Positions 1 to 62,334 of a DNA stretch of 62,334 nucleotides are shown in pieces (position 1 is the stretch's first letter; each line of letters starts with the position of its first letter). The position numbers and the translations under genes were made by a program. Origin of the DNA: Frigoribacterium sp. MEB024 (GTDB lineage: Bacteria; Actinomycetota; Actinomycetes; Actinomycetales; Microbacteriaceae). The stretch lies in assembly GCF_000878135.1 (NCBI RefSeq), contig NZ_JXQZ01000009.1:1-62334 (forward strand), read 5' to 3'. The notes under the pieces are model-generated. The model was not told where the DNA came from and made no database searches. It was given only the letters and a program-made list of their open reading frames with translations.

Positions 1-74
1 GCCGGCCCGGCGGCGGCCGGCTCGGCGGCGGCGGGCTCGGCAGCGGCGGACGAGGAGGCGCGGGTGACGGTCAC
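1..74 (-). CDS. 5' fragment of the gene after rimI (candidate tsaD), cut by the window edge
   Basis: A GTG at 72-74 on the minus strand overlaps the rimI stop codon as GTGA, the same coupling used elsewhere in this region. About 24 codons are visible and encode a Val-Thr start followed by an Ala/Glu/Pro/Ser-rich stretch with no recognisable domain. In related actinobacteria the gene after rimI is usually tsaD, the catalytic subunit of tRNA t6A synthesis, so tsaD with a low-complexity N-terminal extension is the best inference. The sequence itself does not prove it. Confidence 0.45.
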   Translation of the reverse strand, partial: MTVTRASSSAAAEPAAAEPAAAGP

Positions 75-610
75 GGGCGGACGTCCTGTTCGTCGAGGGG
101 CGCGTCGCCGAACGGCTCGACGGGGCCCGGGGTGGTCTCGGTGGTGGCCGGCGGGACGCGCAGTCGCATCACGACCGCGTCGACCCCGTCGGGCATGTAG
201 TACCGCGGGCGGACGGCGATCCGCTCGAAGCCGAGCGTCTCGTAGAGGTGCTGTGCCCCGGGGTTGTCGGCCCGCACCTCGAGGAACACCTCGCGCACGC
301 CGCCCTGACGGGCCTCGGTGAGCAGCTGGGTCAGCATCGCCCGACCGAGCCCCTGCCCCTGGTGCTCCGCGAGCACGGCGATGGTCTGGACGTCGGCCTC
401 GGGAGCCCCTCTCGGCGCCAGCATGCCCGCGTAACCGATGACGGTGGTGTCGTCCCCCTCGGCCGTCGCGACGAGGTACCGACCACCGGGGGCGGTGAGC
501 TCGTGCGTCATGCTCGCCCGCGACCAGGCGTCGTTGACGAAGGTCGACGTCTCGATGGCCATGATGCCGTCGAGGTCGTCGAGGGTGGCCGTGCGCAACA
601 GGACGCTCAT
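71..610 (-). CDS. rimI: RimI-like ribosomal-protein-alanine N-acetyltransferase (GNAT)
   Basis: The product is 179 residues, a single GNAT domain. The acetyl-CoA pyrophosphate-binding motif QGQGLGR lies near residues 84-90, followed by the usual helix and a C-terminal NPGAQHLYETLGF motif typical of RimI. RimI acetylates the N-terminal alanine of ribosomal protein S18, and often other proteins in actinobacteria. The ATG at 610 overlaps the tsaB stop as ATGA, which fixes the start and shows translational coupling within a tsaB-rimI operon. The last ~20 residues are an acidic, Pro-rich tail beyond the usual ~150-residue core. The family call is firm; the exact substrate is inferred from context. 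Confidence 0.9.
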   Translation of the reverse strand: MSVLLRTATLDDLDGIMAIETSTFVNDAWSRASMTHELTAPGGRYLVATAEGDDTTVIGYAGMLAPRGAPEADVQTIAVLAEHQGQGLGRAMLTQLLTEARQGGVREVFLEVRADNPGAQHLYETLGFERIAVRPRYYMPDGVDAVVMRLRVPPATTETTPGPVEPFGDAPLDEQDVRP

Positions 611-1281
611 CGCGTGACCGGCTTGGGACCGGCCGACGGGGTGACGTCGGGCTCGCGCAGGTACAACGGCTCGGCGTCGGCGAACGCGCGACCGTGCTCG
701 AAGAGACGCTCGGCCAGCATGCCCAGGGCGGCCGCCGAGACCGTCGTCGCGTCGGGGTCGGTGCGCGGCCAGGACGAGGAGGCGCCGGTCGCCTCGTCGA
801 GGTCGGCCGGCCTCACGAGGGCGGGGCCGGCCACGATCACGGGCAGGCCGTCGTCGTCGAGCCCCGACCACGCGCTGTACGCCACCTCGCGACGGCGGGC
901 GTCGGTGACGACGACGAGCGGCGAGTCGACGGGCCCGCCGGCGGCGCCGACTGAGCGGCCGGCCGCCGCCGAGAGCCGCTCGAACGCGACGGCGTCGTGG
1001 CTGCCGACCGACAGGCACGGGACGCCGGCGCCGAAGGCGAAGGCGCGGGCGGCGGCGATGCCGACCCGCAGGCCCGTGAAGGGGCCGGGGCCGCGACCGG
1101 CGACCACGGCGGAGAGCTCGGACGGGGTCACGCCGGCCTCGCGCAGGGCGTCGTCGATCAGGCGGCCGATCACCTCGGCGTGACGCCGGGTGTCGGCGAC
1201 CGCGTGCTCGGCGAGCACGCCGCCGTCACGGTCGACGACGGCGACGGACGAGCCGGCTGAGGTGTCGATGGCCAGGATCAC
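607..1281 (-). CDS. tsaB: tRNA t6A biosynthesis protein TsaB
   Basis: This 224-residue protein begins with the ASKHA-fold signature MILAIDTSAGSSVAVVD and contains the TsaB hallmark GPGPFTGLRVG near residues 65-75. TsaB is the scaffold that dimerises with TsaD in N6-threonylcarbamoyladenosine synthesis at A37 of ANN-decoding tRNAs. Translation starts at a GTG (1281). The sequence TACGAT lies exactly 7 nt upstream with no Shine-Dalgarno sequence, so the mRNA is probably leaderless. The gene is coupled to rimI. Its usual upstream partner tsaE is 21 kb away, on the far side of the EPS locus. Confidence 0.94.
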   Translation of the reverse strand: MILAIDTSAGSSVAVVDRDGGVLAEHAVADTRRHAEVIGRLIDDALREAGVTPSELSAVVAGRGPGPFTGLRVGIAAARAFAFGAGVPCLSVGSHDAVAFERLSAAAGRSVGAAGGPVDSPLVVVTDARRREVAYSAWSGLDDDGLPVIVAGPALVRPADLDEATGASSSWPRTDPDATTVSAAALGMLAERLFEHGRAFADAEPLYLREPDVTPSAGPKPVTR

Positions 1282-1288
1282 GGGGTCA

Positions 1289-1294
1289 ATCGTA
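1289..1294 (-). promoter_or_regulatory. -10 box for leaderless tsaB
   Basis: TACGAT on the minus strand is followed by exactly 7 nt (TGACCCC) and the tsaB GTG. That spacing would put the transcription start at or next to the start codon. No -35 consensus or ribosome binding site is visible. Confidence 0.55.
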
Positions 1295-1332
1295 GGCGGT
1301 GTCGGGAAGCCGACCCGCGCCTCCTGACGGGT

Positions 1333-1362
1333 GACGGAGCCCGGCCGGGGCCGGGCTCCGTC
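1333..1362 (-). terminator. Hairpin terminator after the beta-helix gene
   Basis: A perfect 14-bp inverted repeat (1333-1346 and 1349-1362, arms reading GACGGAGCCCGGCC) lies directly after the stop codon of the beta-helix gene. The middle base pairs probably open to form the loop. There is no strong T-run, as is common for actinobacterial terminators. It also separates the EPS locus from tsaB. Confidence 0.7.
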
Positions 1363-1369
1363 GGGTCGG

Positions 1370-3856
1370 TCAGAAGGCGCCGATGCGACGCGCCGTCCCG
1401 GGCTGGCCGAGGAGCGCGGCGATGTCGGACGGCAGGGCCGACACGATGCCGAGCGACGAGGTCAGCAGGCTCGTCATGCCGCCGAGGTCGAGCACGGACG
1501 ACGTCTCGACGTTGCGCCACGACGAGTTCTTGACCGAGAGCGCCGACACGGTGTCGAACCGGGTCACCGTCTTGTTGTCACCGGCCCCCCAGCCGACCAG
1601 GGTGGCCTGGGACGTCGTGCGGCGCTGGTTGAACGCGTTGCCGGTCACCGTGACGCCCATCGAGTCGGCCGAGCGGTTGGTCTTCGAGTCGAGGACGTAG
1701 ACCTGGTAGTACCCGCCGCTGCCGAAGGCGTTGTTCGCGATGGTGATCTTGCCCGTGACCCAGCTCATGGTCGGGTCCGGGATGGGCCGACGACGGTCCT
1801 GACCGGTGGCCGCCGTGGCCTGACGACGCTCGTCCTGCAGCACCTTGACGCCGAACTGGCTGAAGCCGCCGACGGAGTTGTTGTAGACCCGCACGTCGTC
1901 GGTGCCGATGATCTGGATGCCCGTCTTGCCGCCGGTGACGGTGTTGCCCGCGACGACGGCCTTGCTCGAGAGCTCGAGCTGGATGCCCGTCCACTCGTTG
2001 TCGACGACCGTGTTGCCCACGACCTTCGAGTCGTACACGGACTCGTCGAGCCACAGGCCCGAGCTGTAGTTGCGGCTGACGTCGTTGTTGGAGACGGTCA
2101 CGCCGCGCGACCGCGTGATCTTCACTCCGCCCGAGACGGGGGTCTCCTTGAATCGCTGCCAGTTGTTCTCGCGGACCACCGAATCGGACAGCGACATGTC
2201 GTAGGACGCGTTGGCGCCGATGCCCAGCATGCCGTTGTGCTCGACCGTCAGCCGGCGCAGGGTGCCGCCGTTGTTCTCGAGGTTCACGCCGATCATGGCG
2301 TTCTCGACGACGACGAGGTCCTGCGCGGTGGCGCCGGTGTTGCCGAGGCGGATCGTGCCCCGGTCGGAGTCGAGGGTCGCGTAGCGGCGCACGCCGAAGC
2401 CCTGCAGCGTCGTGTCCGGCGCCTGCACCCAGATGGCCTGCTGCTTGTTGCTGATGCGCAGCTCGTGCCCCGAGGGGTCGCTGCCGATCAGCACCCGTCC
2501 ACCGGCGGGGTCCGGAGCGAAGGTGCCGGGGGCCAGCTTGTCGGGCGTGACCTGCGTCAGCTGCACGCCGTCGAGGAAGACCTGGTCGGGACGCCCGGCG
2601 AGGGGGAACGACGGCGACAGGAAGCGCGGGTTGTCGGCGATGCCGAGCAGTGCGGACGACGGGAACGACGTCCACGGGGTGCTCCACCCCGAACCCGAGC
2701 GCTGCCAGGACGAGACGGGCACGGACCCGTCGAGCCAGACGGCCTCCTTCGGGTAGGCCTGGATCGTCAGCGGCTTGTTGAACGGCACGACGACGCTCTC
2801 GTTGTAGCTGCCGGCCCGCAGGACGACGGTCCCGCCGGCCTTGGCCTTCGCGACGGCGGCACCGAGGGTGCGGAACGGGGCGGCCTGGCTGCCGGCCGCC
2901 GAGTCGTTGCCGCCCGGCGCCACGAAGAGGGCGCCGGAGGGAACGGCGTACGACGCCGAACCGACGGGCACCGAACCGCGCGTCGGGGTCGGGTCGGGGG
3001 TGGGGGTGGGTGCCGGCGCGGGGGCCGGCGTCGGTGCGGGGGCCGGCGTCGGGGTCGGTGTGGGGACGGGCACCGGGACCGGCACGGCGTCCTGGGGCGA
3101 CTGGACGACAGAGAGGTCGTCGAAGGTCGTGGTGGTCACCGTCTTGTTCGACGAGCTCGAGTACTGCCAGAGCCCGACGGCGCCGGGCTTGGCGATGCGA
3201 TCGGCGGCGGTGTCCGACGACGACAGCTGCCAGCCGGGCTCGGTCGTGCCGGCGGCCCAGCCCTTGCCCTGCAGGCTCACCGACCCCGTGCCGACGGCGC
3301 GGAAGGCGACCGAGACGGCCGAGCCCTTCGTCACGCCCGACGGGAGGGCGACCCGGCCGAGATCCTTCTCGCCGGACTTGCCGACCTTCGTGATGGCGAG
3401 GGCGACCGTCCCCGAAGAGCCCTGCTCGAGACGCCCACGGTAGGCCGAACCGTCGCTCTGACGGCGCAGCTCCCACCCCTGGTAGAAACCCCCGGTGGTC
3501 TGCGGCAGGCGAATGGTCTCGCGCACCTCGACGTCCTGCACCGAGACCCCTGCGAGCGCGGCGGTCGCCGACCCTCCCGGCACAAGCCCGGTGATGGACG
3601 AGACCCCGCCACCCACGGCGAAGGTGGCCTTGGTGGGCCCCGACCAGGTCGTCCAGGTGCCTCCCTTGTCGGCGGCACCCCAGCCGCCCGCCGTCGTGCG
3701 ACCCGAGGCGTCGGACGCGACGGTCGTGGCAGCCGCGGAGGCGCTGGTCGCGGGAACGAGGACGGCGGCGACGCAGGCCACCGCCATGGTCATGGCGCCG
3801 AGGACCGTCCGGGTGCGGTTCGGTGAGTCGAGCTGAGGCGCGGAGGCGTCGAGCAT
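1370..3856 (-). CDS. Secreted right-handed parallel beta-helix protein (polysaccharide-lyase-like fold)
   Basis: This 828-residue protein starts with a Sec signal peptide (hydrophobic core TMAVACVAAVLVPATSASA, residues ~22-41). A ~205-residue beta-sandwich module ends in TTFDDLSVV near residue 255 and resembles the C-terminal module of the 1571-residue surface protein at 6193. A Pro/Thr/Ala linker follows (~260-290). The rest carries a DUF1565-like N-cap (FVAPGGNDSAAGSQAAPFRTL) and many short PbH1 repeats with Asn ladders (for example VSNNDVSRN, VVGNTVVDNEWTG). Such folds bind, cleave or epimerise polysaccharides, so trimming or modifying the EPS is a reasonable inference, though no catalytic residues were identified. 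The start is supported by GAAAGGAG 5 nt upstream. It opens the EPS locus and diverges from the Wzy-like gene. Confidence 0.82.
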   Translation of the reverse strand: MLDASAPQLDSPNRTRTVLGAMTMAVACVAAVLVPATSASAAATTVASDASGRTTAGGWGAADKGGTWTTWSGPTKATFAVGGGVSSITGLVPGGSATAALAGVSVQDVEVRETIRLPQTTGGFYQGWELRRQSDGSAYRGRLEQGSSGTVALAITKVGKSGEKDLGRVALPSGVTKGSAVSVAFRAVGTGSVSLQGKGWAAGTTEPGWQLSSSDTAADRIAKPGAVGLWQYSSSSNKTVTTTTFDDLSVVQSPQDAVPVPVPVPTPTPTPAPAPTPAPAPAPTPTPDPTPTRGSVPVGSASYAVPSGALFVAPGGNDSAAGSQAAPFRTLGAAVAKAKAGGTVVLRAGSYNESVVVPFNKPLTIQAYPKEAVWLDGSVPVSSWQRSGSGWSTPWTSFPSSALLGIADNPRFLSPSFPLAGRPDQVFLDGVQLTQVTPDKLAPGTFAPDPAGGRVLIGSDPSGHELRISNKQQAIWVQAPDTTLQGFGVRRYATLDSDRGTIRLGNTGATAQDLVVVENAMIGVNLENNGGTLRRLTVEHNGMLGIGANASYDMSLSDSVVRENNWQRFKETPVSGGVKITRSRGVTVSNNDVSRNYSSGLWLDESVYDSKVVGNTVVDNEWTGIQLELSSKAVVAGNTVTGGKTGIQIIGTDDVRVYNNSVGGFSQFGVKVLQDERRQATAATGQDRRRPIPDPTMSWVTGKITIANNAFGSGGYYQVYVLDSKTNRSADSMGVTVTGNAFNQRRTTSQATLVGWGAGDNKTVTRFDTVSALSVKNSSWRNVETSSVLDLGGMTSLLTSSLGIVSALPSDIAALLGQPGTARRIGAF

Positions 3857-3901
3857 CGGCGCTCCTTTCGTCGGGGTGGAGTCCTGATGGATTCAGCACA
3901 T

Positions 3902-3918
3902 GCCCCCAGGACGGGGGC
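3902..3918. promoter_or_regulatory. C-tract/G-tract palindrome 1 in the EPS divergent promoter region
   Basis: GCCCCC-AGGAC-GGGGGC is a 6-bp-arm inverted repeat 46 bp upstream of the beta-helix start codon. Similar CCCCC/GGGGG pairs occur at 4015, 6107 and 22058, each next to an EPS transcription unit. It could be an operator or a 5'-UTR hairpin. Confidence 0.4.
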
Positions 3919-4014
3919 TTGCGCGATCGGGGCTACGGCGAGTCGAGTCGGGACCTCGGCGAAGACAAGAACGAATCCTCATACATCTATGCGCGGTTGG
4001 CAAGGGCCCGTCAG

Positions 4015-4065
4015 CCCCCTTGGGGGTGCCCTCCGTGCGGGTGGCATCCCTCCGGGTGCCACCCG
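4015..4065. promoter_or_regulatory. C-tract/G-tract palindrome 2 and a 9-bp inverted repeat upstream of the Wzy-like gene
   Basis: CCCCC-TT-GGGGG at 4015-4026 is followed by a second inverted repeat, CGGGTGGCA (4038-4046) with TGCCACCCG (4057-4065) around a 10-nt loop. Both lie within the 253-bp divergent intergenic region and upstream of the wzy-like -10 box, so they could serve either promoter. Confidence 0.4.
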
Positions 4066-4097
4066 TCAGGGGTGTCCGGCCACCCACCGCCGTCGCC

Positions 4098-4103
4098 TAG
4101 AGT
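4098..4103 (+). promoter_or_regulatory. -10 box for leaderless Wzy-like gene
   Basis: TAGAGT is followed by 6 nt and the ATG at 4110. There is no Shine-Dalgarno sequence, which fits a leaderless transcript. No -35 consensus lies 17 bp upstream, so activation by a bound factor is possible. Confidence 0.5.
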
Positions 4104-4109
4104 TCACGC

Positions 4110-5432
4110 ATGACGCCCCTCGAAGCCGGCCCGAGGGCCTCGGCGACCCTGCGTCGAGGGGTCGCGCGCGCCTCCTCGTGGCGCCCGCCGACCCTCGGCG
4201 CTCCGAGCGGACGGGACGCCCCGCTCGAGGCGCGGGCGTGGGTACGCGGACTCGCGGCCGCCTGCCTCGTGCTGCTGGGCATGCGCTTCACCCTGCCGCA
4301 GAGCCTCCAGGTCGGCTTCGTGGTCGCGCTCGTCATGTTGCCGGTCTGGTGGGCCCACCTGCGTCGTCAGCACGGGGGAACGCTCTTCGTCGGGCTGGGC
4401 CTGCTGGCCACGGCCGCCGGACTGTGGCTGGGCGTCGCCAACGCCGCCGACCACGAGACCGACCCGACCGCGGTCATCCCCGGGACGGTGTTCCTCGTGG
4501 GCACCGTCTTCAGCGTCGGCCTGTTCGTCTGGGGTCGCGACGTCCTCACGTCTCCTCGCGCCGCCCTCTGGTTCGGCATCGGGCTGGCGCTCGGATTCAC
4601 CCCCGACACCACACTGTTCGCCACGAACCCCTGGAAGTTCGGCTTCGCGCTGCCCGTGACCGTGATCCTGCTCGCCCTCGCCGCCCGGTTCGGCCGCCGA
4701 TGGGAACTCGGCGCCCTCACGGTGCTCATCGTGGTCGCAGCACTGAACGACTCACGCTCGGCCTTCGGGCTGCTGCTGCTGGCCGCACTGCTGGTCTTCG
4801 CGCAGATCGCGATCGTCCGCCCGCACCGGAGACCGTCGGCGGTCGCCGTCGTCCTCGGACTGGGCGGGCTCGGGGTGGCGGTCTACCAGCTGGGACAGGC
4901 CCTCATCCTCGACGGCTACCTCGGTGTGACGACGCAGGCCCGCAGCCTCGAACAATTGCGGCAGTCGGGGTCGTTGATCCTCGGCGGACGACCCGAACTC
5001 GCGGCCACCGTCGGCCTCATGGAGCACCACCCGTGGGGCTTCGGCACCGGTTCCGTGCCGACCCCCGAAGACGTGCAGGTCGCGAAAGAGGGCATGAACG
5101 CCATCGGCTACCAGCCGAACAACGGCTACGTCGAACGCTTCATGTTCGGCGGCCACGTCGAACTGCACTCGGTGTTCGGAGACCTCTGGGCCCAGTCCGG
5201 CATCGTCGGCCTGCTGCTCGTCGCCACCGCGATCGTCGTGCTCGCGGTCGGCGTGGTCCGTCGCCTCGCCGACGGGACGGCCAGCGGACTGCTGCTCTAC
5301 GCCGCATCGCAGAGCGTCTGGAACGTCTTCTTCGCGCCGTTCTACACGTCGTTCCCGACGCTCGTGCTCGCCCTCGCCCTCGCGTTCCTCCCCCGCCCCG
5401 AACCAGGAGTGCCCCATGTCGCCAGAAGGTGA
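4110..5432 (+). CDS. O-antigen polymerase/ligase-like (Wzy) membrane protein
   Basis: A 440-residue polytopic protein with about 10-11 hydrophobic segments after a cytoplasmic N-terminus of ~45 residues. It has the large extracytoplasmic loop typical of Wzy/WaaL proteins between residues ~265 and 360, containing HHPWGFGTGSVPTP and a QPNNGYVE...HSVFGDLWAQSG segment that resembles the H(S)xx(L)xxxxxxG region of the family. Wzy polymerases join lipid-linked repeat units on the outer face of the membrane, fitting the Wzx- and Wzz-like genes in this locus. The stop overlaps the next gene by 17 nt, so the two are translationally coupled. Polymerase rather than ligase is inferred from context. Confidence 0.75.
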   Translation: MTPLEAGPRASATLRRGVARASSWRPPTLGAPSGRDAPLEARAWVRGLAAACLVLLGMRFTLPQSLQVGFVVALVMLPVWWAHLRRQHGGTLFVGLGLLATAAGLWLGVANAADHETDPTAVIPGTVFLVGTVFSVGLFVWGRDVLTSPRAALWFGIGLALGFTPDTTLFATNPWKFGFALPVTVILLALAARFGRRWELGALTVLIVVAALNDSRSAFGLLLLAALLVFAQIAIVRPHRRPSAVAVVLGLGGLGVAVYQLGQALILDGYLGVTTQARSLEQLRQSGSLILGGRPELAATVGLMEHHPWGFGTGSVPTPEDVQVAKEGMNAIGYQPNNGYVERFMFGGHVELHSVFGDLWAQSGIVGLLLVATAIVVLAVGVVRRLADGTASGLLLYAASQSVWNVFFAPFYTSFPTLVLALALAFLPRPEPGVPHVARR

Positions 5433-6078
5433 ACCGACCACCGGGTCGACCCCCGCCACCCCCCGCCGACGCCGTCTGATCGTCACCGTGGCGGTCGGCG
5501 TCGTCGTCGTGGTCGCCGTGGTGGTCGCCCTCGTGCTCACCGGCCGCGGTGACGGCGGACCCTCCACGGACGACACGGCCTCGACCTCGCAGCCGACCGG
5601 TGATGCGCCGGGTTCCCCGGCGGACCCTTCGTCCACGGACGCGCCGACGTCGACCACGCCGCCGGCCGCGGGCCCCGACACACCCGAGTCACCACCCGTC
5701 GGCCTCGACGAGTCGCCCACCGTCGTCGACGGGGTGACGGTCCGGGTGAAAAGCCTCGACGGAGTCGACGGCGAGGCCGTCTTGCCCGGCGAGGTGTCGG
5801 GCCCCGCGGTCCGAGCGGAGCTCGAGGTGTACAACGGCTCGGCCGCCCCCGTCGATCTGTCGACCGTCGTCGTCAACCTGGCCTACGGCACCGGCCGGAC
5901 GCCGGCCAACACGTTCTCGACCGGGACTTCTTCGTTCCCGGCGTCGGTCGCGGCCGGCACCACCGCCACGGGCGTCTACGTGTTCTCCGTGCCCGCCGAC
6001 GCGCAGGACGACCTCCGGCTGACCTTCGACTACGCCGTCGACGTGCCGGTCGTCGTCTTCGAGGGATCGACCTCGTAG
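5416..6078 (+). CDS. Single-pass membrane protein with Ser/Thr/Pro stalk and beta-rich outer domain
   Basis: This 220-residue protein has a basic N-terminus (PRRRR), one transmembrane helix (residues ~22-43, nearly all Val/Ala/Leu), a Ser/Thr/Pro/Asp-rich stalk (~45-95) and a ~120-residue outer domain. The outer domain's pattern, with VRAELEVYNGSAAPVDLSTV followed by alternating strands, resembles the immunoglobulin-like DUF4352 fold. AGGAG precedes the ATG by 6 nt. The gene lies inside an operon with the Wzy-like polymerase and upstream of the large surface protein, which suggests a role at the outer membrane-wall interface. No specific function can be assigned. Confidence 0.72.
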   Translation: MSPEGEPTTGSTPATPRRRRLIVTVAVGVVVVVAVVVALVLTGRGDGGPSTDDTASTSQPTGDAPGSPADPSSTDAPTSTTPPAAGPDTPESPPVGLDESPTVVDGVTVRVKSLDGVDGEAVLPGEVSGPAVRAELEVYNGSAAPVDLSTVVVNLAYGTGRTPANTFSTGTSSFPASVAAGTTATGVYVFSVPADAQDDLRLTFDYAVDVPVVVFEGSTS

Positions 6079-6106
6079 TACTCCTGTACCCACAACGGGG
6101 GCCAGT

Positions 6107-6132
6107 GTCCCCCCTTGGGGGGACCTTATAGT
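6107..6132 (+). promoter_or_regulatory. Palindrome 3 and -10 box upstream of the 1571-residue surface protein gene
   Basis: GTCCCCCC-TT-GGGGGGAC (6107-6124) is an inverted repeat with perfect 8-bp arms. TATAGT (6127-6132) follows after 2 bp, about 60 bp before the start codon. The palindrome would fill the -35/-10 spacer, the position expected for an operator. This suggests a separate promoter for the surface-protein/glycosyltransferase pair. Confidence 0.5.
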
Positions 6133-6192
6133 CGTCAAGCCATCGGTACCCGAATGCCGATGACGCCTACCCGACCCGAATGAGGCTCCCCC

Positions 6193-9100
6193 ATGGGAAG
6201 AACCGTCTCGTCGCGCCTTCGCCTACCCGCGATCGTCGCTGCGTCCGCCGTGCTCCTGTCCGTCCTGATCGGAGTCCAGCCCGCCCAGGCCGACTCCGCA
6301 CCCGCCGACCCGACGGCGCCGTCGACCCCGGCGACCGTCACGGCCGACGCGTTGCCCACGCCGCAGATCGACGGCTCGGTCTTCTCTCAGGTCATCGTGG
6401 GCAACACGGTCTACGCGGCCGGCAAGTTCACCAAGGCGCGCCCGGCCGGCTCGGCGCCCGGCGTCAACGAGGTCCCCCGCAGCTACCTGCTGGCGTACGA
6501 CATCACCACGGGAGCCCTCTCGACGACCTTCGCCCCGGTCATCGACGGCCAGGTCAAGGCCCTCGCCGCCTCCCCCGACGGCAAGCGCCTCTACATCGGT
6601 GGCGCCTTCACCAAGGTCAACGGCGTCAACAAGTACCGCCTCGCCGCTCTCGACCCGACCACGGGCGCCCTCGTGACCAGCTGGAACCCCGGCACCAACG
6701 CGACGGTCAACGCCATCGCCGCCGTCGGCCCGAACGTCTACGTCGCCGGCGTCTTCTCGAGCATCGGCAAGGACACGCGCACCAAGGCCGCCGCCGTGAC
6801 GGCGGCCAACGGCACCAACCTGCCGTGGGCACCCCAGATCGCCGGCGGTGACGTGCTGGCCCTCGTCGCGAGCCCGGACGGGTCGAAGATCGTGCTCGGC
6901 GGGTCGTTCAACTCGGTCAACGGTTCGTCGCAGCCCGGCTACGGTCTCGCCATGGTCGACCCGAACTCCGCGGCGAACCTGCCGTTCCAGGCCAACGACG
7001 TCATCCGCAACGGCGGCGGCCAGGCCGCGATCTACAGCTTGAGCGCCACGGCGAACGGCGTCTACGGCTCGGGCTACACCTTCGGTGGCGGCGGCCGTCT
7101 CGAGGGTGCCTTCAAGTCGACCTGGGCCGGCGACCTCGTCTGGGTCGAGGACTGCCACGGCGACACCTACTCGGTCGCCGCGAACAGCACGGCCGTCTAC
7201 ATCGCAGGACACCCGCACTACTGCGGCAACATCGGCGGCCAGCCGCAGACCAACCCGTGGACCTTCCAGCGGGCGATGGCCTTCAGCGACTCGGCGACCC
7301 AGACGGTCACCAACGACCCCATGGGCTACTACAACTTCGCGGGCAACCCGGCCCCGAGCATCCTCAACTGGTTCCCCGACTTCGGCACCGGCAGCTACAC
7401 CGGCCAGAACCAGGGGCCGTGGAGCGTCGCCGCCAACGACAAGTACGTGGTCTACGGCGGGGAGTTCCCGACGGTCAACGGCAAGGCCCAGTACGGCCTG
7501 ACCCGCTTCGCCGTGTCGAGCATCGCTCCGAACAAGGAGGGCCCGGTGTACTCGGGTGCCCTGTTCAAGCCCACCCTCGTCTCGCTCGAGTCCGGCAGCG
7601 TCCGGGTCGCGTGGCAGTCCAACTGGGACCGCGACAACGCCAACCTGGCCTACCAGGTCTACCGCGACGGCAACCTCACGACGCCGGTCTACTCGACGAC
7701 CACGCCCTCGACCTTCTGGAAGCGACCCTCCATCGGCTTCGTCGACAAGGGGCTCACGCCGGGCAGCACGCACGAGTACCGGGTGCGCGCCACCGACCCG
7801 CTCGGCAACACCGTCCTCGGTGACACCGTGTCGGTGACCGTCTCGACCACCGCCCCCTCGCCCTACCAGCAGCGAGTGGCCGGCGACGGGGCCACGTCCT
7901 TCTGGCGCCTGGGCGAGAAGAGCGGCTCGACCGTCTACGACTCGATCGCCTTCGACGACCAGCAGGCCCAGGCCGGCGTGACGCGCGGGGCCACCGGCCA
8001 GGCGTCGACCGACTCGGACGGCTCGAGCACCTTCTCGGGCACCGACACCGGGCTCTCGTCGACCACCTCGGCGATCACCGGACCGCAGACCTTCTCCGTC
8101 GAGGCATGGTTCCGCACCACGTCGACGACCGGAGGCAAGATCGTCGGCTTCGGGAACTCGAACACGGGCGCCTCGAACTCGTACGACCGCCACCTCTACA
8201 TGGACCCCCGGGGCCGTGTCTCGTTCGGCGTGTACCCGAACGCCAGCCGCATCATCACGAGCCCGACCGCCCTGAACGACGGCCAGTGGCACCAGGTGGT
8301 CGGCACGTTGAGCTCGGCCGGTCAGTCGTTCTACGTCGACGGCAAGAAGATCGCGACGGATGCCGGGACGACCAGCGCCCAGGACTACACGGGCTACTGG
8401 CGCATCGGTGGCGACAACAACTGGGACGGTGCTCCGTACTTCCAGGGCGACATCGACGACGTGTCCGTGTACCCGAAGGCCCTGAGCCCCCAGCAGGTCG
8501 ACGGCCAGTGGGTCGCCTCGGGACGCACGAGCAAGCTTCCGACCTCGCCCGCCGACGCCTACGGCGCCCGCGTGTTCCAGGACGACCCCGAGGCGTACTT
8601 CCGTCTCGACGGTGACTCGACCGCCGTCGCGACGGATTCCTCCCCCATCGGCACGAACGGCGTCTCCACCGGCGGCCTGACGACCGGCGGCCCCTCGGCC
8701 GTCGGCGGCACCGGACAGTCGGCGACCTTCAACGGGCAGGACGCCGGCGTGGCCACCACCACCTCGTACGACTCGCCCAACAACTACACGCTCGAGACCT
8801 GGTTCAACACGACGACGACCTCGGGCGGCAAGCTGATCGGCTTCGGCAGCCAGCAGACCGGCTACAGCGGCAACTACGACCGCCACGTCTACATGGAGCA
8901 GGACGGGCGACTGCAGTTCGGCAACTGGACCGGTCAGATGAACCTCGCGAGCAGCACCGCGAGCTACAACGACGGCCGGTGGCACCACGTGGTCGCCACG
9001 CAGGGCTCCGACGGGATGAAGCTCTACGTGGACGGCGCCCAGGTCGGGTCGAACCCGACCACCGCCTCGGACGGCTACCGCGGGTACTGGCGCCTCGGCG

Positions 9101-10908
9101 GCGACAGCTCGTGGAACTCGGGCTCGGGTTACTGGGCCGGCAGCCTCGACGAGGCGGCGGTCTACGCGCGCCCCCTCGACGCCACGACGATCGCCCAGCA
9201 CTACGCACTCGGCACGAACAAGCCGAACGCGGCTCCCGTGGCCGCCTTCTCGTCGGCGACCACCGGCCTCGGAGTCGCCTTCGACGGCGGCGCCTCGGCC
9301 GACAGCGACGGCTCGGTCGCCTCGTACGCCTGGGACTTCGGCGACGGCAGCGCCGTGGCGTCGGAGGTCGCACCCACGCACACCTACGCCGCGGGCGGCA
9401 CGTACACGGTCACGTTGACCGTGACCGACGACCGGGGTGCCGTCGGCACCTCGACCGCGACCGTCACGGTGACGCCGCCCCGCGTCAACGCGACGCCCAC
9501 CGCCTCCTTCACCTCGACCGTGGACCACCTCGCCGTCGCGGTCGACGGGACGGCCTCGTCCGACGCCGACGGCGCCATCGCGTCGTACCGCTGGGACTTC
9601 GGTGACGGCACGATCGCAGCCACCGGATCGACCACCGGCCACACCTACGCCGCGGCCGGCACCTACACCGTGACCCTCACGGTCACCGACGGCGAAGGCG
9701 CCACCGGCACCTCGACCGGGACGGTCACCGTCGCCCCGGCCCCGCCGGCGAACGTCGCCCCCACGGCGTCGTTCACGAGCGCCGCGACGGGTCTGGCGGT
9801 GTCGACCGACGCGTCGGCCTCCACCGATCCCGACGGCACCGTGACCGGCTACGCCTGGTCGTTCGGTGACGGCGGCTCGGCCACCGGGAAGACCGCCTCG
9901 CACTCGTACGCGGCGGCCGGCACGTACACCGTGACCCTCACGGTCACCGACGACAAGGGCGCCACCGGCACCTCGACGGGCACCGTCACGGTCGCTCCCA
10001 TCCCGAACGCGACCCCGACGGCGGCGTTCACGACGGCGACCGACAAGCTCTCGGTCTCCACCGACGGACGCGCCTCGAGCGACTCCGACGGCACCGTCGC
10101 CGCCTACGCCTGGGACTTCGGCGACGGCGGCACGGCGACCGGCAGCACGGCGAAGCACGACTACGCCACCGGCGGCACCTACACGGTGACCCTCGTCGTG
10201 ACCGACGACAAGGGCGCCACGGGGACCCGCACCTCCACGGTGACGGTCACCGCGCCTCCCGTCGTCACCGCGATCGCGCAGGACGGCTTCGGCCGCTCGG
10301 CGACGAACGGTTGGGGATCGGCCGACGTCGGCGGCGCCTGGACGCGCACCGGCCAGGCCTCGCAGTACTCGGTCGTCAACGGCGTCGGCACCCAGTACCT
10401 GGGTGCCGCGGGCTGGAGCACCTCGATGGCCCTCACCGGCGTCAACACGACCGACAGCGACCTGCGCACCAGCGTCAGCCTCGACAAGGCGGCGACCGGA
10501 GGCGGCACGTACGTCTACGTCACGGGCCGCAAGGTGGCGACGAACTCCGAGTACCGCGCGACCCTGCGCTACCGCTCGGACGGACGCGTCGTCGTCGCGC
10601 TCAACGCCTACAAGGGCACGTCGACGAACGTCACCCTGGTGAACGAGACGCTGGTGCCGGGCACGGTCACGCCGGGCGCCAAGGTCAACGTACGCCTCGA
10701 GGTCAGCGGCTCCGGCACGACGACGATCCGGGCGAAGGCCTGGCTCGACGGCACGACCGAGCCCACCGCGTGGACCGTCTCGACGACCGACACGTTCGCC
10801 GGCCTGCAGGCCCCCGGCTCGGTGGCCCTCGCCGCCTACGCCTCGGGCTCCGCGACCAACGCCCCGCAGACGGTCTCGTTCGACGACCTGAGCATCTTCA
10901 AGCCGTGA
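6193..10908 (+). CDS. Large secreted surface protein: propeller-like, Fn3, two LamG, four PKD domains
   Basis: A 1571-residue protein with a signal peptide (cleavage after VQPAQA, residue ~34). Residues ~50-460 are propeller-like repeats (VYAAGKFTK, LYIGGAFTKVNG, IVLGGSFNSVNG, VVYGGEFPTVNG). An Fn3-like domain follows (~465-550). Two LamG/concanavalin-like domains of ~210 residues lie near 555-780 and 790-1005 (FSVEAWFRTTSTTGGKIVGFG; YTLETWFNTTTTSGGKLIGFG). Four PKD domains span ~1010-1355, each with a YxWxFGDG and GTYTVTLTVTD-type motif. A C-terminal ~205-residue module resembles the N-terminal module of the beta-helix protein. There is no sorting signal or membrane anchor, so it is probably secreted or held to the polymer by its lectin-like domains. 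TGAGG lies 7 nt before the ATG. A role in binding or organising the EPS is inferred. Confidence 0.85.
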   Translation: MGRTVSSRLRLPAIVAASAVLLSVLIGVQPAQADSAPADPTAPSTPATVTADALPTPQIDGSVFSQVIVGNTVYAAGKFTKARPAGSAPGVNEVPRSYLLAYDITTGALSTTFAPVIDGQVKALAASPDGKRLYIGGAFTKVNGVNKYRLAALDPTTGALVTSWNPGTNATVNAIAAVGPNVYVAGVFSSIGKDTRTKAAAVTAANGTNLPWAPQIAGGDVLALVASPDGSKIVLGGSFNSVNGSSQPGYGLAMVDPNSAANLPFQANDVIRNGGGQAAIYSLSATANGVYGSGYTFGGGGRLEGAFKSTWAGDLVWVEDCHGDTYSVAANSTAVYIAGHPHYCGNIGGQPQTNPWTFQRAMAFSDSATQTVTNDPMGYYNFAGNPAPSILNWFPDFGTGSYTGQNQGPWSVAANDKYVVYGGEFPTVNGKAQYGLTRFAVSSIAPNKEGPVYSGALFKPTLVSLESGSVRVAWQSNWDRDNANLAYQVYRDGNLTTPVYSTTTPSTFWKRPSIGFVDKGLTPGSTHEYRVRATDPLGNTVLGDTVSVTVSTTAPSPYQQRVAGDGATSFWRLGEKSGSTVYDSIAFDDQQAQAGVTRGATGQASTDSDGSSTFSGTDTGLSSTTSAITGPQTFSVEAWFRTTSTTGGKIVGFGNSNTGASNSYDRHLYMDPRGRVSFGVYPNASRIITSPTALNDGQWHQVVGTLSSAGQSFYVDGKKIATDAGTTSAQDYTGYWRIGGDNNWDGAPYFQGDIDDVSVYPKALSPQQVDGQWVASGRTSKLPTSPADAYGARVFQDDPEAYFRLDGDSTAVATDSSPIGTNGVSTGGLTTGGPSAVGGTGQSATFNGQDAGVATTTSYDSPNNYTLETWFNTTTTSGGKLIGFGSQQTGYSGNYDRHVYMEQDGRLQFGNWTGQMNLASSTASYNDGRWHHVVATQGSDGMKLYVDGAQVGSNPTTASDGYRGYWRLGGDSSWNSGSGYWAGSLDEAAVYARPLDATTIAQHYALGTNKPNAAPVAAFSSATTGLGVAFDGGASADSDGSVASYAWDFGDGSAVASEVAPTHTYAAGGTYTVTLTVTDDRGAVGTSTATVTVTPPRVNATPTASFTSTVDHLAVAVDGTASSDADGAIASYRWDFGDGTIAATGSTTGHTYAAAGTYTVTLTVTDGEGATGTSTGTVTVAPAPPANVAPTASFTSAATGLAVSTDASASTDPDGTVTGYAWSFGDGGSATGKTASHSYAAAGTYTVTLTVTDDKGATGTSTGTVTVAPIPNATPTAAFTTATDKLSVSTDGRASSDSDGTVAAYAWDFGDGGTATGSTAKHDYATGGTYTVTLVVTDDKGATGTRTSTVTVTAPPVVTAIAQDGFGRSATNGWGSADVGGAWTRTGQASQYSVVNGVGTQYLGAAGWSTSMALTGVNTTDSDLRTSVSLDKAATGGGTYVYVTGRKVATNSEYRATLRYRSDGRVVVALNAYKGTSTNVTLVNETLVPGTVTPGAKVNVRLEVSGSGTTTIRAKAWLDGTTEPTAWTVSTTDTFAGLQAPGSVALAAYASGSATNAPQTVSFDDLSIFKP

Positions 10909-11969
10909 CCGACGCCGCCCCGGAGCACGCGAGCAGGCTCGTCGTCCAGCAGTCGTTCCCGCGACCGCGACCGACGACGAACCCCTACCTCGTGATGCTC
11001 CGGGACGCCGTCGGCGCGGTGCCCGGGGTCGAGGTGCGCACCTTCGACTGGAAGGGCGTCCTCCTGGGCCGCTACGACGTCTTCCACGTGCACTGGCCCG
11101 AGATCCTCGTCTCGGGGCAGAGCCCGCTCAAGGCGCTCGTGCGTCAGGCGTTGACCGTCGCCCTGGTGACGAAGCTGCGACTGACGCGAACCCCGATCGT
11201 CCGCACCGAGCACAACCTCGAGCTGCCGAGCGGCATCTCCCGGCGCGAGCGCGTCCTGTTGCGCTGGATCGAGCGACGCACCGCGCTCTGGGTGCGGCTG
11301 AACGACGAGACGCCCGAGCACGCCGACGCCCTCGGCGCGCTCATCCCCCACGGCCACTACGTCGACTGGTTCGCCCGCTGGCCGTGGCCGTCGCGCGAGG
11401 CAGGCCGGGTGTCGTACTTCGGCTTCATCCGCCGCTACAAAGGGGTCGACGGCCTCCTCCGGGCCTTCCGCGACGTCCGCGGGGACGACCGTCGACTGCA
11501 CGCCGCCGGCAAGCCCTCGACCCCCGAGCTCGCCCACGGCCTCGAGCGGCTCGCGGCCGACGACCCCCGGGTCAGCCTCGACCTGCGGTTCCTCGACGAC
11601 GAAGCCCTCATCGACGTGGTGCGCCGGGCCGAGCTCGTCGTGCTGCCCTACCGCGAGATGCACAACTCGGGCGGCGTGCTGACGGCGCTGTCGCTCGGCC
11701 GGCCGGTGCTCGTGCCCGCCAACGAGGTCAACGCCCGTCTGGCCGACGAGGTCGGCGCCGACTGGGTCCGGCAGTACGCCGACGACCTGGGGGCCGAGGA
11801 CGTCGAGCACGCGCTTGACGCGGCTTCACGACTCGACGACGACGCCCGCCCCGACCTGTCGGCTCGCGACTGGGACCGTGCCGGCGAGGCGCACGTCGCG
11901 GCGTACCGTCGGGCGATCGCCGCCACCCGTGGTCGACGCCTCGTCGGCCGACGCCGGGCCCGTCCGTGA
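10905..11969 (+). CDS. GT-B family glycosyltransferase (EPS assembly)
   Basis: The 354-residue product starts at a GTG that overlaps the stop of the surface-protein gene (GTGA). The N-terminal half includes YDVFHVHWPE and RTEHNLE, as in GumI/AceP-type mannosyltransferases. The C-terminal donor-binding half has SYFGFIRRYKGVDGLLRAF and a VLPYREMHNSGGVLTALSLGRPVL segment, the family's conserved Ser/Gly-Gly nucleotide-sugar pocket. It should add one sugar to the lipid-linked repeat unit at the cytoplasmic face. Donor and acceptor cannot be read from sequence. The C-terminus is a basic tail (RGRRLVGRRRARP) that may bind membrane lipid. A 2-bp gap separates its stop from the convergent next gene. 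Confidence 0.85.
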   Translation: MTDAAPEHASRLVVQQSFPRPRPTTNPYLVMLRDAVGAVPGVEVRTFDWKGVLLGRYDVFHVHWPEILVSGQSPLKALVRQALTVALVTKLRLTRTPIVRTEHNLELPSGISRRERVLLRWIERRTALWVRLNDETPEHADALGALIPHGHYVDWFARWPWPSREAGRVSYFGFIRRYKGVDGLLRAFRDVRGDDRRLHAAGKPSTPELAHGLERLAADDPRVSLDLRFLDDEALIDVVRRAELVVLPYREMHNSGGVLTALSLGRPVLVPANEVNARLADEVGADWVRQYADDLGAEDVEHALDAASRLDDDARPDLSARDWDRAGEAHVAAYRRAIAATRGRRLVGRRRARP

Positions 11970-11971
11970 GG

Positions 11972-12985
11972 TCAGCCGTCGACGCGGCCGTACTCCCGGT
12001 ACCCCGCGCCCCACGCGCCCGCCACCATGCCGGCACCCCGGGCCATCGTGCGGATGCCACGAGCGCGTTGCCCCAACGACCGGCGCCCGAGGGGGCGGGT
12101 CACCGTGCCGACCGCGTACCGGCCCAGCCCGCCGGCGACGCGCACGCCGCCCTTCGCCGACAGCCGGAGGCGCGTGGACAGTCGCGACGCCCCTCGCGCG
12201 GACAGCATCACCGAGGTGAGGCTCCAGCCGTTGCCGCTGCTGTAGGCGCGCTGCACGACCCAGCGCCGCGTGACGCGGTGCGCGGGGACGACGTCCGTGA
12301 CGACCGCCTCGGCGCACCACAAGATCGTGCCGCCGCCCGCGACCAGACTGCGGGTGAACAGCGTGTCCTCGCCTCCGAGCTGGCCGAGCGCCACGTCGAA
12401 GGCCAGCCCCTGGCGGCGCACCTCGGCGAGGTCGAGCAACAGGTTGTTGGTCGCGGCGACGTCGACGTGCGTGCCGGTCGCGAGTCGACGGCGCACGAAG
12501 AAGCGTCCCTCGACGATGAAGGGCTCGGGCTCGACCTCGTACTCGCTGCGCACCGGGCCGACGACGGCCGCGGCACCCGTCTCGGCCTGCAGGGAGACCA
12601 GGGCGCCCAGCCACCCGTCGGACGGCCGCTCGTCGTCGTCGATGAAGACCAGCAGGTCGCCGTCGCCGCTCTCGGCGAGCGCCCTGTTGCGGGCCGACGC
12701 GATGCCCGGCGTGGCCTCGACGACGTAGTCCACCGTCACGGGTCCTGCGCCGTCACGGGGGTCGGCCGCCGCGAGCGCCGCCGCCTCGACGCGCTCGCGC
12801 CCCGACCCGCTCGCGTCGTTGTCGACGACGAGCACGCGCGCCTCGACGCCGAGCCCGTGGACGCTGCGGGCCTGCTCGACGAGCAGCGGCAGCACCGCGT
12901 CGAGATCGCGCGGTCGGCGGAAGGTCAGCACGGCGATGGTCAGGAGGCGCGGGGCGGTCGGGTCGGTCGTCACGGGCCCCAGCAT
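11972..12985 (-). CDS. GT2-family glycosyltransferase
   Basis: A GT-A type, family-2 glycosyltransferase of about 337 residues. It shows the N-terminal TIAVLTFRRPRDLDAVLPLL strand, an acidic metal-binding motif FIDDDERP and the likely catalytic-base region GGEDTLFTRSL. The C-terminal ~90 residues are basic and Ala/Gly-rich, probably membrane-associated. The start is uncertain: ATG at 12985 is used here, but GTG at 12973 is possible. It is divergent from the next glycosyltransferase across ~64 bp and convergent with the upstream one. A role in extending the EPS repeat unit comes from context. Confidence 0.82.
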   Translation of the reverse strand: MLGPVTTDPTAPRLLTIAVLTFRRPRDLDAVLPLLVEQARSVHGLGVEARVLVVDNDASGSGRERVEAAALAAADPRDGAGPVTVDYVVEATPGIASARNRALAESGDGDLLVFIDDDERPSDGWLGALVSLQAETGAAAVVGPVRSEYEVEPEPFIVEGRFFVRRRLATGTHVDVAATNNLLLDLAEVRRQGLAFDVALGQLGGEDTLFTRSLVAGGGTILWCAEAVVTDVVPAHRVTRRWVVQRAYSSGNGWSLTSVMLSARGASRLSTRLRLSAKGGVRVAGGLGRYAVGTVTRPLGRRSLGQRARGIRTMARGAGMVAGAWGAGYREYGRVDG

Positions 12986-13049
12986 GTCAGGTCGGTGACG
13001 GGCACCGGGTCGCTCACCGCGCCTCCTGCGGGTGGACGGGGGACGAACC

Positions 13050-13982
13050 GTGGGTGAGTCGCTCGCAGGCCTCTCGGTGGTCGTCGTCAACTACGGTTCG
13101 ACCGACCTGCTGCGCCGGAACCTCGCACCCGTGTCACGGGCGACCGACGGCCTCGTCGTGGTCGTCGTCGACAACTGGTCGGGAGCGGCCGAGCGCGCCC
13201 GCGTGAGCGAGCTCGCTGCGGCCGAGGGCTGGCAGCTCGTCGCGCCCGCCGGCAACGAGGGCTTCGGCACCGGGGTGAACCTCGGCGTCGCCCGGGCGCG
13301 CGAGGCCGGGGCGCGCCACCACGTGCTGCTCAACCCGGACGCCGTCGCGGACGCGGGGGCCCTCGCCGCCCTGCACCGCGCCTCCTCGTCCGACCCGATG
13401 ACGATGAGCGCGCCGACCGTGCTGCGCCCCGACGGCAGCGTCTGGTCGGCCGGCAGCGATCTGTACCTCGACGACGGACGCATCCGGTCGAGACGGCGAC
13501 GGTTGCCCGGCGCCCGCGTCGAGGAGTGGCTGAGCGGTGCCTGCCTCGTGCTGAGCGACGAGCTGTGGCAACGCTGCGGCGGCTTCGACGACGACTACTT
13601 CCTCTATTGGGAGGACGTCGACCTGTCCCGCCGCGTCGTGAGCGCAGGAGGCGCGCTGCGGCTGCTCGACGACGTCACCGTCGTCCACGCCGAGGGCGGC
13701 ACGCAGACCGCCGGCGGGGCCGACCGGTCGGGGCAGGCCAAGTCGGCCGGGTACTACCGGTACAACATCCGCAACCGTCTGCTGTTCGCCGCGAAGCACC
13801 TCGGCGACGACGACCTGCGCCGGTGGCGACGCCTGACCCCGCGCATCGCGTGGGAGGTGCTGCTGCAGGGCGGGAGGCGGCAGTTCGTCCGATCACCGGG
13901 CACGCTGCTCGTCGGGCTGCGGGCCGTGCTCGAAGGGCGACGGATCGTGGCGACCGAGCTGCGGCGACGACGAGCCCGATAG
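13050..13982 (+). CDS. GT2-family glycosyltransferase (WbbL/rhamnosyltransferase-like)
   Basis: A 310-residue family-2 glycosyltransferase with the N-terminal SVVVVNYGS strand, a VLLNPDA metal-binding segment and the conserved GACLVLSDELWQRCGGFDDDYFLYWEDVDLSRR region. That last region is shared by dTDP-rhamnosyltransferases such as WbbL, so rhamnose is a plausible but unproven donor. GTG 13050 is chosen because GGGGGA lies ~7 nt upstream; an in-frame GTG at 13032 lacks such a site. The C-terminal helix region (RLTPRIAWEVLLQGGRRQF) may lie on the membrane. It is the last plus-strand EPS enzyme before the ATPase insert. Confidence 0.85.
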   Translation: MGESLAGLSVVVVNYGSTDLLRRNLAPVSRATDGLVVVVVDNWSGAAERARVSELAAAEGWQLVAPAGNEGFGTGVNLGVARAREAGARHHVLLNPDAVADAGALAALHRASSSDPMTMSAPTVLRPDGSVWSAGSDLYLDDGRIRSRRRRLPGARVEEWLSGACLVLSDELWQRCGGFDDDYFLYWEDVDLSRRVVSAGGALRLLDDVTVVHAEGGTQTAGGADRSGQAKSAGYYRYNIRNRLLFAAKHLGDDDLRRWRRLTPRIAWEVLLQGGRRQFVRSPGTLLVGLRAVLEGRRIVATELRRRRAR

Positions 13983-13989
13983 AGGGTTT

Positions 13990-14033
13990 GATAAATTTAT
14001 CGACGGCCGACCCAGGCTCTGATAAATTTATCA
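13990..14033 (+). promoter_or_regulatory. Tandem perfect palindromes GATAAATTTATC in front of the AAA+ ATPase
   Basis: Two copies of the 12-bp perfect palindrome GATAAATTTATC lie at 13990-14001 and 14021-14032, 31 bp start to start (about three helical turns). The second extends to a perfect 14-bp TGATAAATTTATCA. The second ends only 3 nt before the GTG start codon. In this GC-rich sequence such AT-rich sites are exceptional. They cover the whole promoter region, as expected for autorepression by a dimeric DNA-binding protein. Confidence 0.75.
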
Positions 14034-14035
14034 CC

Positions 14036-15268
14036 GTGCGATCTCCCCTCACCAACCCGTTCCAGGCGGGCTCCGACGTCGTCCCCGACGTCTGGGCCGG
14101 CCGAACCGAGCAGTTGAGCGACTGGCACCAGGTCCTGCGACCCCGCCGACGTGCGGGTCTGTACGAGACCGGACGGACGATCCTCGGCGAACCGGGCACC
14201 GGCAAGTCGAGCCTCGTCCGACGCATCGCCCGCGACGCCGCCGAGGCCGGCGACTGGGTCACGCCTCAGCTGCGCATGCCCACCGGGGCCGATCCCCTCA
14301 AGATCATCGCCTCCGCCGTCCTGCGACTGGCCGACCGCGCCGGGCTCCGCACCTCGACCCGGAGGGGCGTCCTCGACCTGCTCGCCAGGGTCGAGCAGGT
14401 GGCCGTGACCGGCTTCTCGGTGACGACCCGCGGCGCCGACGGCCCCGAGCCGTTCACCGCCCTCTTCGAGCTCCTCGTCGAACTCGGCCAGGCGGCGATC
14501 GAGCAGGACGCCGTCGTGATGATCCACGTCGACGAGGTGCAGAACATCGGTGACGAGGCCGCCCTCTCGCAGCTCCTCATCGCCCTCGGCGACGCCCTGT
14601 CGCACGAGGTCGAGGTCAGCGTGCCCGGTGGAGGCACGGTGTCCCGCTACCTGCCCGTCGCCGTCTACCTCACGGGCCTGCCCGACTTCGAGGACATGGC
14701 GGGTGCCCGGAAAGGGGCGACCTTCGCCCGACGGTTCCGCACCATCACGCTCGGTCCCCTCGACGAGGGCGACATCCTCGAGGCACTCCAGCCCTTCGTG
14801 ATCGCGGGGTGGGAGACCGCTGGCGACCACGGTGCCGTCGAGACCGTCCGCATGGACCCTGCAGCGGCGAGGGCGATCGCGGCCCTCAGCTGCGGAGAGC
14901 CCTTCCTGTTCCAGCTCGCCGGCCAGCGGGCGTGGAACGTCGCGACGGCCCCCGTCGTCTCTGAGGAGGACGTCGTGGCCGGCTGGCGCGGAGCCGAGAG
15001 CGAGGCGTCGGCCCACGTCGAGCGCATCCTGAACCGCCTTCCCCCGCGTGAGCACGAGTTCTTGAGGGCGATGGCGTCGCTGCCCCCCGCCGAGCGCACC
15101 TTGAACGCCATCGCCGAGACGATGGGCCTGGCCTCGGGAGCCCAGCTCGGGCCCACCTCGCAACGGCTCGACACGGTGCGCGGCGTGGTCAGCCGGTGCA
15201 AGCCGTACGCGTTCCGCAACCGCGCCGTCGAGGCCTACCTGACGACGGACTGGCCCCGGACCGGCTGA
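14036..15268 (+). CDS. Orc1/Cdc6-like AAA+ ATPase with C-terminal winged-helix-like domain
   Basis: A 410-residue protein with Walker A GEPGTGKSS (residues 51-59), Walker B VVMIHVDEVQN (~157-170), a sensor-1-like strand VAVYLTGLPDF (~207) and an Arg-rich ARRFRTI segment (~231) that could hold an arginine finger. The last ~65 residues (PPREHEFLRAMASLPP..., LGPTSQRLDTVRGVVSRC) look like a winged helix, as in archaeal Orc1/Cdc6 and STAND-type AAA_16 ATPases. The GTG start sits 3 nt after a perfect palindrome and lacks a Shine-Dalgarno sequence. The gene stands alone, convergent with the phosphatase-like gene (21-bp gap). Its role is unknown. Its winged helix is the obvious candidate to bind the palindromes. 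Confidence 0.8.
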   Translation: MRSPLTNPFQAGSDVVPDVWAGRTEQLSDWHQVLRPRRRAGLYETGRTILGEPGTGKSSLVRRIARDAAEAGDWVTPQLRMPTGADPLKIIASAVLRLADRAGLRTSTRRGVLDLLARVEQVAVTGFSVTTRGADGPEPFTALFELLVELGQAAIEQDAVVMIHVDEVQNIGDEAALSQLLIALGDALSHEVEVSVPGGGTVSRYLPVAVYLTGLPDFEDMAGARKGATFARRFRTITLGPLDEGDILEALQPFVIAGWETAGDHGAVETVRMDPAAARAIAALSCGEPFLFQLAGQRAWNVATAPVVSEEDVVAGWRGAESEASAHVERILNRLPPREHEFLRAMASLPPAERTLNAIAETMGLASGAQLGPTSQRLDTVRGVVSRCKPYAFRNRAVEAYLTTDWPRTG

Positions 15269-15289
15269 GCCCGGACGACAGCGCACTGG

Positions 15290-16660
15290 TCAGGCGGGAC
15301 TCCCCCACTCCGCGGCGAGGCCCGGGTAGACGCGCAGGGCCGCGGCGGGCACGACTTCCCACGTGTCGAAGTCCTCTTCGGCGTGGCGCAGCTCCGCCAT
15401 CGCGGGGTACTCGCCCGCCAGACCCCGGGGCCACTCCTCGAGCGGATCGTCGTGGTCGCGCTGCGCCTGACCGGACTCGCGCAGCGCCACCCGTCGCTCG
15501 TCGGACAACGGCCGGAGGACGCCCGCCTCCACGAGCCACTCGACGACTCGGGCGACGGCATCCCGGGCCAGGGTCGGCGGCCCCCCGACACCACGCCAGG
15601 TCAGTTCGTCCGCCAGGGCCGACTCGGCCGCTCCGGCCGATGCCACCCAGGGAACGGTGAAGTCGGGCGCGAACGGACCGCGGTCGTTGATCTCCGCCGC
15701 CGTGTAAGGGGCGTCGACGATCTCGACCAGCACGCGGGCCTCGGCCGCGGCGAACCATCCGGCGGCGGTGTCGGCGAGAGCACCGCCGCCTGCGTCCGAG
15801 ACCTCCGGGTAGGCGATCGTGGCCCGACCCTCCGCCACCGTGTGACGTCGCCCGGGAAGGTCGCGGTCCCTCAGGTCCAACGAACGACGCTCGAGCGCCA
15901 GCGCCTCGGCGAGCGACTCGACCCGCCGTCTGATGTCGTCCCTGATGGAGAAGACGTCGACGAGACCGGCACCGATCGGATCGGGCACGTCCCAGTCCAG
16001 CACGGGGGTCGACCGGGGCACGGGGAACGCGTCCGGGCATCCGATCCGAACCACCAGGTCGGCCGCCCGGACCGGGGCCGCCATGATGCGTCTCGCCGAC
16101 TGTCCGGGCTCCACCCAGGCCTTGTCCATGCCCATCACGATGGACACGTCGCGCTGCATCGCCGGCGGCACCGGCTCGTCCGGCGGATCGATGCCCCGGG
16201 CGTCGACGAAGTACTCGTCGTCGACGAGGACGCGCAGGTACGCGGCGGCCATGACGCTGCGCCCGATGCCCCTGGGGCTGACGACGAGCACGGTGCGGAC
16301 CCGCGCCGGGTCGATCCGGGCCGCCGCCCGGCGGGAGCGACGGCGCAGTGCGGCCCCCGAGACGGGTTCGCCCTCGTCGGCGGCCGCCCCGGACGGCCGT
16401 CGCGTACGGCGGACGAAGAGCCACTCGCGGGCGAACAGCACGGCGAAGAACACGATGAGCACGAGGGCCGCCAGGGCACCGACGTAACCGAGTCCGACCT
16501 TGAACCAGACGGCACCGGCGATCGGCCACCCGGCGGCCAGCCGGGCTCGCTGCTCGGGGTCGGGGTCGACCCACGCGTTGGTGCTCATGACCACGACGTA
16601 CACCGCGCTCAAGACGAACACCGGGAACACCCACAGGGCTCGTCGTTGCGACGCGGTCAC
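15290..16660 (-). CDS. Membrane-anchored LMW-phosphatase/ArsC-like protein without catalytic Cys
   Basis: A 456-residue protein with two transmembrane helices (residues ~9-26 and ~55-80), then a low-molecular-weight phosphatase/arsenate-reductase-like domain (~120-260), then a ~190-residue C-terminal domain of unknown fold. The P-loop reads VVSPRGIGRS at 127-135: Ser128 replaces the nucleophilic Cys of the C(X)5R motif, while Gly133, Arg134 and Ser135 are kept. The downstream DWDVPDP segment (~221) matches the general-acid region of ArsC-type members. It is therefore predicted not to be a cysteine phosphatase. LMW phosphatases normally partner BY-kinases in EPS loci, and a BY-kinase-like gene lies 4 kb away. 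Translation begins at a GTG. Confidence 0.72.
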   Translation of the reverse strand: MTASQRRALWVFPVFVLSAVYVVVMSTNAWVDPDPEQRARLAAGWPIAGAVWFKVGLGYVGALAALVLIVFFAVLFAREWLFVRRTRRPSGAAADEGEPVSGAALRRRSRRAAARIDPARVRTVLVVSPRGIGRSVMAAAYLRVLVDDEYFVDARGIDPPDEPVPPAMQRDVSIVMGMDKAWVEPGQSARRIMAAPVRAADLVVRIGCPDAFPVPRSTPVLDWDVPDPIGAGLVDVFSIRDDIRRRVESLAEALALERRSLDLRDRDLPGRRHTVAEGRATIAYPEVSDAGGGALADTAAGWFAAAEARVLVEIVDAPYTAAEINDRGPFAPDFTVPWVASAGAAESALADELTWRGVGGPPTLARDAVARVVEWLVEAGVLRPLSDERRVALRESGQAQRDHDDPLEEWPRGLAGEYPAMAELRHAEEDFDTWEVVPAAALRVYPGLAAEWGSPA

Positions 16661-16929
16661 CGTGGTCGTCCGTCCGACGTCGGCACGATCGGTCCCCCTC
16701 CGCCGAGGATCTCGTGCCCTCGGTGCAGGTCGATCCTGCCGCCCGCGACGCGCCGGGCGCCATCCCGCGTCGGAGGGCCACGCGCCTCCCGGGGCGCGGT
16801 GACGTCACCGCACAGCGAACGGCCCGGCCTGAGCGGGCGTGTTCGACGAGGGCGGGCGTCTTCGACCGACCGTGTTCGACGAACTCGCCCGGATCGGGCC
16901 CGGGCTGGTGCCTCCAGCCGGTGCCGGAC
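16661..16929. other. Intergenic region between phosphatase-like gene and GT4 gene
   Basis: No gene is supported in these 269 bp. The region should hold the minus-strand promoter for the phosphatase-like gene. Near the GT4 stop codon lie weak hairpins (GGCTGG 16903-16908 with CCAGCC 16914-16919) and short direct repeats of a CCGG-CTCAGCCCC type, possibly a terminator. Confidence 0.35.
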
Positions 16930-17949
16930 TCAGCCCCTGCCGGGCTCAGCCCCGACGAACTCCGCCAGCGACGCCGCGAGGTGCCGCGTCGTCAGCCGTT
17001 CCTCGACCAGGGCCCGCCCCGCCGCGCCGAACGCGCGGGCCTCGACCTCGTCGCCGAGCAGCCGCAGCACGTGTCCCGCGAGCGCCGACGAGTCCCCCAC
17101 CGGCGCGAGCAACCCGGTGCGCTCGTGCTCCACGTAGTCCTCGATGCCCGGGGTGTTCGTCATCACGACGGGCCGCCCCGTCGCCATCGCCTCGAGGCTG
17201 ACCGTCATGCCTGACGCGTGCAGGTTGTCGCGCGTCGCCACGGCCACGATCGAGGCACGGGCGTACAGCTCGGCGAGTTCGCGGTGCGAGACGTGCGGCA
17301 CCACGGTGACGCCCTCGGGCGGTGCCGCGTCGCTCGTCGTCTGCACGACCAGCTCGACGTCCGGTCGCTCGGCGTGGACCCGCTCGAGCGTCGCGAACAG
17401 GGTCGCCGGGTCGCGGTCGCGGTCGCCTCCGATGCTCAGCACCATCGGTCGCGTGGGCCACGGACGCGCCGCGAAGAAGTCCTCGTCGACCCCGAAGGTG
17501 AAGAACCCGACCGGCGGGCCGTCCTCGCCGACGAACCGTCGCAGCGGCTCGACCTGCCCCCGGCTGATCACCCAGAGGCCGCTCATCCGTCGCAGCACGT
17601 CACGCATGCGTCCGACGTCCTGCCCGCGCTCGACCCGGTCGGTCACCCAGATCACACCCGTGTACATGCGGTCGTGGGGCCGCGTCAGCAGCATCCGCCG
17701 CGCGACGTTCTCGTCCCAGGTCACGCCGACGTCGTCGGACGGGACCCCGGACGAGGAGGCGCGGCGCGGCGCCACCCGGTCGCGCAGCACCTGCAGGCGG
17801 CCGGGTTCCGCGACCGACGCGATGCGCGCCTCCGGGTCCGCGTCGCGCAGCGCCTCGAGGCCGTACGGCCAGAGGCCGGGCCGGAAGCCTGCCGCGTGAT
17901 CGGCGGCCCAGCCGGTCACGTCGCGTTCGGTCGCGAAGAGGACCTCCAT
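16930..17949 (-). CDS. GT4-like glycosyltransferase
   Basis: A 339-residue GT-B glycosyltransferase. The C-terminal half has LSIGGDRDRDPATLFATLERV, a HVSHRELAELYARASIV helix and a SLEAMATGRPVVMTNTPGIEDYV donor-site motif containing the conserved Glu of the EX7E family. The N-terminal acceptor domain is divergent. The ATG at 17949 overlaps the flippase stop (TGATG) and has a strong AAGGAGG 7 nt upstream. It is the last gene of a four-gene minus-strand EPS operon (Wzz/BYK-like, GT, flippase, GT). The sugar is unknown. Confidence 0.85.
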   Translation of the reverse strand: MEVLFATERDVTGWAADHAAGFRPGLWPYGLEALRDADPEARIASVAEPGRLQVLRDRVAPRRASSSGVPSDDVGVTWDENVARRMLLTRPHDRMYTGVIWVTDRVERGQDVGRMRDVLRRMSGLWVISRGQVEPLRRFVGEDGPPVGFFTFGVDEDFFAARPWPTRPMVLSIGGDRDRDPATLFATLERVHAERPDVELVVQTTSDAAPPEGVTVVPHVSHRELAELYARASIVAVATRDNLHASGMTVSLEAMATGRPVVMTNTPGIEDYVEHERTGLLAPVGDSSALAGHVLRLLGDEVEARAFGAAGRALVEERLTTRHLAASLAEFVGAEPGRG

Positions 17950-19502
17950 CACCGCGCCTCCTTCTCGTCGTCGCCGGTGCGGCCGTCGTGCACGCGCTCC
18001 TCGGCGGCCCGCTCGGCCACCGCTCGCTCGGCGATCGCCTGGTCGGTCGCGGTCTCGTCACCGCGCTGCTCGTCGACGTCGAGGCCCGCGGCCGCCGTGG
18101 CGCCCTCGCCGTCCGCCGACTCGTCGACGACGCCGTCGCCACCCGCTCCGCCCGCCGCCGCCTCGGCCCGACGCCGCCCCAGGTCGCGCGAGACGTACCA
18201 GAGGTTCGGCACGAGCTGACAGAGCGCCACCGAGATCGCCGACCCGAGCACGGGTCCCGCGGCCCCGACCTGCCCGATGAACCACCACGACAGTCCCAGG
18301 TTGAGGGGGACCATCAGCACGATCGGCAGCACCTGGAAGACCAGTCCGGTCTTGTCGGTCATGTACATGCCGACCGGGTACTTGGCCGCCTGCAGGCCGA
18401 CGAAGACCACGAAGCCGACGAGCATCCAGCCGTCGAGCGTGATGGCCCCGCCCGACACGAACCGCGCCAGGAACGGGCTGATCACGGCGAGCCCCGTGCC
18501 CAGCACGAGTCCGCCGAGCAGGAACCACAGCGTCGGCACGGTCGGCGACTCCACGCGCCCGGCCGAGCGGGCCGCCGCGTAGACCGGCCAGAGGGCGATG
18601 CCCGCCGCGGCGACGGTCTGCAGGACGATGCCGAACAGCTGCGAGGCGAGGTTGTACTGCGCGAGCTCGTCCGGGCCGGCCAGGTGGCTGAGCAGCAGGC
18701 GGCCGGTCTGCATCGCGACCGGCAGGGCGATCATCTGCACGAGCATCGGCCAGGCGAGGCCCAGGGCGGGCACGCCGCGGTAGCTGCGGACGCGCGGCAC
18801 GAGCTTGACGGCCTGTCCGATCTGCGGCGACAGGGCGCGCGCCGCCACGATCAGGCAGATCACCGACACGAGGCTGTTGGCCACGTACGAGACGACCGCG
18901 AGGTAGCTGCCGATCGGTGCGCTGAACATGACGGCCGAGCCGATCGCGAGCAGCATGAACGGCGCCACGACGGCCTGGCTGGCGACCTGCGTGCTGGTCT
19001 TCTTCAGCCCCACGAGGATGCGCTGCCCGACCGTCAGCGGGATCACCAGGCCGAACACCGCCAGGCAGAGACCGGCCGCGAGCGAGCCGCCGTCGGGCAA
19101 CAGCCCCTCACCGAGCAGGACGGGCCACCAGCCCGCGAGGGTGATGAGCAGGGCGACGGCGACCATGATGCCGCCCGACACCAGCAGCACACGGAAGGCC
19201 GTGACGATCGAGCGCTTGACGAAGTCGTCCGTGCGGACCGACGACGACCCGGCCACGGCGTTGATCACGATCGCCGCGATGCCGAGGTCGGCGAACGGCA
19301 GCAGGGTCGGGAAGGTCGAGAGCAGCCCGTACTGGGCGTAGGCGTCGGTGCCGAAGTTCTGGATGATCATGCGGCTCGTGATGATGCCGAGCACGCCCGA
19401 CAGGCCCATCACGACCACCTTGATCGCCGCGGTCGAGCCCACGGCGGCCATCGCGCCGCCCCGGCGGGGACTCCCGGCCGAGCCCGTCGCCGACCGGCTC
19501 AC
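17949..19502 (-). CDS. Wzx-like polysaccharide flippase (MOP superfamily)
   Basis: A 517-residue integral membrane protein with ~12-14 predicted helices arranged as in MATE/MOP exporters, beginning AIKVVVMGLSGVLGIITSRMIIQNFG. It should flip lipid-linked repeat units across the membrane before polymerisation by the Wzy-like protein. The last ~75 residues are an unusual hydrophilic, acidic tail rich in Ala/Glu/Asp (VDESADGEGA..., RAAEERVHDGRTGDDEKEA) that is not part of the transporter fold. The GTG at 19502 overlaps the stop of the upstream glycosyltransferase (GTGA). Family assignment is good; the substrate is inferred. Confidence 0.84.
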   Translation of the reverse strand: MSRSATGSAGSPRRGGAMAAVGSTAAIKVVVMGLSGVLGIITSRMIIQNFGTDAYAQYGLLSTFPTLLPFADLGIAAIVINAVAGSSSVRTDDFVKRSIVTAFRVLLVSGGIMVAVALLITLAGWWPVLLGEGLLPDGGSLAAGLCLAVFGLVIPLTVGQRILVGLKKTSTQVASQAVVAPFMLLAIGSAVMFSAPIGSYLAVVSYVANSLVSVICLIVAARALSPQIGQAVKLVPRVRSYRGVPALGLAWPMLVQMIALPVAMQTGRLLLSHLAGPDELAQYNLASQLFGIVLQTVAAAGIALWPVYAAARSAGRVESPTVPTLWFLLGGLVLGTGLAVISPFLARFVSGGAITLDGWMLVGFVVFVGLQAAKYPVGMYMTDKTGLVFQVLPIVLMVPLNLGLSWWFIGQVGAAGPVLGSAISVALCQLVPNLWYVSRDLGRRRAEAAAGGAGGDGVVDESADGEGATAAAGLDVDEQRGDETATDQAIAERAVAERAAEERVHDGRTGDDEKEAR

Positions 19503-20614
19503 GAGGCCCGCCCGAACAGTCGGTCGTCCGCGGCGAGCCGTCCGTCGCGGTCGGGCAGGTCGGCCAGCACGTCGTCGGCGGCACGGCTCGCGTCGAGCGC
19601 CGCGACGATCGCGTCGGCCAGCACCTGAGGCGAACGCGGGTCGGACGCGACCACGTGGCCGTGGGCGTCGAGCCAGTCGGCGAGGCCGGTCTCGGTCGTG
19701 GTGACGACGGTGCAACCGTGCGACAGCCCCTCGACGATCGGCAACCCCACCTGCTCGCGCCAGGTCGGGCTCGGCTGCGACCAGAGGACGAGCACGCGCG
19801 CCTCGTCGAGCACCGAGTGGATGCGCGGGCGCGACGGGTCGACCTCGACGGCGACCGAGGGCTCCGCGACCGACAGTGCCCGCGCCTCCTGCTCGAGGGC
19901 GCCCTTGCCGAGCAGCGTCAGCGTCGCCTGCGGGCGGGCGGCGACGACGAGCGGCCAGGCCGCCGCCAGCACGCGCAGCCCTTTGCGTTCGACGAACGAA
20001 CCGACGAACGCGACCGCGGGCGGACGGACCCCGCCACCGCGGGCGTCCTGGTGACGGGTCGGCAGCGCGGGCACCGAGGCCACGGAGGCCCGGGGCGACG
20101 GGGAACCGAGGAGGCGCGTGTACGTCTCGCGCGCCGCCTCCGTCCCGAAGACCACCCGGTCGAGCCGCCGCCAGACCGCCCGGGCCAGCACGCGTTCACC
20201 GCGTCGGCGCAGTCGCGTCCGCAGCCGCGGAGCGGTCGCCGACGTGAACGGGTCGGCGTTGCCGATCAGATAGCTCACCACGGCGGTCGGGCGACCGGTG
20301 ATCCGGCGCCGCAGCGCCAGGGCCGTCAGCACGAGCACGGTCGCCGGCAGGCTCGACGTCATGAGCGGCTCGTTGACCTCGAGGGTCTCGACGTCCGACC
20401 GCGCGATCAGCCAGGCCGCCCGCACCGGGCCGGCCGGCACGAGGTCGAGGCCCTCGGCGAGCGAGGCGTCGAAGTCGTACCGCGTCACCCGGTAGACGAT
20501 GCTGGCCGGCGCGAGTTCATGTGCCCGCTCGAGGTGCGCCGTGCGCAGCGACTCGTACAACCGGACGGCCGGGAGGCGCGGCGCGGCTCCCCGGGACGGC
20601 CGAGCGACGGTCAC
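19499..20614 (-). CDS. GT-B family glycosyltransferase
   Basis: A 371-residue GT-B enzyme. The second Rossmann half contains AVAFVGSFVERKGLRVLAAAW, a VLDEARVLVLWSQPSPTWREQVGLPIVEGLSHG donor-site region and TTETGLADWLDAHGHVV. The first half carries an R/L-rich surface segment (RTRLRRRGERVLARAVWRRLDRVVFG) that may contact the membrane. The GTG start overlaps the stop of the Wzz-like gene (GTGA), and its own stop overlaps the flippase start. It very probably adds one residue of the EPS repeat unit; donor not identifiable. Confidence 0.83.
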   Translation of the reverse strand: MTVARPSRGAAPRLPAVRLYESLRTAHLERAHELAPASIVYRVTRYDFDASLAEGLDLVPAGPVRAAWLIARSDVETLEVNEPLMTSSLPATVLVLTALALRRRITGRPTAVVSYLIGNADPFTSATAPRLRTRLRRRGERVLARAVWRRLDRVVFGTEAARETYTRLLGSPSPRASVASVPALPTRHQDARGGGVRPPAVAFVGSFVERKGLRVLAAAWPLVVAARPQATLTLLGKGALEQEARALSVAEPSVAVEVDPSRPRIHSVLDEARVLVLWSQPSPTWREQVGLPIVEGLSHGCTVVTTTETGLADWLDAHGHVVASDPRSPQVLADAIVAALDASRAADDVLADLPDRDGRLAADDRLFGRAS

Positions 20615-21996
20615 GGGGCGTCGACGCCCCGACCGCCGGCCGGGCGGGAGGAGATCGAGGCCTTCGGCGCCGACGGGCCGCCGGCACGCTGTGCGCTCTC
20701 GGAGACGCCGTCGAGGACGACGCCGAGCACGGGCACCTGGACGCCGGTGAGGGCCCGGGCGGCCTGGACCAACTGGCCGCGGGACGAGTGGCCCACCGTG
20801 GCGACGAGCACGACGCCGTCGGTCAGGCGTCCGAGCTCGAGGGCGTCGGACGAACTGAGCACACCGGGGGTGTCGACGAGGACCACGTCGTAGCGCTCGC
20901 GCGCGGACTCGACGAACAGGGCCATCGACTTCGAGCTGAGCAGCGGGCTGGGGTTCGGGGGCACCTCACCGGTGGGGATGACGTCGACCCGGTCGCGCCA
21001 GGGCGTGACGGCGTCGGCGAACTCGAGGCGCCCCACGACGACGTCGGTCAGGCCCGTCTCGTCCGACACGGCGGCGAGGTCGGCGAGTCCGCCGCCCCGG
21101 AGGTCGGCGTCGATCACGAGGACGGACTGGCCGCGTTCGGCGTAGGCGAGTGCCAGGTCGAGGATGACGGCCGCGCGGCTCTCGCGGTCGTCGGAGCTGA
21201 CCGACGAGACGGCGATCGTGCGGGCGACCGCGTCCACGTCGGAGAACTGGAGCTGCGCGCGGATGCGTCGGAAGTCGTCGGCCGCCGCGCCCTGGGGCTC
21301 GTCGGCGAATGCCAGGCTGCCACGTCGACGGCGGCCGACGGTGCCCAGCACGGGGGCGACCCGCAGCTCGTCGACGTCGGCCGTGCTGCGGAGACGCGTG
21401 TCGACGACCGACCGGACGAGCGCGAAGACGACGCCGAGGGCGAGACCGATCGCCAGGCCCGTGAGCGTCATGAGCCGGCGGTTCGGCCCGACCGGCTGGT
21501 TGGGCGGGGTGGCCTCGGCGATGGGGGCGACGCTCAGGGTCGACAGGCCGGCGGCACTCTCGGGTGAGAGCGACCGGGCCTCGGAACTGAGCGAGCGCGT
21601 GACGGCGTTGGCGATGTCCGCGGCCCGCTGCCGGTCGGGGTCGACGACGGTGACGTCGATGATGACGGTGTTCAACGGGTTCTCGGCCGTGACCTGCCGG
21701 GCCAGCTGGACCGGGGTGAGGTCGAGCCCCAGGTCGGCGACGACCGGTTCGAGGACGACCGTCGACGTGGCCAGGCGGGTGTAGCTCTGCACCAGGTTCT
21801 GCGTGTACGACGACCCCTGGAGCAGCTCGTTCGGGTCGGAGCCCTCGGCGGCCGAGACGAAGACGCTGCTGGTCGAACGGAAGCTGTCGGGTCGCGTCTG
21901 GGCGTAGCCGTAACCGGCCGCACCGCCGAGGAGCGCGAGGACGAGGATGACGGGCCAGCTCTTCACGAGCGCGCGCCAGTAGTGCTGAGGATCCAA
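20611..21996 (-). CDS. Wzz/BY-kinase-like protein with degenerate nucleotide-binding site
   Basis: A 461-residue protein. The N-terminal Wzz chain-length domain has TM1 (residues ~13-34), a periplasmic-type loop and a Pro-rich TM2 region (PPNQPVGPNRRL, then ~178-198). A fused cytoplasmic ParA/BY-kinase-type domain follows. Walker A' (VLVIDADLRGG, ~291) and Walker B (VVLVDTPGVLSSSDAL, ~366) are recognisable. The Walker A segment reads SVSSDDRESRAAV (~263-275), lacking the GxxxxGK(S/T) lysine and glycines. The C-terminal tail has no tyrosine cluster. It is thus a likely pseudokinase still controlling chain length. TTG at 21996 is chosen as start because GGGAG lies 6 nt upstream; longer readings enter the promoter. 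Confidence 0.8.
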   Translation of the reverse strand: MDPQHYWRALVKSWPVILVLALLGGAAGYGYAQTRPDSFRSTSSVFVSAAEGSDPNELLQGSSYTQNLVQSYTRLATSTVVLEPVVADLGLDLTPVQLARQVTAENPLNTVIIDVTVVDPDRQRAADIANAVTRSLSSEARSLSPESAAGLSTLSVAPIAEATPPNQPVGPNRRLMTLTGLAIGLALGVVFALVRSVVDTRLRSTADVDELRVAPVLGTVGRRRRGSLAFADEPQGAAADDFRRIRAQLQFSDVDAVARTIAVSSVSSDDRESRAAVILDLALAYAERGQSVLVIDADLRGGGLADLAAVSDETGLTDVVVGRLEFADAVTPWRDRVDVIPTGEVPPNPSPLLSSKSMALFVESARERYDVVLVDTPGVLSSSDALELGRLTDGVVLVATVGHSSRGQLVQAARALTGVQVPVLGVVLDGVSESAQRAGGPSAPKASISSRPAGGRGVDAP

Positions 21997-22030
21997 CTGA
22001 CACTCCCGGGTTAAGTGGTTGAACCTGGCG

Positions 22031-22077
22031 AGCATACCCGCAGCGAACGGGGGCCCATGACCCCCCGACGGGGGCAC
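22031..22077 (-). promoter_or_regulatory. Promoter and C/G-tract palindrome 4 for the Wzz-led operon
   Basis: On the minus strand TATGCT (22031-22036) is a good -10 box 34 bp before the TTG start. About 21 bp further upstream lies GTGCCCCC-GTC-GGGGGGTCA (22058-22077), another CCCCC/GGGGG palindrome. No -35 consensus is present, and the palindrome is centred near -42, a position typical of an activator site. Confidence 0.5.
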
Positions 22078-22169
22078 CCCGGCGGTCGCACACGACGGAT
22101 CACCCGCTCTCACCCGCCGACCGCCCGGTGGGGAGATCGGTGACGAGCCGTCCGCGGCGCGCGGCCGGG

Positions 22170-22703
22170 TCAGCGGACGGGCAGCTCGACGCCCGCCCAG
22201 CGGCGGCCGTGCGGGGTGATCGTCACCCTGCGGGGCTCGTCGGCTTGGTCGGGCTCGTCGGGATCGCCCGGCGGGGTGACCTCCTCGGCACCCGTCGATG
22301 CGGCACCCGTCGGTCGCTCGATCACGACGTCGAGCCACGAGTCGGACACCCCGTCGAGCAGTCCCGCGCCCCACTCGACGACCACGATCGAGCCCTCGAA
22401 ATCGAGGTCCAGGTCGTCGAGCTCGGCCTCGCCCGACAGCCGGTACGCGTCGACGTGCACCAAGGGCGTGCCCGACGCGGTCGGGTGCGTGCGCGCCAGC
22501 ACGAACGTCGGGCTCGCCACCTGCCCGCGGACCTCGAGCCCCTCGCCCAGGCCGCGCGTGAAGGTCGTCTTGCCGGCACCGAGCGGTCCGGTGAGGACCA
22601 GCAGGTCACCCGCTCGCAGCAGGCCGGACACCCGACGCCCCAGCGCCTCCATGGCGTCCGCGTCGGCGACGGCGAGCTCGACGGGACCGCCCGGGGTGGT
22701 CAC
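22170..22703 (-). CDS. tsaE: tRNA t6A biosynthesis ATPase TsaE
   Basis: A 177-residue P-loop ATPase with Walker A GPLGAGKTTFTRGL (~residues 38-51), the family signature VASPTFVLARTH and the VHVDAYRLSG motif. TsaE drives the catalytic cycle of the TsaBD complex in threonylcarbamoyl-adenosine tRNA modification. The GTG start overlaps the alr stop (GTGA). The C-terminal ~45 residues (PTGAASTGAEEVTPPGDPDE...) are a low-complexity insert before the usual end. It is the last minus-strand gene before the EPS locus; tsaB resumes at 1281. Confidence 0.94.
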   Translation of the reverse strand: MTTPGGPVELAVADADAMEALGRRVSGLLRAGDLLVLTGPLGAGKTTFTRGLGEGLEVRGQVASPTFVLARTHPTASGTPLVHVDAYRLSGEAELDDLDLDFEGSIVVVEWGAGLLDGVSDSWLDVVIERPTGAASTGAEEVTPPGDPDEPDQADEPRRVTITPHGRRWAGVELPVR

Positions 22704-23836
22704 GGGCGGCCGCCCACGTAGACGCGCGGCACCCGGGCGCCGACGCGGCAGGCGACCTCTTCGGGGATCGTGTCGGTGGCGTCGGCCCACTCGCCGATGG
22801 TCATCTCGCCCCGGTCACCCGGCCCGAACAGCACGACCTCGTCACCGACCGCGACCGGGTCGTCGCCCATGTCGACCAGGAACTGGTCCATGGCGACCCG
22901 ACCCACGATCGGCCGGGGGGCGCCGTTCACGACGACGTGCACGGCGCCCTGCGCCCGGCGGCTGACGCCGTCGGCGTAGCCCAGGGGCACGAGGGCGAGC
23001 GTCGTGTCCGACGGAGCACGGAACGTGTAGTCGTACGAGACCCCGGTGCCCGCGGCGACGCGCTTGACCTTGACGACGGACGCGCTCAGCGTGAGCACCG
23101 GCCGCAGCCCGCGGTCGGCGGCGGTCACGCCCTCGGTCACGGGGATGCCCAGGCCGTTCGACCCCATGCGCACCATGTCGAACCGCCGCTCGGGGTGCTC
23201 GAGGGCGGCCGAGCTCGACGACATGTGCCGCTTCTCGACGGTGGCACCGAAGGCCTCGGCGTCGGCCACGGCCTTCTCGAACACCCGGGCCGCGGCCTGG
23301 TCGTCGGCCTCGCTCGTCTCGCTGACGTGCGAGAAGATGCCACGCAGGCGGACCACGCCCTCGTCGCGCAACTCGACGGCACGGGCGACGAAGGCCGGCC
23401 AGTCCGAGGGCAGGCAGCCCTCGCGGTGCAGCCCGGTGTCGATGGTCAGGTGGAGGAGGGCGACGCCACCGCGTGCCCGCGCGACCGCGGCCACGGACTC
23501 GATCTGGTCGAGGGTCGACACCCCCAGGTCGACCTGCAGGTCGACGGCCGCCTCGAGGTCGTCGGACGGGCTGAGCTGCCAGGCGAAGAACGAGGCGTCG
23601 CCGCCGATGCCCAGACGTCGCATCCTCAGGGCCGGCTCGAGCTCGACCGTGCCGAACCAGCGGATGCCCGCCGCCACGGCCTCGGGCACGAGCACGTCGG
23701 CCCCGTGCGAGTAGGCGTCGGCCTTGACGATGGCCAGGATCTCGACCGGGTCGAGACGGGCGATCAACGACTCGAGGTTCGCCCGGTACGCGGCCAGGTC
23801 GACCGTGGCCCGGCGCAGTGACGTCGCGGCGCTCAT
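22700..23836 (-). CDS. alr: Alanine racemase-family protein, copy 1
   Basis: A 378-residue fold-type III PLP racemase. The PLP lysine is Lys38 in ILAIVKADAYSHGAD. The catalytic-tyrosine motif is GVSYDYTF and the active-site edge reads RVAMDQFLVDMG, keeping the Met-Asp-Gln of alanine racemases. The ATG overlaps the stop of the second copy (ATGA), so both are translated from one message. Compared with copy 2 it has HLTIDTGLHREGCLPSDWP and diverges widely, so this is an old duplication or separate acquisition. D-alanine for peptidoglycan is the default role. One of the two could instead make another D-amino acid. Confidence 0.88.
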   Translation of the reverse strand: MSAATSLRRATVDLAAYRANLESLIARLDPVEILAIVKADAYSHGADVLVPEAVAAGIRWFGTVELEPALRMRRLGIGGDASFFAWQLSPSDDLEAAVDLQVDLGVSTLDQIESVAAVARARGGVALLHLTIDTGLHREGCLPSDWPAFVARAVELRDEGVVRLRGIFSHVSETSEADDQAAARVFEKAVADAEAFGATVEKRHMSSSSAALEHPERRFDMVRMGSNGLGIPVTEGVTAADRGLRPVLTLSASVVKVKRVAAGTGVSYDYTFRAPSDTTLALVPLGYADGVSRRAQGAVHVVVNGAPRPIVGRVAMDQFLVDMGDDPVAVGDEVVLFGPGDRGEMTIGEWADATDTIPEEVACRVGARVPRVYVGGRP

Positions 23837-24924
23837 GCGGTGTACCTCCGGGTGAGGCCGGCGGCCAGGCACGCGACGACCTCGTAGGTGATGCCGCCCA
23901 TGGCGTCGGCCCAGTCGGCGGCGGACTGCCGGCCCAGCGCCGGGTCGCCGAACAGCACGACCTCGTCACCGATCTCGACGGGGTCGTCGCCCACGTCGAT
24001 CACGAGGGCGTTCATGGCGATGCGCCCGCGGACCCGGTACGTGCGCTGGCCGATCGTCACGGAGGCGCGCTCGCTCGCGGCCCGGTCGATTCCGTCCGCG
24101 TACCCGGCCGGCACGATCGCGATCGACGTGTCGCGCTCGGGGCGGAAGAGGTAGCCGTACGACACGCCCTCGCCCGCCGGGATGCGCTTGACGGTGGTCA
24201 CCGGCGCCGTGACGGTCATGGCCGGACGCAGGCCGAGCTCGGCGGACGTGCGATCGGGGTAGGGGCTGAGCCCGTAGCTCGCGAGGCCGAAACGCACCAT
24301 CGTGGCCCTCGAGCCGACGTAGTCGAGCGCCGCCGCCGAGGCGGCGACGTGCAGCAGGGGCGGCCGCACGCCCCGCTCGTCGAGCATGGCGGCGGCCCGG
24401 GCGAAGCGGGCCGTCTGCAGGCCGTCCTCCTCGGACGAGGCGTTCGACACGTGGGTCATGAGGCCCTCGACCGGCACGACGGCGGCGTGGCCGGCCGCAC
24501 GGTCGAACAGCTCGGGCCATTCGGACTCGACGGCCCCGTTGCGGCTCAGACCCGTGTCGATCGCCAGGTGGACCGCCCGGACGCCGGCCGCCACGGCCGC
24601 CTCGAGCTGGTCGACGCTCGACACCGCCGGGGTGATGCCGAGCGCGGCGGCCTCGACGAAGTCCTCGCCGGGAGCGTGCAGCCAGGCGAGCACGGGCGCC
24701 TCGACACCGGCTCGTCGCAGGGCCACGGCCTCGGTCAGGTCGGCCACGCCGAGCCAGTCGACGCCGGCCTCGACGAAGGCCCGGGCGCACTCGACGGCAC
24801 CGTGGCCGTAGGCGTTGGCCTTGACCACGGCCATGACTGCCGCCGGTGCGACAGCCGCCCGCAGCACCTCGACGTTGTGTCGCAGCGCGGCCGTGTCGAC
24901 GGTGACGGTGACGTCGTGGGTCAT
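23833..24924 (-). CDS. alr: Alanine racemase-family protein, copy 2
   Basis: A 363-residue racemase with PLP lysine Lys35 in MAVVKANAYGHGAVE, the classical alanine racemase signature. The catalytic tyrosine motif is GVSYGYLF. The segment equivalent to MDQ reads RIAMNALVIDVG, so Asp and Gln of the substrate-binding rim are replaced by Asn and Ala. HLAIDTGLSRNG marks the substrate-side loop. Its ATG overlaps the acpS stop and its stop overlaps copy 1. The N-terminal motif is the more canonical Alr of the pair, the C-terminal rim the less canonical, so substrate division between the copies cannot be decided by reading. Confidence 0.88.
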   Translation of the reverse strand: MTHDVTVTVDTAALRHNVEVLRAAVAPAAVMAVVKANAYGHGAVECARAFVEAGVDWLGVADLTEAVALRRAGVEAPVLAWLHAPGEDFVEAAALGITPAVSSVDQLEAAVAAGVRAVHLAIDTGLSRNGAVESEWPELFDRAAGHAAVVPVEGLMTHVSNASSEEDGLQTARFARAAAMLDERGVRPPLLHVAASAAALDYVGSRATMVRFGLASYGLSPYPDRTSAELGLRPAMTVTAPVTTVKRIPAGEGVSYGYLFRPERDTSIAIVPAGYADGIDRAASERASVTIGQRTYRVRGRIAMNALVIDVGDDPVEIGDEVVLFGDPALGRQSAADWADAMGGITYEVVACLAAGLTRRYTA

Positions 24925-25343
24925 CGGTCTGCCCCTTCGTGGTGTGCGTCGTCGTGGTCGGCGGGGACGTGGCCCGCGCCTTCGGCGACCACGTAGGCGA
25001 CCGCCACCCCGCCGTCGTGGCTGAGCGACAGATGGAGGCGCGAGACGCCTCGCGAGTCCGCCAGCGACCGTGCTCCCCCGCTGAGCACGAGCGAGGGGGC
25101 TCCTTGGTCGTCGGAGACGACCACGACGTCGTGCCAGCGCACCCCGGTGGAGCCGCCCAGGGACTTGATCAGCGCCTCCTTGGCGGCGAAGCGGGCCGCC
25201 AGCGAGTGACGCCCGCGGGGACTGCCGTCACGGAGGACGAGCTCGTCCGCGCGGAACAGGCGCGTCGCCAGTGCCGGGGTGCGCTCGATGGAGCGGTCGA
25301 AGCGTTCGAGGTCGACGACGTCGACGCCGATCCCGACGATCAC
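24921..25343 (-). CDS. acpS: Holo-[acyl-carrier-protein] synthase
   Basis: A 140-residue AcpS-type phosphopantetheinyl transferase. It has the N-terminal IVGIGVDVVDLERF strand, with the metal-binding Asp, and the RFAAKEALIKSLGG motif, with the second metal-binding Glu and catalytic Lys. It moves phosphopantetheine from CoA to acyl-carrier protein. The stop overlaps the second alr (ATGA). The last ~15 residues are His/Asp-rich (HVPADHDDAHHEGADR) and extend beyond the fold. glmS lies 41 bp upstream on the same strand, consistent with a glmS-acpS-alr-alr-tsaE transcript. Confidence 0.95.
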   Translation of the reverse strand: MIVGIGVDVVDLERFDRSIERTPALATRLFRADELVLRDGSPRGRHSLAARFAAKEALIKSLGGSTGVRWHDVVVVSDDQGAPSLVLSGGARSLADSRGVSRLHLSLSHDGGVAVAYVVAEGAGHVPADHDDAHHEGADR

Positions 25344-25384
25344 GTCCTCACCCGCCTGACGCCCTGCCCCGGCTGCACGACCCG

Positions 25385-27238
25385 CTACTCGACGGTGACC
25401 GACTTGGCCAGGTTGCGAGGCTGGTCGACGTCGAGGCCCTTGGCCGCGGCGAGCTCCATGCCGAAGATGTGCAGCGGCACGACCGACAACAGGGGCTCGA
25501 AGAGCGGGGCCGCCAGCGGGATGTGCAGCACCTCGTCGGCGAAGGGCAGCACGGCGGCGTCGCCCTCTTCGGCGATCGCGATGACCCGGGCGCCGCGCGC
25601 ACGGATCTCTTGGATGTTCGAGACGACCTTGGGGTGCAGCGATCGCGGGTCACGCGGGCTCGGGACGATGACGAAGACGATCTGACCGGGCTCGATCAGC
25701 GCGATCGGGCCGTGCTTGAGCTCGCCGGCGGCGAAGCCCTCGGCGTGGATGTAGGCCAGCTCTTTCAGCTTGAGCGCACCCTCGAGGGCGATGGGGTAGC
25801 CCACGTGACGCCCGAGGAACAGGACCGATCGGGTGTCGGCCATCCAGCCGGCGAGGGTCTTGATCCGCTCGGACGACTCGAGCACCTGCTCGATCTTGCC
25901 GGGGATCTCGTGCAGGTCGGCGACCTGCTCGGCGATGGCCTCGGTGCTCAGCGTGCCCCGCAGGGTCGCGAGGTGCAGGCCCAGCAGGAAGAGCGCGGTG
26001 CCCTGGGCGACGAACGCCTTGGTCGACGCGACCGCGACCTCGGGGCCGGCGTGCGTGTAGAGCACGGCGTCGGACTCGCGCGGGATCGTCGAGCCCTGGG
26101 TGTTGCAGATCGAGAGCACCTGGGCGCCCTGCTCGCGGGCGTACTTGACGGCCATCAGGGTGTCCATCGTCTCGCCCGACTGGCTGATCGACACCACGAG
26201 GGTCTTCTCGTCGAGCACCGGGTCGCGGTACCGGAACTCGTGGGCCAGCTCGACCTCGACGGGCACGCGGGCCCACTGCTCGATGGCGTACTTGCCGAGG
26301 ATGCCGGCGTAGGCGGCGGTGCCGCAGGCGATGACGATGACGCGGTCGACGGTCAGCAGACGCTCGCGCACGCCGTCGAGCTCGGACAGGGTCACGGCGC
26401 CGTCGGCGGTGATGCGGCCGAGCAGCGTCTTCGCGACGGCCTCGGGCTCCTCGCTGATCTCTTTCGCCATGAAGCTGGACCAGCCGCCCTTCTCGGCGGC
26501 CGAGGCGTCCCAGTCGACCTCGAACTCGGTCGTCTCGACCGGCGCGCCGGTGAAGTCGACGACCTCGACCGAGTCGGGACGGATCGTCACCAGTTGGTCC
26601 TGGCCGATCGACATGGCCCGACGGGTGTGCGCGACGAAGGCCGCGACGTCGCTGCCGAGGAAGTTCTCGCCGTCGCCCAGGCCGATGACCAGGGGCGAGT
26701 TGCGGCGTGCACCGACGACGACGCCCGGCTGGTCGGCGTGCACGACGAGCAGTGTGAAGGCGCCGTCGAGGGTGTTGACGACCGCGCGAAGGGCCTCGGT
26801 GAGGTCGCCGGAGGCGCGGTAGGCCCGGGCGACCAGGTGCGCGGCGACCTCGGAGTCGGTCTCGCTGAGGAACTCGACGCCCTCGGCGAGCAGCTCGGCC
26901 TTGAGCTCGGAGAAGTTCTCGATGATGCCGTTGTGGATGAGTGCGAGCTTGCCGTCGTCGGCGAGGTGGGGGTGCGCGTTCGCGTCGGTGGGGCCGCCGT
27001 GGGTCGCCCAGCGGGTGTGACCGATGCCGGTCGTGCCGTCGGTCAGCGGCGTCGCCTCGAGGTCGTCGACGAGCATCTGCAGCTTGCCGGCCTTCTTGCG
27101 GGTGCCGAGGTCGCCCGCGGCGTCGATCACGGCGACCCCCGCCGAGTCGTACCCGCGGTACTCGAGACGTTTGAGGCCGCCCAGCAGCACCTCGATGCTC
27201 TTGTCGCCCGTTCCGACGTATCCCACGATTCCACACAT
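25385..27238 (-). CDS. glmS: Glutamine-fructose-6-phosphate aminotransferase (isomerizing)
   Basis: A 617-residue GlmS. Cys2 of MCGIVGYVG is the glutaminase nucleophile, followed by the GATase-II domain (~1-225) with THGGPTDANAHPH. Two SIS sugar-isomerase domains (~290-440 and ~460-600) follow, and the C-terminal PRNLAKSVTVE tail caps the active site. It makes glucosamine-6-phosphate for peptidoglycan and feeds GlmM, encoded 1.1 kb away on the same strand. The ATG is preceded by TAGAAT 7 nt upstream and no ribosome binding site, so the mRNA appears leaderless; no glmS ribozyme leader can therefore be present. Confidence 0.97.
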   Translation of the reverse strand: MCGIVGYVGTGDKSIEVLLGGLKRLEYRGYDSAGVAVIDAAGDLGTRKKAGKLQMLVDDLEATPLTDGTTGIGHTRWATHGGPTDANAHPHLADDGKLALIHNGIIENFSELKAELLAEGVEFLSETDSEVAAHLVARAYRASGDLTEALRAVVNTLDGAFTLLVVHADQPGVVVGARRNSPLVIGLGDGENFLGSDVAAFVAHTRRAMSIGQDQLVTIRPDSVEVVDFTGAPVETTEFEVDWDASAAEKGGWSSFMAKEISEEPEAVAKTLLGRITADGAVTLSELDGVRERLLTVDRVIVIACGTAAYAGILGKYAIEQWARVPVEVELAHEFRYRDPVLDEKTLVVSISQSGETMDTLMAVKYAREQGAQVLSICNTQGSTIPRESDAVLYTHAGPEVAVASTKAFVAQGTALFLLGLHLATLRGTLSTEAIAEQVADLHEIPGKIEQVLESSERIKTLAGWMADTRSVLFLGRHVGYPIALEGALKLKELAYIHAEGFAAGELKHGPIALIEPGQIVFVIVPSPRDPRSLHPKVVSNIQEIRARGARVIAIAEEGDAAVLPFADEVLHIPLAAPLFEPLLSVVPLHIFGMELAAAKGLDVDQPRNLAKSVTVE

Positions 27239-27245
27239 GCGGTCG

Positions 27246-27251
27246 ATTCTA
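27246..27251 (-). promoter_or_regulatory. -10 box for leaderless glmS
   Basis: TAGAAT on the minus strand, then 7 nt (CGACCGC), then the glmS ATG. The tight spacing and missing Shine-Dalgarno sequence indicate a leaderless transcript. Confidence 0.65.
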
Positions 27252-27308
27252 GAGGTTCCCGTCCGAGAGCCCGGCGGGCCGTGCCGACTCGCGCCGACCC
27301 CGGACCGG

Positions 27309-27314
27309 TAGCCT
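27309..27314 (+). promoter_or_regulatory. -10 box for leaderless coaA
   Basis: TAGCCT, then 7 nt (CGTGCGC), then the coaA ATG at 27322. It mirrors the glmS promoter on the opposite strand; the two divergent promoters share ~83 bp. Confidence 0.55.
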
Positions 27315-27321
27315 CGTGCGC

Positions 27322-28278
27322 ATGGCCGAAGCCAACCCGACGACCGCGCCCTCCGCCGTGCACGCGAGCCCCTTCGTCGAGATCGGGCGCGACGCGTGGG
27401 CCGACCTGGCCCCGACGACGCGACTGCCGCTGACCGAGACCGAGATCGTGCAGCTGCGCGGCCTCGGCGACCGCCTCGACATGCGCGAGGTGCAGGACGT
27501 GTACGTCCCGCTCAGCCGCCTCCTCAACCTCTACGCCGCCGGTGCCCGCAACCTGCACCGGGCGACGAGCGACTTCCTCGGCGAACGGGCCCAGCGCACG
27601 CCGTTCGTGATCGGCGTCGCCGGGTCGGTGGCCGTCGGCAAGTCCACCGTCGCGCGCCTCCTGCGTGAGTTGCTCAGCCGCTGGGACGACACGCCCCGCG
27701 TCGAGCTGGTGACCACCGACGGGTTCCTCTACCCGAACGCCGAGCTCGAGCGCCGCGGCATCATGAGCCGCAAGGGGTTTCCCGAGTCGTACGACCGCCG
27801 CCACCTGCTGCGCTTCGTCTCACAGGTCAAGAGCGGCGCCGAAGAGGTGCGGGCCCCGTTCTACTCGCACACCAGCTACGACATCATGCCGAGCGCCGAG
27901 GTCGTCGTGCGCCGGCCCGACATCCTGATCGTCGAGGGGCTGAACGTGCTGCAGCCCGCCGTCGCCGGTCGGCTCGCCCTGAGCGACCTGTTCGACTTCA
28001 CGGTCTACGTCGACGCCCGCACCGGCGACATCGAGAACTGGTTCGTCGACCGGTTCCTCGCCCTGCAGAAGAGCGCCTTCACGCAGGAGCGCTCGTTCTT
28101 CCACCGCTTCGCCGACATGAGCGAGCCCGAGGCCCGCTCGTTCGCCTCGGGCATCTGGAAGTCGGTCAACGAACCGAACCTGATCGAGAACGTGCTGCCG
28201 ACCCGGTCACGGGCGACGCTCGTCCTGCGGAAGGCCGCCGACCACAAGGTCAGCTCGGTCCTGTTGCGCAAGATCTGA
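27322..28278 (+). CDS. coaA: Type I pantothenate kinase
   Basis: A 318-residue CoaA. The P-loop [17 protein letters not shown] lies near residues 95-111. The catalytic and pantothenate-binding segments [25 protein letters not shown] and [12 protein letters not shown] follow, as in the E. coli and Mycobacterium enzymes. It catalyses the first step of coenzyme A synthesis. ATG 27322 is chosen because of the -10 box 7 nt upstream; an in-frame GTG at 27316 would lie inside the promoter gap. The gene is alone on the plus strand between glmS and glmM. Confidence 0.95.
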
Positions 28279-28296
28279 CCCACCGCGACGGCGGCG

Positions 28297-28351
28297 CGTC
28301 CCGGTCAGGGGCGGTGTCCGGGCAGGAGGCGCGGGTCACGTCACCGGGACG
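28297..28351. terminator. Inverted repeat between convergent coaA and glmM
   Basis: CGTCCCGGT (28297-28305) pairs with ACCGGGACG (28343-28351). The ~37-nt loop contains a copy of the recurring AGGAGGCGCGGG motif. The position between two convergent genes fits a bidirectional terminator, but the long loop weakens the call. Confidence 0.4.
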
Positions 28352-28374
28352 TCGCACCCCGTCCGCCGCGCGGC

Positions 28375-29736
28375 TCAGAGGGCGAGTCGCTCGCGGACGA
28401 CGTCGGCCAGCGCGTGGGCCACGCGGTCGGCGGTCGCCTGGTCGGCGGCCTCGACCATCACGCGCACGACGGGCTCGGTGCCCGAGGGACGGAGCAGCAC
28501 GCGGCCGGTGTCGCCGAGTTCGTCCTCGAACCGGCGGACGGCCTCGGCCACGCCCTCGTCGGACGCGGCTCGCGAACGGTCGACGTCGCGCACGTTGATC
28601 ATGATCTGCGGGAAGACCGTCATGACCGAGGCGAGCTCGGCCAGGCTCTTGCCGGTCGCGGCCATGCGGGCCACGAGCGAGAGGCCGGTGAGGATGCCGT
28701 CGCCGGTGGTGGCGTAGTCGGCGAAGACGATGTGACCGGACTGCTCGCCGCCGAGGGTGAAGCCGTGCTCGTTCATGTCCTCGAGCACGTAGCGGTCGCC
28801 GACCTTGGTCTGGCGGACCGTGATGCCGTGCTCGGCCATGGCGCGGATGAGGCCGAGGTTGCTCATCACCGTCGCGACGAGCGTGTCGTCGACGAGGGCG
28901 CCACGTTCTTTCTGCGCCAGGGCGATGATGGCCATGATCTGGTCGCCGTCGACCACGGCCCCGGTGGCGTCGACGGCCAGGCAGCGGTCGGCGTCGCCGT
29001 CGTGCGCGATGCCGACGTCGGCCCCGTGCTCGAGGACGGCCTTCGCGAGGTTGTCGAGATGGGTCGACCCCACGCCGTCGTTGATGTTGACGCCGTCGGG
29101 ATCGGCCCCGATCAGGGTGACCCTCGCGCCGGCGTCGGTGAACACCTCGGGCGAGACGGCCGAGGCGGCGCCGTGGGCGCAGTCGAGGACGACGTGGATG
29201 CCGTCGAGCCGGTTCGGCAGGGCGCCGAGCAGGTGCAGCACGTAGCGGTCCTCGGCGTCGGCGAACCGACGGATGCGGCCGACGTCGCCACCGATCGGCA
29301 TCAACTGCGGATCGGCCATGGCGGCCTCGATGCGGTCTTCGACCTCGTCGGGCAGCTTCGTGCCGCCGAAGGCGAAGAACTTGATGCCGTTGTCGGGCGC
29401 GGCGTTGTGCGAGGCGCTGATCATCACGCCGAAGTCGGCGCCGATGTCGTCGACGAGGAAGGCCGCGGCGGGGGTCGGGATGACTCCGGCGTCGAGCACG
29501 TCGACACCCGAGCTGGCGAGCCCGGCACAGACGGCCGCGGTGAGGAACTCACCGGAGATGCGGGGGTCGCGCGCGACGACGGCGACGGGTCGTCGCCCCT
29601 CGGCGCGACGGGCATCGGCGTGATGCCCCTTCGTGAGCACCACCGCGCTCGCCTGGGAGAGCCCCAGGGCGAGCGCGGCGGTCAGCTCACGGTTGGCGAG
29701 GCCTCTGACACCGTCGGTACCGAACAAACGCGACAT
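28375..29736 (-). CDS. glmM: Phosphoglucosamine mutase
   Basis: A 453-residue alpha-D-phosphohexomutase of the GlmM type, starting [18 protein letters not shown]. The phosphoserine loop is [17 protein letters not shown] (~residues 103-119), the metal-binding loop is [11 protein letters not shown], the sugar-binding loop is [10 protein letters not shown] and the phosphate-binding loop is [15 protein letters not shown]. It converts glucosamine-6-P to glucosamine-1-P for UDP-GlcNAc synthesis. It follows rpsI by 27 bp on the same strand, so read-through from the rplM-rpsI promoter is likely. Confidence 0.97.
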
Positions 29737-29763
29737 CGCGAGACCTGCCTTGTGTGGTGCTGG

Positions 29764-30249
29764 TTAGCGCTTCGAGAACTGCGAGGCCTTGCGGGCCTTC
29801 TTGAGACCGGCCTTCTTGCGCTCGATGACGCGGGCGTCACGGGTGAGGAAGCCGGCCTTCTTCAACGTGGCGCGGTTGTTCTCGCGGTCGATCTCGTTCA
29901 GCGCACGGGCGATGGCGAGACGGAGGGCACCGGCCTGGCCCGAGGGGCCGCCACCGGTGACCTTGACGGCCACGTCGTACGAGCCGAGCAGGTCGAGGAC
30001 CTTGAACGGGTCGTTGATCAGCTGCTGGTGCAGCTTGTTGGGGAAGTAGTCCTCGAGGGTGCGACCGTTCACGACGATCGTGCCGGAGCCGGGCGTGAGG
30101 CGCGCACGAGCGATGGCCTCTTTGCGACGACCGACGGCGGAACCGCCGACGCTCAGCACGGGGCGGGGCGTCGCGGCGGCCTCGGGGGCCGAGCTCTCGG
30201 TGGTGAAGCTCTCGGGAGCCTGGTCGATGGAATCTGCGATCTGAGCCAC
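29764..30249 (-). CDS. rpsI: 30S ribosomal protein S9
   Basis: A 161-residue S9, with the C-terminal [12 protein letters not shown] tail that reaches the P-site tRNA. The conserved core starts at [18 protein letters not shown] near residue 34. The first ~33 residues are an acidic, Ala/Ser/Thr-rich extension not found in short S9 proteins such as the 130-residue E. coli form, but common in actinobacteria. Start codon GTG. It follows rplM by 32 bp. Confidence 0.96.
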
Positions 30250-30281
30250 TGTGTGGGGGTCCTTAAGTCTGAAGGCGGACG

Positions 30282-30728
30282 CTACTGGGCGACCTGGTCG
30301 AGGGTGTAAACCGTGGGCTGCTGAGCAGCGTGGGGGTGCTCGGCACCCGCGTACACCTTCAGCTTCTTGATCTGGGCACGGCCCAGCGAGTTCTTCGGCA
30401 GCATGCCACGGATGGCCTTCTCGACCGCACGGGTGGGGTGCTTCTCGACCATCTCGGAGTACGTAGTGGCCGTGATGCCGCCCGGGTAGCCCGAGTGACG
30501 GTAGTAGAGCTTCTCGGCCAGCTTGGAGCCGGTGAGGGCCACCTTGTCGGCGTTGATGACGATGACGAAGTCGCCCATGTCCATGTGGGGGGCGAAGGTC
30601 GGCTTGTGCTTGCCGCGCAGCAGGGCTGCCACGTGGCTCGCGAGGCGGCCGAGCACGACGTCGTTGGCGTCGATGATCAGCCAGTTCGGCTGAACGTCAG
30701 CCGGCTTGGGGGAGAAAGTGCGCGTCAC
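30282..30728 (-). CDS. rplM: 50S ribosomal protein L13
   Basis: A 148-residue L13 with the conserved [26 protein letters not shown]-type region, HSGYPGG and [10 protein letters not shown] motifs. It is an early assembly protein of the 50S subunit. GTG start. The leader of ~135 nt upstream begins at a consensus promoter. rplM-rpsI-glmM form one probable transcript. Confidence 0.97.
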
Positions 30729-30869
30729 AGTAGTGCTGCTTTCTGGTCGAGGTGAGAGGTTCGTGAATCCCGCTCCGTTGCCGTTGTCACCGCAGAGACG
30801 ATGAGAACGAGTCAGGTGGAGGGCTCAACTTCGGGCGAAAGCGCGCAGTTGCGCAGACACCAAGGGTTC

Positions 30870-30898
30870 ACGTTACCCGACACGAGCGGGACGGTCAA
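30870..30898 (-). promoter_or_regulatory. Sigma-70-type promoter for rplM-rpsI
   Basis: On the minus strand: TTGACC (30893-30898), a 17-bp spacer, TAACGT (30870-30875). Spacing and hexamers match the housekeeping consensus well. The predicted leader of ~135 nt before the rplM GTG contains one short GCGCA/TGCGC hairpin. Confidence 0.75.
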
Positions 30899-30937
30899 CC
30901 GCCGCCCGCCGCCCGTCGCCCGCCTCACGCGCGGGCG

Positions 30938-31837
30938 TCACTCCCCCAGCTGGTCGTGCGACCGCTTCACCTGCGTCAGGGCCACCCGGGCTGCCATCTC
31001 GTCGTCGGGCGGGTAGCCGACCTCGACCATCGTGAGCCCGTGGGCGGGCACGACGCGGAACTCGCCGTTGCGCTGGGCCTCGCGCCGGACGCCCACCGCA
31101 CGATGCGCCTCCATCGCTCCCTCGCCGACGGCCACGCAGGCGCCCACGAGGTTGCGCACGAGGTTGTGGCAGAAGGCGTCGGCCTGCACCGAGGCGACGA
31201 GCACGCCGTCGGCCTCGCGCCGCCACGAGAACTCCTGCAGCTCGCGGATGGTGGTCGCGTAGTCGCGGTGGCGGCAGTAGGCGGCCCAGTCGTGCAGGCC
31301 GAGCAGGCCGGACGCCGTCGCGTTCATCAGCTCGAGGTCGAGGCGTTGGTCGTACCAGAGGGTGTGGCTGCGCCTCGTCGGGTCGCGCTCGGCACCCCGG
31401 TCGGCGATGCGGTACTCGTACCGCCGCCAGAGCGCCCCGAAGCGGGCGTGGAAACCAGGAGGCGCGACTCGCGCACCCGAGATCACGATCTCGTCGGACG
31501 CGCCCGCGAGCCCGTTCAACCGCCTGGCCAGCACGGTCGGGGCGTCGAGCGGGGACTGGTCGCGCATGCCGCGATGCGGCTTCTGCAGCTGGGCGATCTG
31601 GGCGTCGGTGAGGTCGAGGTGCACCACCTGCCCGCGGGCGTGCACGCCGGCGTCGGTGCGACCCGCCACGGTCACGGTCGGCACGTCCCCCAGCCGGCGG
31701 AAGAGCGTCTGCAGCGCGGCCTCGATCTCGCCCTGCACCGTGCGACGGCCGGGCTGCTCGCTCCAGCCCGAGAAGCCGGTGCCGTCGTACGCGACCCCGA
31801 GACGGAGGCGCGTGAGGGCCGGGTCGTCGATCGTCAC
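30938..31837 (-). CDS. truA: tRNA pseudouridine(38-40) synthase TruA
   Basis: A ~299-residue TruA with LGVAYDGTGFSGWSEQPGRRTVQGEIE near the N-terminus, the catalytic aspartate in TVAGRTDAGVHARGQ and the FCHNLVRNLVG motif near the C-terminus. It isomerises uridines 38-40 in the anticodon arm. GTG 31837 is chosen over the in-frame ATG at 31846 because that ATG overlaps a TAGCAT -10 box lying 7 nt before the GTG. truA normally follows rplQ; here ~4.7 kb of other genes separate them, and it has its own promoter. Confidence 0.92.
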   Translation of the reverse strand: MTIDDPALTRLRLGVAYDGTGFSGWSEQPGRRTVQGEIEAALQTLFRRLGDVPTVTVAGRTDAGVHARGQVVHLDLTDAQIAQLQKPHRGMRDQSPLDAPTVLARRLNGLAGASDEIVISGARVAPPGFHARFGALWRRYEYRIADRGAERDPTRRSHTLWYDQRLDLELMNATASGLLGLHDWAAYCRHRDYATTIRELQEFSWRREADGVLVASVQADAFCHNLVRNLVGACVAVGEGAMEAHRAVGVRREAQRNGEFRVVPAHGLTMVEVGYPPDDEMAARVALTQVKRSHDQLGE

Positions 31838-31844
31838 GCCCCCC

Positions 31845-31850
31845 ATGCTA
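31845..31850 (-). promoter_or_regulatory. -10 box for leaderless truA
   Basis: TAGCAT on the minus strand followed by seven bases (GGGGGGC) and GTG. It lies within 26 bp of the stop codon of the formyltransferase gene, so truA can be transcribed independently of it. Confidence 0.5.
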
Positions 31851-31862
31851 CGAGAGCGGCGG

Positions 31863-32705
31863 TCACCGCCGGGACTCGGCCTCGAGCACCGTGTAGTCGC
31901 CGTCGGCGCAGCGCAGGACGACTCCGTCGGGGCGACGCCCGGGTTCACCCCGCCACACCGTGACCGGTTCTCCCCCGGCAGCGAGATAGAAGGCGCCGGG
32001 ATAGGGACGCGTGGTCGCCCGGACCAGGCGGTCGACGTGCTCGACGGTGTCGAGGGCGGGGTCGAAGAGCCCGTCGGCGGGCGTCCGCCGCGCCCAGGTC
32101 GTCGCCCGCGACTCGTCCTGCGGGCGGGCGACCACCGTGCCGTCCCGCATCGCGGGCCAGAGCGCGCGGATCAGTCGGACGTGGGCGTCGTCGACCTTGG
32201 CGTAGAGCGTCGTCGCCGTCTCGCGCGCGTCGACCTCGATGGCCTCGGCGCCGAGCACCGGCCCGGTGTCGACGCCGGGTTCGAGCACGAAGGCCGTCAC
32301 GCCCGTCTCGGGCAGCCCCTTGACGATCGCCCAGGGCACGGCCGCGTTGCCTCGCCCGACGGGCAGCAGGGTCGGGTGCATGCCCACGGCGCCGTGACGC
32401 GCGGCACGCAGCACCTCGGGACCGGCGATCTGAGACCAACCGATGACGAAGAGCCAGTCGAGGTCGGCGGCCCGCAAGGCCTCGGCCGCGTCGTCGACGT
32501 GCGGCACGGTGACGAGGTCGATGCCGTGCCGGCGGGCGATGTCGTCGACCTGGACGCGCCCCGCCTTCGTGGCGGCCCGGTGGCTCGGCAGGGTGACGAG
32601 CACGTCGACGGTCGCGCCCATCTCGAGCAGGGCCTCGAGGACGCTGCGCCCCACCTGGACGCACGTGACGAAGCCGATGCGCGGTCGCGGTCCCGCCTCA
32701 GCCAC
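31863..32705 (-). CDS. Formyltransferase-like protein (Fmt/sugar N-formyltransferase family)
   Basis: A 280-residue protein of the formyl-tetrahydrofolate-dependent transferase family. The Rossmann core starts PRIGFVTCVQVGRSVLEAL. The active-site region reads VGMHPTLLPVGRGNAAVPWAIVKGL and the aspartate motif is EPGVDTGPVLG, so His and Asp of the Asn-His-Asp triad are present and the Asn position is Gly. A C-terminal OB-like domain (RPYPGAFYLAAGGEPVTVWRG) matches Formyl_trans_C. It is not the housekeeping Fmt by context. It overlaps a PIG-L deacetylase gene (GTG 32705 within TGA 32698-32700), so formylation of a freed amino sugar is a reasonable inference. Confidence 0.78.
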   Translation of the reverse strand: MAEAGPRPRIGFVTCVQVGRSVLEALLEMGATVDVLVTLPSHRAATKAGRVQVDDIARRHGIDLVTVPHVDDAAEALRAADLDWLFVIGWSQIAGPEVLRAARHGAVGMHPTLLPVGRGNAAVPWAIVKGLPETGVTAFVLEPGVDTGPVLGAEAIEVDARETATTLYAKVDDAHVRLIRALWPAMRDGTVVARPQDESRATTWARRTPADGLFDPALDTVEHVDRLVRATTRPYPGAFYLAAGGEPVTVWRGEPGRRPDGVVLRCADGDYTVLEAESRR

Positions 32706-33456
32706 GGGAGGACGTCCGGTCGAATTCGATGGTCTCGCGAGGGTCGCGCTGCCCCAAGGACTCGAGCGTGAAGACCGACTGGAAGCGTTCGGCCGCGGGG
32801 ACCCCCGCCGCCGACCCCGCGACGGCCAGGGCGGCGCGCAGGGTCTCGGACGAGCGAGGGTGCGGGAAGGGCCGCATGACGTCCCGGTAGCACTCGAGGG
32901 CGTCGAGCTTGGCCCGGACGTCGCGGGGACCGACCTCGACCCACGTGTTCGGTGCGAACGCGGACGCGGCACCCGGATAGGCCCATTCGGTGGAGGACAG
33001 GACCTCCATGAAGGCGACGTCGATGGCGCAACCGTTCTCGGGCCGGCGCTGGTTGCGTCGGGCGGCCGCCTGAGCGGCCTCCGACACCATCCGGTGGTCG
33101 ACGTTGATGTCTCCGGGGTGGGTCGTGATCACGGTTCTCGCGCCCGTGCTCTCGATCGCCTGCTCGACGAAGCGGACCATGTCGAGGTGCGGCACCGTGT
33201 TCGTCGCGATGTTCGGGAACCCCCCGAAGATCGGCGGTTCGCTGCCGAGGACGGCAGCGGCGGCCAGCGTGTCGGCACGCAGATCGCCCTGTCCAGGGTG
33301 ACGGTGTCGTTCGGATGCGTCACCGACGAAGATCGCGGTCGTCACGGGGACGCCGGCTCGTGTCAGCCGATGGATCGTCGCCCCCGCCCCCAGGGTCTCG
33401 TCGTCGGGATGGGCGACGACCACGAGCACGGGACGATCCGGTTCAGAGATGAGCAT
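32698..33456 (-). CDS. PIG-L/LmbE-family N-deacetylase
   Basis: A 252-residue PIG-L deacetylase with the zinc-binding AHPDDE motif (VVVAHPDDETLGAGATI, residues ~11-27) and the distal THPGDINVDHRMV histidine motif. Members remove N-acetyl groups from GlcNAc-containing substrates such as GlcNAc-inositol, or from nucleotide sugars. The ATG is 6 nt after a TATTCT -10 box, suggesting a leaderless transcript. It is coupled to the formyltransferase-like gene. The pair would turn an N-acetyl into an N-formyl group, but the substrate is unknown; mycothiol-type deacetylation is the alternative. Confidence 0.84.
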   Translation of the reverse strand: MLISEPDRPVLVVVAHPDDETLGAGATIHRLTRAGVPVTTAIFVGDASERHRHPGQGDLRADTLAAAAVLGSEPPIFGGFPNIATNTVPHLDMVRFVEQAIESTGARTVITTHPGDINVDHRMVSEAAQAAARRNQRRPENGCAIDVAFMEVLSSTEWAYPGAASAFAPNTWVEVGPRDVRAKLDALECYRDVMRPFPHPRSSETLRAALAVAGSAAGVPAAERFQSVFTLESLGQRDPRETIEFDRTSSRG

Positions 33457-33462
33457 TCAGCA

Positions 33463-33468
33463 AGAATA
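33463..33468 (-). promoter_or_regulatory. -10 box for leaderless PIG-L gene
   Basis: TATTCT on the minus strand, 6 nt (TGCTGA), then ATG 33456. The surrounding 20 bp are AT-rich relative to the flanks. Confidence 0.55.
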
Positions 33469-33516
33469 TCACATGCTGCTTTCCGCAGCCCCGCCAGGGG
33501 AACGTATATGGCGGAC

Positions 33517-33561
33517 GACGGCGGCCGCGACACGGTCTCCCGTGCCACGACCGCCGCCGTC
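33517..33561 (-). terminator. Terminator after the extracellular nuclease gene
   Basis: GACGGCGGC (33517-33525) pairs with GCCGCCGTC (33553-33561), enclosing a second small stem CACGG-TCTC-CCGTG. It starts 15 nt after the nuclease stop codon and separates it from the PIG-L promoter. Confidence 0.55.
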
Positions 33562-33576
33562 ACCGTCGCGTGGCGA

Positions 33577-36357
33577 CTACGCCCTGCGGGAGGCTCGGTG
33601 TCGACCCCCGAGGACCGCTCCGCCCAGGGCCATGAGCACGAGAGCGAGCGCGATCCAGCCCGCCACCGACTCGGTGCCCGTGTAGGCCAGGGGACCGCCG
33701 GCCGTCGGCACGGTCGTGCCGGGGGCCGTCGCACCAGGGACCGTCGCACCGGGGCCGGCGGGGTCGGCGCCCTCACCGGGCGTCGTGCCCGGGTCGGTCA
33801 CCGGCGGAACGGGGTCGACGGGAGCGGCGAGCAGCGACACCCCGACGACGACCGGGTCGTGGTCGCTCGAACGGAACTGGTCGGCCTGGTAGAGCTGCCG
33901 CACGTTGTAGTTGAAGCGGCTGTACTCGAGGCCGATGCCCTCCCCCGAGTTGATGTTCCAGATGTCCACGCCCGTGACGGCCTCGGCCGCGGCGGGCGAG
34001 GCGAGCACGTGGTCGAGCGAACCGCTGAGGCCGCTGAACACGTAGCTGTACTCGTCGGTCTCGGTGGAGCCGAGGTCGACGTAGCCCGCGGCCCGCAGCA
34101 CCTGGATCGGGTCCTCCTGGCTGTAGGCGTTGAAGTCGCCCAGCAGGAACACCTTGTCGGTTCCCGCAGCGGCCTCGCGTTCGGCGGCGAAGGCGACCAG
34201 GGCGTTCGCCTGGTTGACGCGCGAGCCGTTCGAACCGCCCTGGCCGTCACCCTGGTCGGCGTCCGCGCCCGAGCCGCTGCCCTTCGACTTGAAGTGGTTG
34301 GCGATGGCGACGAAGGTCGACTCGGCGTCACCGCCGACGGGACGGAAGGCCTGGGCGAGCGGCTGCCGAGCATTGCTGAAGGCAGCCGATCCGGTCAGGA
34401 TCGTCGACCCTCCGACGGGCTCGGCGACGGACTTCTTGTAGATGAAGGCGAGACGGATGACGTCCTCGTTGGCGGGCAGCGCCTCCGGTGAGCGGGCATA
34501 GTCCCACACCTCGGCACCGGCCGCGGCGTTGAGCGCCCCGACCAGGGTCGCGAGCGCGGAGTCGCGGGGCTCGCCGAAGCGGGCCGAGTTCTCGATCTCC
34601 TCGAGCGACACGACGTCGGCGCCGAGGGCGTTGATCGCGGTGACGATCTTCACCTGCTGGCGGGCGAGGTTCTCGGCGTTCGCGGCACCACGAGCGTCGC
34701 AGCCGCTGTTCACCGTCACCGGCGCACCCGCGCGGTCGGTGTAGAACGTGCAACCGCGCAGCTGGTCGCCCGTCGTCGTGAAGTAGTTCAGCACGTTGAA
34801 GCTGGCGAGCTTCAGGTCGCCTCCCACCTCACGCGGGGCGTCGGTGCGGATGTCCTCGAACGTGACCGGCAGGTCGCCGTAGGCGGTGTCTCCGGTGAGA
34901 CGGGCAGTCGGCTGGTACTTCCAGGCCGAGTTGCGGAAGTCGAACACGACCGGCTTCGTGAAAGCCACGGAAGCGCCCACCGTCACCGGGTTCTCGTTCG
35001 AGAGGTAGGGCACCGGGATCGACTGGTTGGCGGCCGTGAAGAAGTTCGTCGTGGCACCGTCGTCGAGGGTCACGGCACGGGCCGCGTTGTCGGCGACCAC
35101 CGCCGCGTAGCCGGGCGAGCCCGGTCGGGCGACCTCGGTGGGCTGGATCAGCGGCCGGTCACCCGAGGCGAGCTTGACCTCGCCGTACTGGTTCGTCGTG
35201 TAGGTGTCCGCGACGGTGAACTCGCCCTGAGGCAGCACGAGCATGCTCTCGAGCGTCTCGCGCTGGGCGTCCGTGGCGGGCAGGCCGACGGTCGCCGCCC
35301 GCGGCGCCACCACGCTCGAGGCGTCGAGCGTCCTGAGCGACGACGCACCGGTGACGGTGATCTGCGTCAGGCCGAAGAACTCGGTGACCGCCCCGTCCAC
35401 CTCGACGTAGTCGCCGACGGCGACCGAGGAGGCGGTGCTCGCGGAGTACACGAACAGTGCGTCCGACGCGAGGTGCGTCGCCAGGTCGAGCGCGCCTCCT
35501 GACCCCGGGGTCTGGATGACGTAACCGTCCAGGCCGCCCGTGGGGTAAGTCGCCGTGACGACGCCCCGCGTGGTCACCGTGCGACCGACGAACGGACTCG
35601 TGCCGGTCAGGCCCTGGACCTGCGCGATCGTCACGTCGGCCTCGGGGGTCGGTTCGGGCTGCGGCTCGGGCTCGGGGCCGGGATCGGTGCCCGTGCCGCC
35701 GGAGTTCTGCGGGGTGACGGTGGTCTGCGTCGAGAAGTCGGCCGCGTTGACGTCGGTGTCCGCACCAGCGGTGCGGGCCAACGAGTTGGGCGTCGGGTTC
35801 GTTCCGGTCACGGGAGCGACGGTCGTCTCGAAGGTGTTCGAGGCGCCGTAGCCGAGCAGGTCGACCACGCCCGGCGTCCCGGCGGGGATCGAACCGGGTG
35901 CGAGCGTCAACGGAACGGCGCCGTTCGACAGCAGGACCGTTCCCGTCGTGCCGCTCGGGTTGAGCGAGGCACTCGCGTCGGGGGCGGGCAGGTCGGCGCC
36001 CGTGGTGCCGTTGCCCGGGATCGCCACGAGGAAGTAGCCACCGGCCGCGATGGTGCCGGCGATTTCAGCGGCGGAGAACTCCCCGGCGCCCGTCGCCGAG
36101 CGGTACTGCAGGGACCAGCCGGCCAGCGACACCGACGCCGCCGTGGGGTTGTACAGCTCGACGAACTTGCGGTTGAAGGGAGCGTTGGCGCTGCCTCCCT
36201 TGAGGTAGGCCTCGTTGATGACCACCGACGAACCGTCGGGCGCGGCGAGGGCGGGCGCGGCGGTCACGAGAGGGGCGAGCCCGAGTGCGAGGGCCATGCC
36301 CGTCGTGAGGGCGAGGGCCTTGAGTGGCCGGGGGCGTGGGCGTGGGCGTGGCGACAT
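33577..36357 (-). CDS. Wall-anchored extracellular nuclease (ExeM/NucH-like), LTD plus EEP domains
   Basis: A 926-residue protein with a signal peptide (to ~38, APALAAP), then a lamin-tail-like domain (VVINEAYLKGGSANAPFNRKF..., ~43-175), a Pro/Glu linker and an OB-fold like that of ExeM (~240-345). An endonuclease/exonuclease/phosphatase domain follows, with LKLASFNVLNYF (~510), LGADVVSLEEIEN, FLLGDFNAY and the terminal SSDHDPVVVG (~832). After a Thr/Pro/Gly stalk the C-terminus has LAYTG (~889), a hydrophobic helix and RHRASRR, a sortase signal of the LAXTG class. Metal-dependent cleavage of extracellular DNA is expected. AAGGA lies 4 nt before the ATG. Confidence 0.9.
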   Translation of the reverse strand: MSPRPRPRPRPLKALALTTGMALALGLAPLVTAAPALAAPDGSSVVINEAYLKGGSANAPFNRKFVELYNPTAASVSLAGWSLQYRSATGAGEFSAAEIAGTIAAGGYFLVAIPGNGTTGADLPAPDASASLNPSGTTGTVLLSNGAVPLTLAPGSIPAGTPGVVDLLGYGASNTFETTVAPVTGTNPTPNSLARTAGADTDVNAADFSTQTTVTPQNSGGTGTDPGPEPEPQPEPTPEADVTIAQVQGLTGTSPFVGRTVTTRGVVTATYPTGGLDGYVIQTPGSGGALDLATHLASDALFVYSASTASSVAVGDYVEVDGAVTEFFGLTQITVTGASSLRTLDASSVVAPRAATVGLPATDAQRETLESMLVLPQGEFTVADTYTTNQYGEVKLASGDRPLIQPTEVARPGSPGYAAVVADNAARAVTLDDGATTNFFTAANQSIPVPYLSNENPVTVGASVAFTKPVVFDFRNSAWKYQPTARLTGDTAYGDLPVTFEDIRTDAPREVGGDLKLASFNVLNYFTTTGDQLRGCTFYTDRAGAPVTVNSGCDARGAANAENLARQQVKIVTAINALGADVVSLEEIENSARFGEPRDSALATLVGALNAAAGAEVWDYARSPEALPANEDVIRLAFIYKKSVAEPVGGSTILTGSAAFSNARQPLAQAFRPVGGDAESTFVAIANHFKSKGSGSGADADQGDGQGGSNGSRVNQANALVAFAAEREAAAGTDKVFLLGDFNAYSQEDPIQVLRAAGYVDLGSTETDEYSYVFSGLSGSLDHVLASPAAAEAVTGVDIWNINSGEGIGLEYSRFNYNVRQLYQADQFRSSDHDPVVVGVSLLAAPVDPVPPVTDPGTTPGEGADPAGPGATVPGATAPGTTVPTAGGPLAYTGTESVAGWIALALVLMALGGAVLGGRHRASRRA

Positions 36358-36503
36358 GACGTCCTTCGTGATCGGGTCGGGCTCCGGTCACCGTAGGCGG
36401 CACAGGTGCACCACAGGTGTCGCAGAACAATCGCCAAGGTAAACGACCCCCGCCCGGGGGGCCAGTCCTCTCTTGTGCGGACCGCCTCCTGCTCCCTGCA
36501 CGA

Positions 36504-36539
36504 CGGAGGGCCCGTCACCTCACGGTGACGGGCCCTCCG
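36504..36539 (-). terminator. Strong terminator after rplQ
   Basis: A perfect 16-bp stem (CGGAGGGCCCGTCACC, 36504-36519, with its complement at 36524-36539) around a 4-nt loop lies 16 nt after the rplQ stop. It closes the rpoA-rplQ transcript ahead of the nuclease gene. Confidence 0.85.
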
Positions 36540-36555
36540 GGTGGTGCTGGTGGGA

Positions 36556-37122
36556 CTACTTGGCTGCTTCGTCGTCCGACTTCGCAGCGGCGTCGGCCTC
36601 GACCTCGTCGGCGGCAGCCGTCTCGGTCTCGGTCTCGACGGGAGCCGACTCCTCGACGGTCTCGGTCTCGTCTACGGGAGCCTCGGTGGGCTCCTCGGCG
36701 ACGGGCTCGGCGACCGGAGCCGCCGCGGCGGTGGTCTTCGAGTTCTTGACCTTGGGGCTCACGGGCTCGAGGACGAGCTCGATGGACACCATCGACGCGT
36801 TGTCACCCTTGCGGAAGCCGAGCTTCGTGATGCGGGTGTAGCCGCCGTCACGGTTCTCGACCAGCGGAGCGATCTCGGTGAAGAGGATGTGTGCGGCCTC
36901 TTTGTTGTTGCGCAGGGTCTGCATGGCGCGACGACGCGAGTGCAGGTCGCCACGCTTCGCGAAGGTCACGAGGCGCTCGGCGACGGGACGCAGGCGCTTG
37001 GCCTTCGTCTCGGTCGTCTTGATCGTCTTGTGCTCGAAGAGCGAAGCGGCCAGGTTGGCCAGCATGAGGCGCTCGTGCGCCGGGCCGCCTCCGAGGCGGG
37101 GTCCCTTGGTGGGCTTGGGCAT
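36556..37122 (-). CDS. rplQ: 50S ribosomal protein L17
   Basis: A 188-residue L17. The conserved part ([30 protein letters not shown]..., through [12 protein letters not shown]) ends near residue 125. The last ~60 residues are a highly acidic tail of Glu/Thr/Val/Pro repeats ([20 protein letters not shown]...) that more than half again lengthens the protein over E. coli L17 (127 residues). Follows rpoA by 48 bp. Confidence 0.95.
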
Positions 37123-37170
37123 TGTCTGTTCCTAAGTGAGTCGAGAGTGGAGGGCGTCGGGCGGAGAGAC

Positions 37171-38166
37171 CTAGTTGGTGGTCTCTTCTTCGTCGTAACC
37201 GCTGTAGAAGTGGGCTCCGTCGAACCCGGGGACCGTGTCCTTCAGCGAGAGGCCGAGCTCGACGAGCTTGTCCTTCACCTCGTCGACCGACTTCTGACCG
37301 AAGTTGCGGATGTTCATCAACTGGGTCTCGGAGAGGGCGACCAGCTCGGACACCGTGTTGATGCCCTCGCGCTTCAGGCAGTTGTAGCTGCGGACCGACA
37401 GGTCGAGGTCCTCGATCGGGGTCTGCAGCTCGCTCGACAGGACGGCGTCGACCGGCGCGGGGCCGATCTCGATGCCCTCGGCGGCGGTGTTGAGTTCGCG
37501 GGCCAGACCGAACAGCTCGGTCAGCGTGCGACCGGCCGACGCGATGGCGTCGCGCGGCGAGATCGACGGCTTCGACTCGACGTCGACGACCAGACGGTCG
37601 AAGTCGGTGCGCTCACCGGCACGCGTCGCCTCGACGCGGTAGGTGACCTTGAGCACGGGCGAGTAGATCGAGTCGATCGGGATCTGACCGGCTTCGCTGA
37701 ACTCGCTGCGGTTCTGCACGGCCGACACGTAGCCGCGGCCACGCTCGATCGTGAGCTCGAGTTCGAACTTCGCCTTGTCGTTCAGCGTGGCGATGACGAG
37801 CTCGGGGTTGTGGATCTCGACACCGGCCGGAGCCGAGATGTCGGCGGCCGTGACCTGACCGGCACCCTGCTTGCGCAGGTAAGCCGTGATGGGCTCGTCG
37901 TGCTCGCTGGCGACGACCAGCTGCTTGATGTTGAGGATGACCTCGGTGACGTCTTCCTTCACACCGGGGACGGTCGTGAACTCGTGCAGCACGCCGTCGA
38001 TGCGGATGCTGGTGACAGCAGCGCCGGGGATCGACGAGAGAAGCGTGCGGCGCAGCGAGTTGCCGAGGGTGTAACCGAAGCCGGGCTCGAGGGGCTCGAT
38101 CACGAAGCGGGAGCGGAACTCCGAGATGTTCTCCTCGGTGAGGGTGGGGCGCTGTGCAATGAGCAC
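37171..38166 (-). CDS. rpoA: DNA-directed RNA polymerase subunit alpha
   Basis: A 331-residue alpha subunit. The N-terminal assembly domain contains [25 protein letters not shown] and [16 protein letters not shown] linker leads to the C-terminal domain with [19 protein letters not shown] and [14 protein letters not shown], the helix-hairpin-helix surface that contacts DNA and activators. GTG start with GAAAGGA upstream. It lies ~190 bp after rpsK; the rpsD gene often found between these two is absent. Confidence 0.98.
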
Positions 38167-38294
38167 TGTTTATTCCTTTCGGCGAAGAGTCCGCTATATG
38201 ACTCTTGGCGGTACGACAGGTGGCTGGCCCGTCGGGTCTGTTGAGTTGTGGCACCTCGGGCGAACACGCAGGAGGCGGTGCTGACGCGGGGGAG

Positions 38295-38343
38295 CCCGCC
38301 GCACCGGCGGACCCCGAAGAGGGACCCGTGCCGGTGTGGCGGG
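38295..38343 (-). terminator. Hairpin between rpsK and rpoA
   Basis: CCCGCCGCACCGGC (38295-38308) pairs with GCCGGTGTGGCGGG (38330-38343) with one mismatch/wobble, starting 12 nt after the rpsK stop. It may attenuate transcription between rpsK and rpoA, in the space where other actinobacteria carry rpsD. Confidence 0.5.
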
Positions 38344-38354
38344 CGGTAACTCAG

Positions 38355-38753
38355 TTAGACGCGACGACGCTTCGGCGGGCGGCAGCCGTTGTGCGCCTGA
38401 GGGGTGACGTCGTTGATCGAACCGACCTCGAGGCCTGCGGCCTGGAGCGAACGGATCGCCGTCTCGCGACCCGAACCCGGGCCCTTGACGAAGACGTCGA
38501 CCTTCTTGACGCCGTGCTCCTGCGCCTGACGGGCGGCGGACTCGGCGGCGAGCTGCGCGGCGAAGGGGGTCGACTTGCGCGAACCCTTGAAGCCGACGGC
38601 GCCGGACGAGGCCCAGCTCAGGACGGCGCCCGAGGGGTCGGTGATCGAGACGATCGTGTTGTTGAACGTGCTCTTGATGTGGGCCTGACCCACGGCGACG
38701 TTCTTCTTCTCTTTGCGGCGGGGCTTACGCGCGGCCGTCTTCGGTGCTGCCAA
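38355..38753 (-). CDS. rpsK: 30S ribosomal protein S11
   Basis: A 132-residue S11 with [20 protein letters not shown] and the C-terminal [19 protein letters not shown] signature. The start codon is a TTG at 38753, supported by AGGAGAAAAAA directly upstream and the conserved distance to the core. A rare start for an abundant ribosomal protein. It lies 45 bp after rpsM. Confidence 0.96.
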
Positions 38754-38798
38754 TTTTTTCTCCTACAACCTTGAGGGGCGTACGGCGGGAGCCGAGGC

Positions 38799-39173
38799 CT
38801 ATCGAGCCTTCTTCTTGCCGGCGACGGTGCGCTTCGGGCCCTTGCGGGTACGAGCGTTCGTCTTGGTGCGCTGGCCGCGGACGGGGAGGCCGCGGCGGTG
38901 GCGGATGCCCTCGTAGCTGCCGATCTCGACCTTGCGGCGGATGTCGGCGGCCACCTCGCGGCGGAGGTCGCCCTCGACCTTGTAGTTGCCCTCGATGTAG
39001 TCGCGGAGCAGGACGAGCTGGTCGTCCGTGAGGTCCTTGACGCGGATGTTGCCGTCGATCTCGGTCTCGGCGAGAGTCTTGAGCGCGCTGGTGCGGCCGA
39101 CTCCGTAGATGTAGGTCAGTGCGACTTCGACGCGCTTGTCGCGCGGGATGTCAACGCCTGCTAGACGTGCCAT
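38799..39173 (-). CDS. rpsM: 30S ribosomal protein S13
   Basis: A 124-residue S13, beginning [21 protein letters not shown] and ending with the basic [26 protein letters not shown]-type tail that contacts the A- and P-site tRNAs. Full length for the family. Separated from rpmJ by a ~190-bp spacer containing two hairpins. Confidence 0.97.
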
Positions 39174-39312
39174 GATGGCCTCTTTTCAGAGATGGTGGAG
39201 GTCTGTCACAGCACCGGTGCCCGGGCCTCCGACCCGGGGTGTCCCCCGCCTCCGTCCACCCTGTCGGGCGTCCGTGACGAGTTCTGGTGCTGCTGGGAGG
39301 GTGTTGCTGTGT

Positions 39313-39357
39313 GACCCGGCTCGGCCGGGTCGGCATCGGCACGCCGCCGGAGCGGCG
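39313..39357 (-). terminator. Double hairpin after rpmJ
   Basis: Two stems lie just after the rpmJ stop: CGCCGC/GCGGCG (39342-39347, 39352-39357) and GACCCGGC-TCG-GCCGGGTC (39313-39331). They could terminate or attenuate before rpsM. No rpsM promoter is obvious in the remaining spacer. Confidence 0.5.
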
Positions 39358-39363
39358 GACGAG

Positions 39364-39480
39364 TCAGCCCTGGCGCTGTTTGTGGCGCGGGTTGCTCTTG
39401 CAGATGACCATGACGTTGCCCTTGCGGCGGATGACCTTGCAGTGCTCGCAGATGGGCTTGACGCTGGGGTTGACCTTCAT
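39364..39480 (-). CDS. rpmJ: 50S ribosomal protein L36
   Basis: A 38-residue L36: starts [20 protein letters not shown] and ends NPRHKQRQG. The Cys-X2-Cys...Cys-X4-His zinc-binding set is intact, so it is the zinc-containing form. Encoded 68 bp after infA in the usual infA-rpmJ order. Confidence 0.96.
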
Positions 39481-39548
39481 TGCTGATTCCTTGATCTCGC
39501 TGGCTTCGTGCCCCACGGGTGCGTGGGGCCGTTCCTTTCCAGCACGCC

Positions 39549-39770
39549 CTACTTGTAGCGGTAGACGATCCGGCCGCGGGTCAGGTCGTAGGGGCTGAGC
39601 TCCACGATCACACGGTCTTCGGGCAGGATGCGGATGTAGTGCTGCCGCATCTTGCCGGAGATGTGCGCGAGGACCCTGTGTCCGTTGGTCAACTCAACGC
39701 GGAACATCGCGTTGGGCAGAGCTTCGATCACTGCGCCTTCGATTTCGATGACACCGTCTTTTTTGGCCAT
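39549..39770 (-). CDS. infA: Translation initiation factor IF-1
   Basis: A 73-residue IF-1, the S1-like OB fold from [20 protein letters not shown] to [11 protein letters not shown]. It occupies the ribosomal A site during initiation. Its usual upstream neighbour map is displaced ~1.5 kb by the opposite-strand LCP gene, and infA has its own promoter. Confidence 0.98.
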
Positions 39771-39874
39771 AGCCTCACTGTCGCTAAGAATAGGGGTGTT
39801 GGTCGTGCGGGGATGCGATGCCCAGGCGCGCAGAAACGCACATGGAACACCAAAGATCGATCCTAGGTGATGCC

Positions 39875-39902
39875 GGTATAGTTCAGCAACCCGGCTGGTC
39901 AA
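39875..39902 (-). promoter_or_regulatory. Promoter of the infA operon
   Basis: On the minus strand TTGACC (39897-39902), a 16-bp spacer and TATACC (39875-39880). The transcript would have a leader of ~100 nt. Confidence 0.6.
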
Positions 39903-39988
39903 CCCGACACGCCGGAGCACCCGTCGACCTTCGCTGCCCGCCTCAGCCGTGGTCTCGCCGGGGATGCATCACGACTGCCGGGAGCACC

Positions 39989-41266
39989 ATGCCTGACCGC
40001 TCGACCCCCCCCTCTTCCCCTCGGGGCGTCGCTCGCCACGGTCGACTCCGTCGCCGAGGACCCGTCCGCATGCTGCTGGCGCTCGTCGCCGGGGCGATGG
40101 CCGTCGTGCTCGTGAGCGGCGTGTCCGTCGCGGCGATCGCGGTCCGCACCGCGACCTCCGGGGTGAAGACCGTCTCGCTGGGCAACGAGGACGAGGTCGC
40201 CGGGGTCGACATCTCGGCCATCGAGGGCGGAGCCAACATCCTGCTGGTGGGCAGCGACGAACGCGACGACGGCAGCCAGGTCGACGCCGGCGAGGTCGAC
40301 GGCATCCGCAACGACGTGACGATCCTGGCCCACCTCTCGGCGGACCACACCCAGCTGACGGCCGTGAGCTTTCCCCGTGACCTCATGATCGACGTACCCG
40401 AATGCGTCGGCGACGACGGCCAGGTGTACCCGGCCGAGGACCACGTGCAGTTCAACACGACCCTCGGACGCGGTGGGCTCTCGTGCACCGTCAAGACGGT
40501 CGAGGGCATGACCGGACTGGCGATCCCCTACGCCGGCAAGATCACGTTCGACGGCGTCATCGAGATGTCGAACGCCATCGGTGGGGTCGACGTCTGCGTC
40601 ACGCGGACGATCCGCGACACCGACTCGGGCATCGACCTGACTGCGGGCACCCACACCCTGCAGGGTGCCGAGGCCCTCGCCTTCCTGCGGACCCGACACG
40701 GCGTCGGCGACGGTAGTGACATCGCGCGCATCAGCTCGCAACAGGTCTTCCTGTCGTCGATGATGCGCAAGATCATCTCGGGCGGCACACTCGGCGACGT
40801 GACGACGCTCTACAAACTCGCCTCGGCCGCCCTGAGCAACATGACGTTGTCGTCCACCCTCGACTCCCCCGACACGCTCGTGCGCCTGGCCCTCGCGCTG
40901 AAGGACATCCAGCCCGCGGGGATCGTCTTCGTGCAGTACCCGGTCGTCGACGACCCGCGCGACTCGAACCGGGTGATCGAGTCCACGACCGACGCCGCAG
41001 CCCTGAACGCCGCTCTCAACGCCGACGAGAAGTTCACCCTCGGCGACGACAGCGCGGGGCGTGGCTCCGTCTCGGACGGGACCGCCCCCGCCGAGACCAC
41101 GGCTCCCGCCGTGCCGAGCGATGCGCCGTCGCCGTCCGATCCGGCTACCGACTCCACGGGCCCGGTCGACCCCTCCACGACGACCGCGCCGACGACCACG
41201 TTGCCGTCGACGATCACGGGGCAGTCGGCGGCCGAGGCCACCTGCAGCGTCGGCTCGTCCCGCTGA
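39989..41266 (+). CDS. LytR-CpsA-Psr (LCP) family cell-wall glycopolymer ligase
   Basis: A 425-residue LCP protein. A cytoplasmic basic N-terminus (~27 residues) and one transmembrane helix (MLLALVAGAMAVVLVSGVSV, ~29-48) precede the outer LCP domain. The domain shows NILLVGSDER, the conserved Arg/Asp pair in GIRNDVTILAHL and AVSFPRDLMIDVPE, and RTRHGVGDGSDIARISSQQ. A Ser/Thr/Pro-rich tail follows (~350-425). LCP enzymes transfer glycopolymers from undecaprenyl-phosphate carriers to peptidoglycan, so this one could anchor wall polymers or the EPS of this genome. GGGAG lies 4 nt before the ATG. It is inserted, on the plus strand, between map and infA. Confidence 0.9.
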   Translation: MPDRSTPPSSPRGVARHGRLRRRGPVRMLLALVAGAMAVVLVSGVSVAAIAVRTATSGVKTVSLGNEDEVAGVDISAIEGGANILLVGSDERDDGSQVDAGEVDGIRNDVTILAHLSADHTQLTAVSFPRDLMIDVPECVGDDGQVYPAEDHVQFNTTLGRGGLSCTVKTVEGMTGLAIPYAGKITFDGVIEMSNAIGGVDVCVTRTIRDTDSGIDLTAGTHTLQGAEALAFLRTRHGVGDGSDIARISSQQVFLSSMMRKIISGGTLGDVTTLYKLASAALSNMTLSSTLDSPDTLVRLALALKDIQPAGIVFVQYPVVDDPRDSNRVIESTTDAAALNAALNADEKFTLGDDSAGRGSVSDGTAPAETTAPAVPSDAPSPSDPATDSTGPVDPSTTTAPTTTLPSTITGQSAAEATCSVGSSR

Positions 41267-41272
41267 GCCGCA

Positions 41273-41315
41273 CCGCGCCTCCTCGGCGTCTCCGGCGTGA
41301 GCCGAGGAGGCGCGG
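41273..41315. terminator. Bidirectional terminator between LCP gene and map
   Basis: A perfect 15-bp stem, CCGCGCCTCCTCGGC (41273-41287) with GCCGAGGAGGCGCGG (41301-41315), sits between two convergent stop codons. Both arms contain the recurring AGGAGGCGCGG motif. Confidence 0.8.
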
Positions 41316-41316
41316 G

Positions 41317-42150
41317 TCAGGCGATCGGGACGGGTGTCACTCCCAGCGGTGCCAGCCCCGCGGCTCCGCCGTCGTGCGCCGTGAGCACCCAGATGCCGCC
41401 CTCGTGGACCGCGATCGAGTGCTCCCAGTGCGCGGCCAGTGAGCCGTCGCGCGTGCTGACGGTCCACCCGTCGTCGTGGGTGACGGTGTCGATGCCGCCC
41501 GTAGTCACCATGGGCTCGATGGCGATGACCAACCCGGGCCTGACGGCGGGGCCACGTCCGCGGACGCGGTAGTTGAAGACCGGGGGGTCTTCGTGCATCG
41601 ACCGCCCGATGCCGTGCCCGGTGTAGTCCTCGATGATGCCGTAGTCGCCCTGCGCGTCGATGTAGTCCTCGATGGCCCTACCGACCTCGTTCAGGTGCGA
41701 AGCCGAGGCCAGGGCGGCGATGCCGTGCCAGAGGGATTGCTCGGTGACCTCGTTCAGGCGGCGGCGCTCGGCCACGACGTCGGGGCGGTCGACGTCGTCC
41801 AGGACGAACGTGCGTGCGCTGTCGCCGTTCCACCCGTCGAGTTGCGCGCCGCTGTCGACCGAGACGAGGTCGCCCGGGGCCAGGACGCGAGAGCCCGGGA
41901 TGCCGTGCACGACCTCGTCGCCGACCGACGCGCACACCGTGTGGCGGTACCCGGGCACCAACATGAAGTTGGGTTCTCCCCCACCGTCGCGGATGGCGGC
42001 CTCGGCCACGGCATCGAGCTCGATGGTCGACACGCCGGATCGCACGGCGGCCTGGACGGCATCGAGCGATGCTGCCGTCAGGAGTCCCGGCCCGACCAGA
42101 CGTCGCAGTTCGTCGGCGGTCTTGTAGATGCCGGAGCGGCGGAACGCCAC
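41317..42150 (-). CDS. map: Methionine aminopeptidase, type I
   Basis: A 277-residue MetAP with the pita-bread fold metal ligands in VSVDSGAQLDGWNGDSART, the GHGIGRSMHEDPPVFNY histidine motif, AIEPMVTTG and the final WEHSIAVHEGG glutamate. It removes initiator methionine from nascent proteins. GTG 42150, 4 bp after the adk stop, is the likely start since it keeps the VAFRRSGIYKTADELRRL N-terminus seen in relatives, although no ribosome binding site is visible. Last gene of the secY-adk-map segment. Confidence 0.94.
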   Translation of the reverse strand: MAFRRSGIYKTADELRRLVGPGLLTAASLDAVQAAVRSGVSTIELDAVAEAAIRDGGGEPNFMLVPGYRHTVCASVGDEVVHGIPGSRVLAPGDLVSVDSGAQLDGWNGDSARTFVLDDVDRPDVVAERRRLNEVTEQSLWHGIAALASASHLNEVGRAIEDYIDAQGDYGIIEDYTGHGIGRSMHEDPPVFNYRVRGRGPAVRPGLVIAIEPMVTTGGIDTVTHDDGWTVSTRDGSLAAHWEHSIAVHEGGIWVLTAHDGGAAGLAPLGVTPVPIA

Positions 42151-42154
42151 GACG

Positions 42155-42775
42155 TCAGGAGGCCGAAGCGACGGACGTGAAGCCGCGGGCGGCGAGGGCC
42201 GATTCGATGCGCCCGGCGACCTCGTCGATGCTGCCCAGACCGTCGACCTCGACCAGCAGGCCACGCTCTCGGTACGTCTCGATCAGGGGCGCGGTCTCGC
42301 GGAGGTAGACGTCCTGGCGGTGGCGAATGGCGTCCTCGGTGTCGTCGGAACGGCCCTGATCGAGGGCACGCTTGCGGAGGCGCTCGACGATCTCGTCACG
42401 GTCGGCGACGAGCTGGACCACGGTCGTCAGGGACTGACCCTGCTCGGCGAGGTGGTCGTCGAGGAACTCGACCTGCTGCAGGGTGCGCGGGTAGCCGTCC
42501 AGGAGGAACCCCTCGGCCGCGTCGGCCTGGGAGAGCCGGTCGGAGATGAGCTCGTTGGTGAGGCTGTCCGGGACGTAGTCGCCCGCGTCGAGGATCGCCT
42601 TCACCTTGAGGCCGAGCTCGGTCTCGTTCTTGACGTTGGCCCGGAAGATGTCACCGGTCGAGATCGCCGGGATGCCCAGTGAGTCGGCGATGGCCACCGC
42701 TTGGGTGCCTTTGCCGGCCCCGGGAGGGCCGACGATGAGGAGGCGCGGGCTGAGTCGGGTCTCAGCGGCACTCAT
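42155..42775 (-). CDS. adk: Adenylate kinase
   Basis: A 206-residue adenylate kinase with P-loop [15 protein letters not shown] (~residues 16-30), AMP-binding [10 protein letters not shown] and the [18 protein letters not shown] motif. The lid is the short form ([18 protein letters not shown]), without zinc cysteines. It interconverts ATP, ADP and AMP. Its ATG overlaps the secY stop (ATGA). Confidence 0.97.
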
Positions 42776-44094
42776 CGGAGCAGACCCTCGTAGTGACGCT
42801 GCTGGAGCTGCGAGTCGATCTGCTTGACCGTCTCGAGACCGACGCCCACGATGATCAGGATGCTGGCACCGCCGAAGGGGAAGTTCTGGTTCGCACCGAC
42901 CGTGGCCAAGGCGATCAACGGGATGAGCGCGATGATGCCGAGGTACAGGGCACCAGGCAGCGTCACACGCGTCAGCACGTAGTCGAGGTACTCGGCGGTG
43001 GGGCGACCGGCACGGATGCCGGGGATGAACCCGCCGTACTTCTTCATGTTGTCGGCGACCTCTTCGGGGTTGAAGGTGATCGCGACGTAGAAGTACGTGA
43101 ACCCGACGATGAGCGCGAAGTACAGCACCATGTAGAGCGGGTTGTCACCCGAGGTCAGGTTCGCCTGCACCCAGCTGACCCACGCGGGCGGAGCCGTGCC
43201 GTCGGAGGGCTGGTTGAACTGCGCGACCAGGGCCGGCAGGTAGAGCAGCGACGACGCGAAGATGACAGGGACGACGCCCGCCATGTTGACCTTGATCGGG
43301 ATGTACGTGTTGTTCCCGCCGTAGGTTCGCCGCCCGACCATGCGTTTGGCGTACTGGACGGGGATGCGCCGCTGGGACTGCTCGACGAAGACGACGAGCG
43401 CCATGATGATCAGACCGACGGCGATGACGAGCAAGAAGATCTCGAAGCTGCGCGACTGCGCGATGCTCCAGAGGGCGGTGGGGAATCGGGCAGCGATCGA
43501 GGTGAAGATCAGCAGCGACATGCCGTTGCCGATGCCGCGCTCGGTGATGAGCTCGCCCATCCACATGATGAGGCCGGTACCGGCAGTCATCGTGACGACC
43601 ATGAGCATGACGGCGTACCACGCGTCGTTCGTGATCAGCTGGCTGCACTCGGCGATGCCCGACGAGCCGAACAGGGCGCCGGAGCGGGCCACGGTGATGA
43701 GGGTCGTGGACTGGAGGACGCCCAGGGCGATGGTGAGGTACCGCGTGTACTGCGTGAGCTTCGCCTGCCCGGACTGGCCCTCTTTGTAGAGGGTGTCGAA
43801 GTGAGGGATGACCACGCGCAGCAACTGCACGATGATCGACGAGGTGATGTAGGGCATGATGCCCAGCGCGAAGACCGACAGCTGCAGCAGGGCGCCACCG
43901 CTGAACAGGTTGACGAGCTCGTAGAGACCCGACGTGCCCTGGTTGCCGGCGAGGCACGCCTGGACGTTCTGGTAGTCGACGAACGGTGCGGGGATGAAGC
44001 TACCCAGCCGGAAGAGCGCGATGATGCCGAGCGTGAACCCGATCTTGCGACGCAGGTCGGGGGTGCGCATGATGCGCGCGACAGCTCTGAACAC
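42772..44094 (-). CDS. secY: Protein translocase subunit SecY
   Basis: A 440-residue SecY with ten transmembrane helices, beginning [22 protein letters not shown]. Conserved plug-region and lateral-gate segments include [43 protein letters not shown] and [22 protein letters not shown]. It forms the SecYEG channel that would export the large secreted proteins of this window. GTG 44094 has GGGAGG 6 nt upstream and a family-typical N-terminus. The stop overlaps adk. Confidence 0.98.
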
Positions 44095-44129
44095 GTGGGG
44101 CCTCCCGGTATGAAGGATAGACGACTGAT

Positions 44130-44155
44130 GGGGGTGGCCCTGGCGGACCACCCCC
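44130..44155 (-). terminator. Hairpin between rplO and secY
   Basis: GGGGGTGG (44130-44137) pairs with CCACCCCC (44148-44155) around a 10-nt loop, 11 nt after the rplO stop. No T-run, so partial attenuation ahead of secY is more likely than full termination. Confidence 0.4.
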
Positions 44156-44166
44156 TCAGGTGATTT

Positions 44167-44802
44167 TTACTTGCTGACGGACCCGCCGGCGGCGACGATC
44201 TTGTCTTCGGCAGAGCCGGAGACCTTGTCGACCGCGACGGTGAGCTTGACGCTCAGATCGCCCTGTCCGAGGACCTTGACCTTCTCGTTCTTCCGAACGG
44301 CACCCTTGGCGACGAGGTCACCGACGGTGACGTCACCACCCTGCGGGTAGAGCTCGTTCAGCTTCTCGAGGTTGACCACCTGGTACTCGACGCGGAACGG
44401 GTTCTTGAACCCGCGCAGCTTCGGAGTACGCATGTGGAGCGGCATCTGGCCACCCTCGAAGCCGACCTTGACCTGGTACCGGGCCTTCTGACCCTTGGTG
44501 CCACGACCGGCCGTCTTACCCTTCGAGCCCTCACCACGACCGACGCGCGTCTTAGCCTTCTTGGCACCGGGAGCCGGACGAAGGTGGTGCACCTTGAGCA
44601 CCTGGGGACGCGCGACGTCGTCGGAGGACGTCGTCGAGGCGGGAGCGACCTTGGTGGTCGAGCCCGTCGAAGCAGCGGCCTTGTCGGCTGCCGGCTTCTT
44701 GGCTGCGGCCTTGGGAGCTGCAGCCTTGGTGGTCGTCGCCTTGGGGGCGGCGGCCTTCTTCGGGGCGGCCTTGGCGGCGGCCTCGTTCTTCTCGTCAGCC
44801 AT
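44167..44802 (-). CDS. rplO: 50S ribosomal protein L15 with Lys/Ala-rich N-terminal extension
   Basis: A 211-residue L15. The conserved domain ([34 protein letters not shown]-type region) starts near residue 68. The first ~65 residues are composed almost only of Ala, Lys, Pro, Thr and Ser ([20 protein letters not shown]...), like the tail of histone H1. E. coli L15 is 144 residues, so the extension adds ~45%. ATG 44802 overlaps the rpmD stop. Confidence 0.93.
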
Positions 44803-44987
44803 TAGTCAATCTCCTCGACCTTCACGAGGTGGGCGACCGTGTTGACGTAGCCGCGGTTCTGCTTGGTGTCCTCGCGAACGACCGACTGGCCGATGCGCTT
44901 GAGGCCCAGGCTCCGCAGCGTGTCACGCTGGTTCTGCTTCTCGCTGATTACGGACTTGATCTGGGTCACCTTGAGGTTGGCGGCCAT
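44802..44987 (-). CDS. rpmD: 50S ribosomal protein L30
   Basis: A 61-residue L30 (starts [20 protein letters not shown], ends HLVKVEEID). Full length. Overlaps rpsE by one base (TGATG) and rplO by one base, the standard spc-operon arrangement. Confidence 0.96.
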
Positions 44988-45727
44988 CAGGCACCTGCCT
45001 TCTCGGTTGCGGCGGTACGAGCTGCCTGCTCGGCACGGACCATGAAGGCCGGCATGACAGCGTCGATGTCGAGTCCACGACGGGCGGCGACGGCGCGCGG
45101 CTCTTCGAGCTGCTGCAGCGCCTCGACCGTGGCGTGGACGATGTTGATCGTGTTCGACGAACCGAGCGACTTGCTCAGGACGTCGTGCACGCCGGCGCAC
45201 TCGAGCACGGCGCGGACGGGACCACCGGCGATGACACCGGTACCGGCCGAAGCCGGACGCAGCATGACGACGCCGGCAGCGGCCTCACCCTGCACGGGGT
45301 GCGGGATCGTGTTGCCGATGCGCGGGACGCGGAAGAAGTTCTTCTTGGCCTCTTCGACGCCCTTGCTGATGGCCGTGGGGACCTCGCGGGCCTTGCCGTA
45401 GCCGACACCGACCAGGCCGTTGCCGTCACCGACGACGACGAGCGCGGTGAAGCTGAAGCGTCGACCGCCCTTGACGACCTTCGACACGCGGTTGATCGTG
45501 ACGACGCGCTCCAGGAACTGGCTCTTGTCGTCACGGTCGCCGCGCCCGCGGCCACCCTGGTTGCGGTCACCGCGACCCTGGCCGCCACGGCGGTCGGTGC
45601 GACCACCCTCGCGGTTGTTCGACTCCGAGCCGGCAGCGGTCTCGACGGGACGCTCGACGACGGCCTCAGCCGGCGCCTTGGTCGCTTCGGTCTCTGCGGG
45701 GGGAGTGGTGTTCGTAGCGTCGCTCAC
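44987..45727 (-). CDS. rpsE: 30S ribosomal protein S5 with Arg/Gly-rich N-terminal extension
   Basis: A 246-residue S5. The conserved core starts at [20 protein letters not shown] near residue 70, then [23 protein letters not shown] and the C-terminal S5 fold. The extra ~68 residues include an acidic Ala/Glu/Thr part and an RGG-like part ([20 protein letters not shown]), which may bind RNA. GTG start overlapping the rplR stop (GTGA). Confidence 0.95.
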
Positions 45728-46095
45728 AGGTTCAAACCAGCCTCTCGGGCGCCTTCGGCGATGGCCGCGACGCGTCCGGCGTACTTGTTGCCGCCGCGAT
45801 CGAACACGACGGCCTCGATGCCCGCAGCCTTCGCACGCTCGGCGACGAGCTCGCCGACCTTGCGGGACTTCGCGGTCTTGTCACCGTCGAACGTGCGCAG
45901 GTCGGCCTCGAGGGTCGATGCGCTGGCGACGGTGAAGCCCTTGCTGTCGTCGACGACCTGCACGAAGACGTGCCGGGCCGAACGGGTGACGACGAGACGG
46001 GGGCGCTCTTCGGTGCCCACGACCTTCTTGCGCAGGCGGGTGTGACGGCGCTTGGTGGCAGCCGACTTGCTTTTTCCTCGTGTACCGAGACCCAT
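45724..46095 (-). CDS. rplR: 50S ribosomal protein L18
   Basis: A 123-residue L18, which binds 5S rRNA. Conserved [30 protein letters not shown]-type region and a C-terminal [24 protein letters not shown]. Full length; 2 bp after rplF and overlapping rpsE. Confidence 0.97.
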
Positions 46096-46097
46096 GA

Positions 46098-46634
46098 TTA
46101 CTTACCTGACTTTCCGGCCTTGCGGCGGACGACCTCGCCGGCGTAGCGGACACCCTTGCCCTTGTAGGGCTCGGGCTTGCGCAGCTTGCGGATGTTGGCA
46201 GCCATCTCGCCGACGGCCTGCTTGTCGATCCCGACGACGGTGAGCTTGTTGTTGCCCTCGACCGTGAAGCTGATGCCCGCGGGCGGCTCGACGGTGATGG
46301 GGTGCGAGTAGCCCAGGGCGAACTCGACGTTCGAGCCCTTGGCCTGGACGCGGTAGCCGGTTCCGACGACCTCGAGGCCCTTGGTGTAGCCCTCGGTGAC
46401 GCCGATGATCTGGTTGGCGATCAGGGTGCGCGTGAGGCCGTGGAGCGAACGCGACTCGCGCTCGTCGTCCGGACGGGTCACGACGACCGTGCCTTCTTCG
46501 ATCTTGGCTTCGATGGGGCTCTTGACGACGAGCGACAGCTCACCCTTGGGGCCCTTGACGCTGACGGCCTGGCCGTCGATCTTCACGTCGACCCCGGCAG
46601 GGATCGAGATGGGGAGTCTTCCGATTCGAGACAT
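46098..46634 (-). CDS. rplF: 50S ribosomal protein L6
   Basis: A 178-residue L6 with both repeats of the fold; starts [20 protein letters not shown] and ends with the [26 protein letters not shown]-type motif that touches 23S rRNA near the sarcin-ricin loop. 6 bp after rpsH. Confidence 0.98.
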
Positions 46635-46640
46635 GACGAG

Positions 46641-47039
46641 TTACCACACGTAGGCGAGGACTTCTCCGCCTACGCCCTTCTTCTGGGCCTCACGGTCGGT
46701 CAGCAGACCGGAGGAAGTCGACAGGATGGCGACACCGAGGCCACCGAGCACCTGGGGGATCTCGGTCGACTTGGCGTAGACGCGGAGGCCGGGCTTCGAC
46801 ACGCGCTTGATGCCCTTGATGGAGCGCTCACGGGCGGGGCCGTACTTGAGGTCGATCGTGAGGGTCTGGCCCACGCGGGCGTCTTCGACCTTCCACGACT
46901 CGATGAAACCCTCACGCTTGAGGATCTCGGCGATGTGGGACTTGAGCTTGCTGCTCGGGAGCGACACGGTCTCGTGGAAAGCCGAGTTCGCGTTGCGCAG
47001 TCTGGTCAGCAGGTCTGCGACCGGATCTGTCATCGTCAT
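46641..47039 (-). CDS. rpsH: 30S ribosomal protein S8
   Basis: A 132-residue S8: [23 protein letters not shown] start and the [11 protein letters not shown] end typical of the family. Two in-frame ATGs (47039, 47033) are possible. It is separated from rplE by 141 bp holding two perfect hairpins instead of rpsN. S8 is the classical autoregulator of spc operons, so those structures deserve attention. Confidence 0.96.
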
Positions 47040-47069
47040 GCGGTTTGTCACTTTCTCGTCCGGTTTCGA

Positions 47070-47169
47070 CATCCGGTACACCGGATGCCGACCTGGGCGA
47101 TCGATTGGTCTACGAGCGGTTCTCGTCGACCTCAGGGGAACGGCCGGCAACTCTGAGGAAGAGTTGCCG
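47070..47169 (-). promoter_or_regulatory. Structured spacer between rplE and rpsH
   Basis: Two perfect stems: CATCCGGT-AC-ACCGGATG (47070-47087) and CGGCAACTCT-GAGGA-AGAGTTGCCG (47145-47169). CCTCAG (47130-47135) can also pair with CTGAGG (47153-47158), which would break the second stem, so two mutually exclusive folds exist. Possible attenuator or protein-binding RNA. No gene is present; rpsN often occupies this place. Confidence 0.5.
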
Positions 47170-47180
47170 ACCGGACGATC

Positions 47181-47768
47181 TTAGTTGGCCGAGTCGGCCG
47201 AACGGAACGGGAACCCGAGCGCCTTGAGCAGCGCGCGACCCTCGTCGTCGTTCTTGGCGGTCGTGACGACGGTGATGTCGAAGCCACGGACGCGGTCGAT
47301 GCGGTCCTGATCGATCTCGTGGAACATGCTCTGCTCGTTGAGACCGAAGGTGTAGTTGCCGTTGCCGTCGAACTGGCGGTCGCTCAGACCACGGAAGTCG
47401 CGGATGCGAGGAAGCGCGAGCGACAGCAGCCGGTCGAGGAACTCCCAGGCACGGTCGCCACGAAGCGTGACGTGCGCACCGATGGGCTGGCCCTCGCGGA
47501 GCTTGAACTGCGCGATGGACTTGCGAGCCTTGGTGACCTGGGGCTTCTGGCCGGTGATGGCCGTCAGGTCCTTGATGGCACCGTCGATGATCTTGCTGTC
47601 GCGAGCGGCCTCACCGACACCGGTGTTGACGACGATCTTCACGAGTCCGGGCACCTGGTGCACGTTCGTGAAGCCGAAATCGGACTTCAGCTGCTCGATG
47701 ATCTCGGCGCGGTACTTGGCCTTCAGCCGCGGGAGGGCCGTGGCGGCCTGCGTGGTGGTGTCGGTCAT
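47181..47768 (-). CDS. rplE: 50S ribosomal protein L5
   Basis: A 195-residue L5, binding 5S rRNA and contacting P-site tRNA. Motifs: [61 protein letters not shown] and [19 protein letters not shown]. Slightly longer N-terminus (~15 residues). Overlaps rplX by one base. Confidence 0.98.
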
Positions 47769-48127
47769 CAGAGGTTCTCACCAGACTTCTTGGCGTAACG
47801 GACGCGAACGGTCTTGGACACGCCGTCCTTGGTGACCGTCTCTTCGCGGAAGCCGACGCGGGTGGGCTTCTTTGTCTTGGGGTCGACGACGGCGACGTTC
47901 GACACGTGGATGGGAGCCTCGTGCGTCTCGATGCCACCGGTCTTGGAACCACGCTGGGTCTGGCCGACGCGCACGTGCTTGGTCACGAAGTTGACGCCTT
48001 CGACGACCACGCGGTTGCGCTCGACGAGCACCTCGAGGACCTTGCCCTGCTTGCCGCGGTCTCCGCCGCGGGCCTGCGAGGCACCGGTGATGACCTGCAC
48101 GAGGTCACCCTTCTTGATGTTTGCCAT
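47768..48127 (-). CDS. rplX: 50S ribosomal protein L24
   Basis: A 119-residue L24 with the KOW motif near the start ([30 protein letters not shown]-type). Initiates 50S assembly. 3 bp after rplN, overlapping rplE. Confidence 0.97.
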
Positions 48128-48130
48128 GAC

Positions 48131-48499
48131 TTAGATAACCTCCGGCGCCAGCGAGATGATCTTCATGAACTTCTTGTCGCGGAGTTCGCGACCGACCGGT
48201 CCGAAGATGCGGGTTCCGCGGGGGTCTCCGTCGGCCTTCAGGATCACTGCGGCGTTCTCGTCGAACTTGATGTAAGAGCCGTCCGGACGACGGACCTCTT
48301 TCTTGGTGCGAACGATGACGGCCTTGACGACGTCACCCTTCTTCACGTTGCCGCCGGGGATGGCGTCCTTCACCGTGGCGACGATGACGTCACCCAGGCC
48401 GGCGTAACGACGGCCGGAGCCACCGAGGACGCGGATGGTGAGGATCTCTTTTGCCCCGGTGTTGTCGGCGATCTTGAGGCGGGATTCTTGCTGAATCAC
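48131..48499 (-). CDS. rplN: 50S ribosomal protein L14
   Basis: A 122-residue L14 starting [20 protein letters not shown], with [21 protein letters not shown] and the [23 protein letters not shown] end. Full length and highly conserved. Confidence 0.98.
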
Positions 48500-48533
48500 T
48501 TGTGTCTCCTTCTACGCAAGCAGGCCGCGAGGC

Positions 48534-48830
48534 CTACTTCGCCTTCTCGAGGATCTCGACCAGGCGCCAGCGCTTGGAGGCGCTGAGCGGACGGGTCTCG
48601 CTGATCACGACGAGGTCGCCGACACCGGCCGCGTTGGCCTCGTCGTGGACCTTGACCTTGGACGTGCGGCGGATGACCTTGCCGTACAGGGGGTGCTTCA
48701 CGCGGTCCTCGACCTCGACGACGATGGTCTTGTCCATCTTGTCGCTGGTCACGTAGCCGCGACGCGTCTTGCGGTAGCCGCGGACCTCGACGGCAGCCGA
48801 GTCGACCTCGGTCTTGTTCTCGGTGGCCAT
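48534..48830 (-). CDS. rpsQ: 30S ribosomal protein S17
   Basis: A 98-residue S17 with [32 protein letters not shown]-type core. The first ~16 residues are an acidic extension. Overlaps rpmC by one base; 34 bp before rplN. Confidence 0.97.
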
Positions 48831-49153
48831 TACTTGCTCTCCTCGGCGGTCTCGTCAGCCGACTCGGCCGGCTTGTCAGCCTTCTTGGTCGACTTCTTGG
48901 CGGCCTTGGGGGCAGCCTCGACGGGGGCGGGGGTGGCACGGATGCCGAGCTCGCGCTCACGCAGGACCGTGTAGATGCGAGCGATGTCGCGCTTCACGGC
49001 ACGCAGGCGGCCGTGGCTCTCGAGCTGGCCGGTGGCCGACTGGAAGCGGAGGTTGAAGAGTTCTTCCTTCGCCTTCTTCAGCTCATCGACGAGACGCTCG
49101 TCTTCGAATGTGTCGAGCTCGACAGGACGGAGCTCCTTGGAACCGATCGCCAT
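48830..49153 (-). CDS. rpmC: 50S ribosomal protein L29 with extended C-terminus
   Basis: A 107-residue L29. The coiled-coil core ([44 protein letters not shown]) ends near residue 72. The remaining ~35 residues are a Lys/Ala then acidic tail ([27 protein letters not shown]). E. coli L29 is 63 residues. Overlaps rplP and rpsQ by one base each. Confidence 0.96.
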
Positions 49154-49572
49154 TATGCGTCGCCCTCCTCGCGCTTGATGATGCGTGCCTTGAGGGGCAG
49201 CTTGTGGATTGCGCGAGTGAGCGCCTCTTTGGCGATCTCCTCGCTCACGCCGCTGAGCTCGAAGAGCACGCGACCCGGCTTGACGTTCGCGACCCACCAC
49301 TCGGGCGAGCCCTTACCGGAACCCATGCGGGTCTCGGCGGGCTTCTTCGTGAGGGGACGGTCGGGGTAGATGTTGATCCACACCTTTCCGCCACGCTTGA
49401 TGTGACGCGTCATCGCGATACGAGCGGACTCGATCTGACGGTTGGTCACGTAAGCGGGCGTGAGGGCCTGGATGCCGTACTCACCGAAGCTGACCTTGGT
49501 GCCACCAGTGGCCTGGCCACTACGGCCCGGGTGGTGCTGCTTGCGGTGCTTGACACGACGGGGGATAAGCAT
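49153..49572 (-). CDS. rplP: 50S ribosomal protein L16
   Basis: A 139-residue L16, full length, beginning [20 protein letters not shown] and containing [38 protein letters not shown]-type motifs, which bind near the peptidyl transferase centre. 2 bp after rpsC. Confidence 0.98.
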
Positions 49573-49574
49573 GG

Positions 49575-50354
49575 TTACGCCTCAGCTCCTGTGGTGGCGG
49601 GTGCCTTCTGCTCGCGGGGAGCGCGGTCGCCCCCGCCGCGGCGGGCGCCGTCACGGTCGTTGCGGCGCTCGGGGCGAGACGACTTCTGGTTCGCCTGCTC
49701 GCGCGCGAGCTCCTTGTTGGTGATGTCGCCCTTGTAGATCCAGACCTTGACACCGATGCGACCGAAGGTGGTCTTGGCCTCGTAGAAGCCGTAGTCGATG
49801 TTGGCGCGGAGGGTGTGCAGGGGGACGCGACCCTCGCGGTAGAACTCCGAGCGGCTCATCTCGGCGCCGCCGAGACGGCCCGACACCTGGATGCGGACAC
49901 CCTTGGCACCGGCACGCTGAGCGCCCTGGAGCCCCTTGCGCATCGCACGACGGAACGCCACGCGAGCAGCGAGCTGCTCGGCGATGCCCTGGGCGACGAG
50001 CTGAGCCTCGGCCTCGGGGTTCTTGACCTCGAGGATGTTGAGCTGGATCTGCTTGCTCGTGAGCTTCTCGAGGTCGCCGCGGATGCGCTCGGCCTCGGCG
50101 CCACGACGACCGATCACGATGCCCGGACGGGCGGTGTGGATGTCGACGCGGACGCGGTCACGGGTGCGCTCGATCTCGATCTTGGCCACGCCGGCGCGGT
50201 CGAGCGAGGTCTTGAGCAGGGTGCGGATCTTGACGTCCTCGGCGACGTAGTCGCTGTAACGCTGTCCCGGCTTGGTGCTGTCGGTGAACCACCGCGACAC
50301 GTGGTCGGTGGTGATGCCCAGACGGAAGCCGTACGGGTTGACTTTCTGGCCCAT
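49575..50354 (-). CDS. rpsC: 30S ribosomal protein S3
   Basis: A 259-residue S3 with a KH domain ([23 protein letters not shown]) and the C-terminal [31 protein letters not shown]-type region at the mRNA entry site. The last ~40 residues are an Arg/Asp/Gly-rich tail ([20 protein letters not shown]). Overlaps rplV by one base. Confidence 0.97.
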
Positions 50355-50746
50355 TACTTGCTCGCCTTCTTCGTAGCGTCGGCAGCCTCGACCTCATCAG
50401 GCGTCGAAAGGACGATCGTGATGTGGCTGGTGCGCTTCAGGATCTTGAAGGCGCGGCCCTGTGCACGCGGCTGGAACCGCTTGAGGGTGGCGCCCTGGTC
50501 GACGAATGCACGACTGATGTACAGGTCCTGCTCGTCGAGGTAGCTGTTCGAGGCATCCGCCTTGACCCGAGCGTTGGCCATGGCCGACGCGACGAGCTTG
50601 TAGACGGGCTCGCTGGCACCCTGAGGCGCGAACTTCAGGATCGCCAGAGCTTCGGCTGCCTGCTTGCCGCGGATCAGGTTAACGACACGGCGGGCCTTCA
50701 TGGGGGTGACGCGGATGTGACGCACGCGTGCGATCGACTCCACCAT
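50354..50746 (-). CDS. rplV: 50S ribosomal protein L22
   Basis: A 130-residue L22 that lines the exit tunnel: [24 protein letters not shown] at the start, and the tunnel hairpin region [26 protein letters not shown]. The last ~12 residues are a short Ala/Lys extension. Confidence 0.97.
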
Positions 50747-50771
50747 TTCTCTCCTCCTTCACGTCGCCGCG

Positions 50772-51053
50772 TTAGCGGCGACGACCCTTCTTGTCGTCCT
50801 TCACGTGACCACGGAAGGTGCGGGTGGGCGCGAACTCACCGAGCTTGTGGCCGATCATGCTCTCGGTCACGAACACGGGGATGTGCTTGCGTCCGTCGTG
50901 CACGGCGATGGTGTGCCCAAGCATGTTGGGGACGATCATCGAACGGCGCGACCAGGTCTTGATGACGTTCTTGGTGCTGGCCTCGTTCTGCGAGACGACC
51001 TTGCGAAGCAGGTGGTCGTCAACGAAGGGGCCCTTCTTAAGACTGCGTGGCAT
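50772..51053 (-). CDS. rpsS: 30S ribosomal protein S19
   Basis: A 93-residue S19: [19 protein letters not shown] start, [33 protein letters not shown]-type core, [13 protein letters not shown] end. Partner of S13 in the 30S head. Confidence 0.98.
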
Positions 51054-51065
51054 CTTCTACAACTC

Positions 51066-51905
<840 letters not shown>

Positions 51906-51923
51906 GATTTATGCCTCTGCTCC

Positions 51924-52223
51924 CTAGCCGACAGCCGTGAAGATGTCGATGGAACCGGACTTCAGCGTGACGATGGCGCGCTTGGTGTCCTTGCGCTTGC
52001 CGGTGCCGAAGCGGGTGCGACGGGTCTTGCCCGTTCGGTTGAGCGTGTTGATGCTGTCGACCTTGACGTCGAAGATCTTCTCGATGGCGAGCTTGATCTC
52101 GGTCTTGTTCGAACGCGGGTCCACGAGGAAGGTGTACTTGCCCTGGTCGATCAGGGAGTAGCTCTTCTCGGAGACGACGGGCGCGATGATGACGTCGCGG
52201 GGGTCTTTTCCGTAGCCGCTCAT
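51924..52223 (-). CDS. rplW: 50S ribosomal protein L23
   Basis: A 99-residue L23, the docking site for trigger factor and SRP at the tunnel exit. Contains [23 protein letters not shown] and [23 protein letters not shown]. Overlaps rplD by 4 bp (ATGA). Confidence 0.97.
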
Positions 52224-52882
52224 GCGGTGGCCTCCTTCTTGGTCTTCGAGGCGACGAAGCCGTCGAAGGCGCTCTTCGTGAAGACGATGTCGTCGCTGAC
52301 GAGGACGTCGTAGGCGTTCAGCTGGTCGAACGTGATCACGTGGACCGTGGGCACGTTGCGGACGCTCTTGAGGGTAAGCGTGTCGTCGCGGTCGGTGACG
52401 ATCAGGACGTGCTTGCTCGAGGCGATCGACGCGAGCAGCTCGAGGGCGACCTTGGTCGAGATCGAGTCGGCGACGAAGCTCTCGACGACGTGGACGCGAG
52501 CGCCACGAGCGCGGTCGGACAACGCACCGAGCAGGGCTGCGGCGATCATCTTCTTGGGGGTGCGCTGTGCGTAGTCGCGGGGCTGCGGACCGTGGACGAT
52601 GCCACCGCCGGTCATCTGAGGAGCACGGATCGAACCCTGACGGGCGCGGCCGGTGCCCTTCTGCTTGAACGGCTTGCGGCCGGCGCCGGAGACCTCGCCG
52701 CGACGCTTGGTCTTGTGCGTGCCCTGACGTGCGGCGGCCTGCTGGGCGACGACGACCTGGTGGATGAGCGGGACGTTCGTGACGACGTCGAACAGCTCGA
52801 CGGGGAGCTCGACCGTGCTGGTCTTCTGGCCCTTGGCGTCGACGACGTCGACCGAAGCGGCCGATGCGGTAGTGGTGGCCAT
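52220..52882 (-). CDS. rplD: 50S ribosomal protein L4
   Basis: A 220-residue L4 with the tunnel loop [32 protein letters not shown] near residues 57-90 and [21 protein letters not shown]. In gamma-proteobacteria L4 represses its own S10 operon; the long structured S10 leader here leaves that possible but untested. Confidence 0.97.
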
Positions 52883-52885
52883 GAG

Positions 52886-53542
52886 CTACTTCCCCTTCAC
52901 GGCGGTGCGGACGAAAACGATGCGGCCACGAGCACCGGGGACGGCGCCCTTGACGAGCAGCAGACCCTTCTCGGCGTCGACGGCGTGCACCGTGAGGTTG
53001 AGGATGGTGACGCGCTCGCCACCCATGCGACCGGCCATGCGCATGCCCTTGAAGACACGGCTGGGGGTCGAGGAGGCACCGATCGAACCGGGCTTGCGGT
53101 GGTTGCGGTGCGCACCGTGCGAGGCGCTGACGCCCTTGAAGTTGTGACGCTTCATGACACCGGCGAAGCCCTTGCCCTTGGACGTTCCGACGACGTCGAC
53201 CTTCTGGCCGGCTTCGAAGGTGTCGACCGTGAGCTCTTGGCCGAGTGCGTACTCGGCGGCGTCGGCGGTGCGGACCTCGGTGAGGTGGCGGCGGGGCGTG
53301 ACGCCCGCGGCGTCGAAGTGACCCGTGGCGGGCTTGTTCGACTTGCGGGGGTCGATCTGGCCGGCCGCGATCTGCACGGCGGTGTAGCCGTCCTTCTCGA
53401 GCGAGCGGACCTGGGTCACGACGTTCGGGGCGATCTCGACGACGGTGACGGGGACGAGCTTGTTGTTCTCGTCCCAGACCTGGGTCATGCCGAGCTTCTT
53501 GCCGAGCAGGCCCTTGACGTTCTTGGTGGTGCTGATGGTCAT
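52886..53542 (-). CDS. rplC: 50S ribosomal protein L3
   Basis: A 218-residue L3 with [23 protein letters not shown] at the start, the [20 protein letters not shown] loop reaching the peptidyl transferase centre, and [24 protein letters not shown]. 13 bp after rpsJ. Confidence 0.98.
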
Positions 53543-53555
53543 GGTCGCCCCCCCC

Positions 53556-53864
53556 CTACAGCTTGATCTCGATGTTGACGTCGGCAGGCAGGTCGAGACG
53601 CATGAGCGAGTCGACGGCCTTCGGCGTCGGGTCGACGATGTCGATGAGGCGCTTGTGCGTGCGCTTCTCGAAGTGCTCGCGCGAGTCCTTGTACTTGTGG
53701 GGCGAACGGATCACGACGACCACGTTCTTCTCGGTCGGGAGCGGCACGGGGCCGACGACCGTAGCGCCCGCGCGGGTGACCGTGTCGACGATCTTGCGCG
53801 CGGAAGTGTCGATGACCTCGTGGTCGTACGACTTAAGTCGGATGCGGATCTTCTGTCCCGCCAT
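53556..53864 (-). CDS. rpsJ: 30S ribosomal protein S10
   Basis: A 102-residue S10 (NusE): [20 protein letters not shown] start and [31 protein letters not shown]-type end. Also a transcription antitermination partner of NusB/NusG. First gene of the S10-spc superoperon; the next upstream gene ends 397 bp away. Confidence 0.98.
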
Positions 53865-54261
53865 GTGTGACTCTCTCTCGTTCGGACGTCGCGCACCTCG
53901 GGGGCCGCCTGACGCTGTTCGCTGGGCGAACATCTGTTGGCACTACGTGTCTCTCGCGTACCGCTGTTCTTGTGTCAATCCATCTGCCGAAACCGGCCGG
54001 TGCCCGCGAGGAAGGACCCGGGGAGGGCCATCTTCGCCACCGCCACCTGCACCCGGGGCTTCGCCCCGGCGCACCGCGACCGAAGGTCACGGCGGTGGTT
54101 TCGTTGTGAGATGCGTCCTGCTACCCGCGGCCCAGACGCCTCACGTCTGTGCACTGCCTGGCAGTGATCCGACACCCGGCGCAGAGGCCAGGCTCGAAAT
54201 GTTGAACTAGACGATTTTGCCACACGCCTGCATTTGCTGCAACCCGGGCGTGTCGCGGATC
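53865..54261 (-). promoter_or_regulatory. 397-bp S10 operon upstream region: promoter plus structured leader
   Basis: No gene is supported here. A candidate promoter lies at 54214-54242. Downstream of it the RNA would contain at least three perfect hairpins: CAGACG/CGTCTG (54133-54149), CACTGCC/GGCAGTG (54152-54166) and CCGGGGC/GCCCCGG (54053-54069). The resulting leader would be ~340 nt, long enough for ribosomal-protein feedback or attenuation. Confidence 0.5.
54214..54242 (-). promoter_or_regulatory. Candidate promoter of the S10 operon
   Basis: On the minus strand TTGCAG (54237-54242), a 17-bp spacer and CAAAAT (54214-54219), located just after the stop codon of the DarT-like gene. The AT-rich stretch stands out in the region. 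Only one hexamer is close to consensus. Confidence 0.45.
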
Positions 54262-55101
54262 TCAGACCGCGTCGACGACCGGAGCCGGGCGGAACCACGG
54301 CGGGTAGACGGCGACGCGCGGTGCGTCGGCGCCCAGCTCGGCGAGCGTGTCCTTCACGGCGTCACGGACCTTGTCGTTCGGGACGCCCACGAGCGTCACC
54401 GAGGAGAAGGGCACCGAACCGGGGACGAGCACCTCCGGCCCGAGCAGGTCGGGGTCCTTCAGGCTGAAACGACGGACCATCGACGACGCGTCGTCGAGGC
54501 CCGCGGCCGCGCGGACGCCCTCGACGGCCGCATCGCCCTCGGTCACCACGAAGTCGTCGCCGAGCGACGCGACGGGAACGACGAGCATGACGAAGTCGAT
54601 GGCGCGGGCCTCACGTGCGGCATCGGACCACTCGTAGCCCTCGGCTCCGGTACGGACGGCGTCCCAGGCGGTCGCGTGGGGCGACAGCGAGAACGGCACG
54701 TGCGCGGCGACGGGCTGACCCGACGCGGTCGTGACGGACGCGCGGAGGGCCCGGGTCGCCTCGGAGCTGACGTCGAGCACGGGGGTCGCGCCGGCCTGCA
54801 GCGCGCCGGCCTCGAGGATGCCGGGCAGGTTGGACACGTGCGTCCAGTGGTAGGCGCGCTGGGTCGAGAACTCGGGGACGGGGGTGGCGGCCGTCTGAGC
54901 GGCCACGGCGACGGCGGCCGAGTCACGGGCGAGTGCGGGGGTGCTGCGCAACGACTCGGGCTTGCGGTTGGAGGGGCGGCGGCGGGTGGTGACCGACCGT
55001 GCGGCGGTCGAGGGCATGCCGTCGGCGACGCCCTCGCGCTTGCGGGGAGCACAGATGTCGCACAACTCTCGCTCGAATCCGTGGATGCACTCGTCAGTCA
55101 C
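54262..55101 (-). CDS. DarT-like ADP-ribosyltransferase with N-terminal zinc-finger-like motif
   Basis: A 279-residue protein. The first 17 residues carry Cys/His spaced C-I-H-X6-C-D-I-C (CIHGFERELCDIC), a small zinc-ribbon-like motif. A disordered Arg/Ser/Ala linker (~25-75) leads to a domain resembling DUF4433/DarT: RAYHWTHVSNLPGILEAGAL, a VPFSLSPHATAWDAV segment and GPEVLVPGSVPFSSV, which matches the region of the catalytic Glu in DarT (xEVLV). DarT modifies thymidine in single-stranded DNA. No DarG-type macrodomain antitoxin gene is adjacent. GTG start with GAGAGGA ~8 nt upstream. The family call is moderate; activity is unproven. Confidence 0.65.
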   Translation of the reverse strand: MTDECIHGFERELCDICAPRKREGVADGMPSTAARSVTTRRRPSNRKPESLRSTPALARDSAAVAVAAQTAATPVPEFSTQRAYHWTHVSNLPGILEAGALQAGATPVLDVSSEATRALRASVTTASGQPVAAHVPFSLSPHATAWDAVRTGAEGYEWSDAAREARAIDFVMLVVPVASLGDDFVVTEGDAAVEGVRAAAGLDDASSMVRRFSLKDPDLLGPEVLVPGSVPFSSVTLVGVPNDKVRDAVKDTLAELGADAPRVAVYPPWFRPAPVVDAV

Positions 55102-55202
55102 TGCAGTTGTTCCTCTCGGGCGCCCCGAACGGGACGCGACCCTCTAGGTTACGTCACGACGGGGACCGTCCGCAGACCGTGGTCGACGACGTCGCCCGGG
55201 AC

Positions 55203-56195
55203 TCAGCGGAACAGCAGCGCCCGGACCTCCGATTCGGCGGCGTGCAGGCGGGCAGGGTCGATGGTCTCCCCGTGCCGGTACGCATCGACCAGGCGGGGAT
55301 CGACGTACGAGGACTTCGCGATGGCCGGGGTGTTGCCGAGCACGGCGGCGGCGTCCCGCATCGCCTGGGCGAGGCACCTCGACTGGCGGGAGGCCGAGGA
55401 CTGCGGCCCGGAGCGAGCCAGGCTGACGGCGGCGGCGACGGTTCCGTGAAGGGTGCGGAAGTCCTTCGCGGTGAACTCGTCGCCGGCCCTCTCCTTGACG
55501 TAGTCGTTGATCTCGGTCGCTCGCAGCGGGTGCCATGCCGAGCGCGCCTCCCCCGCTCCCCCACCGTCGGCCTTCCAGGCGAGCAGCCGGGCCCGCCCGC
55601 CGCGCCGTTTCAGGCTGCGGACGACGGCCGCGAGGTCGACGTCGCGGATCTCGGAGTCCCAGTCCTGGCCGCTCTTGCCGGGGAAGGCCAGCGACACCGT
55701 GTCGCCGGAGACGGTCGCGTGCGCGCAGAGCAGCGTCGAGAGCCCATGGCTGCCGTGTTCCTGCGCGTAGCGCTCGGACCCCACGCGCAGGGAGCCGGTG
55801 TCGAGCATGCGGAAGGCGGCGGCCAGGACCCGCTCGCGCCCGGCCCCCGGGACGCGCAGGTCGTGCGTCACGAAGCGACGGGCGGTCGGCAGCGACTCGG
55901 CGAGGGCGAGGGCCCGGTCGAACTTGATGCGGTCCTTCTGCTCACGCCACGTCGGGTGGTAGATGTACTGACGCCGACCGGCGGCGTCGACGCCCGTGGC
56001 CTGGATGTGGCCGTTCTCGTACGGGGAGATCCAGACGTCGGTCCAGGCCGGTGGGATGGCGAGGTGCTCGATGCGGGCCCGCAGCTCGGTGTCGGCGACG
56101 GCCGTTCCGTCAGCGGTGCGGTACGAGAATCCCCGTCCTGCCCGGACCCGGGTCAGCCCGGGTCGGCTCGAATCGGTCCTCCGGAGGCGCGGCAT
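55203..56195 (-). CDS. DNA topoisomerase IB (poxvirus-type)
   Basis: A ~330-residue type IB topoisomerase. The N-terminal half has LRARIEHLAIPPAWTDVWISPYENGHIQATGVDAAGRRQYIYHP-type sequence. The catalytic domain has Arg and Lys in GSERYAQEHGSHGLSTL, the FTAKDFRTLHGTVAAAV motif and the active Tyr in KSSYVDPRLVDAY (~residue 296). It relaxes supercoils through a 3'-phosphotyrosine. ATG 56195 is chosen because MPRLRRTDSSRPGLTRV matches the family start; a GTG at 56210 is possible. It follows the small Rv0909-like gene, from which a terminator separates it. Confidence 0.92.
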   Translation of the reverse strand: MPRLRRTDSSRPGLTRVRAGRGFSYRTADGTAVADTELRARIEHLAIPPAWTDVWISPYENGHIQATGVDAAGRRQYIYHPTWREQKDRIKFDRALALAESLPTARRFVTHDLRVPGAGRERVLAAAFRMLDTGSLRVGSERYAQEHGSHGLSTLLCAHATVSGDTVSLAFPGKSGQDWDSEIRDVDLAAVVRSLKRRGGRARLLAWKADGGGAGEARSAWHPLRATEINDYVKERAGDEFTAKDFRTLHGTVAAAVSLARSGPQSSASRQSRCLAQAMRDAAAVLGNTPAIAKSSYVDPRLVDAYRHGETIDPARLHAAESEVRALLFR

Positions 56196-56242
56196 CGGTC
56201 GAGTGAACACCGCGCGTCGCCGAGGGGCCTGGGCGGGGTACA

Positions 56243-56275
56243 GCGAAGCCCCCGCCGAGGAGACGGGGGCTTCGC
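56243..56275 (-). terminator. Terminator after the Rv0909-like gene
   Basis: A perfect 12-bp stem, GCGAAGCCCCCG (56243-56254) with CGGGGGCTTCGC (56264-56275), 9-nt loop, begins 10 nt after the stop codon of the small gene. Confidence 0.8.
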
Positions 56276-56285
56276 AGGGGACGAC

Positions 56286-56498
56286 CTACTGGTTGCCGAG
56301 CTTCTTGTCGGCCTGTTCTTTCGCCTGGTGGATCTTGTCGGTGTGCTTGCCACCGGTGGCCTTGTCGGCCGCGGCAGCGACGGCGTCGAGGATGTTGTCG
56401 CTGACACCCTCGGCCTTCTCGCTCTTGAGCGCGTCCTGCACCTTGCCGTCCTTCAGGAAGGCCTGCGCCTTCTTCGTGATGTCGTCGAAACCTGCCAT
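56286..56498 (-). CDS. Rv0909/MT0933-type small antitoxin-like protein
   Basis: A 70-residue acidic/lysine-rich helical protein: MAGFDDITKKAQAFLKDGKVQ start, ILDAVAAAADKATGGKHTDKI middle. This pattern matches the Rv0909 (MT0933) family annotated as antitoxins of Rv0910-type toxins. No toxin-like gene is next to it, and it has its own terminator, so it may be a solo stress protein rather than half of a toxin-antitoxin pair. GGGAGG 5 nt before the ATG. Confidence 0.75.
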   Translation of the reverse strand: MAGFDDITKKAQAFLKDGKVQDALKSEKAEGVSDNILDAVAAAADKATGGKHTDKIHQAKEQADKKLGNQ

Positions 56499-56560
56499 GA
56501 CGTCCTCCCGTCGGCGTCGGTCCGTCCGACGTCTCCCCCATCGTGCCCTGCCGACGCGAA

Positions 56561-56590
56561 AGAGGCCAGGCCCCGAAGGGCCTGACCTCT
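56561..56590 (-). terminator. tuf terminator
   Basis: On the minus strand AGAGGTCAGGCCC, a 4-nt TTCG loop and GGGCCTGGCCTCT with one mismatch, followed by TTTCG. It lies ~34 nt after the tuf stop. Confidence 0.8.
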
Positions 56591-56623
56591 CTCGTCAGAT
56601 CAGCAGTTCTGCGTGAACAGGAA

Positions 56624-57814
<1,191 letters not shown>

Positions 57815-57854
57815 TGTGGGTCCTCCTCAGGACTCGGTTGCAGTGCGGCCCGGG

Positions 57855-57875
57855 GGCCGGGTCGATGACCCGGCC
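57855..57875 (-). promoter_or_regulatory. Hairpin in the tuf leader
   Basis: GGCCGGGTC-GAT-GACCCGGCC forms a perfect 9-bp stem ~40 nt upstream of the tuf start codon. It may protect or regulate the mRNA, or terminate read-through from fusA. Confidence 0.45.
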
Positions 57876-57906
57876 TACCGGTCGCCCTGCGGATTGGTGT
57901 GTGTAC

Positions 57907-57930
57907 ATGTTACGCGGTCGTCGGACGACC
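57907..57930 (-). promoter_or_regulatory. Candidate tuf promoter with overlapping palindrome
   Basis: TAACAT (57907-57912) on the minus strand is a plausible -10. Three bases upstream lies GGTCGTC-G-GACGACC (57916-57930), a perfect 7-bp-arm palindrome within the expected -35/-10 spacer. No -35 consensus. Confidence 0.4.
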
Positions 57931-57943
57931 ACGCGGTTCAGGA

Positions 57944-60058
57944 CTATTCGCCCTTGTTCTTCTGGATGATCTCTTCGGCGACGGCCGAGGGCACCTCTTG
58001 GTACGACTCGAACGTCATCGAGTAGACGGCCCGGCCCGAGGTCTTCGACCGCAGGTCTCCGACGTAACCGAACATCTCCGACAGCGGCACGCTGGCCCGA
58101 ACGACCTTCACACCACTGGCGTCTTCCATCGACGAGATCTGCCCGCGTCGCGAGCTGAGGTCGCCGATGACGTCGCCCATGTATTCCTCGGGCGTACGGA
58201 CCTCGACCGCCATGAGCGGTTCGAGGAGAACGGGCTGGGCCTTGCGAGCCGCCTCTTTGTAGGCGATCGACCCAGCGATCTTGAACGCCATCTCGGACGA
58301 GTCGACGTCGTGCGCCGCACCGTCGAGCAGCAGCGCGCGGACGCCCACCGTCGGGTAGCCGGCGAGCACGCCGACCTGCATGGCGTCCTGGATGCCGGCA
58401 TCGACCGAGGGGATGTACTCGCGGGGGATGCGGCCACCGGTGACCTTGTTGACGAACTCGTAGGTCGACTCGGCCGTGACCTCGAAGGGCTCGAGAGCGA
58501 TCTGCACCTTGGCGAACTGACCCGAACCACCGGTCTGCTTCTTGTGGGTGTAGTCGTAGCGCTCGATGCCCTTCTTGAGGGTCTCGCGGTACGCGACCTG
58601 GGGCTTGCCGACGTTGGCCTCGACGTTGAACTCGCGCTTCATGCGGTCGACCAGGATGTCGAGGTGGAGCTCGCCCATGCCCTTGATGACCGTCTGGCCC
58701 GTCTCGGCGTTGAGCTCGACGCGGAACGTCGGGTCTTCTTCGGCGAGCTTCTGGATGGCCAGCGACAGCTTCTCTTGGTCGGCCTTCGTCTTCGGCTCGA
58801 TCGCGACCTCGATGACGGGCTCGGGGAACGTCATCGACTCGAGGACGATCTGGTCGGACGGGTCGCACAGGGTGTCACCGGTCGTGGTGAACTTGAGGCC
58901 GATGACGGCGTAGATGTGACCGGCCGTCACGCTGTCGACCGGGTTCTCCTTGTTGGAGTGCATCTGGAAGATCTTGCCGATGCGCTCTTTCTTGTCCTTG
59001 GTCGAGTTGATGACCTGGGCGCCGGACTCGATGGAGCCCGAGTAGACGCGGACGTAGGTGAGACGACCGAAGAAGGGGTGCACCGCGACCTTGAAGGCGA
59101 GAGCCGAGAAGGGCTCGGTCGACTCGGGCTTGCGGATGATGATCTTCTCGGCGTCGCGGACGTCGTGGCCCTCCATCGGAGGCACGTCGAGCGGCGAGGG
59201 CAGGTAGTCGATGACCGCGTCGAGCATGGGCTGCACACCGCGGTTCTTGAAGGCCGAACCACAGAAGATCGGGTAGAGCTCGGAGTTGACCGTCATCTTG
59301 CGGACGGCACCCTTGATCTCGGCGATCGTGAGCTCTTCGCCACCGAAGTACTTCTCGAGCAGCACGTCGTCGGACTCGGCGACGGTCTCGAGGAGCTTGG
59401 CGCGGTACTCGGCCGCCTTCTCCTTGAGGTCTTCGGGGATCTCTTCGATCTCGTACTTCGCACCCAGCTCGACGTCACCCTTGGCGTCGCCGCGCCACGT
59501 GAGGGCACGCATCTCGACCAGGTCGACGACACCCTCGAAGGAGCTCTCGGCACCGATCGGGAGCTGCATCACCAGCGGCTTGGCGCCGAGGCGGTTGATG
59601 ATCGTGTCGACCGTGAAGTAGAAGTCGGCGCCGAGCTTGTCCATCTTGTTGACGAAGCAGATGCGCGGGACGTCGTACTTGTCGGCCTGACGCCAGACGG
59701 TCTCGGACTGGGGCTCGACGCCCTCTTTTCCGTCGAAGACGGCGACGGCACCGTCGAGCACGCGGAGCGAACGCTCGACCTCGACCGTGAAGTCGACGTG
59801 GCCCGGGGTGTCGATGATGTTGATCTGGTTCTTGTTCCAGAAGCAGGTCGTCGCCGCCGAGGTGATCGTGATGCCGCGCTCTTGCTCTTGCGCCATCCAG
59901 TCCATCGTGGCGGCACCGTCGTGGACCTCACCGATCTTGTGGGTGATGCCCGTGTAGTACAGGATGCGCTCGGTGGTCGTCGTCTTGCCAGCATCGATGT
60001 GAGCCATGATGCCGATGTTGCGGACCTTGTTCAGGTCGGTGAGCACATCTTGTGCCAC
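57944..60058 (-). CDS. fusA: Elongation factor G
   Basis: A 704-residue EF-G: G1 [14 protein letters not shown] (residues 19-32), [18 protein letters not shown], then domains II-V with [16 protein letters not shown] and the [14 protein letters not shown]-terminal segment. It drives ribosome translocation and recycling. GTG 60058 is preceded by GGAGG at 5 nt; the 22 upstream in-frame codons are Thr/Pro-rich and belong to the spacer. Second half of the str operon rpsL-rpsG-fusA-tuf. Confidence 0.98.
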
Positions 60059-60094
60059 GGGTTCCTCCGAAGGGATAGGTGGGGAAGTGGGGGG

Positions 60095-60139
60095 ACGAGG
60101 AGGTGCGGTGCGCGTCGTGCGCACACCGCGCCTCCTCGT
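60095..60139 (-). promoter_or_regulatory. Hairpin between rpsG and fusA
   Basis: ACGAGGAGGTGCGGTG (60095-60110) pairs with CACCGCGCCTCCTCGT (60124-60139), 15 of 16 positions, around a loop that itself can form CGCG/GCGC pairs. It starts 5 nt after the rpsG stop and carries the recurring AGGAGG(C/T)GCGG motif. Likely attenuator or mRNA-processing element in the str operon. Confidence 0.6.
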
Positions 60140-60144
60140 GCCGG

Positions 60145-60615
60145 TTACCAGCGGTAGTGCGCGAAGGCCTTGTTCGACTCGGCCATCTTGTGGGTGTCTT
60201 CGCGACGCTTGACAGCGGCGCCCAGACCGTTCGACGCGTCGAGGATCTCGTTCATGAGACGCTCGGTCATCGTCTTCTCGCGACGAGCCTTGGCGTAGCT
60301 GGTGAGCCAGCGGAGGGCCAGGGTGTTGGCGCGGTGGGGCTTGACCTCGACGGGGACCTGGTAGGTCGAACCGCCGACGCGACGCGAGCGGACCTCGAGG
60401 GTCGGGCGCACGTTGTCGAGCGCCTTCTTCAGCGTGGCCACGGCATCTTGGTCGTTCTTGGCGGTGACGCCGGCGAGAGCACCGTAGACGATGCGCTCGG
60501 CGAGCCCCTTCTTGCCGTCGAGGAGGATCTTGTTGACGAGCTGGCTGACGATCGGCGCACCGTAGACCGGGTCGGCGACGACAGGGCGCTTGGGCGCGGG
60601 TCCTTTACGAGGCAT
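60145..60615 (-). CDS. rpsG: 30S ribosomal protein S7
   Basis: A 156-residue S7: [21 protein letters not shown] start, [31 protein letters not shown]-type core, [10 protein letters not shown] end. It organises the 30S head. Its ATG overlaps the rpsL stop by one base. Confidence 0.98.
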
Positions 60616-60989
60616 TACTTCTTGTCCTTCTTCGCACCGTAGAGGCTGCGAGCCTGCTTGCGGTTCTTCACGGCCTGGGTGTCGAGGGCGCCACGGACGA
60701 TCTTGTAGCGCACACCGGGGAGGTCTTTGACACGACCGCCACGCACGAGCACCATCGAGTGCTCTTGCAGGTTGTGGCCCTCGCCGGGGATGTAGGCGGT
60801 GACCTCGGTGCCGTTCGAGAGCTTCACACGAGCGACCTTGCGGAGCGCGGAGTTCGGCTTCTTGGGGGTGGTGGTGTACACACGCGTGCACACGCCACGC
60901 TGCTGGGGGTTGGACCGCAGGGCGGGGGCCTTGGTCTTGACGACCTTCGGCGTGCGTCCCTTACGGACCAGCTGCTGAATAGTTGGCAC
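60615..60989 (-). CDS. rpsL: 30S ribosomal protein S12
   Basis: A 124-residue S12 with the streptomycin-site motifs [11 protein letters not shown] (around Lys43) and [13 protein letters not shown] (around Lys88); both lysines are wild type, predicting no S12-based streptomycin resistance. First gene of the str operon; leader of ~180 nt. Confidence 0.98.
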
Positions 60990-61177
60990 TGGTTCTCCTC
61001 ATCGGATCTCGGCGTCGTCCTCTCGAACGCGCCGAGTCGCGCTGCTCTCGCATCGCTCTGCTCTGTCCGGCTGATCAGCCGGCATCCTCGTCTCGGTGGC
61101 CGAGACGGTCTGCCCGTCTCGGCCGCGAGGTCGAGGGGGCTTTTATTCGGGCGCGCGGTCAGGCGCACACCCGAAAG

Positions 61178-61206
61178 AGCTTATCTTGCGGTAGTGCCTT
61201 AATCAA
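61178..61206 (-). promoter_or_regulatory. Promoter of the str (rpsL) operon
   Basis: On the minus strand TTGATT (61201-61206), a 17-bp spacer and TAAGCT (61178-61183). The -35 box overlaps the stop codon of the upstream membrane-protein gene. The predicted leader starts with a TTCGGG/CCCGAA-closed hairpin (about 61145-61175). Confidence 0.65.
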
Positions 61207-61774
61207 ATGGTCGAGGCTCGGGGCGCCCTGGGTCGACGCGCGACAGGGCGAGGGTGCCCCCGACGACGAGTCCGGCGCAGATCGCCGAGCCGATCACGAA
61301 CGGCGACACGGCGTACCGGGCGGCGAAGAGCAGCACCCAGACGAGCTCCTGTCGCACGAGGCCGTAGACGACTCCCCCGACGGCGAGCATCAGGACGTAC
61401 ACGAGGGCCGAGGTGACGATCGTCGGGACGAGGAGGTGCGGTGCGGGCCCTCGGGGGCCGGCCACCTCGTCACCGGTGCCGGAGCGCGTCCCACCCGAGG
61501 CGCCCGGGCGGGCGAGGACGGCGGGCTGGGCGGGGAACGTGCCCCGCACCTCCGGAGCCCTGTCGTCGCGGGCGTCGGAGAGCGCCGCCGACCGCAGCAG
61601 CGACAGCAACACGACGAGCACGGCGGCGGCGACCATCAGCGGGCCGAGCAGCGTGCCGGCGTCGGGCTCGTCGATCGGGTCGCGGTCGAGCAGCAACGCC
61701 TCGAAGCCCGCGACCATGATGACGAGCGCACCGAAGAGGACGGTGCCCATGACGGCGTAGACGGCTCGGGACAT
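61199..61774 (-). CDS. Small polytopic membrane protein of unknown function
   Basis: A 191-residue protein with four predicted transmembrane helices in two pairs (residues ~7-27, ~42-60 and ~118-140, ~145-175), split by a ~50-residue hydrophilic loop rich in Ala/Gly/Arg. The DRDPIDEPDAGTLLGPLMVAAA segment after helix 1 looks conserved-type but is not a motif I recognise. Upstream of rpsL on the same strand; its last codons form the -35 box of the str promoter. Its 3' half contains a 21-bp exact copy of part of the rpsG-fusA spacer hairpin. Confidence 0.7.
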   Translation of the reverse strand: MSRAVYAVMGTVLFGALVIMVAGFEALLLDRDPIDEPDAGTLLGPLMVAAAVLVVLLSLLRSAALSDARDDRAPEVRGTFPAQPAVLARPGASGGTRSGTGDEVAGPRGPAPHLLVPTIVTSALVYVLMLAVGGVVYGLVRQELVWVLLFAARYAVSPFVIGSAICAGLVVGGTLALSRVDPGRPEPRPFD

Positions 61775-61827
61775 CCTTCGAGGCTACGCGCCCGCGGTGG
61801 GCGCGGTGGCCCGCCGATGCGCCACCC

Positions 61828-61885
61828 CGCCACGATGTGGACACGCCGCCACGTTTTCTCGTGGCGGCGTGTCCAGATCGTGGCG
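61828..61885. repeat. 26-bp near-perfect inverted repeat
   Basis: Left arm 61828-61853 and right arm 61860-61885 are complementary at 25 of 26 positions (arms begin CGCCACGAT and centre on GGACACGCCGCCACG), with a 6-nt TTTTCT loop. It lies between the PilO-like gene and the membrane-protein gene. Far longer than the other terminators here and lacking a T-run after the stem. Confidence 0.8.
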
Positions 61886-61930
61886 TCCTGGGACCGGCGG
61901 CGGCCGGGGCCCGGCCTGAGGGGTCTCGCG

Positions 61931-62334
61931 CTACTGGCCGGCGGCGGTGTCCGAGCTCGTGCCGTCGGTGCCCTCGGCCGTGGCGGCGGGGGTCTCGGCG
62001 GCCTGGTCGGCCTGGGTCGCTGCGGCGTCCTGGAGGACGTAGACGAGGCCGCCGACGGTCCACTGGTCGGGAACGCCGGTCGCGTCGCCGGCCTCGGAGC
62101 TGCCGGTGCTGGCGAACGTCGTCACGAGGAAGAGCCGCGACCCGCCCTGCAGCTTCGACAGGAAATCACGGGCCTGGGCGTAGCTGCCCTGGATGCTGAC
62201 CGTGATCGGGATCGACGAGAAGTTCGTCGCGGTGACGAGCGGGTCGGTCACGAGGTCGGGGGCGGTGGGCGCGGCGGGGGCGGTGGCCGCCGCGTCGGTC
62301 CCGGCCGCGTCGGATGCCGCCGCGTCGGTCGCGG
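61931..62334 (-). CDS. PilO-like type IV pilus assembly protein, 5' end outside the window
   Basis: The visible ~134 C-terminal residues include a PilO-like ferredoxin fold: TATNFSSIPITVSIQGSYAQARDFLSKLQ followed by RLFLVTTFAST. An Ala/Pro/Thr/Asp-rich stretch precedes it and continues to the window edge without a stop. The C-terminus is a low-complexity Ala/Thr/Asp tail (QAAETPAATAEGTDGTSSD). PilO is an inner-membrane alignment subunit of type IV pili, found in several Microbacteriaceae. A GTG at 62249-62251 is internal, not the start. Confidence 0.7.
   Translation of the reverse strand, partial: ATDAAASDAAGTDAAATAPAAPTAPDLVTDPLVTATNFSSIPITVSIQGSYAQARDFLSKLQGGSRLFLVTTFASTGSSEAGDATGVPDQWTVGGLVYVLQDAAATQADQAAETPAATAEGTDGTSSDTAAGQ

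Follow-up and report, generated by a model that had tools for sequence, protein, structure and literature searches.

The C proteins of restriction-modification systems are small HTH regulators, and the archaeal orc1/cdc6 genes adjoin ORB elements. One C protein, C.Csp231I, is described as having inverted-repeat operators (OL and OR) and a leaderless transcript, with its own promoter regulated both positively and negatively (PMC4824078). Here we analysed a window of 62,334 nucleotides from Frigoribacterium sp. MEB024 (contig NZ_JXQZ01000009.1), in which a sequence-only reading had drawn attention to an Orc/Cdc6-like ATPase gene lying behind two palindromes in the middle of an EPS locus. The account that we favour, and regard as likely, is that this gene encodes a solitary, horizontally moving ATPase of Orc/Cdc6 fold, which would govern a leaderless promoter of its own through a C-terminal winged helix acting on the two palindromes. 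The features concerned are collected in Table 1.

Table 1. Positions in the window of the ATPase gene, its putative operators and related features
Feature	Position	Strand	Basis or remark
AAA+ ATPase, 410 aa, with winged-helix-like C-terminal domain and Orc/Cdc6-like fold	14036..15268	+	Pfam AAA_16, AlphaFold, Foldseek
GTG start codon, putatively leaderless	14036..14038	+	SD-like tetramer absent in 59/59 promoters
Codons 371-380, inside predicted recognition helix (368-380)	15146..15175	+	Helix from model; residue covariation (suggestive only)
Distal palindrome (putative operator 1), GATAAATTTATC	13990..14001	.	Centre 40.5 bp before start codon
Proximal palindrome (putative operator 2)	14021..14032	.	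Includes predicted -10 element TAAATT, -13..-8

The sequence-only reading had let the feature begin at 13982, which proved to be the last base of the preceding GT2-family glycosyltransferase gene (13032-13982, ahead of the distal palindrome); the coding sequence of the ATPase is 14036-15268. Both ATPase motifs claimed for the protein were found, Walker A as GEPGTGKS at residues 51-58 and Walker B with D166/E167, and residues G54, G56, K57, D166 and E167 were invariant in an alignment of 69 homologues. The Pfam family AAA_16 (PF13191) matched the protein with 36.9 bits (E 6.9e-9), above its gathering score of 32.6. An AlphaFold model built on the 69-homologue alignment had a mean pLDDT of 88.4 and a pTM of 0.85 and superseded an earlier model from nine rows (pLDDT 68.4). 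To our eyes, the C-terminal helices and strands of the deeper model look like a winged helix, in agreement with the C-terminus that had been proposed from the sequence.

The description of the protein as Orc/Cdc6-like stood for the fold and fell for the family. In a Foldseek search the three best PDB matches were archaeal Orc1/Cdc6 structures (2v1u and 2qby, E 2.1e-9; 1fnn, E 3.2e-9), with 2v1u, an AAA+ plus winged-helix fold, at the top (TM-score by query 0.44), and two of the best archaeal Orc1/Cdc6 matches were DNA-bound structures. RuvB scored nearly as well (E 4.7e-9), so that a match to this AAA+/winged-helix fold is not exclusive to Orc1/Cdc6. The TM-scores by query ranged from 0.39 to 0.53 for the archaeal Orc/Cdc6 entries, and the highest value among the 50 matches listed, 0.56, belonged to the archaeal Walker ATPase 2qen. 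At the level of the family, however, the NCBIfam Orc1/Cdc6 model TIGR02928 reached 22.1 bits against a cut-off of 181.3 and covered residues 14-72 only, and the Orc1-type models together gave 12.6-22.3 bits against cut-offs of 181-417. Because the score is far under the cut-off of the curated model, we place the window protein outside the Orc1/Cdc6 family, alike though the folds are.

The two identical 12-bp palindromes reported upstream of the gene are present, with a start-to-start distance of 31 bp between the copies of GATAAATTTATC and with 3 nt between the end of the proximal copy and the GTG, both as originally described. This sequence had two matches in the window and none across 100 dinucleotide-preserving shuffles, and the 3.4 Mb assembly has no copies beyond these two, which disposes of the random copies that the sequence-only reading had feared. 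The regulon that it had envisaged did not appear either; neither the window's genome nor its fellow carriers in the genus yielded any further sites, and the sole target seen was the promoter of the ATPase itself. An Rfam search of positions 10000-18000 gave no match. Among the papers listed by literature searches, GATAAATTTATC turned up in three Vibrio quorum-sensing papers only, and we recognised nothing on this ATPase clade.

Orthologue promoters were drawn from several overlapping sets. Close orthologues were found in 24 of 398 Microbacteriaceae genomes (E<=1e-60), in 10 of 66 genomes of genus g32 (where the named copies belong to Curtobacterium), in 14 of 247 of genus g121 (which includes named Microbacterium copies), in 13 of 18 of genus g35, and at 25 loci of a named genome collection. 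After identical protein-plus-promoter copies had been merged and five rows dropped (L012 with a disrupted reading frame, L085 whose start was not found, L077 and L153, which are short at contig ends, and L086, which is ~40% identical and served as an outgroup), 59 distinct promoters were left. These orthologues keep the palindromes, on which the earlier proposal had been staked. The proximal copy of GNTAANNTTANC was present in all 59, at -15 in 51 and at -14 in eight, and an intact distal copy lay 27-31 bp upstream of it in 53, at a spacing of 28 in 30 promoters, 31 in nine, 29 in eight, 27 in five and 30 in one; strict helical phasing is thus not kept. Elsewhere the distal copy was damaged (L037, and worse in L050) or unrecognisable (L041, L147, L150 and L152). 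Either site carried on average 1.59 bits of information per position and the spacer 0.44, as calculated from the 28 promoters with a spacing of 28 and the proximal copy at -15.

In M. tuberculosis, one quarter of the genes are leaderless and TANNNT, with its centre 7-12 bp upstream of the transcription start, is the usual -10 motif (PMC3898074). All 59 promoters had TANNNT at -13 or -12 of the start codon (ATG in 40 and GTG in 19), and none had an SD-like tetramer at -14..-5, partly because the palindrome largely fills this stretch. Since TAANNTTA always includes TAANNT, a -10 match is built into the palindrome, and the informative part of the match is its constant distance from the start codon. 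From TANNNT in the proximal palindrome at this constant distance we infer the -10 box of a leaderless promoter, and the proximal palindrome is probably an operator fused with it. The earlier suggestion of a leaderless transcript starting at a GTG without an SD thereby gains support at the level of sequence.

We then asked how closely the sites are tied to the gene. Across 462,543 bases from 24 loci, with flanks of up to 10 kb, GNTAANNTTANC had 47 matches in ATPase promoters and none elsewhere. The pattern TAANNTTA-N23-TAANNTTA, which allows a spacing of 31 only and is blind to carriers with other spacings, occurred in six of 398 Microbacteriaceae genomes, always at the ATPase, and the reversed control pattern in three of 398. 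Among the 16 genomes of the window's genus, the five carriers had two copies each of GATAANNTTATC, all at the ATPase gene, and nine of the 11 non-carriers had none, with one copy each in the other two (G005 and G014). In the bacterial genomes checked, the palindromes mark the ATPase gene and little else; in viral contigs, 20 stretches had a GNTAANNTTANC pair at spacing 28. Because the palindromes accompany the gene and are almost absent elsewhere in the genomes checked, the ATPase gene probably switches itself on and off. The autoregulated DNA-binding ATPase of the sequence-only reading is thus supported by the conservation and near-exclusivity of the sites, and their company with this gene alone is a stronger argument for self-recognition than residue covariation.

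The covariation analysis compared half-site bases with columns of the protein alignment, those of the winged-helix (wHTH) region among them. Base 2 of the half-site was A in most rows; G prevailed in genus g35 and appeared in some other rows, and T prevailed among the Curtobacterium rows of one clade and appeared in a few further rows. Changes were often common to the distal and proximal sites. T373 was accompanied by one or more GGTAA half-sites in 16 of 18 rows (Fisher 2.2e-8, phylogeny ignored; exceptions L047 and L158), and F374 by at least one GTTAA half-site in seven of eight, including the distant L051, a long branch whose position in the tree is unsure (Fisher 1.7e-5, phylogeny ignored; exception L037). 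GGTAA occurred without T373 in five of 21 rows and GTTAA without F374 in five of 12. When corrected for protein distance, four of the top five of 295 columns lay in the wHTH (401, 390, 373 and 398; the fifth was 49); the wHTH-wide enrichment was not significant (p 0.27), and the recognition helix as a block gave no significant covariation (p 0.41). By the label count of the tree program, in which 36 unlabelled rows are uncounted, one change suffices and two origins are not forced. Perfect fits at site position 1, where a single row deviates, are meaningless and were ignored. The variation of recognition-helix residues 373/374 with the operator half-site base is therefore best described as suggestive.

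The ATPase gene is patchily distributed and, within the genus, sits at three places: that of the window, shared with G013 and G015; behind G6PD in G003; and a third place in G004, where the copy is 52 kb from that genome's own G6PD copy. For the G003 copy, the analysis revealed no clean empty site and no target duplication, and behind G6PD the other 15 genomes of the genus differ in sequence (1.5 kb compared). The protein tree crosses genera, with Curtobacterium copies in several separate places, and one genome, G448, has two divergent copies (78% and 61% identical to the window's) from different clades, each with an operator variant of its own. The patchiness, the different loci and the genus-crossing tree lead us to infer horizontal movement of the gene. 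A survey of 26 loci, based on crude gene calling that missed the window's ATPase itself, showed no partner family standing out across genera; the neighbour families in common, which reached up to six of the 26 loci, lay at variable distances, and neighbours are shared among loci of one genus. When ten neighbours at five loci were tested with Pfam, three had no match and the rest were ordinary, with no R-M domain and no recombinase domain among them.

In the window, the two flanking genes are polysaccharide-like, encoding GT2-family and GT1-family glycosyltransferases. The special tie to an EPS locus that had been read into this setting was not borne out, as copies at five other loci adjoin G6PD, aldo-keto reductase, AraC-type regulator, glyoxalase, acetyl xylan esterase and unassigned genes. 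With these copies outside EPS genes, an EPS regulator was rejected, and the EPS location looks incidental. At the window's locus, behind the same glycosyltransferase gene, G005 and G014 have a single palindrome and no close ATPase copy; homology to the window extends past the palindrome for 12 nt into the spacer in G014 and for 2 nt in G005, and an unrelated gene, hydrophobic in G014, lies beyond. G009 has GATGACTTCATC at this position, and the two glycosyltransferase genes lie almost side by side in G010, G008 and G001. G013 and G015 carry an extra insert ahead of the ATPase, with two acyltransferase-3 matches (tested in G013), and G013 has a DUF4265 gene behind the ATPase. Such varied inserts between the glycosyltransferase genes make the gap a hot spot where cargo changes. 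The DNA homology of the window to the G013 and G015 cassettes starts at the first base of the distal palindrome, and that to G013 ends 5 nt past the stop. The single palindromes of G005 and G014 read as remnants, like a scar, after loss of the ATPase; alternatively, they may be pre-existing sites.

More widely, when 148 genomes of the class were sampled, 57 contained relatives at E<=1e-25. Inspection by eye showed repeats over the start in some of the distant homologues (23-41% identity), namely CGTCAG-type palindromes in L086, three GGTACTNTGACGTC boxes in L095 and GTAANNTTAC palindromes in L091, L096, L097 and L093. When each of 68 upstream regions was compared with 60 approximate dinucleotide shuffles, an inverted repeat reached p<0.05 in 18, for example L022, L165 and L182; the window's copy and some duplicates are among the 68, and many of the 18 come from a single related group. 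Upstream repeats are not universal across the wide family. A phage origin was rejected: no relative of the ATPase was encoded in the 23 viral stretches matching a peptide pattern (two patterns were used), a phage collection gave one weak match of 27%, and no PHROGs family matched.

In the circuit that we propose, the ATPase's own winged helices would sit on each palindrome, and occupancy of the proximal site would block RNA polymerase; since the proximal operator overlaps the -10 box, binding there would shut transcription off. The distal site, centred at -36.5 to -40.5, would either occupy the position of a class-II activator or give cooperative help in filling the proximal site, and it would be helpful rather than essential because it is damaged or lost in six of 59 promoters. 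In a cell that it has newly entered, the gene would start out expressed and later come down to a low level, as in C-protein circuits, and the ATP state may tune binding. As a guess from the fold, the ATPase might also act on DNA besides regulating itself.

Such self-control has to be weighed against a separate host regulator that reads the palindromes and has the ATPase gene merely as its target. The absence of significant wHTH-wide covariation and the isolated sites persisting in two non-carriers would be compatible with such a regulator, but it should have other targets, yet GATAANNTTATC is missing from most non-carriers of the genus and, in the five carriers, does not occur away from the ATPase. 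No partner gene, moreover, was found across genera, and half-site changes accompany recognition-helix changes, apparently twice in the tree by eye; we consider a host regulator unlikely. Somewhat less probable still is that the distal palindrome is the target or scar of a site-specific insertion and not an operator. The start of the cassette homology at its first base, the single copies without the gene at the same locus in G005 and G014, and the integrase and IS91 transposase genes that follow the ATPase of L160, a distant plasmid relative, could be read in this way. However, 53 of 59 promoters, from several unrelated loci, have the distal palindrome along with the gene, its half-site changes are often those of the proximal site, and the short homology past the palindrome in G014 and G005 is as expected after gene loss; no target duplication or end repeat was seen, and Pfam showed no recombinase domain among the ten neighbours.

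A replicon-like module, in which an Orc1/Cdc6-type initiator beside its origin boxes is now integrated in the chromosome, would account for the archaeal Orc1/Cdc6 fold matches, two of them DNA-bound, and for the gene and its paired sites forming one unit. Distant relatives also occur on plasmids (60 records), and a ParA gene lies near one of the five that were inspected, but all of them are below 60% identity and the best of the 20 listed reaches 39.6%. With the Orc1-type models so far under their cut-offs, both sites near the start codon, the -10 box inside the proximal one and the distal one damaged or lost in six of 59 promoters, we judge this module very improbable. The idea of a phage-defence or stress-response ATPase held low by autorepression would be an addition to the best explanation and not an alternative to it, and we regard it as possible, though doubtful. 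A patchy, apparently horizontally moving, solitary gene would suit a defence function, as would the weak resemblance that 34 of the 69 homologues show to PADLOC mad8 (best E 1.6e-6); the match of the window protein itself (E 0.0048), however, is confined to P-loop residues 49-71 and is not domain-wide, PADLOC found nothing among ten tested neighbours at five loci, and the two peptide patterns brought up no relative on viral contigs. For the replication or defence role raised by the sequence-only reading, our searches thus yielded no evidence.

If the ATPase does control its own promoter as we propose, bacterial Orc/Cdc6-type ATPases would be linked to autoregulated, horizontally moving genes, which would provide a first functional handle on them. 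Bacterial ATPases that carry no annotation beyond 'ATP-binding protein' or 'AAA family ATPase' form a large class, one clade of which gains a testable property, a self-contained promoter switch. Because each genome checked has almost no other such sites, regulator, target and specificity are testable with one gene and a 60-bp fragment, and the natural half-site variants together with the two-copy genome G448 make specificity directly testable. We also put forward, as a tentative extension that we hold with low confidence, that the gene could be a single-gene mobile unit without a recombinase, an Orc/Cdc6-fold ATPase that is its own sole transcription target. Its operator specificity would diverge by lineage (GATAA, GGTAA and GTTAA; TGACG-type in distant kin), and different copies could then coexist in one cell and not regulate each other, much as immunity or incompatibility groups do.

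Three known groups invite comparison. With the bacterial AAA_16 proteins annotated as ATP-binding protein or AAA family ATPase, the window protein has in common the fold and an N-terminal NPF/NPY-x-P-x-x-G motif, but the GNTAANNTTANC pair belongs to the close clade (56-96% identity), whereas in distant members other repeats or none were found. Archaeal Orc1/Cdc6 (2v1u and 2qby) and 2qen likewise have an AAA+ core followed by a winged helix; the identity, however, is 15-19%, and the sites of the window's ATPase form a promoter. The C proteins control a restriction gene, whereas here a 410-aa ATPase has no partner gene among 26 loci, yet both have two palindromic sites before the gene (in 53 of 59 promoters here), and the transcript, leaderless in C.Csp231I, may be so in this clade. 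By analogy, the arrangement described here resembles the C-protein switch, the closest described circuit that we found.

The gap separating the two glycosyltransferase genes that flank the ATPase locus in the window was observed to be a cargo hot spot (loci L126–L133). This gap is almost without content in G001, G008 and G010, three genomes of the window's genus, and in other genomes it holds acyltransferase-3 matches, the ATPase, or DUF4265, ASCH-domain, hydrophobic-protein or unnamed genes. The 456-aa gene convergent to the ATPase resembles low-molecular-weight phosphatases only below the threshold, scoring 15.9 bits where the cut-off is 23.2.

Coordinates of the features discussed
Feature	Location	Positions	Strand
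456-aa gene convergent to the ATPase	Window	15290-16660	-
Glycosyltransferase gap	Window	13983-16930	
Stretch with the distant ATPase relative and the genes after it (L160)	Sphingobium plasmid	6365-8477	

One ATPase orthologue (L012, genome G139) has a disrupted reading frame. Both boxes are still discernible upstream of it, as GATAACTTTATC and GATGAAATTATC. Genome G448 carries two divergent ATPase copies (L037 and L052) with different variants of the putative operator, a pair that represents a natural test of specificity.

Among the distant relatives, an ATPase subfamily in f105 genomes (L169, L173, L174, L176, L177, L182 and L186) showed inverted arms of 15-19 bp across the promoter, for example CTATGGTGTCGTCTAGC and its complement, ending at -10 from the ATG. 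On the Sphingobium plasmid, the genes that come after the relative are annotated as an integrase and as an IS91 transposase.

Inverted repeats around GCCACGAA...TTCGTGGC were also observed in several genomes of the window's genus (L199, L201, L205 and L206), in the intergenic DNA after G6PD, the neighbour of the ATPase copy in G003. Judged by eye, these repeats appear REP-like.
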